Source of the DNA: Bacteroidales bacterium
Lineage (GTDB): Bacteria > Bacteroidota > Bacteroidia > Bacteroidales > NBLH01
Assembly: GCA_016937695.1 (NCBI GenBank)
Contig: JAFGWC010000031.1
Location: 1 to 60,264, forward strand
DNA: 60,264 nucleotides
Direction: 5' to 3'
Shown here piece by piece: positions 1 through 60,264 of this stretch. Both the position numbers and the translations under genes were made by a program. Position 1 is the stretch's first letter, and each line of letters starts with the position of its first letter. The notes under the pieces are model-generated. The model did no database searches. It saw only the letters and a list, made by a program, of their open reading frames with translations, and was not told the DNA's origin.

Positions 1-275
1 CAAAATTTTAAAAATAAAAGTAGAAGTTCTGGAAAATGTTATCTCAAAAATTAAATAAAGCATATTTATAATTTTTTGAATAGCCAAAGATATTCACCAA
101 CACTTTAAAAGTATTAGCAATAATCTTGAGATAGATGCCGTATCGCAATGATTTGTACAAATCGGCTTCATCCCAAAATAAAAAAAAATCTACATTTATC
201 ATTACTTGTTCAATATTCGATATTTTTTTTAGTTTTTAGGTTTCAGTTTTTAGGTTTTGTGTTATTTAAATAAAA
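1..275. other. Left-edge non-coding stretch with a palindrome and a short direct repeat
   Basis: I see no convincing gene here. It holds a perfect 14-bp palindrome, GATTTGTACAAATC, at 150-163. Short GCCG (137-140) and CGGC (163-166) segments flank it, so part of the region could fold as a hairpin. A 13-bp direct repeat (agtttttaggttt) occurs at 231-243 and 245-257. Both look like intergenic repeat debris. The feature that continues to the left of the window cannot be judged. Confidence 0.4.
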
Positions 276-572
276 CTAAATAAACTGATTTAAAATCTGT
301 ACTATTTGATTTGCAGGTATAACTCCCGATTGTCGAAATTTCTGCTGTCCGTTTTTATAAATCATTATTGTTGGCACAGAACTTATTTGCAGGTTTTGTG
401 CAATTATCGGATTTTTATCAACATCAATTTTAATAATTCTTACTTTATCGCCAAGTGTATTTCTAACATCTTTTAAAATAGGCGCAAGTGCTTTGCATGG
501 CGCACACCATTCTGCCGAAAAATCAATTAAAACAGGTGTTTCAGAATTAATTAAATCTAAAAATTTACTCAT
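276..572 (-). CDS. trxA: Thioredoxin
   Basis: A 98-residue single-domain thioredoxin, slightly shorter than the usual 105-110. The redox site WCAPC lies at residues 22-26 (C23 and C26; the classic motif is WCGPC), and the cis-proline is P67 in SSVPT. It should be a cytoplasmic dithiol-disulfide reductant. The open frame runs upstream to 698, but the extra 42 residues are hydrophobic, unlike the family, and overlap the promoter of the divergent gene. I therefore start at the ATG whose first residues are MSKFLDLI. Its nearest neighbour, the NAD(P)H-hydrate repair gene, is divergent. Confidence 0.9.
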   Translation of the reverse strand: MSKFLDLINSETPVLIDFSAEWCAPCKALAPILKDVRNTLGDKVRIIKIDVDKNPIIAQNLQISSVPTIMIYKNGQQKFRQSGVIPANQIVQILNQFI

Positions 573-600
573 ATCTAAAAATAATAGAAAATATACATCA

Positions 601-608
601 CAAATATA
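601..608 (-). promoter_or_regulatory. Possible -7 element of the thioredoxin promoter
   Basis: Read on the - strand this is TATATTTG, which fits the Bacteroidota -7 consensus TAnnTTTG about 29 bases before the thioredoxin ATG. I see no TTG at the expected -33 spacing, so this rests on one element only. Confidence 0.3.
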
Positions 609-617
609 ATAAGAAAA

Positions 618-652
618 TTGTATATGAAAATTTATAAAAAATCGTAATTTTG
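618..652 (+). promoter_or_regulatory. Possible promoter of the NAD(P)H-hydrate repair gene
   Basis: A TTG at 618-620 is followed after 24 bases by TAATTTTG at 645-652, matching the Bacteroidota TTG/TAnnTTTG pattern with a spacer a little longer than usual. Transcription would begin near 658. That argues against any start codon at 654 and favours the ATGs at 708/711. Confidence 0.4.
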
Positions 653-710
653 TATGTATCTCAAAAATAACAATAAAAGCAGCAAACAAAAAAACCATAA
701 AACTCTTATG

Positions 711-2231
711 ATGAAAATACTAAGCTCTGAACAAATAAAAAAATTAGATGCATACACAATAATAAACGAGCCTATTCAATCAATAAATCTAATGGAAAGA
801 GCTGCAAATGTGTGTGCAAAATGGATAATTAAAAAATTTGATACCAAACATAAATTCCATGTTTTTGTTGGACCAGGAAATAATGGTGGCGATGGTTTGG
901 CAATAAGCAGGCTTCTTTCGGAAAAAGGATATAATGTAAATGTTTTTGTTAAACCGGCAAAATTATCAGACGATGCGCAAATAAACTACGAAAGGCTTTT
1001 AAACGTAAGAAAAGCAGTAATTTCATCAATAAATGATATAAAGCGTTTTCCTAATATAAAAAAACAAGATATTATTATTGATGCACTTTTTGGTTCAGGT
1101 TTAAGCAGGCCAATTGAAGGGTTTTATGCCGAATTGATTGATGCGATTAATAAATCAAAAGCCAAAGTAATTTCTATTGATATTCCTTCAGGCTTTTTTA
1201 GCGAAGACAACAGCAAACTTACTAAATACGAAAATGGCGGCTACGTAAATGCAGTTAAAGCCGATTATACTTTAAGTCTTGAACTTCCTTTTTTATCTTT
1301 CTTTTTTCCTGATTCTCAAGAACACGTTGGCGATTTAAAATGTCTGCCAATTGGTTTAAGTAATGATTTTTTAAATTCGATAGAAACAAATTTTATTTAT
1401 GTAGATAATAATTTTGCCCAAAAGCTATTAAAAAAGCGGAAAAAGTTTGAACATAAAGGAAATTACGGTCATGCACTTATAATTGCAGGCGATTACGGAA
1501 AAATGGGCGCAGCAACATTATCTGCAAAAGCATGTTTAAAATCGGGAGTCGGATTATTAACGGTTCATGTTCCTGTATCTGGGTACGAAATTATTCAAAC
1601 CACAGTTCCTGAGGCCATGGTTTGCATAGACGAATCGGGCACAAGATTTTGTAAATCAGACGAACAGGATTTATATGATGTAATTGGTATTGGTCCGGGT
1701 ATTGGACAAAAGAAATCGACATTGAATTTTTTATACGGCGTGTTAAATAATGCAAAAAAACCTGTTGTTTTAGATGCAGATGCACTAAATCTTTTATCAA
1801 AAAATTATGATTTATATGATTTGATTCCGAATTACAGCATTTTAACACCACATCCCGGCGAATTTAAACGATTAGTAGGCGAATCAAACTCATTTTACGA
1901 ACAATATAAAAAACAAACAGAACTTGCTAAAAATCAAAAAGTTATTGTAGTTTTAAAAGGCGCTTATACTTCAATTGCAACACCAGATGGAAAGCTTTAT
2001 ATAAACTCAACAGGAAATCCGGGAATGGCAACAGCCGGAAGCGGCGATGCTTTAACAGGCGTAATCACCTCGCTTTTGGCACAAGGCTACGAACCAGAAA
2101 ATGCAGCAATTTTAGGAGTTTATATTCACGGTCTTGCCGGAGATATTGCAATGAAAAAACACGGATTACATGCTCTTATTGCAAGCGATATTATTGATAA
2201 TTTAGGAAAAACTTTTAAAACACTTTATTAA
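711..2231 (+). CDS. nnr: Bifunctional NAD(P)H-hydrate epimerase / ADP-dependent NAD(P)H-hydrate dehydratase
   Basis: A 506-residue metabolite-repair enzyme with two fused domains, the usual bacterial arrangement. The N-terminal YjeF_N half (about 1-215) epimerises R- to S-NAD(P)HX and carries GPGNNGGDGLAISRLL, GSGLSRP and DIPSGF. The C-terminal ribokinase-like half (about 225-506) dehydrates S-NAD(P)HX using ADP and carries LTPHPGEF, VLKGAYT and the nucleotide-binding NPGMATAGSGDALTG. The frame opens at 654, but those first residues are lysine/asparagine-rich and lie at the predicted transcription start. I chose ATG 711 (MKILSSEQIKKLD), which matches the family start; ATG 708 is equally possible. 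The gene stands alone and is divergent from thioredoxin. Confidence 0.93.
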   Translation: MKILSSEQIKKLDAYTIINEPIQSINLMERAANVCAKWIIKKFDTKHKFHVFVGPGNNGGDGLAISRLLSEKGYNVNVFVKPAKLSDDAQINYERLLNVRKAVISSINDIKRFPNIKKQDIIIDALFGSGLSRPIEGFYAELIDAINKSKAKVISIDIPSGFFSEDNSKLTKYENGGYVNAVKADYTLSLELPFLSFFFPDSQEHVGDLKCLPIGLSNDFLNSIETNFIYVDNNFAQKLLKKRKKFEHKGNYGHALIIAGDYGKMGAATLSAKACLKSGVGLLTVHVPVSGYEIIQTTVPEAMVCIDESGTRFCKSDEQDLYDVIGIGPGIGQKKSTLNFLYGVLNNAKKPVVLDADALNLLSKNYDLYDLIPNYSILTPHPGEFKRLVGESNSFYEQYKKQTELAKNQKVIVVLKGAYTSIATPDGKLYINSTGNPGMATAGSGDALTGVITSLLAQGYEPENAAILGVYIHGLAGDIAMKKHGLHALIASDIIDNLGKTFKTLY

Positions 2232-2282
2232 ATTCTGTTTAAAAATATCATTTTAATATAAAAAATATAAAACTAAACCATT

Positions 2283-2720
2283 ATGGAAACAGGATTTGAA
2301 AAACATTTGCTGGATGGCGCTTACAACGGAATATCGCAAATAGTAAAAACATCTTTAGATTTACAAACTAACATAGAAACTAAAGATGATTTTGGCGACA
2401 CAGCATTAAATAAAGCTTGCGATCAAGGACATTTTGATATTGTAAAACTTCTGATTGAAAGAGGTGCAAATATTAATAATCTTGGCGGCGCAGATTTAAG
2501 CCCGATAATGAATGCAGCCACAAACGGTTATTTTGAAATTACTCAATATCTTATAGAAAAAGGAGCCGAAATTAGCAATGATTTATTATCAGCAATACAA
2601 ATGAAAGTTAATATTTTAGAAGAAAATGCTGAAATGGGAATGGTAAATCCGGAAGGCGCCAAAGCCTGGAAACAATTTCTTGAATATCTGATATCAAAAC
2701 GCAAAGAACAAGAGAGTTAA
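2283..2720 (+). CDS. Small ankyrin-repeat protein
   Basis: A 145-residue protein with no signal peptide or membrane segment. About three ankyrin repeats are visible between residues 8 and 105, including TALNKACDQGHFDIVKLLIE followed by RGANIN, and MNAATNGYFEITQYLIEKGAE. The C-terminal 40 residues are helical and charged and end in KRKEQES. Ankyrin repeats bind protein partners, but the partner cannot be told from sequence. It follows nnr by 51 bases and may be cotranscribed. A weak hairpin lies directly at its stop codon. Confidence 0.8.
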   Translation: METGFEKHLLDGAYNGISQIVKTSLDLQTNIETKDDFGDTALNKACDQGHFDIVKLLIERGANINNLGGADLSPIMNAATNGYFEITQYLIEKGAEISNDLLSAIQMKVNILEENAEMGMVNPEGAKAWKQFLEYLISKRKEQES

Positions 2721-2756
2721 AACCGATTGTAAAAATTTCATACTAAAATTCGGTTT
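2720..2756 (+). terminator. Possible weak terminator after the ankyrin gene
   Basis: A 7-bp stem, aaaccga (2720-2726) with tcggttt (2750-2756), has a 23-base loop and is followed by a T-rich run. The stem begins on the last base of the stop codon. The long loop makes it a modest candidate. Confidence 0.4.
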
Positions 2757-2983
2757 ATTTTATTTAATATCTTAATTTTAGGATGTTTACCCGAATAATT
2801 CGGGAATTATATAATGATTATTCTAAATACCTAAAAAAACAAGCTATTGATTATATTTTATTGATGTTTTAACACTTAAATTTTGAAAAGTCTCTTTTTT
2901 TGTGAAACAAACATGATATATTAATAATCAATACTTTACACATAATAATAAACTTTTTTATAAATAACTAAGGTTAATAAAAT

Positions 2984-5767
2984 ATGGATTACAACGATTT
3001 TACAATTATAACCCAAAAAGCATTAAAGCGCGGCTCTGAAATTGCTAAAGAAAAATTTAATAAAGAAATTGAAAACGCCCACATACTAAAAGGCATTTTT
3101 GAAACCGACAAAAACGTTACTCCGTTTATTCTAAAAAAAATGGAAGTTGATATTTTCAAGTTAGAAGAACTTGTTAATCAATTAATTAATAACTACCCGA
3201 TTTTAAAAGAAGGAGAAAGTTTAAAAGTTTCGGCTAATGTTGAAAAATCTTTATTCTCGGCAAAACAATTATCAAAACATTTAAAAGACGAATATATTTC
3301 GATAGAACATATACTATCAGGCATATTGCTTACAGGCGATAGTGTTGCTTCAATACTAAAAGAAAAAGGAATTGACAGAGACAAATTAGAAAGTGCAATA
3401 TCAGCACTAAGAAAAGGCGTAAAAGTAGAAAGACGAAATAAAGATGAATTTGAAAATTTGAAAAAATATGCAGTAAATTTAAACGAAAAAGGCGAAACCG
3501 GAAATTTAGATCCGGTAATTGGCAGAACAGAAGAAATTAGACGAATATTACAAATAATTTCAAGAAGAACAAAAAACAATCCTGTAATAATTGGCGATCC
3601 GGGAGTTGGAAAAACAGCCGTTGTAGAAGGTTTAGTTTTACGGATAATTAAAGGCGATGTACCTGATAATCTTAGAAATAGCAGAATTTTTTCTTTAGAT
3701 ATGGGCTCGCTTATTGCAGGTGCAGGAAAACAAGGCGAATTTGAAGAAAGAATGAAATCAGTAATAAAAGAAGTAAAAGAATCGGGCGGCGAAGTAATTC
3801 TTTTTATCGATGAAATTCATATGCTTGTTGGTTCCGGCTCAAGCTCAGTAAATGCAGCAAACATATTAAAACCTGCACTTGCCAGAGGCGAAATAAAAGT
3901 AATTGGCGCAACAACAGTTGACGAATATCAAAAATATTTTGAAAAAGATAAAGCCTTAGAACGCAGATTTCAAAAAATTTTAATTGAAGAACCAGATGAT
4001 AACGATTGCGTTTCAATATTAAGAGGCCTGAAAGAAAAATATGAAACATATCATAAAGTTCAAATTAAAGATGAAGCCTTAGTTGCAGCTGTTGAGCTTT
4101 CGAAAAGATATGTAACCGACAGATTTTTACCAGATAAAGCAATTGACCTAATTGATGAAGCCGCTTCAAAACTAAGGCTTGAAATGAACACATTGCCGGG
4201 CGAAATTGATGAAATTGAAAGACAAATAATTCGATTTGAAACCGAAAGAAGCATGGTTGTTAAAGAAGGCGATAAAAAAAGCGAAAAAGAATTATCGGAA
4301 AAACTTGTAAATCTTAAAGATGAAAGGACAAAATTAAGAGCAATTTGGGAATCGGAAAAAAAAGTTATTGCAGATATAATTTCAGCTAAAGAAGAATTAG
4401 ATAATTATGAAAATCAAATAATTAAACTACAAGAAGAAGGCGAATTTGATAAAGTAGCCGAAATTAAATATGAAAAAATTCCTAATATAATTGAAAAAAT
4501 AAAACAGCTTGAAAAAGAGATGGCCGATAATCCGTCGGATGTGGTTTTAGCAAAAGAATCGGTTGATAAAGAGCTAATTGCAGAAGTAATTGCAAGTTGG
4601 ACAGGAATTCCGGTAACTAAAATGCAAAAAAGCGAAAAAGAAAAACTGGTTAATCTTGAAGATGAATTGCATAAAAGAATAATTGGCCAACACGAAGCAA
4701 TTGTTGCAGTTTCAAATTCGGTTAGAAGAAGCCGTGCAGGTTTACACGATTCAAAAAAACCGATAGGCTCTTTTATATTTTTAGGCACAACAGGAGTCGG
4801 AAAAACTGAGTTAGCAAAGGCATTGGCAAATTTTCTTTTCGACGAGGAAACATCTATGACAAGAATCGACATGTCCGAATATCAGGAAAAACATTCAGTT
4901 TCAAGGCTTGTTGGCTCACCTCCGGGTTATGTAGGTTACGATGAAGGCGGACAATTAACCGAAGCAGTTAGGCGAAAACCTTATTCTGTTGTTTTATTTG
5001 ATGAAATAGAAAAAGCTCATAAAGACGTATTTTACACACTGTTACAAGTTCTTGACGATGGCCGTTTAACCGACAGCAAAGGCAGAGTTGTAAATTTTAA
5101 AAACACAATAATAATAATGACTTCAAACGCCGGTTCTGATAAAATAATGAATCATTTTGAAGGCTTAAATGCACAAAACAGAAACGAAAAAATAAGAAAA
5201 GCAAAAGAAGACGTTTCAAAAGTGCTTAAAGAAAACATGGCGCCTGAGTTTTTAAACAGAATTGACGAAATTATAATGTTTACGCCATTATCGGTTTACG
5301 AAATTAAACAAATAGTTGAATTACAATTAAATAGCTTAAAAAAAATACTGATAAAAGAAGAAATTAAAATTCATGTTACAGAAAAAGCAATTAATTGGAT
5401 AACAAAATTATCATATAATCCGCAATTTGGTGCCAGACCAATAAAAAGAACAATTCAGAAACTAATTTTAAACGAATTATCGGAACAAATTTTAACAGAT
5501 ACTGTGTCAAAAGACAAAATTATTTCTATTGATTTCGCAGATGGAAAACTAATTTTTACAAATATTACTGATGAAGAAAAAAACAAGCTTATTGAAATTG
5601 AAAACAAAGAAAAAGAATCGATAAAAAAAGAATTAGAAAAAATACGCGAAAAAGCTAAAACAGAACAAAAAGATGAACCCGAAAAAAAGAAAGGAGTTTT
5701 TAAAAGATTTTTTAGCTGGATTGGAAATATATTTAAGAAAAAGAGCAAAGTTGAAAGTGCAAATTAA
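2984..5767 (+). CDS. clpB: Divergent ClpB-type AAA+ disaggregase with a C-terminal extension
   Basis: A 927-residue Hsp100 ATPase; ClpB is usually about 860. Order: Clp_N repeats (about 1-145), first AAA module with GDPGVGKT Walker A, DEIH Walker B and ALERRF arginine finger, a ClpB-length coiled-coil M-domain (about 405-525, with the FDKVAEIKYEKIP motif), second AAA module with GTTGVGKT and GSPPGYVGYDEGG pore loop, and the ClpB C-domain. ClpB extracts polypeptides from aggregates with DnaK. Two oddities: the first pore loop, normally AGAKYRGEF, reads AGAGKQGEF (residues 245-253), so the conserved tyrosine is lysine K249; and about 65 extra residues (863-927) end in an aromatic/basic stretch. 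I infer a specialised paralogue rather than the standard housekeeping ClpB. It precedes the toast-rack gene by only 13 bases. Confidence 0.9.
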   Translation: MDYNDFTIITQKALKRGSEIAKEKFNKEIENAHILKGIFETDKNVTPFILKKMEVDIFKLEELVNQLINNYPILKEGESLKVSANVEKSLFSAKQLSKHLKDEYISIEHILSGILLTGDSVASILKEKGIDRDKLESAISALRKGVKVERRNKDEFENLKKYAVNLNEKGETGNLDPVIGRTEEIRRILQIISRRTKNNPVIIGDPGVGKTAVVEGLVLRIIKGDVPDNLRNSRIFSLDMGSLIAGAGKQGEFEERMKSVIKEVKESGGEVILFIDEIHMLVGSGSSSVNAANILKPALARGEIKVIGATTVDEYQKYFEKDKALERRFQKILIEEPDDNDCVSILRGLKEKYETYHKVQIKDEALVAAVELSKRYVTDRFLPDKAIDLIDEAASKLRLEMNTLPGEIDEIERQIIRFETERSMVVKEGDKKSEKELSEKLVNLKDERTKLRAIWESEKKVIADIISAKEELDNYENQIIKLQEEGEFDKVAEIKYEKIPNIIEKIKQLEKEMADNPSDVVLAKESVDKELIAEVIASWTGIPVTKMQKSEKEKLVNLEDELHKRIIGQHEAIVAVSNSVRRSRAGLHDSKKPIGSFIFLGTTGVGKTELAKALANFLFDEETSMTRIDMSEYQEKHSVSRLVGSPPGYVGYDEGGQLTEAVRRKPYSVVLFDEIEKAHKDVFYTLLQVLDDGRLTDSKGRVVNFKNTIIIMTSNAGSDKIMNHFEGLNAQNRNEKIRKAKEDVSKVLKENMAPEFLNRIDEIIMFTPLSVYEIKQIVELQLNSLKKILIKEEIKIHVTEKAINWITKLSYNPQFGARPIKRTIQKLILNELSEQILTDTVSKDKIISIDFADGKLIFTNITDEEKNKLIEIENKEKESIKKELEKIREKAKTEQKDEPEKKKGVFKRFFSWIGNIFKKKSKVESAN

Positions 5768-5780
5768 AAAATAAAGAAAA

Positions 5781-6608
5781 ATGAAATTATATTTATTATT
5801 TATAATAGGAATATCATTATTTATTTCCAGATGTAATACTTCTTTTGAAGATAAAAAAGATTTTAACAATGATGATTTTACAGAAAATACAGATAATGAA
5901 GACTTTAACTCTGATAATTTAAATGATTTAGAAGAAAAAATGGAAGAGATAATGGATGAAAACTCTGCCAATAATGAAAAACTAATAAAAGAAATTATAG
6001 AAGTTAAAGCAAATGATGCAAAATCTGTAAAAATTGAAATAAAAATTGCAGCTTGCAGATTAAATTTATCATCAGGTGCAAAAGAATTATTTAAAGGCGG
6101 TTTTGCATACAGTCAGAAAAAATGGAAGCCAATAATAATCTATAATGTGAAAAACGGAATAGGTTTTTTATCAATTGAGCAACCCGAAAATAACAATATG
6201 AATTTTAATGATGACGACCAATATGTCTGGAATTTAAAATTTACAAATAAGCTTCCAATTGATTTTAATTTAGAATTTGGTGCCGGTATTAGTGAAATTA
6301 AATTATCAGATTTAAATGTCCGCAATTTTAATATGACTATGGGAGTTGGAAAAACTGAGCTTGATTTAATAGGCGATTGGAAACAAAACACAGAAATACA
6401 TATGGATGGCGGAATTGGATATACGAAAGTGTATATGCCTGATAATGTTGGCGTTAAAATAAACGTAACTAAAGGTTTAGGTAATATTGATGTCAAAAAT
6501 TTAATAAAAAAAGACGACAAAACTTATATAAATAAATTATATGGCAAAACAGAAAAAACAATAAATATTTATATAAAAACAGGAATCGGAAAAATAGATA
6601 TTGAATAA
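5781..6608 (+). CDS. Envelope protein with toast-rack (DUF2154/LiaF-like) beta domain
   Basis: 275 residues. An N-terminal hydrophobic signal ends at FISRC (C18); the lipobox is non-canonical (R at -1), so lipidation is uncertain. An asparagine/aspartate/glutamate-rich linker (about 20-75) precedes a repetitive beta domain. That domain has recurring VKIEIKIAACRLNLSSGA, LEFGAGISEIKLSDL, TMGVGKTELDLIGDW, DGGIGYTKVYMP and GLGNIDVKNL rungs, typical of the toast_rack/LiaF C-terminal family. Such domains act in envelope stress sensing in Firmicutes; the role here is unknown. It follows clpB by 13 bases and is probably cotranscribed, which may link it to protein-quality stress. A strong terminator follows. 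Confidence 0.7.
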   Translation: MKLYLLFIIGISLFISRCNTSFEDKKDFNNDDFTENTDNEDFNSDNLNDLEEKMEEIMDENSANNEKLIKEIIEVKANDAKSVKIEIKIAACRLNLSSGAKELFKGGFAYSQKKWKPIIIYNVKNGIGFLSIEQPENNNMNFNDDDQYVWNLKFTNKLPIDFNLEFGAGISEIKLSDLNVRNFNMTMGVGKTELDLIGDWKQNTEIHMDGGIGYTKVYMPDNVGVKINVTKGLGNIDVKNLIKKDDKTYINKLYGKTEKTINIYIKTGIGKIDIE

Positions 6609-6612
6609 ATTG

Positions 6613-6655
6613 TTAAAAAGCTAAATTGTTAATTTAGAACAATTTAGCTTTTTAA
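6613..6655. terminator. Strong bidirectional terminator
   Basis: A perfect 18-bp stem (6613-6630 with 6638-6655) with a 7-base loop (aatttag) carries A and T runs at its ends. It serves both converging genes, the toast-rack gene on + and the lipoprotein gene on -. Confidence 0.85.
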
Positions 6656-6660
6656 AATTT

Positions 6661-7755
6661 CTAATATTTAAACTGCACGTGCATATTTGAAACAATATAA
6701 GGATTATATGGAACTAAATCGTTAATTGCCTCATCAATTGCATTATATTCACTTCCGGGCGAAGTTCCTCCTTGCACAAAACCAGTTGAATTAAAATATC
6801 CAGGTGCATCTGTGTTTTGAAGATAAACAGCCATATTTACAGGATCAATTCCCGGCCAAACAGAATAAATTTGATTTGTAAACACATTTTTTAAAGAATA
6901 TGTTTCTAAAATAACAGTTCTTGAATCAGAATTTAAATCGCTTGGCGGCAAACCAACTTCAGCAAGTCCAATATTACTCTCAGTTTCGCCCGCAGCAACA
7001 AATGCCCAGTTAAATCCAACATCAGCAGTAAAAAAAACGGCATTCGGATGATTTGAATTTCCATAAACTTCAACAATATTACCTGTTTTGCCAACATTCA
7101 TTTTTAAAGTTTCCATAGCATAAGGATTAACCAAAGGACTAGGCAACTGAATATCAGATATATAAACAGTCATTTCTTGTTCGTATCCATTTTCGGCAGC
7201 TTCGCTGTAATCAACTCTAAACATTGCATTTGTAAAAACAGTTTCACAATTTCGGTTTACATTATACGGTTTAATAATTGCCACGCCTTTTATTGTTCCT
7301 TTATTCCAAAAAATCTGCATTGCAAGTCCATTATCGGCATTATTTTCAGATTCTGCATCTGTCATTGTTAATTGATATTGCCATGTAATTCCTTCAAAAT
7401 CAGAGTTTTGTATTATAGTTACATTTTTAAGTCTTCCGTCATCATCGCTTGTAAAAGAAAAACTCATTTCCTGACTAAGATTATTTTGTCTGATACTGTT
7501 AATAATATCTTCAACAATTTGAGCAGCTTCATCGCCAATATGAATAAAACTTGTTAAATAAAAATAAATTTCATTTCCACTAACTGGCGTTTCGGTTTTA
7601 AAAACTTTGTTTTCAGAACTATTGATTGAAGAAGGAATATCTACTTTAAAATTTTCGGGTAAATAATTATCATCCCAAATATTAGCTTCATCTTTTTTAC
7701 AACTATTAAAAATAGTTAGTATTAATAATGCTGAAATTAAGATTATTTTTTTCAT
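6661..7755 (-). CDS. Surface-type lipoprotein of unknown function
   Basis: 364 residues. The type II signal peptide ends at IFNSC, with lipidated C19. The next residues are KKDE, matching the Bacteroidota lipoprotein export signal (K followed by acidic residues), so the protein is probably displayed on the outer face of the outer membrane. The mature part is mostly beta with many aromatic residues and no motif I recognise. The start ATG is well placed for the signal peptide. It stands alone between convergent and divergent neighbours; the 5' region (7756-7955) contains no other gene. Cell-surface location is an inference from the export motif. Confidence 0.7.
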   Translation of the reverse strand: MKKIILISALLILTIFNSCKKDEANIWDDNYLPENFKVDIPSSINSSENKVFKTETPVSGNEIYFYLTSFIHIGDEAAQIVEDIINSIRQNNLSQEMSFSFTSDDDGRLKNVTIIQNSDFEGITWQYQLTMTDAESENNADNGLAMQIFWNKGTIKGVAIIKPYNVNRNCETVFTNAMFRVDYSEAAENGYEQEMTVYISDIQLPSPLVNPYAMETLKMNVGKTGNIVEVYGNSNHPNAVFFTADVGFNWAFVAAGETESNIGLAEVGLPPSDLNSDSRTVILETYSLKNVFTNQIYSVWPGIDPVNMAVYLQNTDAPGYFNSTGFVQGGTSPGSEYNAIDEAINDLVPYNPYIVSNMHVQFKY

Positions 7756-7955
7756 GATATAAACGATTTTAAAAATTTAATACTATTTTTTAATAAAACA
7801 CAAAGTTTTTTCAATTATTGTAATATACCAAAAATTAATATAAAATATGCTTAAAACTGCAAATATTTTTATATTTTAGAAGCATAAAACACGAAAAGCA
7901 GGACTAATTTAAATCAGAATACTTTTAGTAATGATAACTTATAATTTCAAATAAT

Positions 7956-9923
7956 TTGAATAAATTATTGATAATATTTCTGTGCATTTTTTCAATTTTA
8001 ATAAATGCTCAAACTACTTATTCTCAATCTACAAGAGAGCAAATAATTAGTGCATATTTATTAAATTTTACAGATTATGTTATTTGGGAAAACGAAAAAT
8101 CAATAACTGATTTTAAAATATTAATACTTACAAATCCGAATGAAAATAATAGTATTTTCAAAAACATTGAAAAAGTCGGGAACAAAAAATTTAAAAGTAT
8201 AAAAGTATCAATAACTAATGATTTTGATGAAAAATTATTATCAGAAGCTCAAATGATTTTTGTTGCAAAAGATAAAAGCGAATTTATAAATGATATTTTT
8301 GAAAAAATAGAATTTAAACCAATATTACTTGTAACAGAAAATTTTGAAAATGAGCGCTTAATAATGATAAATCTTTATGAAACAAGCAATTCTAAAATAG
8401 CATTTAAAATTAACAAAATAAATATGCTAAATCAAAATTTCAGCTTTGATGAAAAATTATTGTTACTTGGCGGAAAAGAGATAGATATTGTTGAATTATA
8501 TCTTAAATCTAAACAAAGTTTAAGAAATTTTGAAAAACAGATTGAAAACTATCAAACTCAATTTAAACTTTTAAATAAAAAAATTGAACGCAGCGAAAAT
8601 TTAATATCAGAACAAAACAAAAATATTGAAAATCAGAAATTAGAATATTCAAAAATAGAAAATGAAATAAATAAAGTTAAAACAGATTTTGAAAAGCAAA
8701 ATATTTTAATATCTGAAAAACAAAAAACTTTATTTTTACTAAACAAAAGCTTAAATAACAGTAAAATTCTATTAAACAAACAATTAGAAGAAATAGATTC
8801 AGGAAAAAAAGTTTTAGAAAACCAAAAAATCGACATAAATAAAAAAAATAAAACGATAAATAAAAAAAATGAAGAATTAAGTTCTCAGTGGCAAGTAATT
8901 ATACGTCAAAGATATACTGTTTATTTATTTAGCGTAATTATATTATTAATTATTACTTTAGTTTTATTTATGATAAAAAATAACAAAATTATTAATATAA
9001 AAAATTCATTATTACAATCGCAAAAAGAAGAATTGAACAGCAATTTAGAAGAAATAAAAACAATAAATGAACAATTAAACGAAAAAAATGAGAATTTTGA
9101 ATTAACACTTAACGAATTAAAAAATGCACAAAGACAAATAGCACAAGCCGAAAAAATGGCTTCACTTGGTGTTTTAACCGCAGGAATAGCACATGAAATA
9201 AACAATCCAATTAATTTTATTTATACAGGAATAAACAGTTTAAAAAAAGATTTTGAAGATATTTATATGATAATTAATGAGCTTAACAACATTGAATTAA
9301 AAGATAAAAACATATTTGAAAAAATCGAAAAAATTAACAAACTAAAAAAAGAATACTTTTTTAAAGACGCAATAGAAGCAATTCCTCAAATAATAAAAGA
9401 CATTACCACTGGAGTTGAAAGAACTACAGAAATAATAAAAGGATTAAGAATATTTTCTAAAGAAGGAGATAAAAATTATCAAATATACAGCGTAAATAAA
9501 ATAATTGATAATTCACTTTTACTATTAAAAAATAAATATAAAAACAGAATATCAATTATTAAAAATTACGAGCAAAATATTTATGAAATAAATTGTAATC
9601 CCGGAAAAATAATTCAAGTATTTATCAATATAATCAATAATTCCATTGATGCAATTGAAGGAGACGGCGAGATCACAATTTGTACAAAAGAATTAAATAA
9701 CAAAATCCATATATTAATTAAAGATAATGGAAAAGGTATGGATAAAGAAACACAATATAAGATTTTTGACCCTTTTTTTACTACCAAAGATATTGGTTCC
9801 GGAACAGGATTAGGATTATCAATTTCTTACGGAATAATTGAAGAACATTTTGGCGAAATATTAGTAAACAGTGAATTGAATAAAGGAACAGAATTTGAAG
9901 TAATTTTTAACGCTCACAGATAA
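7956..9923 (+). CDS. YfiR-domain (DUF4154) sensor histidine kinase
   Basis: 655 residues, read from a TTG start, the codon that gives a proper signal peptide (MNKLLIIFLCIFSILINAQ). Order: periplasmic YfiR/DUF4154 domain (about 28-170, beginning REQIISAYLLNFTDYVIWE), a long coiled coil (about 175-315), one membrane span (about 319-341), a second coiled coil, and a cytoplasmic kinase core. The H-box is AGIAHEINNP with H413; the N-box is INIINNSIDAI; the G-boxes are DNGKGMD and GSGTGLGLSISYG. In Pseudomonas, free YfiR is a periplasmic inhibitor of the cyclase YfiN; here it is built into the kinase as sensor. It is the first gene of a four-gene signalling operon, with 8 bases before the next gene. 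The stimulus is unknown. Confidence 0.88.
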   Translation: MNKLLIIFLCIFSILINAQTTYSQSTREQIISAYLLNFTDYVIWENEKSITDFKILILTNPNENNSIFKNIEKVGNKKFKSIKVSITNDFDEKLLSEAQMIFVAKDKSEFINDIFEKIEFKPILLVTENFENERLIMINLYETSNSKIAFKINKINMLNQNFSFDEKLLLLGGKEIDIVELYLKSKQSLRNFEKQIENYQTQFKLLNKKIERSENLISEQNKNIENQKLEYSKIENEINKVKTDFEKQNILISEKQKTLFLLNKSLNNSKILLNKQLEEIDSGKKVLENQKIDINKKNKTINKKNEELSSQWQVIIRQRYTVYLFSVIILLIITLVLFMIKNNKIINIKNSLLQSQKEELNSNLEEIKTINEQLNEKNENFELTLNELKNAQRQIAQAEKMASLGVLTAGIAHEINNPINFIYTGINSLKKDFEDIYMIINELNNIELKDKNIFEKIEKINKLKKEYFFKDAIEAIPQIIKDITTGVERTTEIIKGLRIFSKEGDKNYQIYSVNKIIDNSLLLLKNKYKNRISIIKNYEQNIYEINCNPGKIIQVFINIINNSIDAIEGDGEITICTKELNNKIHILIKDNGKGMDKETQYKIFDPFFTTKDIGSGTGLGLSISYGIIEEHFGEILVNSELNKGTEFEVIFNAHR

Positions 9924-9931
9924 ATTTAAAA

Positions 9932-12130
9932 ATGAGAATTGTTATACTGTCTATTTTATTTTCACTTTTTTTATTTTTAGCAAAAGCTCAAAAATTTCCT
10001 GTGGGAATTGATAGTTTAGATAAAAGCCTTAATAATTTTAAAACAGATATTGCTAAAATTATTTATTTAACCGATATTGCATTAAAGATTGAATGGAACA
10101 AAATTGAGCTACTTCCATATTTAGATTCGGCACTTAAAATATCTAAAAAAATAAATTCGGGACAATTAATTGCAAAATCAAATTCAGCAATTGCCAGAAT
10201 CCATTATTTTAATTTAGATTTTGATAAAACCATTTTATATAATAAAAAAGCAGAATTGTTTTATAAAGAAACAAATGATTATCAGCCACTTATAGAAATT
10301 TACAGAAGAATAGGAAGAGCATACTATTATTGGGGATACATTGATTTAGCAATACATCAATATAAAAAATCTTTATCGGCAGCCGAAAAATGTAAAAGCA
10401 TAAAAGATTGCACTCAACTTGAAAGAGAAATTGGATATAATTATTTAGACCTTAATGAATATGAAATTGCATATAAATATTTTCAAAAATCATTAAAATC
10501 TGCACTTAAAAATAATTTTGAATCAGAAATTGCATATGATTATGCCGAAATTGGTGAATATTATCTTTTAACAGGCAAGTACGAAAAGTCAATAAATTAC
10601 GAAAAAAAATCAATTGCAATTTCAAAAAAAATCAAAAATAAACATAGCGAAAATCTGGCTTCAATATTTATTACAGAATCATATTTGCAAATTGGCCAAA
10701 CAGATAGTGCAGAAATATATTGTAATCATGTATTAAATAATGAAATTGAAAAACTTAAAAACGATGCTTTTATTTTAGCCGCAAAAATTTATTTAGCTAA
10801 AAATCAATTAAATAAAGCAATTGCTTATGCAGATTCGGCATATTCTTTTTCATCTAAAATGCACAATTTTAATATATTAAAAGAAGTTTACATAATATAC
10901 ATTAAAATCTACAAAAAGCAAAACAAACATGCAAAAGTAGATTATTATAAAGAAAAACTGATTAAAAACTATGATTCGATAATAGTTTATGCTGACAATC
11001 AAAAAATAAAGAACATTGAAATACTTGAAAATATTGACGATTTTGAAAACGAGAATATAAAATTATTGGAAGAAAGAAAGCAAAAAGAATTTGAATTAAA
11101 AACATCAAAACAAGTAAATATAGCATTTTCTGCAATACTTTTTTTGTTGATTATCATAATAATAGGTGCATTTTATACTTTAAGAAAAATAAAAAATAAA
11201 AGAAATATAATTTTAAGTCAAAAAATAGAGATTGAAACTCAAAACCAAGAAATAATATCTCAAAACGAAAATTTAAACGAACAAAATGAAATATTAACAA
11301 ATACACTAAATAAATTAAAAGAAGCCCAAATGCAACTTATTCATTCGGAGAAAATGGCTTCTTTAGGTGTTTTAACAGCCGGAATTGCTCACGAAATAAA
11401 TAATCCTGTTAATTTTATTTATACAGGAGTAAATAGTATTCAAAAAGATTTTATTGATATTGACGTTATTCTAAAGCAATATAATAATTTAGATCCTAAA
11501 AATCAAGACATTAAAGAACGAATTAAAAACATCGAGAAATTAAAAAAGAAATATTCTTTTAATGAAGCTTATCAAGCAATATCTCAAACATTGCAGGATA
11601 TTAAAATTGGCGCCGAAAGAACAACAGAAATAGTGCAAGGACTCAGAAACTTTTCAAGAAGCGAAAAAGGAGAATGGATTTTGGCAGATATTCATGAAGG
11701 AATTGAAGCATCTTTGTTATTGCTTAAAAATAAATATAAGAACAGAATTGAAATTATTAAAAATTATGATTTTAATATCCCAAAAATTGAATGTTTGCCC
11801 GGAAAATTAAATCAAGCATTTTTAAATATAATAAATAACGCTATAGATTCCATTTTAAATAAAGGAAAAATATATATTAGTACCGAAAAAATAAATAATT
11901 ATATCTTTGTAAAAATAAAGGATACAGGCGATGGAATTGAAGACGAAGTAAAAAAACATATTTTTGAACCATTTTATACAACAAAAGAAATAGGAAAAGG
12001 TGTAGGTATTGGATTATCAATAACATACACAATAATAAAAGAACATAATGGAAAAATAAATGTAAATACAGAAATAGGCAAAGGAACTGAGTTTCTAATA
12101 CAACTGCCTGTAATACAGCATAATAAATAA
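9932..12130 (+). CDS. TPR-sensor histidine kinase
   Basis: 732 residues. After a signal peptide (MRIVILSILFSLFLFLAKAQ), a periplasmic array of tetratricopeptide repeats spans about 30-360, with repeats such as IGRAYYYWGYIDLAIHQYKK and YDYAEIGEYYLLTGKYEKSI. A short coiled coil and one membrane span (about 399-418) follow, then a kinase core. H487 lies in AGIAHEINNP, the N-box is LNIINNAIDSI, and the G-boxes are DTGDGIED and GKGVGIGLSIT. The kinase core is very close to that of the preceding YfiR kinase, so the two look like a duplication that kept the transmitter and changed the sensor. No phosphorylatable receiver is attached; the next gene supplies one. Confidence 0.9.
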   Translation: MRIVILSILFSLFLFLAKAQKFPVGIDSLDKSLNNFKTDIAKIIYLTDIALKIEWNKIELLPYLDSALKISKKINSGQLIAKSNSAIARIHYFNLDFDKTILYNKKAELFYKETNDYQPLIEIYRRIGRAYYYWGYIDLAIHQYKKSLSAAEKCKSIKDCTQLEREIGYNYLDLNEYEIAYKYFQKSLKSALKNNFESEIAYDYAEIGEYYLLTGKYEKSINYEKKSIAISKKIKNKHSENLASIFITESYLQIGQTDSAEIYCNHVLNNEIEKLKNDAFILAAKIYLAKNQLNKAIAYADSAYSFSSKMHNFNILKEVYIIYIKIYKKQNKHAKVDYYKEKLIKNYDSIIVYADNQKIKNIEILENIDDFENENIKLLEERKQKEFELKTSKQVNIAFSAILFLLIIIIIGAFYTLRKIKNKRNIILSQKIEIETQNQEIISQNENLNEQNEILTNTLNKLKEAQMQLIHSEKMASLGVLTAGIAHEINNPVNFIYTGVNSIQKDFIDIDVILKQYNNLDPKNQDIKERIKNIEKLKKKYSFNEAYQAISQTLQDIKIGAERTTEIVQGLRNFSRSEKGEWILADIHEGIEASLLLLKNKYKNRIEIIKNYDFNIPKIECLPGKLNQAFLNIINNAIDSILNKGKIYISTEKINNYIFVKIKDTGDGIEDEVKKHIFEPFYTTKEIGKGVGIGLSITYTIIKEHNGKINVNTEIGKGTEFLIQLPVIQHNK

Positions 12131-12139
12131 TTATAGAAC

Positions 12140-12517
12140 ATGTACAAAATCTTATACCTTGATGACGAAGAAGTTAATTTAAGACTTTTTAAAAATATTT
12201 TTCGAAGAGATTTTGAAATATTTTTAGCAAATTCGGCAAAAGAAGGATTAGATTTTTTAGAAAATAATAATGTAGATGTTGTAATAACAGACCAAATGAT
12301 GCCTAATATGACAGGAGTTGAATTACTAGAAAAAATAAACGAAAGATTTGAAAGTATTCCGCCAAATCGGTTAATTTTGTCTGGATATAGCTCAAATGAA
12401 GATATTGAAAAAGCATATAAACATTACAGATTATTCAGATTTATTTCAAAACCCTGGAACTACGAAGAATTAAAGGAATTAATATTTAAAGCGATACAAC
12501 AACGATATGAGAGATAA
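12140..12517 (+). CDS. Single-domain response regulator (CheY-like receiver)
   Basis: 125 residues, a receiver domain and nothing else. The acidic pocket is D8-D9-E10, the phosphoacceptor is D51 (ITDQMMP), the switch residue is S81, and the conserved lysine is K104 in FISKPW. The KPW variant is typical of receivers from HD-GYP and kinase proteins. It closely resembles the first receiver of the next gene (shared LYxDDEExNLRxFKN), suggesting local duplication. It has no output domain, so it probably works as a shuttle in a phosphorelay or by binding a partner. It overlaps the next gene by 11 bases (12507-12517), a sign of translational coupling. Confidence 0.9.
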   Translation: MYKILYLDDEEVNLRLFKNIFRRDFEIFLANSAKEGLDFLENNNVDVVITDQMMPNMTGVELLEKINERFESIPPNRLILSGYSSNEDIEKAYKHYRLFRFISKPWNYEELKELIFKAIQQRYER

Positions 12518-14096
12518 ATATTCGATATTATACGTAGATGACGAAGAAAGTAATTTACGAATTTTTAAAAATACTTTCAGACGAGAATATAATATATTTA
12601 CAGCTATTTCGGCAAAAGAAGGATTAAAAATACTTGATAATGAGAATATTGACATTATTCTTTCAGATCAAAGAATGCCAGAAATGACTGGCGTTGAGTT
12701 TTTACAAAGAGCCTTAAATACACATCCAAAATTAAATAGAATTTTAATAACAGGATTTACTGATTTTACCGCTCTGCAAAATGCAATTAATCAGGCAAAA
12801 ATATTTCAATATATACAAAAACCTTGGCAAGAAAGTGATTTAAGAACAACAATTGAAGATGCAATAAAAGTTACTGCTTTAGAAAAAGCAAACAAAAAAT
12901 TATCAAAAGAACTTTTAAAAGCAAACGAAAAATTAATTAAAACAAACAAAAAATTAGAAATCGCTAAAAATAAAGCAGAAGAAAGCGATAGGTTAAAATC
13001 CGTTTTCTTTTCAAATATTTCTCATGAAATTAGAACACCAATGAATGGAATTCTTGGTTTTTCAAGAATTTTATGTCAAGGTGATATTACAGATGTTGAG
13101 AGAACAAATTTTGTAAATATAATTATTAAAAGTGGCGAACAATTAATGCATATAATTGATGATATAATTGAAATTGCAAGAATTGAAGTTGCAAATATTA
13201 AAATTGATAATAATGCTTTATATATTGATAAATTCTTAAAAAATATTATTGAAGTTTATAATAATAATTTTGATGTAGATAAAATAAAAATTAAACTAAT
13301 TAATGATATAAAACAAGACGACAATTATATTATAACCGATGAATTTAAACTAAGGAAAATTATTCAAAATTTAATTGATAATTCAAGAAAATATACAGAA
13401 AAAGGCTTTATAAACGTACATTGTAAGAGAATTGGCGATAAAATTAAAATTTGTGTAAAAGATAGCGGAATTGGTGTTAATCTTGAAATGAAGGAAATTA
13501 TTTTTGAAAGATTTAGACAAGAAGATGAAAATTTGACAAGAAAATTTGGCGGATTAGGTTTGGGCTTATCAATAGTTAAAAAAAATGTTGAATTACTAGG
13601 CGGAAAAATAGAATTAGAATCGGAAAAAGGAAAAGGTTCAAATTTCTTTTTTGAAATTCCGTATAAAAAAGCAATAAAAAAAGAAAATATTCTTATTACT
13701 AAAACAAATGAAAATAAAAAAAAGAAAAGCACTTTTACAATATTAATAGCTGAAGATGAGCAACTTAACTTTTTATTTTTTAAAACCATTCTTGAGAAAA
13801 TGGAAAGAAATTTTAATATAATTCAAGCTAAAAATGGAATAGAAGCCATAGAAATTTCGAAAAGCAATAAAGAAATAGACCTTATTTTAATGGATATTAA
13901 AATGCCTTTAATGGATGGTTTAGAAGCTACAAAAGAAATAAAAAAATTAAATAAAAACTTACCAATAATAGTTCAAACTGCATATGTAACTGCTGAAGAC
14001 AAAGAAAATGCTGTTATTGCCGGCTGTGATCATTTTATTACAAAACCAATAAATAAAGATACATTAACTCAAATTTTTGATCAATATTTAATATAA
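12507..14096 (+). CDS. Hybrid kinase: REC-HisKA-HATPase-REC
   Basis: 529 residues, soluble, no signal or membrane span. Receiver 1 (about 5-122) has phosphoacceptor D54 and K105 in QKPW. A helical linker (125-165) leads to HisKA with H173 (SNISHEIRTPMNG), then HATPase with N-box IQNLIDNSRKY and G-boxes DSGIGV and FGGLGLGLSIV. Receiver 2 (about 410-529) has acidic E416-D417, phosphoacceptor D463 (LMDIKMPLMDG) and K513. It overlaps the preceding receiver gene by 11 bases. A likely function is to collect phosphate from the two membrane kinases through its N-terminal receiver and pass it on. No HPt or DNA-binding output is encoded in the operon. Confidence 0.9.
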   Translation: MRDKYSILYVDDEESNLRIFKNTFRREYNIFTAISAKEGLKILDNENIDIILSDQRMPEMTGVEFLQRALNTHPKLNRILITGFTDFTALQNAINQAKIFQYIQKPWQESDLRTTIEDAIKVTALEKANKKLSKELLKANEKLIKTNKKLEIAKNKAEESDRLKSVFFSNISHEIRTPMNGILGFSRILCQGDITDVERTNFVNIIIKSGEQLMHIIDDIIEIARIEVANIKIDNNALYIDKFLKNIIEVYNNNFDVDKIKIKLINDIKQDDNYIITDEFKLRKIIQNLIDNSRKYTEKGFINVHCKRIGDKIKICVKDSGIGVNLEMKEIIFERFRQEDENLTRKFGGLGLGLSIVKKNVELLGGKIELESEKGKGSNFFFEIPYKKAIKKENILITKTNENKKKKSTFTILIAEDEQLNFLFFKTILEKMERNFNIIQAKNGIEAIEISKSNKEIDLILMDIKMPLMDGLEATKEIKKLNKNLPIIVQTAYVTAEDKENAVIAGCDHFITKPINKDTLTQIFDQYLI

Positions 14097-14106
14097 ACAC
14101 TAAAAT

Positions 14107-15372
14107 TTATTCAAAATTAATTGATAGATTATGTAAATTATTATTATAATTATAATTAATTTCAAAATTATAATATTCGCATATTTTTTTAACAAGAGAA
14201 AGCCCAATTCCTAAAGAATCTTCATTTTTATTAAATTTTGAAAATCTGTTAAATAAAATTTCAGGATTAAAATCAAGTTCATTACCCGAATTAATTATAC
14301 ATAATTTTTTATCTGACAATAAAACCTCAATTTTACCTTTTTCTATATTATGCTTAATAGCATTTTTAATCAAATTAATTATTAGAATATCCGCTAATTC
14401 AGAATTTATTTTAACAATTGGTTTTGATATAATTTTTTTAGTAATTTCAATGCCTTTTATTAAACTGATATCTTTAAAACCATACAAATGAAAATCTATA
14501 AGCTGCTCTATATCAATCTGTTCTTCATCAATAAATAAATTATTTTCAATTTTAGTGAGCAAAGTTAAGGTTTTAACTAATTTCGATAATCCAATTGTAC
14601 TTGAATAAATATCGCCGGCTAATTTCAATTGTTCTTCTGATAAATTTGTGTCTTGTAAAATAAGTTCAGTTTTTGATTTTATTACGGCTAATGGCGTTTG
14701 CACCTCATGAGTTAAATTTGCAGTATATTCTTTTAATCCGTTAAAATCATTAATTATTCTTTTCGACATTTTCTCCAAATCTTTATTAATTTGATTAAAT
14801 TCAATTATTCCAGACTCAGGAAAATTTAAAACTTTAGGTGATGAAAGATTAAAATTTCTTATTTCATTCATTGTATAAAAAAAATCTGACCAAATCTGAC
14901 TAAAAAAATACTTATATATATAAAAAACAGTTAACAAAAAGAAAAAAACCATACTTGTAACAATTAAAGCAACTTTTTCAATCAAATAGTTCGATTCCAT
15001 TAATGATTTTAAAATACTTACTTTATAAACATCATTATCTTTATTTATAAAAAAATCTAATTTTCGATAATGAACAAAGTTATTTTGTTGATTATCAACA
15101 ATTAAAGTGTCTGAAAATTTTTTGTATGTTTCAGGAACTGAAGATGTTTTTTCGATATAAATTAAACCGCTTGAAATAATAGTTAATGAATTAAAATCTG
15201 ACTTAATATTTTTCAATTCTTGAGAAATAATCTTTTTTTGATAATTTAACTCCTGTTCAACTTTATTAATTTCCAATTTTTTAATTACCTGATAAATACT
15301 AAATGCGCCGGCAAAAAACACAAAAATTGATACAGTTACAAAGTATAATGTTGTTTTGGTTAATAGCTTCAT
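14107..15372 (-). CDS. Two-transmembrane sensor histidine kinase
   Basis: 421 residues. Membrane spans at about 8-30 and 132-155 bracket a roughly 100-residue periplasmic sensor with no domain I recognise. The H-box is NLTHEVQTPLAVIKSK with H222. The ATPase part has N-box INLIKNAIKHN and G2 SLGIGLSLV; the G1 box is reduced to NSGN. It is encoded 6 bases after the OmpR-type regulator gene on the - strand, forming a standard regulator-kinase operon, and converges on the hybrid kinase gene with only 10 bases between them. Confidence 0.9.
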   Translation of the reverse strand: MKLLTKTTLYFVTVSIFVFFAGAFSIYQVIKKLEINKVEQELNYQKKIISQELKNIKSDFNSLTIISSGLIYIEKTSSVPETYKKFSDTLIVDNQQNNFVHYRKLDFFINKDNDVYKVSILKSLMESNYLIEKVALIVTSMVFFFLLTVFYIYKYFFSQIWSDFFYTMNEIRNFNLSSPKVLNFPESGIIEFNQINKDLEKMSKRIINDFNGLKEYTANLTHEVQTPLAVIKSKTELILQDTNLSEEQLKLAGDIYSSTIGLSKLVKTLTLLTKIENNLFIDEEQIDIEQLIDFHLYGFKDISLIKGIEITKKIISKPIVKINSELADILIINLIKNAIKHNIEKGKIEVLLSDKKLCIINSGNELDFNPEILFNRFSKFNKNEDSLGIGLSLVKKICEYYNFEINYNYNNNLHNLSINFE

Positions 15373-15378
15373 GTAATT

Positions 15379-16059
15379 TTAATCTATGATATTAAATTTA
15401 TATCCTAATCCGTAAATAGTTTTAATGTAATCAATTAGGCCTTTTTCCTGAAGTTTTTTTCTTAAATTTTTCATGTGCGAGTATACAAAATCAAAAGAAT
15501 CAGACATATCAACATAATCGCCCCATAAATGTTCGGCAATAGTTTCTTTTGTAACAACTCGATTAATATTTGAAACTAAAAACATTAATAAATCATATTC
15601 TTTCTTTGTTAAATCAATAAAATCGTTATTAACTTTAACTTGAAATTGTTCAGGAAAAATTGTGATTTTACCAATCTGAATAATATTTTCGCCACTAAAA
15701 TTTATTCGCCTAATTAATGATTTTATTCTGGCATTAAGTTCAGCCATATCAAAAGGTTTAACTATATAATCATCGGCGCCTGTTTCCAGTCCTTTTATTC
15801 TGTCGTCAACAGTATCTCTTGCCGAAATAATAATTATGCCACATAATATTTTTTCTAATTTTATTTTTCTAATTATTTCAAAACCATTTCCATCTGGTAA
15901 ATTAATATCAACTAAAATACAATCGTATTTATATAAGCTTATTTTTTCTACTGCCGATTCGAAATTAAACGCAGTTTCGCATAAATTTCCTTCAATTTTT
16001 AAATAAGAAACAATGGAATCGGAAAGGCTTTTTTGATCTTCAACAATAAGTAATTTCAT
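15379..16059 (-). CDS. OmpR/PhoB-type response regulator
   Basis: 226 residues. The receiver domain (1-115) has E7-D8, phosphoacceptor D51 (LVDINLPDGNG) and K101 in VKPFD. The winged-helix DNA-binding domain (about 130-224) includes LTKKEYDLLMFL, TIAEHLWG and the wing YIKTIYGLGYKF. It is the first gene of the two-gene operon with the downstream kinase and is the only classical DNA-binding response regulator in this part of the window. Its regulon cannot be told from the sequence. Confidence 0.93.
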   Translation of the reverse strand: MKLLIVEDQKSLSDSIVSYLKIEGNLCETAFNFESAVEKISLYKYDCILVDINLPDGNGFEIIRKIKLEKILCGIIIISARDTVDDRIKGLETGADDYIVKPFDMAELNARIKSLIRRINFSGENIIQIGKITIFPEQFQVKVNNDFIDLTKKEYDLLMFLVSNINRVVTKETIAEHLWGDYVDMSDSFDFVYSHMKNLRKKLQEKGLIDYIKTIYGLGYKFNIID

Positions 16060-16104
16060 TGGATATAATTAGTATCTAATTAATTATCAATAAATTAAAC
16101 AAAT

Positions 16105-16911
16105 CTAATCATTAGCAGTTAATTTTTTGATATTTTTTAAAAATATATCAGAATCGAAATTAGGATTGAATTCCGGATTATTATAAATTTCATTTTCTCT
16201 ATAATTAAAATAGCCTTTTACAAATTTATTGCTCAAAGTAAATATTTTTTCAGAATCATCATCTAAATATGGAGTTGATTCTGTTAAAATCTCTTCTACA
16301 ACAACATCTTGTGTGTTTGAATTTTTCAAAATATCTAAATATTTTTGATAAATATCAACAGAAATGCAAATAACAATAACATTATCACCAAATTGTTTTA
16401 AAACATAATGATTATAATTTAAATCAACACTATTAGATTTAACTTTTTTTGTTGTTTTATCAAAAGAATATGAAAACTTTAATCCGGTTTTTATTATTTT
16501 TTTGGCAACTTCATTAGAATTTGTATAATGCAAAAAAGTTATAAACCGTTCATTATTTTCTAACATAAAAGTTTGTATTTCATAATCGAAAAAATAATCG
16601 TTTTTGTGAGAATATTTACGACCTTGCTCGCCTATAAAGCTTCTAAATTGTCCTATCAAAAAACTTAATTTTGTAAAATCACCTTTTGCAACAAATTCCT
16701 GATTTTTTATTTCTGCCTCAAACCAATTGAATTTTGAATTGAAATTTTCAATTTTCTCTACTTTTAATTTACTTAATTTTGTATTTTTAAGGTCAAATTT
16801 TACTTTCCAAGCCGAGTTTTCAATAGTTGAAATTTGAATATCTATTTTTTTTCCGAAATTTTTATACGATTGTTCGGCATACCACTTCTCAAACCAAGTT
16901 ATATTTTCCAT
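16105..16911 (-). CDS. Imm53-like domain fused to an unidentified, possibly ART-like, C-terminal domain
   Basis: 268 residues, soluble. Residues 1-95 resemble immunity protein Imm53: WFEKWYAEQ, ISTIENSAWKVKFDLKNT, the N-W pair at 62-63 and a GDFTKLSFLIGQFR ending. Imm53 proteins normally stop here at about 90-110 residues. The remaining 170 residues start with RFITFLHYTNSNEVAKKII followed by KTGL (122-144). That pattern, a strand with HxT and then a helix and glycine, recalls the opening of ADP-ribosyltransferase folds, but I cannot identify a full catalytic set. A later NYNHYVLKQFGDNVIVICIS block and a NNPEF motif near 245 are also notable. No toxin gene is adjacent. The Imm53 assignment is moderate and the C-terminal one is weak. 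Confidence 0.5.
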   Translation of the reverse strand: MENITWFEKWYAEQSYKNFGKKIDIQISTIENSAWKVKFDLKNTKLSKLKVEKIENFNSKFNWFEAEIKNQEFVAKGDFTKLSFLIGQFRSFIGEQGRKYSHKNDYFFDYEIQTFMLENNERFITFLHYTNSNEVAKKIIKTGLKFSYSFDKTTKKVKSNSVDLNYNHYVLKQFGDNVIVICISVDIYQKYLDILKNSNTQDVVVEEILTESTPYLDDDSEKIFTLSNKFVKGYFNYRENEIYNNPEFNPNFDSDIFLKNIKKLTAND

Positions 16912-17034
16912 TATATTTGTTTTTACTCATGTAAAAATACGAATTAAAAGCCATAATCATTATAATAAATCATTATAAAATGTTAAAAAGCTTTTATATC
17001 TTTATTTTTTACTTATAAAAAAATTAGTTTAAAA

Positions 17035-18105
17035 ATGATTAAATCTTTGTATAAAAAATGGCTTAAAATGAATCTCATAAAAAAAATATTTATAATTACT
17101 TTTTTATTGTTAATTAGCTTAATAATAAGCAATTGCAATCTTATTTTTTATGGAATTGAACAAGGCGCAGGTCAAATAAAAATATTAACAAATGCAAAGC
17201 CTATTAAAAAGTTTATGCAAGATAGTTTATATCCGGATTCTTTAAAACAAAAGCTAATTTTAGTTGAACAAATTAAAAAATACACAATAGATTCTTTAGG
17301 ACTAAATCCTTCGAAAAACTATAATACTCTATACGACCAAAAAGGGAAAGACATTTTATGGGTTGTAATTGCCGCCGAAAAATATAAAATGAAAGAATAT
17401 TTATGGAAATTTCCTGTTTTAGGCAAACTGCCATATAAAGGTTTTTTTAAAAAGCACAAAGCAATAAACGAAGCCGAAAAGCTTAAAAACAAAGGCTTCG
17501 ATTCGCAAGTTTCTACTGTTAGTGCATGGTCAACTCTTGGTTTTTTTAAAGATCCTATTTTATCGGAAATGCTTAACAGGCCAACAGGCGAAATTGCCAG
17601 ATTAATTATTCATGAATTAACGCATTCTACGCTTTTTATTAAAGGCGATGCCGAATTTAACGAAAATCTGGCAACTTTTGTTGGTGATGAGGGAGCAAAG
17701 CAATTTTTAATTGATAAATACGGAATAAAATCAAATTATTACAAAGAATATATTGGCGAATTAATTGATATTGAGAACTTTTCGGCTCATGTATTAAAAG
17801 GTGCCGAAAAACTTGACAGTCTTTATAATAAATTTCCAAAAAATATTTCTGATATAGAAAAAGATGATTTAAAAACCAAACTTATAACAAAAATAATTAA
17901 GGATTTAGATACAATTAAATTTCATAACAATCATGATTTCAGCAATTTAACAGACAGTTCGAACATTCCAAACAATTCCTTTTTTATTGGATATATTACT
18001 TACCGAAAAAACCAAAATCAATTTTATACTGAGTTTAAAGAAAAGTATAATTCTGATTTTAAAAAGTATCTGAATTACTTAAAAAGTAAGTATAAATCTA
18101 TTTAA
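17035..18105 (+). CDS. Predicted zinc aminopeptidase lipoprotein (Aminopept/DUF2265-like)
   Basis: 356 residues. A signal peptide ends in IISNC (C34), followed by the family-typical YGIEQGAGQIKIL. The metallopeptidase motif HELTH lies at 193-197 and the third zinc ligand is probably E210 in NENLATFVG. These features match the COG4324 predicted aminopeptidase family, which is lipid-anchored in the envelope. An in-frame ATG at 17068 would give a shorter signal peptide and may be the real start. The gene is monocistronic. Activity has not, to my knowledge, been well characterised for this family. Confidence 0.8.
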   Translation: MIKSLYKKWLKMNLIKKIFIITFLLLISLIISNCNLIFYGIEQGAGQIKILTNAKPIKKFMQDSLYPDSLKQKLILVEQIKKYTIDSLGLNPSKNYNTLYDQKGKDILWVVIAAEKYKMKEYLWKFPVLGKLPYKGFFKKHKAINEAEKLKNKGFDSQVSTVSAWSTLGFFKDPILSEMLNRPTGEIARLIIHELTHSTLFIKGDAEFNENLATFVGDEGAKQFLIDKYGIKSNYYKEYIGELIDIENFSAHVLKGAEKLDSLYNKFPKNISDIEKDDLKTKLITKIIKDLDTIKFHNNHDFSNLTDSSNIPNNSFFIGYITYRKNQNQFYTEFKEKYNSDFKKYLNYLKSKYKSI

Positions 18106-18476
18106 AATATGATGAAGTATAAGTTTTGAGTTTTTAAATTTTCTTTGCGACTTTGCCACTTTGCGAGAATAAAATAGAATTCTGTAATTCTTTAGCTTTT
18201 TTAGAAGAATTTTTACTTTTAAAAATAATCTTTCACATCCTTTAATATAATCATATACATTTTTATTTATAACATTATTTAATACAGATAAATCTAGCTG
18301 ATATTGAATTTACAAATATCTATAAATAAAAAAATCCTAATTATTAAATAGGGTAAATCAAAACTTAAATATCATATAAACAGAAAAGGGGAATTATAAA
18401 ATAAGAAAAAAAAAGGAAAGTTAAATTCAATTTATTAATCAGTCTTTTTTAAAGAAAGACACAAAAAATTAAAGTC
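18106..18476. other. Non-coding gap with three tandem 8-mers
   Basis: No gene seen. Three tandem 8-base units, ctttgcga/ctttgcca/ctttgcga, lie at 18143-18166. A similar fragment (cttagcgtctttgcaa) occurs in the hemB-hemL gap near 47943. The rest is AT-rich and presumably holds the promoter of the following gene; I find no clear TAnnTTTG box. Confidence 0.4.
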
Positions 18477-19742
18477 ATGGAAACAAAAAGGAAAAATAAA
18501 ATCAAAGTCTTAATTTTAGGACTTATATTCTTATCAGGCCAAGTTTTATTTGGACAAGTTTATAATCAAGAATTTACAACATTCAAAGGAAAAGTCAAAG
18601 ATAAGGATAATAACAAAGAAATAGTTTTTGCAAACATTTCTATTGTTGGAACACATGTTGGAACTGTTACTAATCTTGATGGTGAATTTACAATTAAAGT
18701 AAAAAAATCATCAGAAGCACAAGAAATTTTATTCTCTCATATTGGATACGATAACAATAAGATTTCTACAAGTGATTTGAAAGCAGAAAATAATTTAATA
18801 TACTTACAAGTTTCTTCAAAACCATTGAATGAAGTAACTGTAAGGCCAACAGATGCAAAAAAACTAATACGCCAGGCAATTGAAAAAGTGCATTTAAATT
18901 ATAGTAATTCTCCGGCTTTATACACAGGTTTTTATAGAGAAACCGTAAAACAAAGAAGAGACTATATATCTATTTCTGAAGCAATTGTAGATATTTACAA
19001 ACAGTCTTATATTGAAGAATCTGATGATAAAGTTAAAGTATTTAAAGGCCGAAAAAGCACAAATGTAAAACAGTCTGATACACTTGCATTTAAACTTCAA
19101 GGCGGACCAAATGTATCTCTTCTATTAGATATAGCAAAAAATCCATATGTTTTAATTGATGAAGATGTAATTAACAACTACGATTTTGAATTGTCTGATA
19201 TAGTTTCTGTAAATAATAGATTAAATTATTTAGTAAGCTTTAAACCATTTATTTCAAGTCCTGATTATCCATCTTTTATTGGCAAGTATTATATTGATGT
19301 TCAAACACTTGCAATAACATCAGTCGAATTTGGACTTGATTTAACAGAAAAAGAACTTGTTGGTAAATTTTTTGTAAAGAAAAAGCCAATCGGACTAAAA
19401 ATAATACCTATATCTACAAGTTATTGGGTAAATTATAAAGAATTAAACGGAAAATTTTATTTCAACTATGCCAGAAGCGAAGTTAAGTTTAAATGCAATT
19501 GGAAGAAAAAATTATTTAACTCAAATTACACAGTAATGTCTGAAATAGCAATGACAGATTGGGCAACAGAAGATATTGTAAAATTTAAAAATAAAGAATC
19601 ATTAAAAAAGAATGAAGTTTTTGCAGACAAGGTTTCAGCTTTTACAGATGAAGATTTTTGGGGAGAGCATAATTATATTGAACCTGACCAATCAATTGAA
19701 GCTGCGATTAAAAAATATGCAAGAAAAATGAAAAGGAAATAA
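18477..19742 (+). CDS. Secreted CarboxypepD_reg-like protein
   Basis: 421 residues with a signal peptide (about 1-27, VLFGQ end). A CarboxypepD_reg-like beta-sandwich follows at about 33-115, with FKGKVKDKDNNKEIVFANI, VGTVTNLDGEF and LFSHIGYDNNK. The rest (about 125-421) is a domain seen again in the 21551-23095 protein: both share an LIRxAxxK-type helix, YTGFYRE versus YTSFYRE, a long SEAIVDIYKxSY block and SLLLDIAKN versus SLLLDIVKN. There is no TonB box, plug or barrel. It lies immediately upstream of the ECF sigma gene. The paralogues probably act at the outer membrane or in the periplasm; no enzymatic activity is apparent. Confidence 0.75.
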   Translation: METKRKNKIKVLILGLIFLSGQVLFGQVYNQEFTTFKGKVKDKDNNKEIVFANISIVGTHVGTVTNLDGEFTIKVKKSSEAQEILFSHIGYDNNKISTSDLKAENNLIYLQVSSKPLNEVTVRPTDAKKLIRQAIEKVHLNYSNSPALYTGFYRETVKQRRDYISISEAIVDIYKQSYIEESDDKVKVFKGRKSTNVKQSDTLAFKLQGGPNVSLLLDIAKNPYVLIDEDVINNYDFELSDIVSVNNRLNYLVSFKPFISSPDYPSFIGKYYIDVQTLAITSVEFGLDLTEKELVGKFFVKKKPIGLKIIPISTSYWVNYKELNGKFYFNYARSEVKFKCNWKKKLFNSNYTVMSEIAMTDWATEDIVKFKNKESLKKNEVFADKVSAFTDEDFWGEHNYIEPDQSIEAAIKKYARKMKRK

Positions 19743-19775
19743 AATTATATAAAGTTGTTTTTTGGTTGTTTTGCA

Positions 19776-19836
19776 GCTATCTCAAATTTCATAAAATTAT
19801 AAAGCTTAATATAATATTTGAGACTTTTGAGATAGC
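19776..19836 (+). terminator. Long-loop hairpin, possible terminator
   Basis: A perfect 11-bp stem, gctatctcaaa (19776-19786) with tttgagatagc (19826-19836), is followed by a T run. The 39-base loop holds a second copy of tttgaga (19817-19823), so two alternative pairings are possible. It lies between the CarboxypepD_reg gene and the sigma gene, and its right arm overlaps the sigma promoter. Confidence 0.5.
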
Positions 19837-19855
19837 ATTTTTTAAGCTAAATTTG
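19827..19855 (+). promoter_or_regulatory. Promoter of the ECF sigma operon
   Basis: TTG at 19827-19829, an 18-base spacer, then TAAATTTG at 19848-19855. This fits the Bacteroidota -33/-7 consensus in both sequence and spacing. Transcription would begin about 45 bases before the sigma ATG at 19904. Confidence 0.5.
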
Positions 19856-19903
19856 TTATAAACTATAAAACAACAAAAAACAATATCAAAACCAAAAACA
19901 ACA

Positions 19904-20458
19904 ATGAGTTTATCTGAAGATAATACATTTAACAAAATAAAATCGGGGAATTTAAAAACTTTTGAAAAAGTTTTTCGGGAATTTTATCCTGTTTTATGTT
20001 CTTTTGCCAACAAGTTTTTAAGCGACGCAGATAAATCAGAAGAAATTGTTCAGGAAATTTTTTATAAAATATGGAAAAAAAGAGAAAGTTTAGATATTAA
20101 TGTTTCTTTAAAATCATATTTATATAAATCTGTTCAAAACAAATGTTATCAAATTATACAGCATAAAGCAGTTGAAGATAAATATAAAAATTACGTTATA
20201 AATGATAAATCAAACCATTCAATATTGCCATCTGATGAGCTTGAAATTGAAGAAATTAACCTTTTAATTGAACAAACATTAAATTCATTGCCTGATAGAT
20301 GCAATCAAATATTTAGGATGAACAGATTTGAAGGATTAAAATATAAAGAAATAGCCGATAAGCTTTCAATATCAATAAAAACGGTTGAAGCAAATATGGG
20401 AAAAGCATTAAAAGCATTCAGAAGCAATTTTAAAAAATATAACGAAGTTTATAATTAA
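19904..20458 (+). CDS. ECF RNA polymerase sigma factor, Bacteroides expansion type
   Basis: 184 residues, the usual length. Region 2 (about 10-85) includes YPVLCSFANKFL, SEEIVQEIFYKIW and the DNA-melting LKSYLYKSVQNKC. Region 4 (about 125-178) includes LPDRCNQIFRMNRFEGLKYKEIA and the helix-turn-helix LSISIKTVEANMGKAL. It directs RNA polymerase to a small regulon, typically including its own operon, when released by its anti-sigma partner. The anti-sigma gene follows after 17 bases, which makes the partnership secure. Confidence 0.93.
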   Translation: MSLSEDNTFNKIKSGNLKTFEKVFREFYPVLCSFANKFLSDADKSEEIVQEIFYKIWKKRESLDINVSLKSYLYKSVQNKCYQIIQHKAVEDKYKNYVINDKSNHSILPSDELEIEEINLLIEQTLNSLPDRCNQIFRMNRFEGLKYKEIADKLSISIKTVEANMGKALKAFRSNFKKYNEVYN

Positions 20459-20475
20459 TACTCAAAAAAGAAGAT

Positions 20476-21471
20476 ATGTTAGATTTAGCTAAAATATCAA
20501 AATACTTGTCCGGCGAAATGGATAAAAATGAAGAAAAAGAGTTTATTAAACTTATTAATAAATCAAATAAAAATATAGAGCTTTTTAAAAAAGCAAAAAA
20601 AAATTGGGAAATGATTGGAAAATACGAGGAGAAAGAAAACTATAATGTTGATTCTGCATGGAATAAACTTCATAGTAGATTTGAAAAAGACGGTTTGTTA
20701 GAAAACAAAAATAAAAGTTTAAAATTAGATTTTTACCAAATTACACGAATTGCTGCAATTTTTATAATAGGAACTTTTATTAGTGTTTTTGCATATTATG
20801 CGATAACAAATTATACAGATTTGTCATTAAATTTAGCTCAAACATCAGAAAAAAGCGAAATAGAACAAGTTAATTTACCGGATGGTTCTGTAATTTATTT
20901 AAACAGAAACTCAAAGTTATATTACCCTGATAAATTTGATAATCAAAACAGAATAGTTAAATTCGAAGGAGAAGCTTTTTTTGAAATTGCTAAAATGCCT
21001 GAAAAACCATTTATTATTAAAATAAACGGTGCCGAAGTTAAAGTTTTAGGAACTTCATTTAATATTAATACAAAAATTAAAAATAAAAAACTTGAAGTTA
21101 CTGTTAAAACAGGAAAAGTTAAATTATATAACTCAGATAATCAGAACAATAGCATAATTTTAGAAAACGGTTTTGTTGGAAGCATTTCGAATAATAAAAT
21201 TGAAAAAACGGTAAATAAAAATCCTAATTATTTATCGTGGAAAACAAAATATTTTGAGTTTAACAACCAAAGCCTTGTTAACGTTACAAAAGAATTAAAT
21301 AAAGCATATAATGTAGATATTGAATTTAATGGAAGTTTTAACTCTGAGCAAAAATTAAATACAATATTTGATAACAAAAGTATAGAATCTATACTCGAAA
21401 TTATTTGTTCAACTTACAACTTAAAAGTTGAAAAACAAAAAGACAAAATCGTTCTAAAAGCTAAAAAATAA
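20476..21471 (+). CDS. FecR-family anti-sigma factor
   Basis: 331 residues. The cytoplasmic N-terminal part (about 1-80) binds sigma; a single membrane span covers about 88-110 (AAIFIIGTFISVFAYYA). The periplasmic FecR domain follows (about 120-225) with VNLPDGSVIYLN, FEGEAFFEI and VKVLGTSFNI, and a C-terminal DUF4974 domain (about 250-329, FNNQSLVNVTKELNKAYNV). It holds the ECF sigma at the membrane and releases it when the STN domain of a partner contacts the periplasmic side. The partner is probably the next gene, 79 bases downstream. Confidence 0.93.
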   Translation: MLDLAKISKYLSGEMDKNEEKEFIKLINKSNKNIELFKKAKKNWEMIGKYEEKENYNVDSAWNKLHSRFEKDGLLENKNKSLKLDFYQITRIAAIFIIGTFISVFAYYAITNYTDLSLNLAQTSEKSEIEQVNLPDGSVIYLNRNSKLYYPDKFDNQNRIVKFEGEAFFEIAKMPEKPFIIKINGAEVKVLGTSFNINTKIKNKKLEVTVKTGKVKLYNSDNQNNSIILENGFVGSISNNKIEKTVNKNPNYLSWKTKYFEFNNQSLVNVTKELNKAYNVDIEFNGSFNSEQKLNTIFDNKSIESILEIICSTYNLKVEKQKDKIVLKAKK

Positions 21472-21550
21472 TAGTAATTTGCATGATTTATTGGAAATTA
21501 GTAATTTTATAAAACTAAGTCAAACAAATAAATCTTAATAAAAACACATA

Positions 21551-23095
21551 ATGTACAAAACGAAAAATAAGTTGAAATATATAAATTTCACATATTTACT
21601 TTTTGTACTTTTTTTTTCTGCAAACAATTTACAAGCACAAGATTCAATATTAAACCAAAATTTTTCATTTGACATAAAAAAAACAACAATTTCAAATGCA
21701 CTTAAAGAAATTGGTAATAAAATAAACTACTATTTTGCTTACGATAGTAAAATAATCAATCAAGATAAAGAAACTTCATTAACAGTAAAAAACAAATCAT
21801 TAAAAAGTTGTTTAAATCTGCTATTAAACGACAGCAATCTTCAATATAAAGTAATTGATAATCACATAATTATAAGTAAAAAAATAAATTACATAAAAAA
21901 TTCAGAAACTGAAAAAGATTCTGTTTCAAATACAATATATATTTCTGCAAAAGTACTCGATAAAAACACAAATGAGCCATTACAATACGCTTCAGTAAGT
22001 TTACAAGGTTATAGCATTGGCACTATAACAAATGAACAAGGTGAATTTATACTAAAAATTGATAAACAATTGATAAACAATAATATATGCGTTTCTTTTT
22101 TAGGATATAATAATACATGCAAAAAGATAAATGAAATTTCAAATATTAATTCGACTATATATCTAGAAGAAAATTATATTTCGATTCAGGAAATAATAAT
22201 AAGACACACAGAACCTAAAATGCTTATAAAATCTGCAGTAGACAATATTGCAAAAAACTATTGTACAAAACCAGTTTATTATACATCTTTTTATCGTGAG
22301 TTTGTTAAAAGAAAAAATGATTTTATGTTTCTTTCCGAAGCTGTTTTTAAAGTTTATAAAACTTCATACACAAATTCTCAGTCAGATCAAATTAAGCTTT
22401 TAAAATCAAGGAAATTAAATAATATATCTAATTTAGATACAATAAGTTTAAAATTAAAATCTGGTTTAAAATCTTCTTTACTTCTTGATATTGTTAAAAA
22501 TAAAATGGAATTTATAGATGAACAATATTTTAATTTCTACAATTATAGAATGCAAGATATTGTTACTTTTGATGATAAAACAGCCTATGAAATTGAATTT
22601 AAAGCCAAAGAAAAATTAAATCAAAGTTTGTATAATGGAAATTTATACATATCAGTAAAAGATTTGGCGATAATTGGTGCAGTTTTTAGCATTAGTCCCA
22701 AAATGTTAAAAGAAACAAATAGCAGATTTATAGTAAAGAAAGATAAAGGCTTAAAAACAAAGATATTAAATGCCAAATACAGAGTTACTTATAAAAAGTT
22801 TGACAATAAATATTACTTAAATCACGTATTAGCTAATTTAAAAATAAAAGTAAAAAAAAGGAATAGTTTATTTTCGATAAATTTTGAAACATCATTTGAA
22901 ATGGCAACTATGAATTTCGACACAATATCAGTTGTTAAGTTTAAAAGAAATGAAATCAGCAAGTTAAACACTGTTTTTATAGATGATATAACAAGTTACG
23001 ATAAAAACTTTTGGGAAAACTATAATTATATAAAACCTGATGAACCATTGCAAGAAGCAATTGAAAAAATCAAAAAAATAATGAAAGAAAAATGA
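21551..23095 (+). CDS. STN plus CarboxypepD_reg protein without a TonB barrel
   Basis: 514 residues. Order: signal peptide (about 1-29), an STN/secretin-TonB signalling domain (about 32-112, with ISNALKEIGNKINYYFAYD and LNDSNLQYKVIDNHIIIS), a CarboxypepD_reg domain (about 128-212, with NEPLQYASVSLQGYSIGTIT), and a C-terminal domain paralogous to that of the 18477-19742 protein. Classical Fec-type systems use an STN-bearing TonB-dependent receptor of 900 or more residues. Here there is no plug or 22-strand barrel. The position right after fecR argues that its STN domain signals to that anti-sigma factor. The ligand is unknown. Confidence 0.85.
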   Translation: MYKTKNKLKYINFTYLLFVLFFSANNLQAQDSILNQNFSFDIKKTTISNALKEIGNKINYYFAYDSKIINQDKETSLTVKNKSLKSCLNLLLNDSNLQYKVIDNHIIISKKINYIKNSETEKDSVSNTIYISAKVLDKNTNEPLQYASVSLQGYSIGTITNEQGEFILKIDKQLINNNICVSFLGYNNTCKKINEISNINSTIYLEENYISIQEIIIRHTEPKMLIKSAVDNIAKNYCTKPVYYTSFYREFVKRKNDFMFLSEAVFKVYKTSYTNSQSDQIKLLKSRKLNNISNLDTISLKLKSGLKSSLLLDIVKNKMEFIDEQYFNFYNYRMQDIVTFDDKTAYEIEFKAKEKLNQSLYNGNLYISVKDLAIIGAVFSISPKMLKETNSRFIVKKDKGLKTKILNAKYRVTYKKFDNKYYLNHVLANLKIKVKKRNSLFSINFETSFEMATMNFDTISVVKFKRNEISKLNTVFIDDITSYDKNFWENYNYIKPDEPLQEAIEKIKKIMKEK

Positions 23096-23112
23096 AATTA
23101 GAACTCCTTTTG

Positions 23113-25863
23113 TTAAACTATTTTTATACCGATAACTAAAACATCATCAATTTGTTTATTTTTATCTTTCCAGTTATCAAATGCACCAATTAATAGTTTA
23201 TGTTGAGTTTCCATTGGTTTATCAGAAATAGAAAGCAATAAATTTTTAAATCGTTTCAACATAAATTTACGTCTTGATTTTCCACCAAACTGGTCAGCAT
23301 ATCCATCAGAAAAAATGTAACAAACATCTCCTTTTTTAAGTTGAATTTTATTGTTTTTAAAATTTGCTCTTTCATCGTAGAAAATACCAATCGGCATATC
23401 ATCAGCTTTAATATCAACCATCTGCTTTCTGCCATCATCAAATTCTCTAACAATTACAATCGGATTATTTGCGCCGGCAAAGTCTAAGATTCTGGTTTTC
23501 ATATCAATAGAGCAAAGAGCTATGTCCATTCCATCTTTAGCTTCTCCTTCTTTTCCTGTTTGTCTTAACGATTCTTTAACACTATTTCTTAGATGAGTTA
23601 AAATTTTACCCGGATTTATTTCTTCTTTAGTCATTTTGCCGGTAATCTCATTTAAGAAAGTAATTCCTAACATGCTCATAAAACCACCCGGAACTCCATG
23701 TCCTGTGCAATCAGCAGCAGCTATAATAACTTTATCTTCCTTATGTGTTGCCCAATAAAAATCGCCACTTACTATATCTTTAGGCATAAACAAAATAAAA
23801 TGTTCTGATAGTAATTTTGCAAGATAATCGTCTGGCGGTAACACAGCTGTCTGGATTTTTTTAGCATACAAAATACTATCCGTTATTTTTTCATTTTGAA
23901 TTGCAATTTGTTCTTCGGCTAATTTTATTTTTGTAATATCTGCATCAATAGCAACATATTTAACAAGCTGATTATCAGTGTTAAATATTGGTGTCATTGT
24001 AGTTTGAATCCACAATAATCTACCAAGTTTAGTATATGTTTTTGCAGTATAATTTATTGATTTTTTTTCTTTTACTGCTAAATCTAGTTGTTCTTTTAAA
24101 TTCGGATTTAAAGTAACATCAAACAAATTTGAGCCGTATTCTTTCAAAAAATCTTCAAAGCTAATATCAAGTAATCTTGTAAAACCATCATTTACCCATT
24201 CAATATCTCCGTTAACATCAAAAATAACAACAGAATTTTCTGTTTTACTAGCAACAAGCGATAATTTTTCAAGTTCAATATTTTGTTTTTCTAATTCATG
24301 AGATTGTAAAGTAATTTGTTCATTTTTCTTAATTATCTCATTTTCAACTTCTTTTATTTTTGTAATATCAGAATCAATCAAAACTAATTTGGTAACATTT
24401 TTATCAGCATCTAAAATAGGCGAAAGTGTTGTTTGCGACCATTTTTCTTCTCCTTCTCTTGAAATTATTCTCGATTCATATATTACCGGTTTTTTATCTT
24501 TAACACAAGTATTAAAAATATTTTTGATGTCAGGATGACTACTTGCTTTAATTAAATTATCATCAAGCTCGTTGCGTAAAAGTTGTAATGTATAGCCATA
24601 CATTTTAGTAAATCCGGCATTTACCCATTCAAAATCTCCATTAACATCTAAAATCATAACAGCACTTGAAGTTTCACTGGCAACTATTGACAGTTTCTCT
24701 AATTCTTTATTAATAGACTCTAATTCAACTGCTTGACCTTCAATTTCCAGCTTTTGTTTTGCGAGTAATTTATTATCTTTCTTTTTAGTTCTATAGCCTC
24801 GCCATATAAAGAATGACATTAAAAGAATAATTGCCGAAAAAACCACAAAAATAAGCAGCATGTTTTTCTGAAACTGAATAGTAATTCCTTGTTTTACTAA
24901 CTCTCTGTTTTGTTCATCAATTTTATTTTGTCTGTCATCAATATCGCTTCCAAGCTCATTAAGAATTGATGTTTGTTTTGCAATTTTTTCTTCTTGTTCC
25001 GAAATAGATTTTTCCTTTTCAGATAAATCTTTTGTTTTTTTGGCTAATTCAACTTTTGCATTTGTTGCATCAGTAATTAATTGAGCTAATTCTGATCTTT
25101 GATTTTCTATTTTTTGATTTTGATCTGTTATTTGATTACTCTGACTGATTAAATATTGAGTTTGTTTCTCAATTTCTGCCTCTTTTTGTTTTATTTGCTT
25201 TTCTTTCTCTGCAAGTTCGTTTTCTTTTGTTTTAATGTCAGACTGAAGTTTTTTAACATTTTGTTTTTCAATCTTCAGGCTTTTTTCAGAATCCTCGTAT
25301 AATGTTTTTGTGCTAATTACTTCACCACCTAACCTATTAAAAATTTGCATTAGCCCTTCATCTTTTTGGTCAAATTTAATATTTGAATTTCTTAGATTTT
25401 CAGGATTTAATTGAAAAGTAACTTTACCATTATTTATAACATAATTTATTGATACATTTTTTATTACACTATATTCATCTGTAACTAAAGCAGTATTATA
25501 TCCTGCAATTTTTCTTTTAACTTTGGTAAAGTTTGAATTTTGAGATTTTGGTAAATAAAGTAAATGGGTTTCTGTTATATTATCTATACTTGTAAAATTT
25601 ATAACTTCAATAAAAATAACATTATCATATCCTCCTTTTGTTCTGGCTTCAAGAGCTTTCATAAAGCTTTCTTTTCCATTTAAAACTCCAATTTTAATAG
25701 TTTCTATATTATCATCATTTTCCCATTTTAAAAAGAACGGAAAATTGTATAAAAGATTTGCTTTTTGTTTATCAATAGATCCACTTTGGGCTTTCAAGTT
25801 ATTACTCTGAAAACTTAAAGTTATTAATATTAAAAATAAAAATATTTTAGAATAAAATTTCAT
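23113..25863 (-). CDS. YfiR-sensor PAS-PAS-PP2C (SpoIIE) phosphatase
   Basis: 916 residues. Order: signal peptide (1-25, ending LKAQ), periplasmic YfiR/DUF4154 domain (about 30-180), a long coiled coil (about 190-325), one membrane span (about 333-353), PAS (about 388-500), PAS (about 536-650), and a SpoIIE/PP2C phosphatase (about 658-916). The phosphatase keeps its metal-binding acidic residues: SGDFYW, ADCTGHGVPGGFMSMLG, FSDGYADQFGG and IDDVLVI. It shares sensor, coiled coil and span layout with the YfiR kinase at 7956-9923, but has a phosphatase output. PP2C phosphatases of this class dephosphorylate partner-switch proteins; the SiaC-like protein at 27582-27989 is the best candidate substrate nearby. 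It converges on the STN gene with 17 bases between. Confidence 0.9.
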   Translation of the reverse strand: MKFYSKIFLFLILITLSFQSNNLKAQSGSIDKQKANLLYNFPFFLKWENDDNIETIKIGVLNGKESFMKALEARTKGGYDNVIFIEVINFTSIDNITETHLLYLPKSQNSNFTKVKRKIAGYNTALVTDEYSVIKNVSINYVINNGKVTFQLNPENLRNSNIKFDQKDEGLMQIFNRLGGEVISTKTLYEDSEKSLKIEKQNVKKLQSDIKTKENELAEKEKQIKQKEAEIEKQTQYLISQSNQITDQNQKIENQRSELAQLITDATNAKVELAKKTKDLSEKEKSISEQEEKIAKQTSILNELGSDIDDRQNKIDEQNRELVKQGITIQFQKNMLLIFVVFSAIILLMSFFIWRGYRTKKKDNKLLAKQKLEIEGQAVELESINKELEKLSIVASETSSAVMILDVNGDFEWVNAGFTKMYGYTLQLLRNELDDNLIKASSHPDIKNIFNTCVKDKKPVIYESRIISREGEEKWSQTTLSPILDADKNVTKLVLIDSDITKIKEVENEIIKKNEQITLQSHELEKQNIELEKLSLVASKTENSVVIFDVNGDIEWVNDGFTRLLDISFEDFLKEYGSNLFDVTLNPNLKEQLDLAVKEKKSINYTAKTYTKLGRLLWIQTTMTPIFNTDNQLVKYVAIDADITKIKLAEEQIAIQNEKITDSILYAKKIQTAVLPPDDYLAKLLSEHFILFMPKDIVSGDFYWATHKEDKVIIAAADCTGHGVPGGFMSMLGITFLNEITGKMTKEEINPGKILTHLRNSVKESLRQTGKEGEAKDGMDIALCSIDMKTRILDFAGANNPIVIVREFDDGRKQMVDIKADDMPIGIFYDERANFKNNKIQLKKGDVCYIFSDGYADQFGGKSRRKFMLKRFKNLLLSISDKPMETQHKLLIGAFDNWKDKNKQIDDVLVIGIKIV

Positions 25864-26185
25864 TAAAAAAATGATTTCTTTATTAATTGTATAAAAAATA
25901 TAAATTTTGATAAAATTAGTATATATTTAATAATTGTCAAAAAATACACATTAATTTTATTTATGACAAAAACATTTTACTTTATTTTATATAAATTTAA
26001 AAATTTGATATAGCATAAATAATATATAGCAAGCTTTATACCAAATTTATTTAGATTAATTTCAAAATACTAATTTTAGGTTTATCCAATTTACTATTCT
26101 ATTATAAAACTGAATATAAGGAAGTTACACAAACATTAATATCGAATTCAAAAATAAAAATTAAATCCGAATCATGAATTTCAAT
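25864..26185. other. Non-coding gap
   Basis: Very AT-rich with stop codons in all frames and no gene. It presumably contains the promoter for the phosphatase gene and the end of the PLD gene transcript. I see no convincing hairpin, promoter box or repeat. Confidence 0.4.
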
Positions 26186-26860
26186 CTAGAGGTGTGGTGT
26201 CATTATTTCCCAAAGTCTATCAAATTCATTTTGGTATTTCTGTACTGTTTTTTTATTTGAGCTTATCAAAAAGTTTTCCTGATTATATATTGCTGCACTT
26301 CTTGTCCAATTATAGCTTCCGGTAAGAAATTTTATGTTATCTACTATTGCAAATTTATTATGCATATGGTGCTTACTCGTATCTATTTTTACTTCAATTC
26401 CTTCTTCTGATAAAAAATTAATATCAGATCCTAAATCGTTTTGTTTATCATTATCCGTTATAATTTTTATTGAAATTCCTCTTTTTTTACATTCAATAAG
26501 TTTATTTGTTATTCTATCATCGCTAATTGTAAAAACACAAATTGCAATATTTTTTTTTGCAGAATTTAAAAAATCCAGTATTTTATTAATACAATCGGTA
26601 AAAGGCGTAAAACAAACAATATCTCTGTTTATCTTATTAACTCTGTTATGGTTAAGTATATTAAATATTTTTTCAATTTTACTTAAAAACACTTTATCTA
26701 TAACACTCTCATTACTAATTACTTCAAAAACATTTTTTTGAATAATATTGAGTTCTTCATTTTCGAAACCAGCTTCTTTTAATTTAGAATTTAATTTTTG
26801 TATCTGATTTTCATCTGAATTAAATAAATATGTTCTTATCAAATAAATAATTTCGTCCAT
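26186..26860 (-). CDS. Phospholipase D-family protein with a single HKD motif
   Basis: 224 residues. The first 80 are helical with no recognised domain; the PLDc_2 domain covers about 82-215. The HKD motif reads HNKFAIVD with H167, K169 and D174, followed by GSYNWT (181-186), as in Nuc-type endonucleases and cardiolipin hydrolase-like proteins. With one HKD motif it should act as a dimer. No signal peptide is seen, so it is probably cytoplasmic, and a nuclease or phosphodiesterase role is more likely than an exported lipase. It stands alone, flanked by two long non-coding gaps. Confidence 0.85.
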   Translation of the reverse strand: MDEIIYLIRTYLFNSDENQIQKLNSKLKEAGFENEELNIIQKNVFEVISNESVIDKVFLSKIEKIFNILNHNRVNKINRDIVCFTPFTDCINKILDFLNSAKKNIAICVFTISDDRITNKLIECKKRGISIKIITDNDKQNDLGSDINFLSEEGIEVKIDTSKHHMHNKFAIVDNIKFLTGSYNWTRSAAIYNQENFLISSNKKTVQKYQNEFDRLWEIMTPHL

Positions 26861-27276
26861 TTTAGATATTTTATTGTTTTGGAATTAAATTTAAACATAT
26901 AATTCTATGAAATTAAAATTTTGCCAAATATTATACAAATTCTATTTAAACAGAAAGTATACATATTGAAATAAAAGACTCAATAAAGCAATTCAAATTA
27001 AATAAAAAAAATATTTTTAATAATCTGTGTTCGATATAATAAAAAGATAAATTAACAAAGCCTTTTTGCATTAAAAAGAATTAAATTTAATTCCAAATTT
27101 TATTGTTAAATCATTTAAATTCAGCAATATAACTATTTTTATTAGTTTAACAATAATTTTATCACAAATAGAAATAATGGCGAAATAAATTCAACAAAAA
27201 TTTAATTCGAACTCAGATTAATAACTAATATTATATCTTTGCATAAAGTTAATATTTTAATTTTAAAAATTTTTAT
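26861..27276. other. Non-coding gap with a possible -7 box
   Basis: No gene seen. TATCTTTG at 27234-27241 fits the Bacteroidota -7 element and lies 35 bases before the DUF2007 ATG, but no -33 TTG is placed correctly. GAATTAAATTTAATTC at 27078-27093 is a perfect 16-base palindrome of low complexity. The divergent PLD gene should also have its promoter here. Confidence 0.4.
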
Positions 27277-27516
27277 ATGCAAGATATTTATGAGGTTTTT
27301 TCAGGCTCAACAGTTGAAGCTAATTTTATTAAATCAATACTAAATGAAAATAATATTGAAGTAATTATCAAGAATTTTACAGAAAACAGTATTAATGCAG
27401 GCTGGGTTGATCCTAATTCAAGTGCAGGAGTTGTTGTTTCTGTTTTAGCAAATGATTTTGAACAGGCAGAAAAATTAGTGAGAGAATACTTCAATAGCAG
27501 AGATGAAGAAGTTTAA
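27277..27516 (+). CDS. DUF2007 family protein
   Basis: 79 residues. The pattern YEVFSGSTVEANFIKSILNE, then GWVDPNSSAGVVVSVLANDF and QAEKLVREY, matches the DUF2007 ferredoxin-like fold (annotated as putative signal-transducing, PII-like). These proteins have no established function. The gene is monocistronic, has a -7 box upstream, and ends at a strong terminator. Confidence 0.85.
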   Translation: MQDIYEVFSGSTVEANFIKSILNENNIEVIIKNFTENSINAGWVDPNSSAGVVVSVLANDFEQAEKLVREYFNSRDEEV

Positions 27517-27533
27517 ATTATAAATTATATAGC

Positions 27534-27567
27534 AAAAAAGCTGTTTTATAATTAAAACAGCTTTTTT
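27534..27567. terminator. Strong bidirectional terminator
   Basis: A perfect 15-bp stem (27534-27548 with 27553-27567) with a 4-base loop (taat), A-rich on the left and T-rich on the right. It ends both the DUF2007 gene on + and the SiaC-like gene on -. Confidence 0.9.
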
Positions 27568-27581
27568 TATTTGTCCTTTAT

Positions 27582-27989
27582 TTAATAATCTTCATCGTCT
27601 TCATCTAATAACTCTTTTTCATAAGGAACCAGCTCAAATTTAACTTTTACCAAATGAGTAAACCTTATACCCAAAGCTTGCATATCTTCATCTATACTAT
27701 CATAATGCCAAAATACTGTAACATCACTAACTTCATTAATTTTATCAATTAAAAAAATTAATTCAAAAACTTGTTTAGAAGATGCTGTATTTAAATATTC
27801 TATATTAAAGTTAAAAACTGTTTCCGGTAATGGATTATCTCTGTATTTTTTTAACCAACTTAAAACAGGCGCATAAAATTCAATTGCATTTTCGGGTAAA
27901 GAAACATTAGAAATCGAAAAAATTTCATTTTCCGGATCAAAAATTATTTCCGGTGTATCTTCAGTTGCTTTTATAATTAAAGACTGCAT
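27582..27989 (-). CDS. SiaC-like regulatory phosphoprotein (DUF1987)
   Basis: 135 residues, soluble. It has the DUF1987 hallmarks: an N-terminal IIKATEDTPEIIFDPENEIFSI, the central FNIEYLNTASSKQVFELIF, and a VTVFWHYDSIDEDMQALG end before an acidic tail. In Pseudomonas aeruginosa, SiaC is phosphorylated by SiaB and dephosphorylated by the PP2C enzyme SiaA, and the free form activates the diguanylate cyclase SiaD. The known phosphosite there is T68; the matching residue here is also T68 (in LNTASSK). The gene lies 13 bases after the double SiaB-like kinase gene in the same direction, so it is the second gene of that operon. Its target here is unknown. Confidence 0.88.
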   Translation of the reverse strand: MQSLIIKATEDTPEIIFDPENEIFSISNVSLPENAIEFYAPVLSWLKKYRDNPLPETVFNFNIEYLNTASSKQVFELIFLIDKINEVSDVTVFWHYDSIDEDMQALGIRFTHLVKVKFELVPYEKELLDEDDEDY

Positions 27990-28002
27990 TTTTTATAGTT
28001 TA

Positions 28003-29136
28003 TTATATTTTTACTGTTGACTGTATAGTATAAAAAGAATATTCATCGTTAATTCTACGGAAATCAAATTCAAGTTTTCCATTACATTTTAATCTCATGT
28101 CTATAAATCCTAAACCGGTTTTTTTAGGGTCGATAACATTTTGATCTAATAATATTTTGTTAAAATATTCATTTAAATCGCCGGCATCCAATTCATTAAC
28201 AGCGTCAAGCCTATTTCTAAAACCTTCTACATCATGATTTTCAATATAATTTCCGGCAGTTAAAATAAATTCTTCTTCGTTTTGACCTAAAAAGAAAATT
28301 CCTGAGGCGCCTTCTTCAGGACTGCCAAGATTTTTACCATGTTTACTAATATTTTGAAGCATTTCAACCATTATATAATAAACTTTTTTGGCAGCTTTAT
28401 TAAGGCTCATTTGCCCTTTTATAATTGATAAAAGGCTGAGTATATTATTTTGATTAAAATTACCATTAAAACTAAGTAAAATATCTCTTTTAGACAAAAG
28501 GCTATTCAAATATTTGATATCCCTCATTGTATCTGTTAAGCTGGCATTTTTAATTTCAAAATCATTCTCTGAACGGCTTGGTATTTCAGTTTGCAAATAA
28601 AAATACGACCAATATAAATCAACATATTCAAAATCGAATAATAATTTATTTCCTGATCTTCTTGCCATTTCAATTAACCCAAGTCCTGCTCCACCTTTAT
28701 CAGATAATTCGCCTGTACTTAAAATATCTTTATGCAATTTTTTTAATTCATCTCTATCCAAACTATTTACTTCGTCCAATTTTTCTTTAAGAGAATCAAC
28801 TTTACTATTAACAATAAGGTTTCCTGTTGTAATCAAATATTTATCCTCTAATTTTTGGATAGCAAAAATACCTGAATTATCATTGGTTTGGTCAAACACT
28901 TCATCCTGATGTCTGGTAACATTTTGAAGTCCTTCAACCATTATAAAATAAATTCTGTTTTGTAATGATGATTTATCAACAAATTTTTGAAGATTACTTT
29001 CTGCCAAGCCAAGAATTTTTCTTGTCAAAGTTTGAGTAAAAACACCTCTGTAAATATATTCAAAATCACCATTATCAACCCTTTTAAAAAGATCGTAAGC
29101 TAATTTATGTGGTCTTTTTTCAATTCTTTGTATCAT
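28003..29136 (-). CDS. Tandem SiaB-like kinase (two fused DUF6272 domains)
   Basis: 377 residues, about twice the length of a single SiaB. Two GHKL-like halves are visible. Half 1 (about 15-185) has YFIMVEGLQNVTRH (E68, N72) and GGAGLGLIEMARRSG. Half 2 (about 218-373) has YYIMVEMLQNISKHG (E258, N262) and KKTGLGFIDM. Each half also has a matched ITTGN/LTAGN strand and an LDEVNSLDRDEL/LDAVNELDAGDL helix, so the gene arose by internal duplication. The family phosphorylates SiaC. Half 2 has lost one glycine of the G-box pattern, so the halves may differ in activity. It is the promoter-proximal gene of the siaC operon. Confidence 0.85.
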   Translation of the reverse strand: MIQRIEKRPHKLAYDLFKRVDNGDFEYIYRGVFTQTLTRKILGLAESNLQKFVDKSSLQNRIYFIMVEGLQNVTRHQDEVFDQTNDNSGIFAIQKLEDKYLITTGNLIVNSKVDSLKEKLDEVNSLDRDELKKLHKDILSTGELSDKGGAGLGLIEMARRSGNKLLFDFEYVDLYWSYFYLQTEIPSRSENDFEIKNASLTDTMRDIKYLNSLLSKRDILLSFNGNFNQNNILSLLSIIKGQMSLNKAAKKVYYIMVEMLQNISKHGKNLGSPEEGASGIFFLGQNEEEFILTAGNYIENHDVEGFRNRLDAVNELDAGDLNEYFNKILLDQNVIDPKKTGLGFIDMRLKCNGKLEFDFRRINDEYSFYTIQSTVKI

Positions 29137-29325
29137 AATGCTGTTTTTCTATATATGCTAATTTAAAATCTGGATATCATATTTTACTCCGATAAAATTA
29201 TGCCAAAATACAATGATTTAAAATAAATCAGCAATTAGAATTAAAACTCACTTAACAAAAATAATAGAATTTTTTGAATTTCAAATGTTTTTTGCTTATA
29301 ACAAACAAAAAAAATATTTTTTTGA

Positions 29326-29333
29326 TAGCTTTG
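29326..29333 (+). promoter_or_regulatory. Possible -7 element for flavodoxin
   Basis: TAGCTTTG fits TAnnTTTG. It lies 60 bases before the flavodoxin ATG, which would give a leader of about 55 bases. No TTG sits at the usual spacing, so support is partial. Confidence 0.35.
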
Positions 29334-29393
29334 CATTTTTATTAATCTTTACAAATCTAAGATAATTTTTTAATAACTAAATAAAATAAAATA

Positions 29394-29921
29394 ATGAATA
29401 AAATAGGTTTATTTTATGCCCCAGCTAAGGGCAACACTGCAAAAATAGCTGAAATTATTGCTAGTAAAATCGGAAATGATAAAATTGATTTAATACTTAT
29501 TGACGAAAATACTTCGATTGATAAATTAAACAATTATGATAATTTAATTTTTGGAATTTCAACTGTTGGGAAAGATAATTGGGACAATGATTATGTAAAA
29601 GTTGGTTGGGATTTTTTATTTCCTAAAATTGAAGATATGGATTTTTCGAATAAATCGGTTGCAATTTTTGGTTTAGGAAATCATGTTCTATATCCTAATC
29701 ATTTTGTTGATGCTATGGGACAATTAGGGAATAAAATTATTGAAAATTCCGGAAATCTAATTGGATATTGCAATAAATCTGATTACGAATTTACTGATTC
29801 TGAGGCAATTGATGGAGATAAATTTATCGGACTTCCAATTGATCAAGATACAGAAGAAGAATTAACTGAAAAAAGAATAAATGATTGGTTAGAAAATATT
29901 AAAAGTAAAATGGGATTTTGA
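29394..29921 (+). CDS. Long-chain flavodoxin
   Basis: 175 residues, the length of long-chain flavodoxins. The sheet/helix order is normal, with LIFGISTVGKDNWDNDY (FMN-contacting tyrosine region) and VAIFGLGNHVLYPNHFVDAMG. The phosphate-binding loop reads APAKGNT (9-15) instead of the usual TxTGxT, so K12 and P10 replace hydroxyl residues that normally hold the FMN phosphate. It is a cytoplasmic one-electron carrier, used in place of ferredoxin. It is followed by the zupT gene after a structured 124-base gap. Confidence 0.88.
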   Translation: MNKIGLFYAPAKGNTAKIAEIIASKIGNDKIDLILIDENTSIDKLNNYDNLIFGISTVGKDNWDNDYVKVGWDFLFPKIEDMDFSNKSVAIFGLGNHVLYPNHFVDAMGQLGNKIIENSGNLIGYCNKSDYEFTDSEAIDGDKFIGLPIDQDTEEELTEKRINDWLENIKSKMGF

Positions 29922-29960
29922 TAAAATTGTTTTATTCAAAATTAAATTAACAAAGAACTA

Positions 29961-30027
29961 TCCTGTTGGATTTTAATTTTTAAAATTGCTTAATCAAGCT
30001 TTTAGGATAAATAAAATCCAAACAGGA
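29961..30027 (+). promoter_or_regulatory. Two-part RNA hairpin before the ZIP transporter gene
   Basis: An outer stem pairs 29961-29975 (tcctgttggatttta) with 30012-30027 (taaaatccaaacagga), perfect except for one bulged A. Inside it, taaaa (29981-29985) pairs with tttta (30000-30004), and gctt (29988-29991) with aagc (29996-29999) around a 4-base loop. It ends 18 bases before the zupT ATG, with a short T run between. It may be a terminator for flavodoxin or a regulatory 5' leader of zupT; sequence alone cannot decide. Confidence 0.55.
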
Positions 30028-30045
30028 ATATAATATTTTTTAAAT

Positions 30046-30882
30046 ATGGAATTTGAACATGTTCTTTTTGCTTTTGCATTAACTTTATTTGCAGGACTTT
30101 CTACAGGTATTGGAAGCAGTTTAGCTTTTTTTGCAAAAAAAACAAATACTAAACTTCTTTCAATAAGTCTTGGCTTTTCGGCCGGAGTGATGATATATGT
30201 TTCATTTGCAGAATTATTTTCTCAAGCCAGAGAAACATTAATTGAAGAACTTGGAGAAAAAACAGGAAATTTATATACAGTAATCGCTTTTTTTTTAGGA
30301 ATGCTCCTAATAGCTTTAATCGATAAACTTATTCCTTCTTTTGAAAATCCTCATGAAATGAGAAGAATAGAAGAAATTGAAGAGCTTACTGAATTAGAAA
30401 AAGCAAATGAAGCAGATTTGATTAAACAAAAAAAATTAATGAAAATGGGAATAGTTTCTGCTTTAGCTATTGCCATTCATAATTTCCCTGAAGGTTTGGC
30501 TACATTTAGTGCTGCTTTAAAAGACCCAACATTAGGTGTTTCAATTGCTGTTGCAATTGCAATTCATAATATTCCGGAAGGAATAGCTGTTTCGATTCCA
30601 TTATATTATGCAACAGGTAAAAAACTAAAGTCTTTCATTCTTTCTTTCCTTTCAGGCTTAGCAGAACCAATTGGCGCTATAATAGGATATTTTTTATTAA
30701 TGCCTTTTTTAAATGATACTGTTTTTGGATTTCTTTTTTCATTTGTAGCTGGAATTATGGTTTTTATTTCTTTAGATGAACTTTTACCTTCTGCCGAAAA
30801 ATATGGAGAACATCATTTATCTATTTATGGTTTAATTGCTGGAATGGCTATTATGGCTATAAGTCTATTATTGTTTATTTAA
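30046..30882 (+). CDS. zupT: ZIP-family metal transporter (ZupT-like)
   Basis: 278 residues, about eight membrane spans. The two metal-binding signatures are HNFPEG (H145, E149) and HNIPEG (H174, E178), as in bacterial ZupT. A charged cytoplasmic loop (about 105-130) precedes the first. It imports divalent metals, mainly zinc but with broad specificity in E. coli, across the inner membrane. The first ATG fits the family. The preceding hairpin may control it. The next gene starts 13 bases after its stop. Confidence 0.93.
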   Translation: MEFEHVLFAFALTLFAGLSTGIGSSLAFFAKKTNTKLLSISLGFSAGVMIYVSFAELFSQARETLIEELGEKTGNLYTVIAFFLGMLLIALIDKLIPSFENPHEMRRIEEIEELTELEKANEADLIKQKKLMKMGIVSALAIAIHNFPEGLATFSAALKDPTLGVSIAVAIAIHNIPEGIAVSIPLYYATGKKLKSFILSFLSGLAEPIGAIIGYFLLMPFLNDTVFGFLFSFVAGIMVFISLDELLPSAEKYGEHHLSIYGLIAGMAIMAISLLLFI

Positions 30883-30895
30883 TTATACAATTTAC

Positions 30896-31621
30896 ATGCG
30901 TGGATATTCAAGATCTATAAAATTAATATTTATAATAATTTTCACCTTTTCTGCTTTTTTTTCTTTAAAATCACAATATTATTTGGGAGTTAAAGGAGGT
31001 ATTGGAGCTTCAAAATATTACTTTCAACCTTTTGTTAAACAAGATTTTACATTGGTTAATAAACAAGGCATTGTGCTTAATTATTTGAACAATAATGGAG
31101 TTGGTTTGCAAATTGAATTTAATTATACTCAAAAAGCATGGAAAGAAATTACAGTTGCTTCTAATCCTCAGCAAATGCTTTTGCAGTATTATGAAATTCC
31201 AATATTAACTCACATAAAAATTGGTAAAAGTTTAAAATCTTGGCCAACAATAAGTTTTGGACCGCATATTTCATTGCTGAATAATCATAAATATACAGCA
31301 AACAGTACAATTGATACTTCTATTGTTGATTATAATTTCAATAATGGTTTATATAGCGAATTTGATTATGGTTTAGATATTTCACTTGGTTATGAATTTC
31401 ATACATCAATAGGAAATTTTCAATTTGATATAATTTATTCTCAGGGATTAAAAGACATTCTTGCTAGAAATACTGCCAGTATTTATCAATCTTTAAATCA
31501 GAATATGTTTTTTGAATTTTCTTATAAAATAAAAATAAAAGATATAAGTAAAAAGACAAAAAACAAAGCAATAAAAACAAAAGTTAAAAGTAAAAAGATG
31601 AAAGTTGAAGAAATTAATTAA
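30896..31621 (+). CDS. PorT-type outer-membrane beta-barrel protein
   Basis: 241 residues with a signal peptide (about 1-29). The mature part alternates hydrophobic and polar residues in short strands, with YYLGVKGGIGASKYYFQP at the start and GVGLQIEFNYTQKAW, IPILTHIKIGKSL and SLGYEFHTSIGNFQFDIIYSQGLKD later. This is the small outer-membrane beta-barrel family (OMP_b-brl_2) common in Bacteroidota. A strongly basic tail follows. It is 13 bases downstream of zupT and probably cotranscribed. Function unknown; a link to metal uptake is only suggested by position. Confidence 0.75.
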   Translation: MRGYSRSIKLIFIIIFTFSAFFSLKSQYYLGVKGGIGASKYYFQPFVKQDFTLVNKQGIVLNYLNNNGVGLQIEFNYTQKAWKEITVASNPQQMLLQYYEIPILTHIKIGKSLKSWPTISFGPHISLLNNHKYTANSTIDTSIVDYNFNNGLYSEFDYGLDISLGYEFHTSIGNFQFDIIYSQGLKDILARNTASIYQSLNQNMFFEFSYKIKIKDISKKTKNKAIKTKVKSKKMKVEEIN

Positions 31622-31680
31622 TTTTCTGAATTACAAATAAAACGATAATTTATTGATTATCTTAATATTACGAAATTAAA

Positions 31681-32355
31681 ATGAGCGTAAAAAAGAATAT
31701 AGATGAAATTTTAAATAATTTGCCTGAACAAGTAAAACTTGTTGCTGTTTCAAAAACAAAACCAAATGAATTAATACTTGAAGCTTACAATAATGGCTAC
31801 AAAGTTTTTGGCGAAAATAAAGTTCAGGAAATTAGCCGAAAATACGAAGAACTTCCAAAAGATATTGAATGGCACATGATTGGTCATCTGCAATCGAATA
31901 AAGTAAAATATATTGCGCCATTTGTAAGTTTAATACATGCTGTTGATAGTTTCAAACTTTTAAAAACAATTAATAACGAAGCTTTAAAAAATAACCGAAC
32001 AATAAATTTTCTTTTTCAAATGCACATTGCCAAAGAAGAAAGCAAATTCGGTTTTTCTTTTGAAGAAATTGAAAAAATAATCCAATCATCTGAATTTAAG
32101 GAACTTAAAAACGTAAATTTGATTGGATTTATGGGAATGGCAACAAATACAGATAATGGAAAAACAATAAAAGATGAGTTTAAATATATAAACGATTGCT
32201 TAAAAACGACAAAACAAAAATATTTTAAAGACAAAGATGATTTTAAAGAATTATCAATTGGTATGTCCGGAGATTATAAAATTGCCATAGAACAAGGCAG
32301 CACAATAATAAGATTAGGCAGTATTATTTTTGGCGAAAGAAACCACGTTAAATAA
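31681..32355 (+). CDS. YggS-family pyridoxal-phosphate protein
   Basis: 224 residues, normal length. The cofactor lysine is K25 in LVAVSKTKP; further family blocks are FGENKVQE, EWHMIGHLQSNK, SKFGFSFEE and LSIGMSGDYKIAIEQGSTIIRLG. The protein binds pyridoxal 5'-phosphate and is needed for vitamin B6 homeostasis, with no known catalysis of its own. It converges on mnmA with only 7 bases between the stops. Confidence 0.95.
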   Translation: MSVKKNIDEILNNLPEQVKLVAVSKTKPNELILEAYNNGYKVFGENKVQEISRKYEELPKDIEWHMIGHLQSNKVKYIAPFVSLIHAVDSFKLLKTINNEALKNNRTINFLFQMHIAKEESKFGFSFEEIEKIIQSSEFKELKNVNLIGFMGMATNTDNGKTIKDEFKYINDCLKTTKQKYFKDKDDFKELSIGMSGDYKIAIEQGSTIIRLGSIIFGERNHVK

Positions 32356-32362
32356 TTGAATA

Positions 32363-33547
32363 TCAAGAATTTATAACACCTGAACCAATTAATTCGTCAT
32401 TTAAATACCAAGCTGCAAATTGGCCCGCTGTAATTCCTCTTTGAGCTTTTTCAAAAACTATATAAATTCCTTCTTGTTTCATATATAAAACAGCTTTTTG
32501 AAGCGGTTGTCTATAACGATGCCTTACTAAAAAAAATTTGCTCTCTCCTATTTTCAATTTTAAATCTTCTCTAATAAAATGAATTTCATCATTTTTAATT
32601 AAAAGAGCTTTTCTAAATAAACCGAGATGTTCTTTTCCTTGTCCAACAAATATCGTATTAGTCTCAATATCAGTCGATATCACAAACGAAGGCAATGGTT
32701 TTCCGCCAATATTTAAACCTTTTCTTTGTCCAATTGTATAAAAATGAGCTCCATTATGCTTTCCTGTATAAATTCCATCAGTATTTTTATAAATAATTGG
32801 TTTACTGATATTTGGTAAAAAATCATCCGAATTAATATCAAAAACTTCAGCATTTTTATAAAAATCAATCGGAATTTCAATAATTTCACCTTCTTTAGCC
32901 TTAAGCTGCTGTTGTAAAAACACAGGCAAATCAACTTTTCCCACAAAACAAATTCCTTGCGAATCTTTTTTATCGGCAGAAGCCAATTTTAATTTATTTG
33001 CAATTTCACGTACTTCAGGCTTTGTTAAATCTCCAATAGGAAATAGACTTTTTTCTAATTGTTTTTGATTTAACTGACACAAAAAATAGCTTTGGTCTTT
33101 ATTATTATCTTTTCCTGCTAAAAGCCTGTATATCTTCTTGTTATCTGCTGTAATTTCTTCTTTTCTGCAGTAATGTCCTGTTGCAACAAAATCGGCTCCA
33201 AGTTTTAATGCTTCATCAAGGAAAGCATCAAATTTTATTTCTCTATTGCATAAAACATCAGGATTTGGAGTTCTGCCTTTTTCGTATTCGGCAAACATAT
33301 AATCAACAACGCGTTTTTTATATTGTTCACTTAAATCAACCACTTGCAAAGGAATATCAAGTTTTCTGGCAACAAGTTTAGCAAAAGTTAAATCATTATC
33401 CCACGAACAATTTCCTTGTAAAACACCTTTGCTTTCGTGCCAATTAATCATAAAAAGAGCAGTAACATCGTGGCCTTGTTCTTTTAAAATATGAGCCGCC
33501 ACGCTTGAATCTACACCTCCCGATAAACCTACAACTACTTTTGCCAT
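32363..33547 (-). CDS. mnmA: tRNA-specific 2-thiouridylase MnmA
   Basis: 394 residues. The ATP pyrophosphatase P-loop is GLSGGVDSS (7-15). The catalytic cysteines are C100 in NPDVLCNREIKF and C200 in DSQGICFVG, as in E. coli MnmA; the FYTIGQRKGLNIGG and TAGQFAAWY blocks of the C-terminal part are also present. It thiolates U34 of the Lys, Glu and Gln tRNAs. The next gene on the same strand, the HEAT-like gene, lies 26 bases upstream, so the two may be cotranscribed. Confidence 0.95.
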   Translation of the reverse strand: MAKVVVGLSGGVDSSVAAHILKEQGHDVTALFMINWHESKGVLQGNCSWDNDLTFAKLVARKLDIPLQVVDLSEQYKKRVVDYMFAEYEKGRTPNPDVLCNREIKFDAFLDEALKLGADFVATGHYCRKEEITADNKKIYRLLAGKDNNKDQSYFLCQLNQKQLEKSLFPIGDLTKPEVREIANKLKLASADKKDSQGICFVGKVDLPVFLQQQLKAKEGEIIEIPIDFYKNAEVFDINSDDFLPNISKPIIYKNTDGIYTGKHNGAHFYTIGQRKGLNIGGKPLPSFVISTDIETNTIFVGQGKEHLGLFRKALLIKNDEIHFIREDLKLKIGESKFFLVRHRYRQPLQKAVLYMKQEGIYIVFEKAQRGITAGQFAAWYLNDELIGSGVINS

Positions 33548-33573
33548 TCAATAATTATCTGATTGATAAGTAA

Positions 33574-34086
33574 TTACATTCTTTTAAGTACATGAACCAG
33601 CTCAACCATTAATTCCTTTTTATCTGCCTCAAAAGAAGTTATTTCTGATTTCAATTTTGAAATTGAAGATTCTATTATTTCACCATTTACATTTTTATCA
33701 ATATTTTCAATTACAGTAAATGCCTCAATTGCCTCAAGATAAGAACCTTTAATAAATATATCAATAAATACATCAATATAATTACTAAAATCTAAACCGG
33801 ATTGCCAACAGGCAGACAATAAAATATTGTGAATTTCTAAATATTCATTATTTTTTAAAGCCGTAACTATTTCATTAACTGCCTCTTGTGATTTTATATC
33901 GTTAAAAAAATCTGTTAAAGCTTTTCTAACTTTAGTATTCTTATTTTGATTTAATAATTTAATAAGATGCGGCAAAATTTGAGTATTGCCTGTATTTCTT
34001 AATCCATTAATTGTAAAAAGAATATCTTCAATATTATTGCCGAATAATTTTTTTATCTGTAATTGATTTGCTTTTGAATCTGCCAT
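33574..34086 (-). CDS. HEAT-repeat-like helical protein
   Basis: 170 residues, all-helical with no signal peptide. Repeated helical pairs such as LRNTGNTQILPHLIKLLNQ, KVRKALTDFFNDI and QEAVNEIVTALKNNEYLEIH suggest three or four HEAT-like repeats, a scaffold for binding protein partners. I do not know a more specific function. It is encoded just upstream of mnmA in the same direction. Confidence 0.7.
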   Translation of the reverse strand: MADSKANQLQIKKLFGNNIEDILFTINGLRNTGNTQILPHLIKLLNQNKNTKVRKALTDFFNDIKSQEAVNEIVTALKNNEYLEIHNILLSACWQSGLDFSNYIDVFIDIFIKGSYLEAIEAFTVIENIDKNVNGEIIESSISKLKSEITSFEADKKELMVELVHVLKRM

Positions 34087-34260
34087 TTTATTATTTTAAA
34101 AGTTTGCAAATTTACAAATTAGTTTAAAACTTATATAATAAACTTAAATTTGATGTAAAATTTATTTTAATAAAATAATATTTTAATTTCAAATAAAATG
34201 TTTGCACAATTATGTTAATATCATTAAATTTAAAGCTTATATTAAACCAAAAACTAACAA

Positions 34261-35148
34261 ATGAATAAATTTATAAGCTTAACAGCAATTTTCATTATTA
34301 TATGCAATTTCATCTCCTGCTCTAACGACAGCTATAGTAATAAAAATTCAGAAACAATATTTGAAATAGATAATCTAATATTAAATTCTTCTATTGAAGT
34401 TTTTAAATCTATGCCAAATCCTGTTGAAACTGCTGAAATAATTACTAAAACAGGAATTAAATTTGATAAAAGAATATTAAATCCTGTAAGCAATGTTACT
34501 TATTACGAAACTTCAAATATTATGGCTTTAAATCTTGGTATTTATTGTGCAGATATAAGTTACACTAGCTTTTACAATCAAAAAGAGTTAACATTTAATT
34601 ATTTATCTGCAATAAAATCTTTAGCCAGCGATTTAGGCATTTCTCAAATCATTAATAAAGAAGATATTTTAAGAATTGAGGATAATTTATTTAATAAAGA
34701 CAGTATTAAAATAGTTATTGAAAATATTTTTTTAAAATCCGGCCAATATTTAAATGAAAATAACAAACCAGAAATAGCACTTTTAGTTGAAGTTGGCGCT
34801 TGGATAGAAGGTTTATATATTGCAATGCAATTATCTACTAAATCAATTCATATAAATAAAGAACTAGTAGATAGAATTACTCAGCAAATAAATTCTTTAG
34901 ATTTAGTTATAAAATCTTTAGATAATTACAGCAATTATTCTGAAATATATGATGTTTTACTTGATATGAAAAAATTAAAAAATATTTATAAAAAAATGCA
35001 AGTTAAACCGGCAAAAAAAATATCTGTAAATAATATTGATGATTTTTCTGTAGATACAATTAAAAAAAATAAAATAATGGTTACGCCCGAAACTTTTGTA
35101 AGTTTATACAATGAAGTTAATACAATAAGAAACAGTTATACTCAATAA
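34261..35148 (+). CDS. Conserved-looking lipoprotein, function unknown
   Basis: 295 residues. The type II signal peptide ends at NFISC (C20). The mature protein looks mostly helical, with an LNLGIYCADISYTSFYNQKE segment, an LVEVGAWIEGLYIAMQLS segment and a C-terminal LVIKSLDNYSNYSEIYDVLL stretch. I recognise no domain. It is the first of two + strand genes before the patatin-barrel gene, 132 bases away, and has no visible promoter box. Confidence 0.65.
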   Translation: MNKFISLTAIFIIICNFISCSNDSYSNKNSETIFEIDNLILNSSIEVFKSMPNPVETAEIITKTGIKFDKRILNPVSNVTYYETSNIMALNLGIYCADISYTSFYNQKELTFNYLSAIKSLASDLGISQIINKEDILRIEDNLFNKDSIKIVIENIFLKSGQYLNENNKPEIALLVEVGAWIEGLYIAMQLSTKSIHINKELVDRITQQINSLDLVIKSLDNYSNYSEIYDVLLDMKKLKNIYKKMQVKPAKKISVNNIDDFSVDTIKKNKIMVTPETFVSLYNEVNTIRNSYTQ

Positions 35149-35280
35149 AAAGACTTTTAAAATAAGTACATTTAATTAATATTCAATCAAATATCATAAT
35201 TTTAAGGCTAAATACTTTAAATTTTATAAGCCAATAAATTTAAGAAATACAAGTTTTCCACATAGTGTAAAAATTATCAA

Positions 35281-37491
35281 ATGTTAAAAAAAAAATTCAT
35301 TTTAATTTCTATCATATCTATTTTCCTATTTATCTCATTTGATGAACTTTACAGTCAGTCAGATAGTATAAAACGCCCAAAAATAGGCTTAGTTTTAAGC
35401 GGCGGAGGTGCAAAAGGATTAGCTCATATTGGCTCATTAAAAATAATTGAAAAATACAATATTCCAATTGATTATATTACAGGAACAAGTATGGGAAGTA
35501 TTATAGGTGCTTTATATTCAATGGGTTACAGTGCAGCTGAAATTGAAAATATAGCAAGAGCTATGAATTGGTCAGAAATATTTGAAGGCACAATATCAAA
35601 AAAATCTATTTCAATAGAAGAAAAAAATGAAGAAGGCAAATACATTTTAGAAATTCCGTTTGAAAAATGGAAACCAGTTATTCCGAGAGGAATGATTTCC
35701 GGGCAATTGCTGGAAATGGAACTAGCAAGGCTTACTTGGGCATTTCATGGAAAAAAAAAATTCAACGAATTGCCAATTCCTTTTAAATGTATTGCAACTA
35801 ATATAGAAACAGGCGAAGCAGTTGTTTTAGACAATGGCTATTTACCGGATGCAATAAGAGCAAGCATGTCAATTCCCACAGTTTTTTCGCCGGTAATAAT
35901 TGATAATCAATTACTTGTAGATGGAGGAATGATTAGAAATTTACCTGCTTCTGATGCAAAAAAAATGGGTGCAGATATAATTATTGCAATAAATGTTGGT
36001 TCGCCACTCTATAAAAAAAGCGAATTAAACTCAATGCTAAAAATTATGGATCAGGCAGCCAGCTTTAGAAATGCAATATTATCTGAAGAAGAAAAAAAAC
36101 TTTGCGATATACTTATTTCTCCCAATATTGAAGGTTATTCTGCAGGCAGTTTTGATATGCTCGATTCTTTAATAATAAATGGCGAAAAAGCTGCTTTAGA
36201 AAATTCGAACAAGCTTAAAGAACTTGAAAATAAATTAAGTAAATATCCTGATAATAAAAAAAATATAAATACTCCGCCAAAACTATATTCAATTTTCATA
36301 AACAGAACAAAAGTTGAAGGATTAAAAAAAGTCTCTAGGAATCTGGTAGCCAGCAAGTTGCAAATAAAAGATTCAAGTTGGTTAAGTATAAATAAAATTG
36401 AAGAAAGTATAAAAAGACTTTATGGAAGTAAGCATTTTGAAAAAGTAAATTACCGAATTATACAAAACGAAAACGAAAATATTTTATTTATAAGAGTTGA
36501 AGAAAAACCATTTTCGATATTCAAATTAGGAGTAAATTACAATAATTATTTCAATGCTTCACTCCTTCTTAACGCAACTTTCAGAAATATAATTGGCGAA
36601 GGTTCCAGATTAATTATAGAAACCAAACTGGGTTCCTCGCCCGAAGCTAATATCAAATATTCTACTTTTACCAAATTTAAACCAAGTATAGGTTTTAATT
36701 TCGACTTTGGCTACTATAATCTGGTAGAAACTAGATATATGTATGCCGATTCAATAAATCTTGATATAAACAAAAATTATTTTTATTCTAAAATAGCTTT
36801 GTCGTCATCGGTAACAAACTCATTATCAATATCTTTAGGTTCTGAAATAAATTATAAAACTTATAATATTCAGCAATTTGATAATGATTTTTATAGTTCA
36901 GACAAATCATATATCCAATTTTTTGGAAAAATATACGCCGATACATATGATAATTTTATTTTCCCTAATTCAGGTATGCTTTTTAAAGTAAATGCAAATC
37001 TAATTTACAATGAGTTAACAGGCTCAGAACCAGCATATAACAACAGATATTGGAAAGCAGATATTACATATTTACAGAATTTTCCTTTATCTAAAAAATT
37101 TAATTTATGCACACAAATAAGTGGTGCAACAATTAAAGGTAAAAATATTTTTATTGCTGATTATTACTATATTGGCGGCCAAATAAATTTTAAAGATTAT
37201 ATTTTTCCTTTAAAAGGATTTAGATTTATGGAATATTCAAGCCCAAACTTTTTAATTGGCGGATTAGGATTAAGGTTTGAAGCATGGAAAGATAAATATT
37301 TTTCAATTTATTTTAACAGTGCACAATCTCAGGAAAAGTTTAATAATTTATTTAAACAAGAAGGTATAATAACAGGCGCGGCATTAAGTTTTGGAATAAA
37401 AACAATATTAGGCCCAATTGAAATTGCAATAAGCAAAAACGACCAAGACAATAACTGGAATTCGTGGATTCAATTAGGTTTTTATTTCTAA
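35281..37491 (+). CDS. Patatin-like phospholipase fused to POTRA and outer-membrane beta-barrel (PlpD-like)
   Basis: 736 residues with a signal peptide (about 1-26). The patatin domain (about 34-235) has the oxyanion hole SGGGAKG, the nucleophile S70 in GTSMGS and the catalytic D214 in VDGG. A POTRA-like domain (about 335-395) and a BamA-type barrel (about 400-736) follow, ending in the aromatic GFYF expected of barrel proteins. This is the type Vd autotransporter (PlpD) architecture: the lipase would be presented or secreted through its own barrel. Its stop overlaps the converging dapF stop by four bases. Confidence 0.9.
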   Translation: MLKKKFILISIISIFLFISFDELYSQSDSIKRPKIGLVLSGGGAKGLAHIGSLKIIEKYNIPIDYITGTSMGSIIGALYSMGYSAAEIENIARAMNWSEIFEGTISKKSISIEEKNEEGKYILEIPFEKWKPVIPRGMISGQLLEMELARLTWAFHGKKKFNELPIPFKCIATNIETGEAVVLDNGYLPDAIRASMSIPTVFSPVIIDNQLLVDGGMIRNLPASDAKKMGADIIIAINVGSPLYKKSELNSMLKIMDQAASFRNAILSEEEKKLCDILISPNIEGYSAGSFDMLDSLIINGEKAALENSNKLKELENKLSKYPDNKKNINTPPKLYSIFINRTKVEGLKKVSRNLVASKLQIKDSSWLSINKIEESIKRLYGSKHFEKVNYRIIQNENENILFIRVEEKPFSIFKLGVNYNNYFNASLLLNATFRNIIGEGSRLIIETKLGSSPEANIKYSTFTKFKPSIGFNFDFGYYNLVETRYMYADSINLDINKNYFYSKIALSSSVTNSLSISLGSEINYKTYNIQQFDNDFYSSDKSYIQFFGKIYADTYDNFIFPNSGMLFKVNANLIYNELTGSEPAYNNRYWKADITYLQNFPLSKKFNLCTQISGATIKGKNIFIADYYYIGGQINFKDYIFPLKGFRFMEYSSPNFLIGGLGLRFEAWKDKYFSIYFNSAQSQEKFNNLFKQEGIITGAALSFGIKTILGPIEIAISKNDQDNNWNSWIQLGFYF

Positions 37492-38267
37492 AAATAATAA
37501 TCACCTTCAAATACAAATTTAGCCTGACCTTCTAAATAAACATTTTCGAATCCGTTTTGTTTTTCTTCAAACTTAACATTTAATTCGCCGCCAAGTGTTT
37601 TAAGTTTTATATTCTTAATATTCGGATTATATTTTTTGTAATATGCAATTGCAGATGCAACAGAGCCTGTTCCACACGATAAAGTTTCATTCTCTACTCC
37701 TCTTTCATATGTTCTTATCGATAATTCACCATCATTTTCTGATACAAAATTCACATTAATTCCATTTTCTTTAAACTTTTGGCTATTTCTAATTTTTCTT
37801 CCTTCGTTAAAAACATCAATATTTTCAATATCATCTTTAAAAATAACAATATGAGGCGAACCAGTATTAACTATATAATTATCAGCATCTTGTAAAAATT
37901 CTGTTACGTTTGTCATTTTCAATTTTATTAAACCATTTTCTTTAATTTCGGCTTCATGTAATCCATCGCTAGCCAAAAATTTAACCGAATTGTTAAATAA
38001 TTTTAACTTTTTAGCAAAAGCAACAATACATCTTCCTCCATTTCCACACATCGTAGAACCTGAACCATCAGAATTATAATAATCCATTTCAAAATCATAT
38101 TCTTTATGATTATTTAAAAGCATTAATCCATCTGCTCCAACACCAAAATGCCTGTTGCACAAATCAGAAATATTTTGTTTAGATAAAAAAGAAACTTCAT
38201 TTTCTCTATTATCAATTAAAATAAAATCGTTTCCTGCTCCATGATATTTATAAAAATGAATTTTCAT
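37488..38267 (-). CDS. dapF: Diaminopimelate epimerase
   Basis: 259 residues. Both catalytic cysteines are visible, in MCGNGGRC and in LSCGTGSVA, and the N-terminal YHGAGNDFILID is the family signature. It converts LL- to meso-diaminopimelate for lysine and peptidoglycan synthesis. The gene overlaps the end of the convergent patatin gene by four bases. It stands alone on this strand; the upstream gap holds a repeat. Confidence 0.96.
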   Translation of the reverse strand: MKIHFYKYHGAGNDFILIDNRENEVSFLSKQNISDLCNRHFGVGADGLMLLNNHKEYDFEMDYYNSDGSGSTMCGNGGRCIVAFAKKLKLFNNSVKFLASDGLHEAEIKENGLIKLKMTNVTEFLQDADNYIVNTGSPHIVIFKDDIENIDVFNEGRKIRNSQKFKENGINVNFVSENDGELSIRTYERGVENETLSCGTGSVASAIAYYKKYNPNIKNIKLKTLGGELNVKFEEKQNGFENVYLEGQAKFVFEGDYYF

Positions 38268-38673
38268 GTTTTTAATATATATAATTGATTATAAGCCTTT
38301 TAACATAACTAAACGCTATTGTTTACATTTTTCTTCGAAATTTTAAATATCTATATTGATTATTTCTTGCAAGTAATTAGTATACTGCTAATTAGTAATT
38401 ACAAATATTAAAAATCCATTTTTAATTACCAATTACTAATTTCTAATTATCTGATAATTAATACAAAACAAGTAATATTATTCATCAGCGCTATTTTAAA
38501 CCAAAAGCTAAATAAATTACGATTTAAACAATAATTTGCAATTCAATTTATTACTGTTAATTTAAGTTAATTGCTTGTTTAAATTTTTCTAAATTATTTA
38601 TTTTACAATTAATAAAACAAATTTAAAATCTTATTACATAAAATTAATAATTTACAAATTTAAATTATAAATT
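38268..38673. other. Non-coding gap before htrA
   Basis: Holds one copy of the AT-rich intergenic repeat (about 38335-38455) and the presumed promoters for dapF and htrA. No gene seen. No TAnnTTTG element with a matching TTG was found near htrA. Confidence 0.45.
38335..38455 (-). repeat. Dispersed AT-rich repeat, copy 1
   Basis: Read on the - strand, this runs gataattagaaattagtaattgg ... cagtatactaattacttgcaag ... atagatattt (segments separated by variable bases). The same order of blocks appears on the + strand at 41263-41385, so the two copies are inverted relative to each other. It also holds an internal 11-bp inverted repeat (aattagtaatt/aattactaatt). Confidence 0.6.
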
Positions 38674-40101
38674 ATGAAAGCAAAAAACTTAATTATTACA
38701 TTTCTAGTTGCAGTTATCAGTAGTTTTATTTCAATATCAGCAAATAATTATTTTAATAAAAAAGACAATATTACTAAGCAAGAAACTGCAAAAACAAATA
38801 ATTTTTCAAGATATGTAAATCAAACCAACAATAACGAAATTTTTGATTTTACGTATGCAGCAGAAAAAGCAATTCATGGAGTTGTTCACATAAAAACAAT
38901 ATTTACAAATCAGCAAATAAATAATCCTCTTTATCATTTTTTTTATAACGACAGACAAGCAATGCCATCAATAGGTTCAGGCTCTGGAGTAATAATTTCA
39001 GCTGATGGCTATATTGTAACAAACAATCATGTAATTGAACAATCAAATGAAATTGAAGTAGTTTTAAACGATAAAAGAAGTTTTAAAGCTAAAATTATTG
39101 GCACAGATCCGCAAACAGATTTAGCCTTATTAAAAATTGAAGCAGGAGATTTATCAGTAATTAGTTTTGGAAATTCTGACGATGTAAAAATTGGCGAATG
39201 GGTTTTGGCTGTTGGAAATCCTTTTAACTTAACATCAACAGTAACAGCCGGAATAGTTAGTGCAAAAGCACGAAATATAAATATAATGCGAGATAGACCA
39301 TATTCGATAGAATCGTTTATTCAAACAGATGCAGCAGTAAATCCAGGAAATAGTGGCGGTGCATTAGTAAATACAAAAGGCGAATTAATTGGTATAAATG
39401 CTGCAATTGCAAGCCAAACAGGCTCATATTCAGGCTATTCGTTTGCAATTCCGGTAAATATTGTAGGAAAAATTGTTGCCGATTTAAAAGAATTTGGTGT
39501 TGTTCAAAGAGCTTTATTGGGAGTTAGTATTAGAGATGTTGACTCAGAAATAGCCCAAACATACGATTTAGATAAAATTGAAGGAGTTTACGTTGAATCT
39601 GTAATTCAAGGCGGAACAGCTTCGAAAGCCGGAATTCAAAAAAATGATGTTATTTTAAAAGTTGGTGATATTAATGTAAACAAAGTTTCTGAACTTCAAG
39701 AACAAATTAGTAGATACAGACCTGGCGATATTGTTAAAATTACTTTTAAAAGAAACAACAAAATAAAAGAGATTAATGTTACTTTAAAAAACAAATTAGG
39801 AAATACCGATATTGTAAGTTCTGATTTAATTTCAATTTTAGGTGCAAATTTTTCTGAAATTACTAATGCTGAAAAAAGTAATTTAGGAATAAAAAATGGC
39901 GTGAAAATTGATGAACTTTTTCCTGGAAAACTTATGAAATCAGGCGTAAGAGAAGGATATATTATTACTGATATAAACAGAATACCTGTAAATAAAGTTG
40001 AAGATATTAATAATATTCTCAAGAAAGCTAACGGTGGAGTTTATATAAGAGGTCTTTATCCAAACGGAATAATAGAATATTACGCTTTTGGAATAGAATA
40101 A
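38674..40101 (+). CDS. htrA: HtrA/DegP-type periplasmic serine protease
   Basis: 475 residues with an N-terminal signal/anchor (about 5-23). The S1C catalytic triad is H119 (VTNNHVIEQ), D149 (QTDLALLKI) and S227 (NPGNSGGALV). Two PDZ domains follow (about 278-370 and 385-472). It degrades or refolds misfolded envelope proteins. It has its own terminator and lies upstream of rpoD, both between inverted repeat copies. Confidence 0.94.
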   Translation: MKAKNLIITFLVAVISSFISISANNYFNKKDNITKQETAKTNNFSRYVNQTNNNEIFDFTYAAEKAIHGVVHIKTIFTNQQINNPLYHFFYNDRQAMPSIGSGSGVIISADGYIVTNNHVIEQSNEIEVVLNDKRSFKAKIIGTDPQTDLALLKIEAGDLSVISFGNSDDVKIGEWVLAVGNPFNLTSTVTAGIVSAKARNINIMRDRPYSIESFIQTDAAVNPGNSGGALVNTKGELIGINAAIASQTGSYSGYSFAIPVNIVGKIVADLKEFGVVQRALLGVSIRDVDSEIAQTYDLDKIEGVYVESVIQGGTASKAGIQKNDVILKVGDINVNKVSELQEQISRYRPGDIVKITFKRNNKIKEINVTLKNKLGNTDIVSSDLISILGANFSEITNAEKSNLGIKNGVKIDELFPGKLMKSGVREGYIITDINRIPVNKVEDINNILKKANGGVYIRGLYPNGIIEYYAFGIE

Positions 40102-40104
40102 AAT

Positions 40105-40170
40105 AAAAAAATCTGTAAAAAAATAAATTTGCATATTCATGTCTTTAGATATTCTTCTACAGATTTTTTT
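40105..40170 (+). terminator. Terminator of htrA
   Basis: A perfect 13-bp stem (40105-40117 with 40158-40170) begins three bases after the htrA stop and ends in a T run. The loop is 40 bases, long for a simple terminator. Confidence 0.6.
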
Positions 40171-40327
40171 ACTATTTAAACAACAAATTTGTCTATTGAT
40201 GTAAAAAAAAACGCCTTTTGTGTAAATGATTATAATAATAAAAAAATAATAGTCATATTTCTGATTAATAATAGATTATCTAATTCATAATTTATTATAA
40301 CCAAAACTTTAAAACAAAAACGACACT

Positions 40328-41188
40328 ATGCGACAGCTCAAAATTACCAAATCAATTACAAACCGAGAAAGTGCATCTTTAGACAAATATTTACAAGAAA
40401 TTGGCAAGGAAGAATTAATATCAATAGAAGAAGAAGTAGCATTAGCTCAAAGAATAAAAAAAGGTGATATTATCGCTTTAGAAAAACTTACAAAAGCAAA
40501 TTTAAGATTTGTAGTTTCTGTTGCAAAACAATATCAAAATCAAGGATTAACTCTGCCAGATTTAATTAATGAAGGAAATATTGGATTAATAAGAGCTGCC
40601 GACAAATTTGATGAAACAAGAGGATTTAAATTTATTTCATACGCAGTTTGGTGGATCAGACAATCAATTTTACAAGCTCTTGCAGAACAATCAAGAATTG
40701 TACGATTGCCACTTAATCAAGTTGGCTCTTTAAACAAATTAAACAAAGCATTTTCTAAATTTGAACAAGAAAATGAAAGAGTACCAACAACTCAAGAGTT
40801 AGCTTCGGTTTTAGAAATTACAGATGAAAAAATATCGCAAAGCATGCGTATTTCAGGAAAACATGTTTCTGTTGATGCTCCTTTTGTAGATGGCGAAGAA
40901 AACAGTTTACTTGATGTTTTATTAAACGAAGATTCTCCATATGCAGATAATTCATTAATAAAAGAATCGCTAAATAAAGAAATTGACCGAGCATTATCCA
41001 CTTTAACTGAAAGAGAAAAAGAAATTATTAAATTATTTTTTGGAATTAATCATTCAGAACTTACTTTAGAAGAGATTGGAGCTCAATTCGAGCTTACAAG
41101 AGAAAGAGTAAGACAAATTAAAGAAAAAGCAATTAAAAGACTAAGAAGCTCATCAAGAAATAAATTGTTAAAAACATACTTAGGATAA
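40328..41188 (+). CDS. rpoD: Primary RNA polymerase sigma factor, short Bacteroidota type
   Basis: 286 residues, the typical length of the Bacteroidota housekeeping sigma, which lacks the long region 1.1 of proteobacterial RpoD. Visible regions: 1.2 ([16 protein letters not shown]), 2 ([35 protein letters not shown]), 3 and 4 ([20 protein letters not shown] then KEKAIKRL). It recognises the TTG/TAnnTTTG promoters of this phylum, consistent with the elements noted in this window. It is followed by the second copy of the inverted repeat. Confidence 0.96.
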
Positions 41189-41262
41189 TCAATAAAAAAA
41201 AATATTGGAACAGGTTTAAATAGCTGTAATGATTAATGTTATTTGTTTTAGATTAATTAAAA

Positions 41263-41385
41263 GAGAATTAGAAATTAGTAATTGGTATTAAAAATAAACT
41301 TATAATAGTATTAATTACTAATTGCCAGTATACTAATTACTTGCAAAAAACAGGTAATAGAGATATTTGAAATATCACAGAAAAT
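41263..41385 (+). repeat. Dispersed AT-rich repeat, copy 2 (inverted to copy 1)
   Basis: On the + strand the blocks agaaattagtaattggta, cagtatactaattacttgc and agagatattt follow in the order seen on the - strand at 38335-38455. The two copies face opposite ways around htrA and rpoD. No open reading frame or transposase lies inside. Confidence 0.6.
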
Positions 41386-41423
41386 TTAAGCTTAAGCATA
41401 AATAATTACTAAAACAGTATAAT

Positions 41424-41456
41424 AAAGCACATTAGTTCAAAAAACTTATGTGCTTT
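41424..41456 (+). terminator. Hairpin terminator downstream of rpoD
   Basis: A 9-bp stem, aaagcacat (41424-41432) with atgtgcttt (41448-41456), with a 15-base loop and a T-rich tail. It lies 235 bases after the rpoD stop, past the repeat. Confidence 0.6.
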
Positions 41457-41637
41457 TTATATTATAGCTTAATCTTTAAAAGTAAAATTTCACTAAAAAA
41501 TAATAATCTATTTTACTATTTGGGAACAAAAAAATTGAATAAAGATTATTAATTTAGCGCCATATTTATTCAAAAATAACTTTTATGAACCCATGTGGAT
41601 TTTTTATAAAAAAATTTGCAAATTAAATTTTACTAAA

Positions 41638-43764
41638 ATGAACAAATTACTATTAATCAATGGCATAGCAATAATATTTTTATTATTTGCATGCACAAAT
41701 AATCAAACAAAAAAAGAATTACCAATGCCACCAAAAGCAGAAAAAATTAAACATGAGTTAACTGCTCATGGCCATAGAAGAATTGATAATTACTATTGGC
41801 TTAATGAAAGAGAAAACCCAAAAGTTATAGATTATTTAAATGCAGAAAATGCTTATACAAAAGCAGTTATGGAACATACAGAAAGTTTTCAAAAAGAACT
41901 TTTTGACGAAATAGTTGCTCGTATTAAAAAAGACGATTCTTCTGTTCCTTACAAAAAAAATGGATATTTCTATTATACCAGATATGAAAAAGAAGGGGAA
42001 TATCCAATTTATTGTAGAAAAAAAGATAATATGCAAGCAGTTGAAGAAATATTACTCAATGTAAACGAAATGGCCAAGGAATATAAATATTATCAAGTTG
42101 GCGATTTAAGTGTTAGCGAAGATAATAAAATACTTGCTTTTTCTGTAGATACAGTTAGTAGAAGAATTTACACAATCTATTTCAAAAATCTGGAAACAGG
42201 AGAATTATTAAAAGATAAAATATCTGTAACTGCAGGAAATTCAACTTGGGCTAACGATAATAAAACAGTGTATTATTCTACAAAAGACTCTGAAACTCTT
42301 AGAGTTGATAAAATTTTCAGACATACAATAGGCTCAGAACAAACTCAGGACAAACTAATTTTCGAAGAAAAAGACGAAACATTCGGAACTTATGTTTACA
42401 AAACAAAATCAAAAAAATATTTAGTAATTGGCTCTTATAGCACTTTATCTACAGAATATCAAATTGCTGATGCAAATGATAACAATCCAGAATTTAAAGT
42501 TTTTCAAAAAAGAGAAAGAGATTTAGAATATGATATTTACCATTTTGAAAATAAGTTTTATGTAAAAACAAATTTAGATGCAAAGAACTTTAGATTAATG
42601 GAAACATCTGAAAATAAGACAACTAAAGAAAATTGGAAAGAAATAATTCCAAACAGAAATGATGTTTTATTAGAAGGAGTTGATATTTTCAAAAATTATT
42701 TAGTTTTATCTGAAAGAAAAAACGGATTAACTGAATTAAGAATTATTAATCAATCAGATAAATCTGAATATTACTTGAACTTTGGCGAAGAAACATATAC
42801 AGCATGGACCTCAACCAATATTGATTTCGATACTGAAATTTTAAGATATGGTTATACTTCAATGACAACACCAAACTCAACTTTTGACTTTAATATGAAA
42901 AGCCAAGAAAAAACATTGTTGAAAATGCAAGAAGTACTTGGAGATTTTAATCACGAAAATTATGAAGCCAAAAGATTATACGCAACAGCCACCGATGGAA
43001 CAAAAGTTCCAATTTCTCTTGTATATAAAAAAGGATTAAAGCTTAACGGGAAAAATCCATTATTGCTATATGCTTATGGATCATATGGTTACAGCATGGA
43101 TCCTTATTTTAGTTCTGTTCGATTAAGCCTTTTAGACAGAGGATTTGTTTTTGCAATAGCACATATCAGAGGCGGACAAGAAATGGGCAGATATTGGTAT
43201 GAAGACGGAAAACTTCTAAAAAAGAAAAATACTTTTACCGATTTTATTGATTGCTCTGAATTTTTAATTTCGGAAAAATATACAAATAAAGATAATCTTT
43301 TTGCAATGGGCGGAAGCGCAGGCGGTTTGCTTATGGGCGCAATCGCAAATATGCGCCCTGATTTGTACAAAGGAATTGTAGCTCAAGTGCCTTTTGTTGA
43401 TGTAATGACAACAATGCTTGACGAATCAATTCCGCTAACAACAGGCGAATATGACGAATGGGGAAATCCAAATGAAAAAGAATATTATGATTATATGCTT
43501 TCGTATTCACCATACGACCAAGTAAAAGCTCAAAATTACACTAATATGCTTGTAACCACAGGATTACACGATTCACAAGTTCAATATTTCGAACCTGCAA
43601 AATGGGTTGCAAAATTAAGAGACATGAAAACAGATAATAACTTGTTGCTTTTATCAATTAATATGGAAACAGGACATGGTGGCGCATCTGGAAGATTTGA
43701 TCAATATAAAGAAACTGCATTAGAATATGCATTTATTTTTGATTTACTTGGAATTACAAAATAA
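41638..43764 (+). CDS. ptrB: Oligopeptidase B-like S9 peptidase, lipoprotein form
   Basis: 708 residues from the ATG at 41638. I prefer it to the upstream ATG (41593) because it opens a clean lipoprotein signal, MNKLLLINGIAIIFLLFAC, with lipidated C19. A seven-bladed propeller domain (about 90-420) precedes the alpha/beta-hydrolase domain. Catalytic S560 is in GGSAGG; the aspartate is in TTGLHDSQV and the histidine in METGHGG. Oligopeptidase B cleaves short peptides after basic residues and is usually cytoplasmic in other phyla; envelope attachment is a Bacteroidota trait here inferred from the signal. A strong terminator follows. Confidence 0.92.
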   Translation: MNKLLLINGIAIIFLLFACTNNQTKKELPMPPKAEKIKHELTAHGHRRIDNYYWLNERENPKVIDYLNAENAYTKAVMEHTESFQKELFDEIVARIKKDDSSVPYKKNGYFYYTRYEKEGEYPIYCRKKDNMQAVEEILLNVNEMAKEYKYYQVGDLSVSEDNKILAFSVDTVSRRIYTIYFKNLETGELLKDKISVTAGNSTWANDNKTVYYSTKDSETLRVDKIFRHTIGSEQTQDKLIFEEKDETFGTYVYKTKSKKYLVIGSYSTLSTEYQIADANDNNPEFKVFQKRERDLEYDIYHFENKFYVKTNLDAKNFRLMETSENKTTKENWKEIIPNRNDVLLEGVDIFKNYLVLSERKNGLTELRIINQSDKSEYYLNFGEETYTAWTSTNIDFDTEILRYGYTSMTTPNSTFDFNMKSQEKTLLKMQEVLGDFNHENYEAKRLYATATDGTKVPISLVYKKGLKLNGKNPLLLYAYGSYGYSMDPYFSSVRLSLLDRGFVFAIAHIRGGQEMGRYWYEDGKLLKKKNTFTDFIDCSEFLISEKYTNKDNLFAMGGSAGGLLMGAIANMRPDLYKGIVAQVPFVDVMTTMLDESIPLTTGEYDEWGNPNEKEYYDYMLSYSPYDQVKAQNYTNMLVTTGLHDSQVQYFEPAKWVAKLRDMKTDNNLLLLSINMETGHGGASGRFDQYKETALEYAFIFDLLGITK

Positions 43765-43795
43765 AAATTATCCGTATTTTTATTTCTTGAATTTT

Positions 43796-43834
43796 AAAAA
43801 TCCCCGAAAACATTGGCTGTTTTCGGGGATTTTT
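43796..43834 (+). terminator. Strong rho-independent terminator
   Basis: A perfect 17-bp stem (43796-43812 with 43818-43834) with a 5-base loop (ttggc) and a long T tail. The core ccccgaaaaca/tgttttcgggg is GC-rich for this genome. It ends the oligopeptidase gene and isolates the heme operon. Confidence 0.93.
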
Positions 43835-43952
43835 TTTTAATCTATTAAAAGTCAATTCAAATCCAAAAAATATCAATAAAAGTTATGTCTTGTAACATAA
43901 GCTTTTTCACTGAATAAAGCTAAAAATTCAAATTCTCTACAGAATTGAAAGT

Positions 43953-43960
43953 TACATTTG
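43953..43960 (+). promoter_or_regulatory. Possible -7 element of the heme operon
   Basis: TACATTTG matches TAnnTTTG 22 bases before the hemA ATG at 43982, leaving a very short leader. No correctly spaced TTG is present. This is the only candidate promoter between the upstream terminator and hemA. Confidence 0.4.
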
Positions 43961-43981
43961 TTTGTATTAAAATTTAAATTT

Positions 43982-45223
43982 ATGATTGGACTTGTTGGAA
44001 TAAGTTTTAAAACTGCTGAATTAAAAATAAGAGAACAATTTTCATTTTCTGATGAAGAAATAATTGAATTCTCAGAATTCCTAAAAAACGATTACGAACA
44101 TAAAGAATTAGTAGTATTATCAACTTGCAACAGAACAGAAATCTACTTTTATAGTTTAAAAGTAAATGATAATGAGGCATTTAACACAATATTAAATGCT
44201 TTATTCAAATTTAAAAATTACACAAAACATCTCAAACAATATTTTTATTTTAAATCAAGCATTCAAGTTGCCGAGCACTTATTTAAAGTTACTTCAGGCA
44301 TAGATTCTCTTGTAATTGGTGAAGATCAGATAATTGGTCAGGTAAAATCTGCTTTTAATTATGCACAAGAAATAAAATCAGCCGAAACTATTTTAACTCG
44401 TTTATTTACAAAATCTTTTGAAGCAGGTAAAAAAGTTAGAAGCGAAACCAAAATTAATCAAGGTTCAGGTTCTGTAAGCTCCGCTGCAGTTGATCTTTGT
44501 CATAAAAACTACCGTGATTTACAAAATCGTTCAATTTTATTAGTTGGTGCAGGCGAAACCGGACAATTAGTATTAACAAGTCTTAGCAAGCATAAAATAA
44601 AATCACTTTATATTGCAAACAGAACATTTTCTAATGCTCAAGAACTTGCTGAAAGATTTAATGGAAAAGCACTAAACCTTGATGAAATAGAAACATATTT
44701 AGAAAAAAGCGATATAATTATAATAGCAACTAATTCAAAAAAACATATAATATCAAAAGAAATTGCAGAAAAAGTAAATTCTAGAAAAAAACTATATATC
44801 GACTTATCGGTACCAAGAAACATTGACGAAAAAGTATCAGAAATTGAAAATGCTGAATTATTTGCAGTTGATGATTTAAATAAAATAGTTAATAGTACAA
44901 CTCAAAAAAGAATTGATGCAATTTCTGATGCAATGGTTATAATAAACTCTGTTACAGCAGATTATATGGATTGGTTAATTATGAGAGGTTTATCTCCTAT
45001 TTTTTCTAAAATAAAAAAGAATTTTCAAGAAATTAATGAAAAAGAATTAGAAGGCTTTTTAAAAGCAAATTCAATAGAAAATAAAAAAGAAATTATAGAT
45101 TACGGAAAGCATATTACTGATAAATACGCTAGATTATTTATTAAAAATCTTAGAGAAATAGTAAAAAACGGAGAGAAAAAAGAATATATAGAATCAATTA
45201 ATAAACTTTTTGAACTACAATAA
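43982..45223 (+). CDS. hemA: Glutamyl-tRNA reductase
   Basis: 413 residues from the ATG at 43982 (MIGLVGISFKTA), the family start; the frame opens at 43958 but those residues are atypical. The catalytic cysteine is C49 in LSTCNRTEIY. The NADPH-binding part has VGAGETGQLV, and the family block GEDQIIGQVK is present. It reduces glutamyl-tRNA to glutamate-1-semialdehyde, the committed step of C5-pathway heme synthesis. It is the first gene of the heme cluster; hemC starts on the very next base after its stop. Confidence 0.96.
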   Translation: MIGLVGISFKTAELKIREQFSFSDEEIIEFSEFLKNDYEHKELVVLSTCNRTEIYFYSLKVNDNEAFNTILNALFKFKNYTKHLKQYFYFKSSIQVAEHLFKVTSGIDSLVIGEDQIIGQVKSAFNYAQEIKSAETILTRLFTKSFEAGKKVRSETKINQGSGSVSSAAVDLCHKNYRDLQNRSILLVGAGETGQLVLTSLSKHKIKSLYIANRTFSNAQELAERFNGKALNLDEIETYLEKSDIIIIATNSKKHIISKEIAEKVNSRKKLYIDLSVPRNIDEKVSEIENAELFAVDDLNKIVNSTTQKRIDAISDAMVIINSVTADYMDWLIMRGLSPIFSKIKKNFQEINEKELEGFLKANSIENKKEIIDYGKHITDKYARLFIKNLREIVKNGEKKEYIESINKLFELQ

Positions 45224-46162
45224 ATGCAAAATACCACAATAAAAATTGGAACAAGAGGCAGTCAACTTGCTCTTTATCAAGCAGAAAGATTAAAATCTGA
45301 ATTACTAGAAAAATTTCCGGAAAAAAATTTTGAAATAAAAATTATAAAAACCAAAGGAGATAAAATTCTTGATGTAGCATTATCAAAAATCGGCGACAAA
45401 GGTTTATTCACCAAAGAGATTGAAAATGAGCTAATTGCAGGTTCTGTTGATATTGCTGTTCACAGCTTAAAAGATTTACCAACTGTTTTACCCAAAGGCT
45501 TAAAATTAGGAGCTGTACTTGAAAGAGGCGAATTTAGAGATGCTTTAATTAGCTTAAACGGTAAAAAAATAACTGATTTAAACGAAAACGATATAATTGC
45601 CACTTCAAGCCTAAGACGAAAAGCTCAACTTTTAAAAATAAATCCGAATTTTAATATTATTGATATAAGAGGAAACGTAAATACCCGAATTGATAAAATG
45701 AAAAATGGATATTGCACTGCAATGATTATGGCTGCTGCCGGATTACAGAGATTAAATATGGACGAATACATATCGGAAGTAGTTGACCACAAGATAATTA
45801 CACCAGCAGTTAGTCAAGGAATTATTGCAATTGAAACAAGAGAAAACGATGATTTTATTGATTCTATTGTCGAAAAAATAAATCATCCGGAAAGTTATCT
45901 TGCAGCTTTGGCCGAACGAAAATTTCTGAATATTCTCGAAGGCGGATGTCAAATTCCGGTTGGTTGTTATACAGAATTTACAAACGATGATTTTTCAATT
46001 ACAGGTTTTATTTCAATGCCTGATAACACAAATTTAATCGAAGGCAGTTTATCAGGAAAAAAAGAAAATGCTGTTGAAATTGCAGAAAAACTTGCAAAAT
46101 CTTTTCACAGCAAAGGCGCTTTGCAAATTGTAGAATTTGTTAGAAAATTTGGCGAAGATTAA
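45224..46162 (+). CDS. hemC: Porphobilinogen deaminase (hydroxymethylbilane synthase)
   Basis: 312 residues, normal length. The N-terminal IGTRGSQLALYQAE, HSLKDLPT and TSSLRRKAQL are family signatures. The dipyrromethane cofactor is carried on C242 in GGCQIPVG. It joins four porphobilinogens into hydroxymethylbilane. There is no gap between its ATG and the hemA stop, so translation is probably coupled. Confidence 0.97.
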   Translation: MQNTTIKIGTRGSQLALYQAERLKSELLEKFPEKNFEIKIIKTKGDKILDVALSKIGDKGLFTKEIENELIAGSVDIAVHSLKDLPTVLPKGLKLGAVLERGEFRDALISLNGKKITDLNENDIIATSSLRRKAQLLKINPNFNIIDIRGNVNTRIDKMKNGYCTAMIMAAAGLQRLNMDEYISEVVDHKIITPAVSQGIIAIETRENDDFIDSIVEKINHPESYLAALAERKFLNILEGGCQIPVGCYTEFTNDDFSITGFISMPDNTNLIEGSLSGKKENAVEIAEKLAKSFHSKGALQIVEFVRKFGED

Positions 46163-46183
46163 TGATAAATAAAATCAAAAAAA

Positions 46184-46933
46184 GTGAACATTAATAAAAA
46201 ATATGTCATTACTACCCAACCAATTGAACAAGCTGAGAAGCTTGAAAAACTAATATCTAATAAAAATATTAAATTTATTAAATGGCCTTTAATAAAAACC
46301 GAAACCATTGAAATAAACGATGAAATAAAATCAATAACCGAAAATGTAAATTTTTACGACTGGATAATTTTTACAAGTAAAAACGGCGTTTCGTCTTTCT
46401 TTAGTTATTTTACTGATAATGAACTAGTTAATATAACAAAACTAAAATTCGCCACAATCGGAAATTCTACTGCAAATGAGCTTAGCAAATTCAATATTAA
46501 AGCCAATTATATTAACCAAGGAAATACATCAGAAGAATTTTTAAAATATTTATTAAAAGATATTATAAAAAAAAACGAACAAATTTTAATTCCATTAGGA
46601 AATTTAGCGCCAAACACATTAGTTGAAGGATTATCAATAATTGCTGATGTAAAAAAAATCGACGTTTATAAAACCCTAAATATCAGCAATATAAACAAAA
46701 AAGCTATTGATTTAATTAATGATGATAATTACGAATTTATAATTTTTACAAGTCCATCGCAATTCGAAAATTTTATAGAATTAACAAAATATAAATCAGA
46801 AACGAAAAAACTAAAAATCCTTTCAATAGGAAATACAACAACAAAATTTATAAATAATTATGGATTTGATGTTTCAATAACAGCAAAAAAATCGACAATA
46901 GAATATTTAGCTTCAGAAATTAATAAAGTTTAA
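46184..46933 (+). CDS. hemD: Uroporphyrinogen-III synthase
   Basis: 249 residues, read from a GTG start (MNINKKYVITTQPIEQAEKL), which is 21 bases after the hemC stop. Family features in this weakly conserved enzyme are WIIFTSKNGVSSFF, ATIGNSTANEL, FIIFTSPSQFENF and LSIGNTTTKFI. It closes and inverts ring D to make uroporphyrinogen III. Position between hemC and hemB supports the call. Confidence 0.9.
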   Translation: MNINKKYVITTQPIEQAEKLEKLISNKNIKFIKWPLIKTETIEINDEIKSITENVNFYDWIIFTSKNGVSSFFSYFTDNELVNITKLKFATIGNSTANELSKFNIKANYINQGNTSEEFLKYLLKDIIKKNEQILIPLGNLAPNTLVEGLSIIADVKKIDVYKTLNISNINKKAIDLINDDNYEFIIFTSPSQFENFIELTKYKSETKKLKILSIGNTTTKFINNYGFDVSITAKKSTIEYLASEINKV

Positions 46934-46950
46934 TAAAAAAATTAAAAGAT

Positions 46951-47922
46951 ATGTATTATCCAACAACCAGACTCAGAAGATTAAGAAAAAACCCTGTTTT
47001 AAGAAATATGGTTTCAGAAACCAGAGTAACAACAGACGATTTAATAATGCCGCTTTTTGCAATATCAGGAAAAAACGTAAAAAATCCTATTTTATCAATG
47101 CCCGGAAATTTTCAACTTTCGATAGACTTATTGGTTGAAGAGTGTAAACAGTTGTTTGACAGCGGAATACATTCTGTTCTTTTATTTGGAATACCTGAAA
47201 CAAAAGACGAAACAGGCATTATTGCAGCAGAAGATAACTCAATTATCTCTCAGGCGATTAAAGCAATAAAAAAACACGTTCCCGGAATGTTTGTAATTGC
47301 TGATGTTTGTAATTGCGAATATACAACGCACGGACATTGCGGAACAATTGTAAACGGCGATGTTGACAACGATTTAACTTTGGATACGCTTGCTGCTCAA
47401 TCAGTTACATTTGCAAAATTTGGCGTTGACATGATTGCGCCAAGCGATATGATGGACGGAAGAGTTGGTAAAATTCGTAATGCTTTAGATAAATACGGAT
47501 ATTACAATACACCAATTATGGCTTATTCTGCTAAATATGCTTCTGCTTTTTATGGTCCGTTCAGAGATGCCGCTGATAGCGCACCTCAATTTGGAAATAG
47601 AAATTCATACCAAATGAATCCTGATAATTCAAACGAAGCAATGCGTGAAATTGAATTAGACATTCAAGAAGGTGCTGATATAGTGATGGTTAAGCCTGCT
47701 TTAAGCTATCTTGATATAATAAGAAGAGCTAAAGACACTTTTAATATACCAATTGCAGCATATAATGTAAGTGGCGAATTTTCTATGGTTAAAGCTGCAG
47801 CAGAAAGAGGATGGATTGACGAGGAACGTATTGTAAAAGAGATACTTACATCAATAAAAAGAGCTGGTTCTGACATTATAATAACTTATCATGCAAAAGA
47901 ATTTGCTAAATATATTAAATAA
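46951..47922 (+). CDS. hemB: Porphobilinogen synthase (delta-aminolevulinate dehydratase)
   Basis: 323 residues. The two Schiff-base lysines are K195 (YSAKYASAFYGPFRDA) and K248 (MVKPALSYLD). The CNCEYTTHGHCG motif has the cysteines of the zinc-dependent class. It condenses two aminolevulinates into porphobilinogen. It follows hemD by 17 bases. Confidence 0.97.
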   Translation: MYYPTTRLRRLRKNPVLRNMVSETRVTTDDLIMPLFAISGKNVKNPILSMPGNFQLSIDLLVEECKQLFDSGIHSVLLFGIPETKDETGIIAAEDNSIISQAIKAIKKHVPGMFVIADVCNCEYTTHGHCGTIVNGDVDNDLTLDTLAAQSVTFAKFGVDMIAPSDMMDGRVGKIRNALDKYGYYNTPIMAYSAKYASAFYGPFRDAADSAPQFGNRNSYQMNPDNSNEAMREIELDIQEGADIVMVKPALSYLDIIRRAKDTFNIPIAAYNVSGEFSMVKAAAERGWIDEERIVKEILTSIKRAGSDIIITYHAKEFAKYIK

Positions 47923-47979
47923 TATAAAAATTATAATAAACGCTTAGCGTCTTTGCAAGAATTAATAAAATCATAAATT

Positions 47980-49269
47980 ATGAATAATTCAAAAAGCTTA
48001 ACTGAATTTAATAGAGCAAAAAAAAGTATTCCCGGCGGTGTAAACTCGCCTGTTAGAGCTTTTAAAAGTATAAATGGCGAACCAATTTTTATCAAAAAAG
48101 GAAAAGGTTCAAAAATTTATGATATTGATGATAACGAATACATTGATTTTGTTTCGTCTTGGGGACCACTTATTTTGGGTCATGCACATAAAGATGTAGT
48201 AAAATCGATAAAGGAAACTGCCGAAAACGGAACAAGTTACGGCGCACCAACAATTATTGAGTCTGAAATAGCCGAATTGATTATCGACATGGTTCCGTCA
48301 ATAGAATCTGTTCGTATGGTAAACTCTGGTACTGAGGCAACTATGAGCGCTTTGCGTTTGGCTCGCGGATATACAAATCGCGAACTTATTATCAAATTTG
48401 AAGGCTGCTATCACGGTCATGCCGATAGTTTTTTAATAAAAGCAGGTTCCGGAGCAATAACACTTGGTTTGCCTGATAGTCCGGGCGTTACTAAAGGAAC
48501 TGCAAAAGACACTTTGGTTGCGAAATATAATGATATTCAATCAGTTACAGAGCTTTTTGAAAAGCATAAAAATCAAATTGCAGCTGTGATTATTGAGCCC
48601 GTTGCCGGAAATATGGGAGTTATAAAACCTCAAAAAGGATTTTTAGAAGCTTTAAGAAAAATAACAAAAGAAAATGGCGCTCTTTTAATTTTTGATGAAG
48701 TAATAACAGGCTTTAGACTTGCAAAAGGCGGTGCACAAGAATATTTTGGAATTACACCTGATATTACAACTTTAGGAAAAATTATTGGCGGCGGCCTTCC
48801 TGTTGGTGCTTATGGCGCTAAAAAAGAAATTATGGATAAACTTGCTCCTTCAGGTCCAATTTATCAGGCTGGAACTTTGTCCGGAAATCCGCTTGCAATG
48901 GCAGCCGGTTTAACAAGCCTTAAAATAATGAATGAAACACCAGATTTCTATAAAAATCTTGAAAAAAAAGCAGCTAAACTTGAAAAAGGAATAAAAGAGA
49001 ATATCGAAAAAACAGGCGTTAATGCAATTATAAACCGTGTTGGTTCAATGCTGACTTTATTCTTTACGGATTTAAAAGAAATTAATTCATATACTGATGC
49101 AATTAGCTCAGATACAGCTAAATACGCAAAATATTTTCAATTATCAGTAAATAATGGAATTTATATAGCACCATCTCAATTTGAATGTGCTTTTATTTCT
49201 GCAGCTCAAACTGATGAAGATATAGAAAATGCAATTAAAGCAAATTTTGAAGCTTTAAAGCAATTATAA
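47980..49269 (+). CDS. hemL: Glutamate-1-semialdehyde 2,1-aminomutase
   Basis: 429 residues, class III aminotransferase fold. The pyridoxal-phosphate lysine is K267 in [16 protein letters not shown]; the N-terminal [11 protein letters not shown] and [17 protein letters not shown] are family-specific. It produces 5-aminolevulinate from the HemA product. The gap before it (57 bases) contains a fragment resembling the 8-mer repeat found near 18143. It is part of the same operon by orientation and spacing. Confidence 0.97.
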
Positions 49270-49320
49270 TGTAAATTTTTAATGGTTCAATTATACAATT
49301 ATCTAATGCTGAAAGTGAAA

Positions 49321-49351
49321 ATTCATAATTAAAATTGATAATTCGTAATTT
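49321..49351 (+). repeat. AT-rich intergenic repeat fragment upstream of hemE
   Basis: Contains attcataatt and attcgtaatt separated by 11 bases. A related sequence in the opposite sense (aattacgaact...attatgaatta, 50391-50416) lies just after hemE. Short and degenerate, so the relation is only suggestive. Confidence 0.35.
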
Positions 49352-49358
49352 AAAAAAT

Positions 49359-50384
49359 ATGCAATCAATATTATTAGATACCTTAAAAGGAAAAACAACA
49401 GAAAGACCGCCGGTTTGGTATATGCGACAAGCGGGAAGAATTTTACCTTCCTACATGGCCTTAAAAGAAAAACACAGCTTTTGGGAAATGATGCAATCGC
49501 CTGAATTAGCCGCAAAAGTTACATTGCTTCCGGTGCATGATTTAGGAGTTGATGCTGCAATTCTTTTTTCTGATATTTTGGTTATTCCATACGCAATGGG
49601 AATGGGACTTGAATTTACCGATAAAGGACCTGTTTTTGATAATCCGATTAAAAATATGGAAAATCCTTTAGCTAATTTTCATCCTGATGAAAAAAAGCTG
49701 GATTATATTTATAATGCAATTGATGAAATTTTAAAAACCAGACCTGAAAACACACCTTTAATTGGATTTTGTGGTGCTCCGCTAACTGTTCTTAGCTTTA
49801 TGATTCAAGGTTTGGGAAGCCGTTCTAATTTTAGCGATGCTGTTAAATATATTTTTAAAGAGAAAGAAACCACGAAGAAAATTATTGATGTAATTACTGT
49901 ATTATCAATTACTTACGCTAAAAATCAAATTAAACACGGAGTTGAAGTTTTTCAGCTTTTTGAAACAAATTCAGACTTAATTCCAAACGAATTATATTTT
50001 GAACTTTTTATGCCTGCTGTTAAAAAAATATCAAAAGCAGTAAGAGAAACCGGAACGCCTTTTATCTTTTTCCCAAAAGGATTTGGAACAGGAATATCTG
50101 AAATAAACTATGATATTTGCGATTTTGTAAGTGTAGATTGGCAAACTCCTATTAATGTTGCAAGAAAACTTGTTGATAAAAAAGTTGGTTTACAAGGAAA
50201 TTTAGATCCAAGAATTCTTTATGCTGATAAAAAATCAATTGAAATTGAATTAAATAAATATCTTGAATTTGGAAGAAATAATCAAAACTGGATTTTTAAT
50301 TTAGGACACGGTTTTTTACCTGATTTACCTTTTGAAAATGCAAAATTTATTACAGATTGGGTGAAAAATCAAAATTGGAGATAA
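49359..50384 (+). CDS. hemE: Uroporphyrinogen decarboxylase
   Basis: 341 residues from ATG 49359 (MQSILLDTLKG). The frame extends to a TTG at 49335, but that lies inside a repeat fragment. Family motifs: RPPVWYMRQAGRILPSY, FSDILVIPYAMG, GFCGAPLTVL and NLGHGFLPD. It removes four acetate carboxyl groups to give coproporphyrinogen III. Flanked on both sides by short AT-rich repeat fragments. Confidence 0.97.
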   Translation: MQSILLDTLKGKTTERPPVWYMRQAGRILPSYMALKEKHSFWEMMQSPELAAKVTLLPVHDLGVDAAILFSDILVIPYAMGMGLEFTDKGPVFDNPIKNMENPLANFHPDEKKLDYIYNAIDEILKTRPENTPLIGFCGAPLTVLSFMIQGLGSRSNFSDAVKYIFKEKETTKKIIDVITVLSITYAKNQIKHGVEVFQLFETNSDLIPNELYFELFMPAVKKISKAVRETGTPFIFFPKGFGTGISEINYDICDFVSVDWQTPINVARKLVDKKVGLQGNLDPRILYADKKSIEIELNKYLEFGRNNQNWIFNLGHGFLPDLPFENAKFITDWVKNQNWR

Positions 50385-50390
50385 TTTTTT

Positions 50391-50416
50391 AATTACGAAC
50401 TAGAAATTATGAATTA
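50391..50416 (-). repeat. AT-rich intergenic repeat fragment downstream of hemE
   Basis: Read on the - strand it gives taattcataattt then agttcgtaatt, the same block order as the fragment at 49321-49351 on the + strand. The two are therefore inverted around hemE. Confidence 0.35.
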
Positions 50417-50483
50417 CAAATTTTTCTATCTAAAGCAAGTCTAGTTATAATTAAATATCTAATAATAAGAACATTAACACAAT

Positions 50484-51854
50484 ATGAATATAGATTTAAT
50501 TAAAAAATATAATCGCCCTGGACCAAGATATACAAGTTATCCGCCTGCAACTTCTTTTCACAGTGGATTTACTGATGCGGATTATAAAAAGCATATTTTA
50601 AAATCAAATACCGATGAGCCAAATAATATTTCATTTTATGTACATATTCCATTTTGCTCTAAAATGTGCCTTTTTTGTGGCTGCAACACAAGTTTGCTAA
50701 AAGGAGACGATGTTGTAAACAGATATGTTAACGCAATAATTAAAGAAATTGAAACTGTATCAAATCTTTTGGATAAAAACCGAAAAATCAGCCAGATACA
50801 TTGGGGCGGCGGAACACCAAACTCGATTTCGCTCGATTATATCGAAAAAATAATGAATACATTTCAGTCAAAATTTTTATATACCGAAAAAGCAGAAATT
50901 GCAATGGAATGCAATCCGGCTTATCTTGAATTTGAAGATATTGACAGATTAGCTGAAATCGGGTTTAATAGACTGAGTTTAGGAATTCAGGATTTTGATT
51001 CAGAAATTTTAAAGCTTGTAAACAGAGATTCTTCAAAACATCCTGTAAATGAGCTTGTTAATCATATGAAAAAAGCGGGATTTAAAGGCGTTAATTTAGA
51101 TTTAATTTACGGTTTGCCACATCAAACAGTTGAAAGTTTTGCAAAATCAGTAAAACAAGCAATAGAAATTTCGCCCCACAGATTAGTTACTTTTTCGTAT
51201 GCACACGTTCCTTGGGTTAAAGTAGCTCAAAAAAAGCTCGAAACTTATGGTTTGCCAAATCCTGAAGAAAAGCTGGCAATGTTTGATGCAGGAATGCAAC
51301 TTTTAACAAAAGCCGGTTATGTTGCAATTGGTATGGATCATTATGCAAAACCAAATGACGAATTAAGTATTGCATTGAAAAACAAGAAGTTACATAGAAA
51401 TTTTCAAGGATATGCAACTCGCGAAACTACAGCTCAGGTTTATGGATTTGGCGCTTCATCAATTAGTCAGCTTAATGGTGCTTATATTCAAAACTTAAAA
51501 AGCTTGAATAAATACATGGAAAGCGTTGAAGCAAAAGGTTTTGCAGTTGAGCGAGGCTACGAAATGACTGATAATGAGATAATTACACGTGATGTAATTA
51601 CAAATATTATGTGTAACGGATATTTTAATTTTACCGAAACAGCAAATAATTTTAATATTTCTGATAAAAAACTAAAAGAAATTCTGGAATTTTCGGAAGA
51701 TAAATTAAAAGAATTTATTGATGATGATTTAATTAAATTCAATGGCGAAGCTTTAGAAATACAAAACGACGGATTTTTAATTGTAAGAAATATTGCAATG
51801 GCTTTTGATCCATTATTAGAAACATCAGAAAATAAGTTTTCAAAAACAGTTTAA
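50484..51854 (+). CDS. hemN: Oxygen-independent coproporphyrinogen III dehydrogenase
   Basis: 456 residues, matching true HemN and longer than the heme chaperone HemW. The radical-SAM cluster motif is HIPFCSKMCLFCGCN (CxxxCxxC), and the N-terminal YNRPGPRYTSYPPA is specific to HemN. It converts coproporphyrinogen III to protoporphyrinogen IX without oxygen, using S-adenosylmethionine. No oxygen-dependent HemF is seen in the window. It lies between hemE and the oxidase gene. Confidence 0.96.
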   Translation: MNIDLIKKYNRPGPRYTSYPPATSFHSGFTDADYKKHILKSNTDEPNNISFYVHIPFCSKMCLFCGCNTSLLKGDDVVNRYVNAIIKEIETVSNLLDKNRKISQIHWGGGTPNSISLDYIEKIMNTFQSKFLYTEKAEIAMECNPAYLEFEDIDRLAEIGFNRLSLGIQDFDSEILKLVNRDSSKHPVNELVNHMKKAGFKGVNLDLIYGLPHQTVESFAKSVKQAIEISPHRLVTFSYAHVPWVKVAQKKLETYGLPNPEEKLAMFDAGMQLLTKAGYVAIGMDHYAKPNDELSIALKNKKLHRNFQGYATRETTAQVYGFGASSISQLNGAYIQNLKSLNKYMESVEAKGFAVERGYEMTDNEIITRDVITNIMCNGYFNFTETANNFNISDKKLKEILEFSEDKLKEFIDDDLIKFNGEALEIQNDGFLIVRNIAMAFDPLLETSENKFSKTV

Positions 51855-51912
51855 CGATTTTTTATTGAATATTGATTATTTATAAAAAGCCGAAATATAA
51901 CACTTTAACGTT

Positions 51913-53298
51913 ATGATAAAAAAAAACATTGTAGTAATTGGTTCAGGCTTAACAGGTTTAACATCAGCACATTATTTTAATAAAGCAAATGCAGATTTTA
52001 TTGTTCTTGAGAAAAAAGACACTTATGGTGGTGTAATTCAAACAGTTACAGAAAATGGTTTTGTTTTTGAAAATGGTCCAAATACAGGTGTTTTAGGAAC
52101 TGTAGAAATTGCAGAGCTTTTTGAAGAAGTAGCTGATGAATGTAAATTAGAACTTGCCGACGAAACTTCAAATAAAAGATATATTTTAAAAACCGGAAAA
52201 TGGGAAGCAATTCCATCAGGATTAATTGGCGGAATAAAAACACCATTGTTCACATTAAAAGATAAATTCAGATTATTACTTGAGCCTTTTAGAAAAAAAG
52301 GAACAAATCCGCACGAAACTTTAGCAGAATTGGTAAAGCGCAGAATGGGACAAAGTTTTTTGGATTATGCTGTTGATCCTTTTATTCTCGGCGTATATTC
52401 AGGCGATCCAAATTATCTGGTTCCAAAATATGCACTTCCAAAATTGTATAATTTAGAGCAAGATTATGGCAGTTTTATTGGCGGCTCAATAAAAAAAGGA
52501 TTTGAAAAAAAAGATGATCAATCGAAAAAAGTTACCAGAAAAGTATTTTCAGCAGAAGGCGGTTTATCAAATTTAACAAAAGCATTATTCAAATCGGCCG
52601 GACAAGAAAATTTTATTTTTAATGCCGGCAATATTCAAATTTCTAAAGTAGATAAGGGCTATTTAGTTAAATACGAAAATAATGGTCAAATATCTGAAAT
52701 ACAAGCAGATAAAATAATTACAACAACAGATTCTTTTGAACTTGAAAATCTTTTGCCTTTTATCCCAAAAGAAAAAATGGCGAAAATTACAAATTTAAAA
52801 TATGCCAGAGTTATTGAAATAGTTTTAGGTTTTGAAAATTGGGAAGGTATTGAACTTGACGGTTTTGGCGGATTAATTCCTTTTAAAGAAAACCGAGATG
52901 TTTTAGGATTTTTGTTTTTATCATCATTTTTAAAAAATAAAGCGCCTAAAAACGGAGCTTTACTTACACTTTTTGTTGGCGGAACAAGAAAAGACTATTT
53001 AAACGATTTATCAGATGATGAAATAAAAAAGCTGGTAGAAAAAGAGACAAAAGATTTAATGGGAATAAAAGAATTTAATCCTAAATTGTTCAAAATATTT
53101 AGATATAAAAAAGCGATTCCTCAATATGGCGTAACAAGCGGCGAAAGATTTGATACTGTAGAAGAAATTGAAAAAACAAATAAAGGTTTATATATTGGCG
53201 GAAATCACAAAGATGGGATTGGAATGGCAGACAGAGCGAAACAAGGTAAAACACTGGCATACAATGCATTACAGTATATTAGTAATAGTTTAGATTAA
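51913..53298 (+). CDS. hemY: Protoporphyrinogen oxidase, HemY type
   Basis: 461 residues, an FAD-dependent amine-oxidase-fold enzyme (also called HemG in some annotations). The Rossmann motif is VVIGSGLTGLTSAHYF; VFENGPNTG, AVDPFILGVYSGDP and the C-terminal GLYIGGNHKDGIGMADRA are family-typical. It normally uses O2 to oxidise protoporphyrinogen IX, although it follows an anaerobic HemN here. It sits 58 bases after hemN. Confidence 0.94.
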   Translation: MIKKNIVVIGSGLTGLTSAHYFNKANADFIVLEKKDTYGGVIQTVTENGFVFENGPNTGVLGTVEIAELFEEVADECKLELADETSNKRYILKTGKWEAIPSGLIGGIKTPLFTLKDKFRLLLEPFRKKGTNPHETLAELVKRRMGQSFLDYAVDPFILGVYSGDPNYLVPKYALPKLYNLEQDYGSFIGGSIKKGFEKKDDQSKKVTRKVFSAEGGLSNLTKALFKSAGQENFIFNAGNIQISKVDKGYLVKYENNGQISEIQADKIITTTDSFELENLLPFIPKEKMAKITNLKYARVIEIVLGFENWEGIELDGFGGLIPFKENRDVLGFLFLSSFLKNKAPKNGALLTLFVGGTRKDYLNDLSDDEIKKLVEKETKDLMGIKEFNPKLFKIFRYKKAIPQYGVTSGERFDTVEEIEKTNKGLYIGGNHKDGIGMADRAKQGKTLAYNALQYISNSLD

Positions 53299-53330
53299 CT
53301 GATTTAATATACTAATTTCTTATCTTAGCC

Positions 53331-53420
53331 AATAAATTAGTATATTGGAAATTAGTAATTATAAGTAATTGACTTACATGTAATTACTAATACACTAATT
53401 ACTAATTTCTTGTAAATCAA
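53331..53420. repeat. AT-rich intergenic repeat, copy 3 (palindromic)
   Basis: A perfect 14-bp inverted repeat, gaaattagtaatta (53348-53361) with taattactaatttc (53396-53409). It shares the attagtaatt and tactaattac core blocks with the copies at 38335-38455 and 41263-41385. It could form a hairpin inside the heme operon transcript. Confidence 0.55.
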
Positions 53421-53488
53421 TATAAATATGAAAAAATTTAAATATACACTATTTTAAACCGAAGCAATCAAATTATAGAATAAAAAAA

Positions 53489-53935
53489 ATGCATCAGATA
53501 TTAATAAAAATACACGTTTGGTCAAGTATTCTTTTTTTAATAGTTGCCATAATTTTATGCGTGATTTCGATAATAGGATTTATAAAAAAATCTGAATTCA
53601 CAAAAAAACATATATTTATTGAAAATATTTTTATTGCTTTATTATATTTAGGCCTAATTTTAGGCATTATACTTTACTTTTTTATAAGTCCAAATAAAAA
53701 TTTAGATGGAATTACATACGAAATTGCACAAAAAGATTTTAACTCAAGATTTTGGGCAATAGAACATTTTAGCGTAATGCTGTTTGCTCTGCTTTTATCA
53801 CAAATTGGAAAGATTTTCACAAAAAAATCAATTAAAAATCAGGATAAATTTAAGTATGCAATTTTTTATTATGGTGCGGCAACTTTAATCACAATTTTTT
53901 CGACTGGTATTTTTTTGTATTACAAATTCATCTAG
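53489..53935 (+). CDS. Small four-helix membrane protein within the heme cluster
   Basis: 148 residues with four predicted membrane spans (about 10-31, 45-66, 92-108 and 124-146). It resembles a Bacteroidota membrane family, often annotated as cytochrome B, that has a histidine at the start of the first span and an FxxxEH motif at the third. Here these are H9 (KIHVWSS) and H93 (FWAIEHFSVM). The pair could ligate heme, but this is untested. It lies between hemY and hemH, its stop 27 bases before hemH. It does not match HemJ as far as I can judge. Confidence 0.65.
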   Translation: MHQILIKIHVWSSILFLIVAIILCVISIIGFIKKSEFTKKHIFIENIFIALLYLGLILGIILYFFISPNKNLDGITYEIAQKDFNSRFWAIEHFSVMLFALLLSQIGKIFTKKSIKNQDKFKYAIFYYGAATLITIFSTGIFLYYKFI

Positions 53936-53962
53936 TTGATTATCTGCAATATAGATACAATA

Positions 53963-54970
53963 ATGAATAAAAAAACGGCAATACTTCTAATAAACCTTGG
54001 CACACCTGATTCGTTAACAAAAAAAAGTATTAAAAAATTTCTTTCTGAATTTTTAAACGATGCAAGAGTAATCAATTTGCCTTTTTTGTTGAGAAAAATA
54101 CTTGTAAATTTAATAATTGTACCTTTTCGCACATCAAAATCAAAAAAATTATACGAAAAGCTTTGGACAAAAGAAGGCTCGCCAATAATTACAAAAAGTA
54201 AAGCATTAGTTAAAAAATTAAATCATAAATTAGATGAAAATCATAACGCTTTTATTGCAATGCGATACAGAAATCCATCAATAAAATCAGTTTTAAACCA
54301 AATAAAAAGCGAAAATTTTTCAAAAATAATAATAATTCCACTTTTCCCTCAATATGCTTCATCTACAACAGGTTCGGTAATTGAAAAAACAATTTCGCTG
54401 ATTAAAAATCAAAACAATTTTACTGATATTGAAATAATTAGCAGTTTTTATGACAACACTTTTTTTATTGATGCGTGGATAAAAAAAATTAAAGAGCAGG
54501 ATTTAGATAATTTTGAACATATTCTTTTCAGTTATCACGGTTTGCCCATAAAACACGTTGAACAAACACACAAGAATAAATCTTGCCAAAATTATAATTG
54601 CAAAAATGAAATTAACGAAAATAATCAGTTTTGTTATTTAGCTCAATGCTATGAAACCACAAGATTAATTGCAAATAAATTAAATTTGGATAAAGAAAAA
54701 TTTACAACTTGCTTTCAATCAAGATTTTCAAAAAATTGGTTAAGTCCGTTTGCGGATGAAATAATAATTGAAAAAGCAAAAGAAGGAATCAAAAATATTC
54801 TTGTTGTATCTCCTTCATTTACAGCAGATTGCCTTGAAACAATTGTTGAAATTGGAATAGATTATAAAGAACTTTTTTTAAAAAACGGCGGAAAAAATCT
54901 ACAATTGGTTGAAAGTTTAAATGATGATGATTTATTTGTTAAAACTATATTGGATTTGATAAAAGTTTAG
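53963..54970 (+). CDS. hemH: Ferrochelatase
   Basis: 335 residues from ATG 53963 (MNKKTAILLINLGTPDS). The TTG at 53936 would add nine unusual residues. The metal-binding histidine is H192 in SYHGLPIKH; IIIIPLFPQYASSTTGS and SPSFTADCLETI(V) EI are family blocks. It inserts Fe(II) into protoporphyrin IX, the last step of the pathway. It ends the heme cluster and converges on the hydrolase gene with 9 bases between. Confidence 0.96.
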   Translation: MNKKTAILLINLGTPDSLTKKSIKKFLSEFLNDARVINLPFLLRKILVNLIIVPFRTSKSKKLYEKLWTKEGSPIITKSKALVKKLNHKLDENHNAFIAMRYRNPSIKSVLNQIKSENFSKIIIIPLFPQYASSTTGSVIEKTISLIKNQNNFTDIEIISSFYDNTFFIDAWIKKIKEQDLDNFEHILFSYHGLPIKHVEQTHKNKSCQNYNCKNEINENNQFCYLAQCYETTRLIANKLNLDKEKFTTCFQSRFSKNWLSPFADEIIIEKAKEGIKNILVVSPSFTADCLETIVEIGIDYKELFLKNGGKNLQLVESLNDDDLFVKTILDLIKV

Positions 54971-54979
54971 TAATATTTA

Positions 54980-55969
54980 TCAATTTTTCTTTAGTTTTAT
55001 TTCGGAAATAAATTTAAAAATTCTTCTTATAAGCTTAGTTTTAAATTCTTTATCTTCGGAATTTACAAAATCAAAAATTACTTTGGCAACTTCATTAGTT
55101 CGTAAATAACCAAAAGATTTGTGTGGATTTTTAATTTTATTTGCCTGATAATCGTTATATACCTCAAAATCAACAACTTTAACTCCGACAGTATTCTCTT
55201 CAAAATCATCAGACAATTTATAATCTATTGCAACTTTATCTTCTAAATCAGCAAAATTATACCAATTATATTTTACAGATTCCGGGCTTGTAAGTTTCTT
55301 AAAATCAGCGAATTTAGCTTTTAATTCGTTTGCTATTTTAGACATTATAATTGGAAAACCTAAAGGCGAGCCGATTGTAATTAAACAATCTATTTTAAAC
55401 TTTTTACTATATAAACTCAAAACATCATAAGCAATTATAGAGCCCATTGAATGAGCAATAAGCAAAATTTGGTCTTTTTTATGATCTTCTAAAACTGTTA
55501 TAAGCCGTTTTCTAATAATATCTTTTGCTAAATCCTCTTTTCCTGAATTATTAAGAGTTTTATCGGAATAATATGTGTCTAAATCTTTAAAATATTTATG
55601 AATTATTGCATTTGTAAAGCTTGAATAATTTACAGAAAAATCGTCGTTCAATAGAATTTTTTCAAGTATTTTATCTATAAAGTCTATAACTTTTTTTCTT
55701 GTATTTCTGGCAATATGATTAATTTTTTTTAATCCGGGAAAATAAGGTTCTTCAAGATAATAAGGACTATTTTTATTTGTAATTTTCTTATTTAAAGGTT
55801 TATCATATAAAATATCTGCCCAATAAACCATTTTAAACTTAATGTTTTGATTATCAATATTATAATATTTATTTAATCCTTCAACAATAGACATATTCCA
55901 CCATTTTTCCAGAATTTCTTCTGATGGTTTATTTCCCAAACCGTGTATGCCTATTATTATTTTTGCCAT
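54980..55969 (-). CDS. Alpha/beta hydrolase of unknown substrate
   Basis: 329 residues, no signal peptide. The oxyanion-hole region is GIHGLGNKP (7-15), and the nucleophile elbow is IAHSMGS with S174. A possible acid is D241 or D244 in NFADLEDKV, and the histidine is probably H283 in NPHKSFGYL. The core matches lipase/esterase folds with an unusual large insertion (about 55-150) between strand regions. Substrate unknown. The upstream mevalonate genes run in the same direction, but a 63-base gap separates them. Confidence 0.8.
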   Translation of the reverse strand: MAKIIIGIHGLGNKPSEEILEKWWNMSIVEGLNKYYNIDNQNIKFKMVYWADILYDKPLNKKITNKNSPYYLEEPYFPGLKKINHIARNTRKKVIDFIDKILEKILLNDDFSVNYSSFTNAIIHKYFKDLDTYYSDKTLNNSGKEDLAKDIIRKRLITVLEDHKKDQILLIAHSMGSIIAYDVLSLYSKKFKIDCLITIGSPLGFPIIMSKIANELKAKFADFKKLTSPESVKYNWYNFADLEDKVAIDYKLSDDFEENTVGVKVVDFEVYNDYQANKIKNPHKSFGYLRTNEVAKVIFDFVNSEDKEFKTKLIRRIFKFISEIKLKKN

Positions 55970-56032
55970 AAATATGATTCTTAAAATCGAAAAGCTATAA
56001 TATATTGATTACGTGATAATTACAATAGATTT

Positions 56033-57004
56033 TTAACTTCCGTTATTTCTATAAACCGGAATAAAATCTTTTCCGTTAGAACTTAAAGCATTTTTTACAT
56101 TTTTAAATTCGTTTGTAAAACCAAGAATAAAACCGCCGCCGCCTGCTCCACAAAGTTTTAAATAGTAACTATCGTCCGACAATCCGTTTTCCCAATATTT
56201 AACGCATTCGTTCGGTATCATTTCCTGAAAATATTCTAATTGAAACTGAGATAATTGCTTTAAATAAATACTAAATTCATCAAAGTCGCCATTAATAAAG
56301 GTTTCGATACATTTATTATTAATCGGAATTAACTTTTGCCTTATTGCCTTATCGTAATCCTTATTTTTAGATTTTTCCAAAAATATTTTCACCAAAGGTC
56401 CTGTTTTTCTACTTTTATGAGTGTTTAATAAAAAAATTGCGCTATCGTTATTGTCTTTATTTTTTGGAATTCCTACAGTTTCAAATTCGTTATTTCCTTT
56501 TATTAAAACAGGATACTTAATATATGAATTAAGCGGATCAACACCTGAACTAGTTCCGTGGAAAAAAGCTTCTAATTCAGAAAAATCTTCTTTTAACTTA
56601 TTAATTTCTGAAGAGCTAATTCTTTTTCTACTGATAACTTTATTTTTCACATATTTATGATAAACTGAAGCTACAAGCGCCGCAGAACTTCCTAATCCAA
56701 ATCCTTGTGGAATTGTTGATTCAAAAAACATTCCTTTATGAATATCGTGTAAAAAAGCATCAATATCAAGATTAACATTCATATTATCAGCATCTTTCTT
56801 TAAAATAAGATGCTCTGCAAATTCTTTTAAATGTGAGTTTGATAATTTAGCAAATTCGTAATCGGTATATCTGTTTTTATTTAAAAAAGCCAATTCGCCT
56901 CGAAAATGACCATAAGGAATAATTAATCCTTTTGAATTATGAATTACACTATATTCACCAAATAGAAGGATTTTTGCGTAAAAAATATCAGACTTAATTT
57001 TCAC
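56033..57004 (-). CDS. mvk: Mevalonate kinase
   Basis: 323 residues, GHMP kinase fold. The ATP loop PQGFGLGSSAALV lies at 99-111, the N-terminal AKILLFGEYSVIH is characteristic of mevalonate kinases, and the C-terminal CGAGGGGFILGF closes the site. It phosphorylates mevalonate to mevalonate 5-phosphate. It is one of four mevalonate-pathway genes on the - strand. It is 92 bases after mvaD. I distinguish it from the other two GHMP genes by its GEYSV motif. Confidence 0.88.
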   Translation of the reverse strand: MKIKSDIFYAKILLFGEYSVIHNSKGLIIPYGHFRGELAFLNKNRYTDYEFAKLSNSHLKEFAEHLILKKDADNMNVNLDIDAFLHDIHKGMFFESTIPQGFGLGSSAALVASVYHKYVKNKVISRKRISSSEINKLKEDFSELEAFFHGTSSGVDPLNSYIKYPVLIKGNNEFETVGIPKNKDNNDSAIFLLNTHKSRKTGPLVKIFLEKSKNKDYDKAIRQKLIPINNKCIETFINGDFDEFSIYLKQLSQFQLEYFQEMIPNECVKYWENGLSDDSYYLKLCGAGGGGFILGFTNEFKNVKNALSSNGKDFIPVYRNNGS

Positions 57005-57096
57005 TTTTAATTAAAATTTTAAAAAATTGCATCAATATTAATATTTTAAATTCAATTTTAGAATTTTAAATTTAAAAATTTTCCTAATTCTGAGAA

Positions 57097-58194
57097 TTAA
57101 GCGTTTTGTTTATTTATTTCAAATGGTCCTTTTCCTATTTTATCCGAAATCCAAAATCTGTTTTCACAATAATTTTGCAAATCATTTTTAATAAACTCAA
57201 ACACACTATCTTCCTCATTATCAGGATATAACAAATGAATATTTGGACCTGCATCTAATGTAAAACATAGCTTACTATTATTTATTTTGCGATAATTTCT
57301 GATTTTTTCAATTACTGCTAAAGTATTTGGCTCAATTAAAATAAAACCGGGATTTGAACTCATCATTAAAGAATGTAGAGTAAGTGCTTCATCTTCAACT
57401 ACTTCAATAAATCCATCTAAATCACCATTTTGTAATGCATTTAATAATATTTGTAATTTTTTATTTGCTAATTTATATCTTTGCTTGGCGAAAGGGTGAT
57501 TTTTCATTAAATTATGTCCGGCTGTACTAGAAACTTGTTTTTCTTTTTTGCTTATAATCAAAATTGCATCATTATATGATTTAAAATTTTCATGCAAATT
57601 AAAAGGCAAAATCGATGCAAATTTGTTTGATGAATTATACAAATCAGCATGTTTTCCCCAACTTGCTGCAAAAGGAAATACAGAACGAGCAGCACTTCCG
57701 GAGCCTAAACGCGCAATAAATGAAGCTTTTCTATAAAATGTGTCATTGGTTTTTAAGCTATCATAATGTTTTTTTTCGATAGAGCATAAACAAAGTGCCA
57801 AAGCGCTCATTGAAGATGCTGAAGAAGCGATTCCTGCCGAATGTGGAAATGAATTTTTACTTTTTATTGTTAGATTTAGCTTTGTTAAAAAAGGGAAATA
57901 TTTTAAAACATAGTTTAAAAATTTTACAATTTTTTTTTCAAAAAGTTCATTATCTTTTTCTTCAAATAAAAATTTTATTTCAATTTTATTGTTGCTTTCC
58001 TTTTTTGAATAAACAATTTCAGTTTCGGTATAAGATTCTGATAATGTGAAACTTACAGATGCATTTTGAGGAATTTGTTTTTCTTTTTTTCCCCAATATT
58101 TTATTAAAGCAATATTTGAAGGGCTTTGCCAAACTACTTTATTTTCTTTCTCAAAACTATTTTTTTCTTCTTTAATTTTTAATTTAAAATTCAT
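57097..58194 (-). CDS. mvaD: Diphosphomevalonate decarboxylase
   Basis: 365 residues. The N-terminal SPSNIALIKYWGKK (25-37) and NASVSFTLSES are signatures of mevalonate diphosphate decarboxylase; the ATP loop is PHSAGIASSASS (117-128); LDAGPNIHLLY is near the C terminus. It produces isopentenyl diphosphate. Its ATG lies 5 bases after the stop of the GYDIA kinase, so the pair is tightly coupled. Confidence 0.95.
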   Translation of the reverse strand: MNFKLKIKEEKNSFEKENKVVWQSPSNIALIKYWGKKEKQIPQNASVSFTLSESYTETEIVYSKKESNNKIEIKFLFEEKDNELFEKKIVKFLNYVLKYFPFLTKLNLTIKSKNSFPHSAGIASSASSMSALALCLCSIEKKHYDSLKTNDTFYRKASFIARLGSGSAARSVFPFAASWGKHADLYNSSNKFASILPFNLHENFKSYNDAILIISKKEKQVSSTAGHNLMKNHPFAKQRYKLANKKLQILLNALQNGDLDGFIEVVEDEALTLHSLMMSSNPGFILIEPNTLAVIEKIRNYRKINNSKLCFTLDAGPNIHLLYPDNEEDSVFEFIKNDLQNYCENRFWISDKIGKGPFEINKQNA

Positions 58195-58199
58195 ATATT

Positions 58200-59111
58200 T
58201 TACTTATTTAAAACTATATCGTCATATTTAAAAATAACATTAATTCCTTTTTCCAAAAAGTAGTTTTTTATATATTTAAAAGGCATTTCAGAAGCTATCA
58301 TTACAAAATCGCCGCCCCAAGCTCCAAGCGATTTAATTTCGCCTTCAAAATCACTAAAAAATTCTTTTTTTACTGTTTTTCTTTTCAAAATAGAGCCAAT
58401 TATTTCTTCGTGTTTATGCATTAATTCCGAAAATTCGATAATATTTTCAGCCTCAATAAATTTATTCGTAATATCAGAAATTTCATTAATAAGGCTCTCA
58501 GAAAATTTGGAATTTTGTTTAAAATCTTTTATGCTTTTTTCAGAATTTTGTTTGTTACCAAGATATGCAAAAAACAATTTATCTTTAAAATTAGGATTAA
58601 ATGTAACATTCTGATATTCAGGAATATTATTGATTAATTTATATTTAATCGGCGAATTTTTTCTTGCACATGCAATATCGTAAGCCGAACCGTTTGCGAC
58701 TATATTAAACAAGCTAAAAGGGTTAATATCAGCTAAATAAGCAATGTTTGAAATCAATGTCGAGCTACTTCCAAATCCCCAATTTATATCAAAATTAACA
58801 TCAGCTATCAAATCTGTACCTTTATAAATCACAAATTTATTATTCAGCTTTTTTGCCGATTTCAAAATATTTTCCAAAAAATCAGCAATATTAGAATTTG
58901 TAGAATGCAAAATATTGAAATTTTCATCTAATTCGGCTTTAAACCAGATATTTCCAATAACATCTGTTTGCCAAATAATATTTTTCAAGTTATTTTCTTC
59001 AATTTTTAATCTTTGACCGAATTTTAATGGCAGAGCTAAAGCAAGTGCGCCTTTCATAACAAGGTATTCGGCTGTAATTAAAAATTTTCCATTTGAATAA
59101 AATTTTTTCAC
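58200..59111 (-). CDS. GYDIA-family GHMP kinase, probable phosphomevalonate kinase
   Basis: 303 residues. The start (FYSNGKFLITAEYLVMKGALALALP), the ATP loop WGFGSSSTLI (111-120) and the family motif GSAYDIA (141-147) place it in the GYDIA group of Bacteroidota GHMP kinases. A C-terminal LGAWGGDFVMIAS replaces the usual GAGGGG loop. It lies between HMG-CoA reductase and mvaD, where a phosphomevalonate kinase is otherwise missing, so that is the likely role; substrate has not been shown here. Confidence 0.8.
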   Translation of the reverse strand: MKKFYSNGKFLITAEYLVMKGALALALPLKFGQRLKIEENNLKNIIWQTDVIGNIWFKAELDENFNILHSTNSNIADFLENILKSAKKLNNKFVIYKGTDLIADVNFDINWGFGSSSTLISNIAYLADINPFSLFNIVANGSAYDIACARKNSPIKYKLINNIPEYQNVTFNPNFKDKLFFAYLGNKQNSEKSIKDFKQNSKFSESLINEISDITNKFIEAENIIEFSELMHKHEEIIGSILKRKTVKKEFFSDFEGEIKSLGAWGGDFVMIASEMPFKYIKNYFLEKGINVIFKYDDIVLNK

Positions 59112-59163
59112 ATTTATATTCTACTTATTTTAAAATATTTATAACTCAAAAGTCATACTTAAT

Positions 59164-60264
59164 TTATGTTGCCGACCTAATTCTTAAAGTGCTAAGAAAC
59201 TGTCTTACAGAATCATACGAAACTTTATGATTTCTATAATGTTCAACAGCCATTTGTTTTTCCATATCGTTAGCATTATATGAATTTAGGATATTAAACA
59301 AGTGCATTTTCATATGCCCGGTTTGTATACCCATTGTAATCAACGACTTAACAGCAGAAAAGTTATTTGCTAAACCTACTGAAGCAGAAATTTGCATTAA
59401 TTCTTCAGCACCAGGATTACCAAGCATTTCAAGAGAGCGCTTAGCCAATGGATGTAAATTGGTTAATCCGCCTACTGTACCCAAGGATAATGGAATTTTC
59501 AAACTGTATTTGAATTTGCCATCCTTAACAGAAATATCTGTCAAACCCTTATATCCATTTTCTCTTGCTGCATATGCATGTCCACATGCTTCCACAGCTC
59601 TAAAATCGTTTCCGGTTGCCAAAACTACAGCATCTATTCCATTAAAAATGCCTTTATTATGAGTTGTAGCTCTGTAAACATCAATTTTAGTAATTTCAAC
59701 AGCTTTTTCAAATTTATATACAAATTCTTTAGCAGTTAATGATTTATCAATAGTTGCAAAATTTTCAATTTTTGTTTCAACATGTGTTTCAACAATGCAT
59801 TCGGGCGTATAATTTGAAAGAATAGACATAATAATTTGGCAATCTCTTTCACTTTCAGTCCAATCAGTTTTATTTAAAACATATAGTTTTAATTGAGTTG
59901 CAATTTCTTCAAGACATGAATTTATGAAGTTGGCGCCCATTGAATCAATAGTCTCAAATTTTATAAATATTTGATAATAATTTTCAATTTCTAAAGATTT
60001 ATCAATCAACTCAATATCAAAAATACCACCACCTCTTTCTCGCATATTTTTTGTAATGGAAGAAGTACTTGTAACAAAAATATTTTTTAATTCAGGCATT
60101 ATTTCAATTAATTTCTCTTTCTTTCCATTCCAAATAAAATGAACTTGCCCCACTTTTGATGTAGAAATCACATTTGCTCTAAACCCACCTTTATCAGACC
60201 AAAATTTTGCAGCTTTTGAAGCAGCAGCAATTACAGAACTTTCTTCAATTACCATTGGCACATG
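59164..60264 (-). CDS. mvaA: Hydroxymethylglutaryl-CoA reductase, class II type, 5' end cut off
   Basis: At least 366 residues are visible; the gene runs past the right edge (the frame continues upstream as HVPMVIEESS). Catalytic elements present: VIEESSVIAAASKAAKFW, the lysine of THNKGIFNGIDA, the aspartate of GNDFRAVEA, and the histidine of QTGHMKMHL. The overall layout fits class II enzymes of about 430 residues. It reduces HMG-CoA to mevalonate, starting the isoprenoid pathway encoded by the following genes. The stop is 52 bases before the GYDIA kinase gene. Confidence 0.93.
   Translation of the reverse strand, partial: HVPMVIEESSVIAAASKAAKFWSDKGGFRANVISTSKVGQVHFIWNGKKEKLIEIMPELKNIFVTSTSSITKNMRERGGGIFDIELIDKSLEIENYYQIFIKFETIDSMGANFINSCLEEIATQLKLYVLNKTDWTESERDCQIIMSILSNYTPECIVETHVETKIENFATIDKSLTAKEFVYKFEKAVEITKIDVYRATTHNKGIFNGIDAVVLATGNDFRAVEACGHAYAARENGYKGLTDISVKDGKFKYSLKIPLSLGTVGGLTNLHPLAKRSLEMLGNPGAEELMQISASVGLANNFSAVKSLITMGIQTGHMKMHLFNILNSYNANDMEKQMAVEHYRNHKVSYDSVRQFLSTLRIRSAT

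Follow-up and report, generated by a model that had tools for sequence, protein, structure and literature searches.

The window, a stretch of 60,264 nucleotides from a Bacteroidales genome (3.95-Mb, 99.6% complete), contains three ORFs that coincide exactly with the positions given in Table 1 for a PP2C phosphatase with YfiR and PAS sensors, a SiaC-like protein, and a SiaB-like kinase. ORF calling, Pfam, and PDB matches agree on these assignments, which had been made in an earlier reading of the DNA (referred to here as the original prediction), and the domain matches exceed the curated Pfam cut-offs and are therefore not due to chance. The phosphatase gene lies outside the siaBC operon, separated from siaC by 1.7 kb and two genes; the original prediction was thus right that, in the window, the two are not in one operon. 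The intervening genes encode a PLD-like protein, which is also found beside the phosphatase gene in two related loci (L051 and L054), and a small protein belonging to a block that is inverted relative to other genomes (see below). The inverted repeats in and around this block are AT-rich repeats and a terminator-like hairpin, and no convincing recombination site was found near it among the longest 25 of 112 inverted-repeat pairs. An Rfam scan of the window at the gathering threshold gave no match.

Table 1. Features of the switch locus and a further YfiR receptor in the window.
Feature	Position	Strand	Basis
SiaA-like receptor phosphatase, 916 aa	23113..25863	-	Pfam, PDB profile match, catalytic motifs
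YfiR/DUF4154 sensor domain, aa 32-166 of the phosphatase	25366..25770	-	Pfam
SpoIIE-type PP2C catalytic domain of the phosphatase	23122..23739	-	Pfam; best PDB match SiaA-PP2C 6k4e
PLD-like protein, between the PP2C gene and siaC; no known switch role	26186..26860	-	Pfam
Small DUF2007-related protein within the inverted block	27277..27516	+	match below that model's cut-off
AT-flanked hairpin separating siaC from the DUF2007 gene, probably a bidirectional terminator	27538..27563	.	by eye; inside inverted repeat I1
SiaC family phosphoprotein, 135 aa, T68 (27786-27788) in YLNTASSK	27582..27989	-	Pfam, PDB, alignment
Tandem SiaB-family kinase, two DUF6272 domains, 377 aa, 13 bp upstream of siaC	28003..29136	-	
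Second YfiR receptor, a histidine kinase	7956-9923	+	

The phosphatase has a signal peptide-YfiR-coiled coil-TM-PAS-PAS-PP2C architecture, in which the signal peptide and the TM segment (approximately aa 338-356) were recognized by eye. Pfam returned DUF4154/YfiR (5.6e-15; 56.1 bits to the YfiR/HmsC-like PF13689, cut-off 24.9), two PAS stretches, and SpoIIE (2e-22; 80.5 bits to the SpoIIE-type PP2C family PF07228, cut-off 25). The metal-binding Asp motifs are present, with SGDF at 699, ADCTGHG at 717, SDG at 852, and DDV at 906, and the PP2C part matches SiaA-PP2C best in the PDB (6e-32). The SiaA equivalog model NF038263, whose cut-off of 700 bits includes the sensor part, scores 163.8 bits and covers the PP2C region only. 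Residues 1-330 are free of cysteine; the sensor therefore lacks both cysteine pairs of YfiR and is not YfiR proper.

The window SiaC scores 112 bits against PF09345 (1.8e-32, cut-off 24.5), matches 6k4f/6kko in the PDB, and falls below the SiaC equivalog NF038265 (65.1 bits, cut-off 150), placing it in the family and not with SiaC proper. Its T68 follows a conserved Asn, matching P. aeruginosa YLNTSS, and occupies an acceptor column in which 69 of 78 aligned SiaC domains (at least 90 aa each, with identical sequences collapsed) have T and the other 9 have S. The kinase likewise belongs to the SiaB family (DUF6272, 5e-68; 247 bits in two stretches to NF038262/PF19788, cut-off 85) and not to SiaB proper (107.7 bits to NF038264, cut-off 225). 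As an addition to the original prediction, its 377-aa chain carries two DUF6272 domains, the second of which matches SiaB in the PDB (6kko_A, 3.4e-9). Both domains of this putative SiaC kinase have an N-box E..QN (E68/N72 and E258/N262) and glycine motifs. An AlphaFold model of the tandem protein was too poor for use (mean pLDDT 60.9, pTM 0.41).

At the level of families, with SiaA, SiaB, and SiaC as PDB relatives, the trio is SiaABC-like as proposed. Excerpts of PMC7647112 and PMC8457831 describe SiaABCD of P. aeruginosa as a PP2C phosphatase, a SiaB-type kinase, SiaC with T68, and the GGDEF cyclase SiaD. The window shares the phosphatase, the type of kinase, and SiaC T68 with this system, and the SiaA-B-C gene order is found in a sister locus of the window's genome (L036) and in other families. 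Unlike SiaABCD, it has a YfiR-PAS-PAS sensor, two kinase domains per chain, a phosphatase gene outside the siaBC operon, and no GGDEF match in the genome. In YfiBNR of P. aeruginosa, YfiR is a free repressor with two cysteine pairs (PMC4655355, in the excerpted text); the window phosphatase has a similar periplasmic YfiR/DUF4154 domain, which in contrast is cysteine-free and fused to a receptor phosphatase, with no YfiN-type GGDEF cyclase. A broader parallel lies in the switches of the RsbU/RsbV/RsbW type, which combine a PP2C, a HATPase-like kinase, and a phosphoprotein antagonist. The window shares this logic with them, as well as with the HsbA/HsbD and Bgr switches (named beside SiaABCD in an excerpt of PMC8457831), but has a SiaC/DUF1987 substrate in place of STAS and a DUF6272 kinase in place of RsbW, and neither a sigma factor nor a cyclase partner was seen for it.

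The neighbourhood of the trio is conserved in relatives. The window kinase led to four named loci (L051-L054), and in each of them siaB-siaC and the orthologous phosphatase gene converge tail to tail, with 54-349 bp between the phosphatase gene and siaC; it is this block that is inverted in the window. The phosphatases of L051, L052, and L054 are 57-61% identical to that of the window over the full length, and the one in L053 is broken into two pieces (67% and 52% identical). Because the adjacency is kept in all four loci, chance proximity of the phosphatase and siaBC genes was rejected, and the conservation supports the phosphatase-SiaC link despite the separate operons in the window. A second locus in the same genome (G000:C157) has siaB-siaC-YfiR-PP2C in one same-strand run, an order also found in L056, L059, L062, and L064, and other single-run phosphatase-kinase-SiaC versions are found elsewhere in this genome. 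Same-strand runs in other families include YfiR-PP2C-SiaB-SiaB-SiaC-SiaC (L070) and YfiR-PP2C-SiaC (L082), and L032 also has a YfiR-PP2C/SiaC run. The components are fused in several loci, as SiaBB-SiaC (L032, L033, L056, L059, L064, and, in another family, L132), SiaB-SiaC (L001), or PP2C-SiaC (L131). These loci were read with an ORF caller that used ATG starts and a minimum of 60 aa, and some genes were missed (e.g., SiaC in L114).

The original prediction saw two control logics meeting at the locus; that this meeting is a singular one is not supported by the genome-wide inventory. Matches in the window's genome number 18 for SiaC and 18 for DUF6272 domains, with SpoIIE/PP2C at 28 places, and YfiR is just one of several sensors on SiaBC-linked phosphatases, with TPR, GAF-PAS, and beta-propeller versions also occurring. 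YfiR is fused to PP2C in some receptors and to histidine kinases in others, which rules out a single class of YfiR receptor. A tree of the aligned SiaC domains places the window SiaC within a clade of 13 rows (97/89), most of which are SiaBB-linked or fused. In a quick tree of 79 PP2C domains (at least 150 aa; duplicate loci L057, L058, and L065 dropped), the window PP2C belongs to a 38-row group (support 89) consisting mostly of SiaBC-unlinked PP2Cs, and the YfiR-PP2Cs of the C157 type cluster apart from it with phosphatases of GGDEF operons. That one SiaC lineage is tied to YfiR-PP2C was ruled out, as there are two separate SiaC lineages and the phosphatases are not sisters. The sequences suggest a switch with exchangeable sensors.

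With so many PP2C and SiaC genes, cross-talk or another substrate is possible. The YfiR phosphatase might act on a SiaC paralogue or a STAS protein, with SiaBB-SiaC being a separate switch served by another phosphatase and the adjacency merely inherited within the genus. Such an arrangement would suit the congener G063 (59% complete; L060), which has the phosphatase without SiaBC nearby, and the YfiR-PP2Cs that stand alone in other families, including the nearest other-family relatives of the window phosphatase (L071, L074, L075). We nevertheless consider it unlikely, as the adjacency is kept in four relatives even though the window carries the block in inverted orientation, and YfiR-PP2C/SiaC runs recur in L032, L070, and L082. 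In addition, among YfiR receptors of at least 450 aa (leaving out the duplicate loci L057, L058, and L065 and the broken L053), siaB or siaC is nearby in 11 of 33 with PP2C, the other 22 (some of them on short contigs) having neither within 2 kb, vs. none within 5 kb of the 13 without a recognized PP2C (10 histidine kinases and 3 cut or untagged), a difference with p = 0.02 when kinship is ignored. The proposed link between phosphatase and SiaC is thus strengthened by the adjacency, runs, and fusions, and is weaker outside the genus.

The absence of a cyclase target, predicted from the window, extends to the whole genome as far as canonical GGDEF (PF00990) is concerned, with no match in 3.95 Mb. 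The order was sampled with one genome from each family (60 genomes); the best matches listed place SiaC in 28, and none of these 28 has GGDEF. A GGDEF gene occupies the siaC-adjacent slot in two genomes of another class, as identified by letter motif; a second search backs both (L107 and L108) and Pfam backs L108. Because no GGDEF was found in the genome, the SiaC target is probably not a GGDEF cyclase, which may apply to the output in this class generally. The output could still be cyclic-di-GMP if PF00990 missed the cyclase, as PG_0686 of P. gingivalis is reported, in an excerpt of PMC10101095, to be a diguanylate cyclase without GGDEF. On indirect evidence this seems very improbable, given that GGDEF is missing from the 28 genomes of the order sample that have SiaC and that the recurrent siaC neighbour in the class is a TerB-ABC protein rather than an unknown enzyme.

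TerB-ABC-ABC2 is co-inherited with SiaC: in the order sample it is present in 27 of the 28 genomes with SiaC (all except G049) and in none of the 32 without (Fisher 3e-16, with related genomes treated as independent). In at least 23 of these genomes its gene follows siaC at a distance of no more than 600 bp, counts of adjacency being lower bounds that compare 69 SiaC places (part of those listed) with 88 TerB-ABC places, at a limit of 600 bp, with an assumed TerB-ABC gene length of 3150 bp and split rows merged. Against these 69 SiaC places, 53 of the 88 TerB-ABC places have no siaC neighbour. Operons of the type PP2C-SiaB-SiaC-TerB-ABC are represented by L101-L103, and the window's own genome encodes four TerB-ABC proteins. 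The surroundings of the window SiaC and of the other SiaBB-type SiaCs showed no TerB-ABC gene as far as they were read, and a PDB search with a profile of the TerB-ABC N-terminus, aimed at SiaD and other regions known to bind SiaC, gave no match at E up to 1. Judged from related genomes, the switch may drive an ABC transporter, and TerB-ABC is suggested as the leading family-wide candidate output, a putative one for the window's own SiaC. Alternatively, SiaBB and SiaC of the window could be a self-contained sink or timer, without a binding target of its own, that titrates a kinase or a phosphatase; in favour of this, SiaBB-SiaC fusions hold kinase and substrate in one chain and SiaBB-type loci, by eye, have no constant third neighbour. 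We regard this as improbable, since the window SiaC retains the conserved motif and phosphosite like other members.

The reading we find most probable is that of a SiaABC-type partner switch gated by YfiR and PAS, with a target other than a GGDEF cyclase and with TerB-ABC-ABC2 as the best candidate family-wide. A periplasmic YfiR and two cytoplasmic PAS domains would gate the membrane-bound PP2C phosphatase; the two-domain SiaB-type kinase would phosphorylate SiaC at T68, the phosphatase would remove the phosphate, and SiaC without phosphate would bind a target encoded elsewhere. A class-wide rewiring can tentatively be envisaged, in which the ABCG-like TerB-ABC-ABC2 would take the operon slot held by the GGDEF cyclase SiaD in SiaABCD, SiaC would bind its cytoplasmic TerB-containing N-terminal region and control transport, and the system would have expanded, YfiR sensors included, into a Ser/Thr phospho-network without GGDEF cyclases. 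The matches listed in our literature search included nothing on SiaC with TerB-ABC, YfiR with PP2C, or SiaC/SiaB families in Bacteroidota; an excerpt of PMC9239204 mentions SiaABCD solely as a Pseudomonas example. SiaC/DUF1987 proteins are termed widespread in the excerpted text of PMC8457831, and the one SiaC target described in the literature found is a cyclase. If SiaC controls a transporter in this class, a switch known from biofilm control would become a signalling module of general use whose sensors and outputs can be exchanged, and dozens of PP2C sensors in organisms without recognizable c-di-GMP cyclases would gain a candidate use. The original prediction had seen an unknown output, and the TerB-ABC candidate was missed there.

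The three ORFs named in the original prediction, a PP2C phosphatase, a SiaC-like phosphoprotein and a SiaB-like kinase (SiaBB), were found exactly where it had placed them, and the parts of this switch are known at the family level. The top PDB sequence match of the phosphatase is SiaA-PP2C (6k4e, 6e-32), and all four metal-site motifs are kept. The predicted phosphate acceptor of the window SiaC is the threonine at position 68, within YLNTASSK; T68 is also given as the phosphorylation site of Pseudomonas SiaC, in LLYLNTSSIK (PMC7647112). All three proteins score below the SiaA, SiaB and SiaC equivalog cut-offs. The window system probably functions as SiaABC does and can best be regarded as a variant; it differs from SiaABCD in lacking a GGDEF target and in having its phosphatase outside the operon.

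Features of the window and of related loci (L-numbers)
Feature	Position (strand)	Composition or context
SiaA-like phosphatase, 916 aa	23113-25863 (-)	signal peptide (by eye), YfiR/DUF4154 (aa 32-166, Pfam), coiled coil, one TM helix (by eye), two PAS, SpoIIE-type PP2C
SiaC, 135 aa	27582-27989 (-)	SiaC (Pfam); also matches solved Pseudomonas SiaC
SiaBB kinase, 377 aa	28003-29136 (-)	two DUF6272 domains, E..QN N-box and glycine motifs in each; second matches solved SiaB (PDB)
Putative inverted block	23113-27516	no clear recombination repeats at its ends among the 25 longest of 112 inverted-repeat pairs
Second YfiR receptor	7956-9923 (+)	fused to histidine kinase, not phosphatase; downstream, another sensor kinase and two response-regulator-type genes (by eye)
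PP2C-SiaC fusion	L131:3781-5850	first ~310 aa resemble a caspase by eye but match nothing in Pfam
Tandem row of three SiaC genes	L018:657-1860 (same place in L030)	short SiaB-type ORF piece ~1.2 kb upstream
SiaC with C-terminal extension and the two genes after it	L133:1-3659	zinc-ribbon matches in extension below cut-off

The phosphatase and siaC had been described as not sharing an operon, which is true in the window, where PLD-like and DUF2007-like genes separate the phosphatase from siaBC. Neighbourhood conservation among relatives had been proposed as a check, and searching named genomes with the window kinase yielded four loci (L051-L054, from MAGs titled Bacteroidales or Bacteroidetes). 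In each of them an orthologous phosphatase adjoins the siaB-siaC pair tail to tail, at gaps of 54, 115, 154 and 349 bp respectively (the L054 stretch includes the kinase only in part). Their SiaC proteins are 78-82% identical to that of the window, and the phosphatases of L051, L052 and L054 are 57-61% identical over their full length; in L053 the ORF is split into two pieces (67% and 52% identical). The gene order in L051 is siaC, phosphatase, PLD, DUF2007, and the last three are reversed in order and orientation in the window, so the block appears to have been inverted. L052 has no PLD gene, and the 59% complete genome G063 carries a window-type phosphatase (L060) without siaBC nearby.

The window's own genome contains a second YfiR-PAS-PAS-PP2C gene (contig C157), on the same strand and 306 bp after siaB-siaC, and this order recurs in congener loci L056, L059, L062 and L064. 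In two other families of the order, YfiR-PP2C overlaps siaB-siaB-siaC-siaC (L070) or lies 28 bp from siaC (L082). Overall, siaB or siaC occurs within 2 kb of 11 of 33 YfiR-PP2C genes versus none of the 13 YfiR receptors in which no PP2C was recognised (p=0.02, uncorrected for kinship), or 4/33 versus 0/13 at a 200-bp limit (p=0.31); a histidine kinase is present in 10 of those 13. The remaining 22 YfiR-PP2C genes are unlinked to siaB/siaC at the 2-kb limit; among them are the phosphatases from outside the genus that are closest to the window's. On these data, the phosphatase-SiaBC link is well supported within the genus; outside it, the link is plausible without being general.

As for the output, SiaC is present in 28 of 60 genomes sampled from the order, one per family (1 to 21 matches each). 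None of the 28 has GGDEF, the sole GGDEF of the sample being in a SiaC-free genome. A recurrent neighbour of siaC is a gene for a protein of ~1040 aa, TerB-ABC, in which a TerB domain at the N-terminus (matched in one of two scanned) precedes an ABC ATPase and a membrane domain of the ABC2 type. Of the NCBIfam models, the pigment precursor permease TIGR00955, an ABCG-type family, fits TerB-ABC best, though below cut-off. The N-terminal 264 aa of TerB-ABC are found in 27 of the 28 SiaC-bearing genomes (all but G049) versus none of the 32 SiaC-free ones. Among the matches listed, at least 23 of the 27 have a same-strand siaC no more than 600 bp upstream of TerB-ABC, at least 12 have a convergent pair, and at least 25 have one or the other; 53 of 88 TerB-ABC places have no such neighbour among the SiaC matches listed. 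In a phylum sample of 198 genomes, 13 carry SiaC: the five from the window's class have TerB-ABC and lack GGDEF, whereas the eight from other classes have GGDEF and lack TerB-ABC. The operon order is PP2C-SiaB-SiaC-TerB-ABC in L101-L103 and PP2C-SiaB-SiaC-GGDEF in L107-L108, so that the fourth slot is exchanged; no GGDEF motif was seen beside siaC in the other six GGDEF-bearing genomes.

The authors of PMC8457831 suggested that DUF1987 proteins modulate adjacent proteins in general, and TerB-ABC is an adjacent protein of this kind. No TerB-ABC gene adjoins the window siaC; of the four in the genome, two show no neighbouring siaC in the stretches examined (L097, L098) and are candidate targets in trans. 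Profile search found no GGDEF in the whole 3.95-Mb genome, a "no cyclase" reading qualified by the report of a cyclase without GGDEF in P. gingivalis (PMC10101095). Our literature search, which mainly covered papers outside subscription journals, found nothing on SiaC with TerB-ABC, YfiR with PP2C, or SiaC/SiaB families in Bacteroidota.

Parts, residues, neighbourhoods, GGDEF absence and co-inheritance are observations; the mechanism is proposed by analogy with Pseudomonas. SiaBB would phosphorylate T68 of SiaC, the phosphatase would remove this phosphate under the control of its YfiR and PAS domains, and free SiaC would then bind a partner. Since the YfiR domain of the window phosphatase lacks cysteines, the disulphide chemistry reported for Pseudomonas YfiR (PMC4655355) is not available to it.

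With 18 SiaC, 18 DUF6272 domain and 7 YfiR matches and 29 SpoIIE match rows (28 places) in the genome (159 contigs, 99.6% complete), the window locus is one among many such modules. SiaB, SiaC and PP2C genes crowd the 39-kb contig C157 (L031, L032); a SiaBB-SiaC fusion and the second YfiR-PP2C are among them.

Single-protein SiaB-SiaB-SiaC fusions occur in this genome (L032, L033), in congeners (L056, L059, L064) and in another family (L132), besides fusions of SiaB-SiaC (L001) and PP2C-SiaC (L131). The SiaC tree places the window protein with its four congeners (99/98), inside a group of 13 rows (97/89) that are mostly SiaBB-linked or fused, separate from TerB-ABC-linked SiaCs; the window kinase and SiaC thus belong to a lineage where kinase and substrate often form one protein. 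SiaCs adjacent to the C157-type YfiR-PP2C share an 18-row group (100/99) with GGDEF-linked SiaCs.

A three-SiaC row similar to that of L018, with an internal stop in one copy, is found in L136. Two genes after the extended SiaC of L133 match TIR, one over and one under cut-off. In many families of the order (L002-L023, e.g., L023), a SiaB-SiaC pair adjoins a methyltransferase gene that by eye is of the RlmL type, and in many cases the pair faces an ABC2-type protein.
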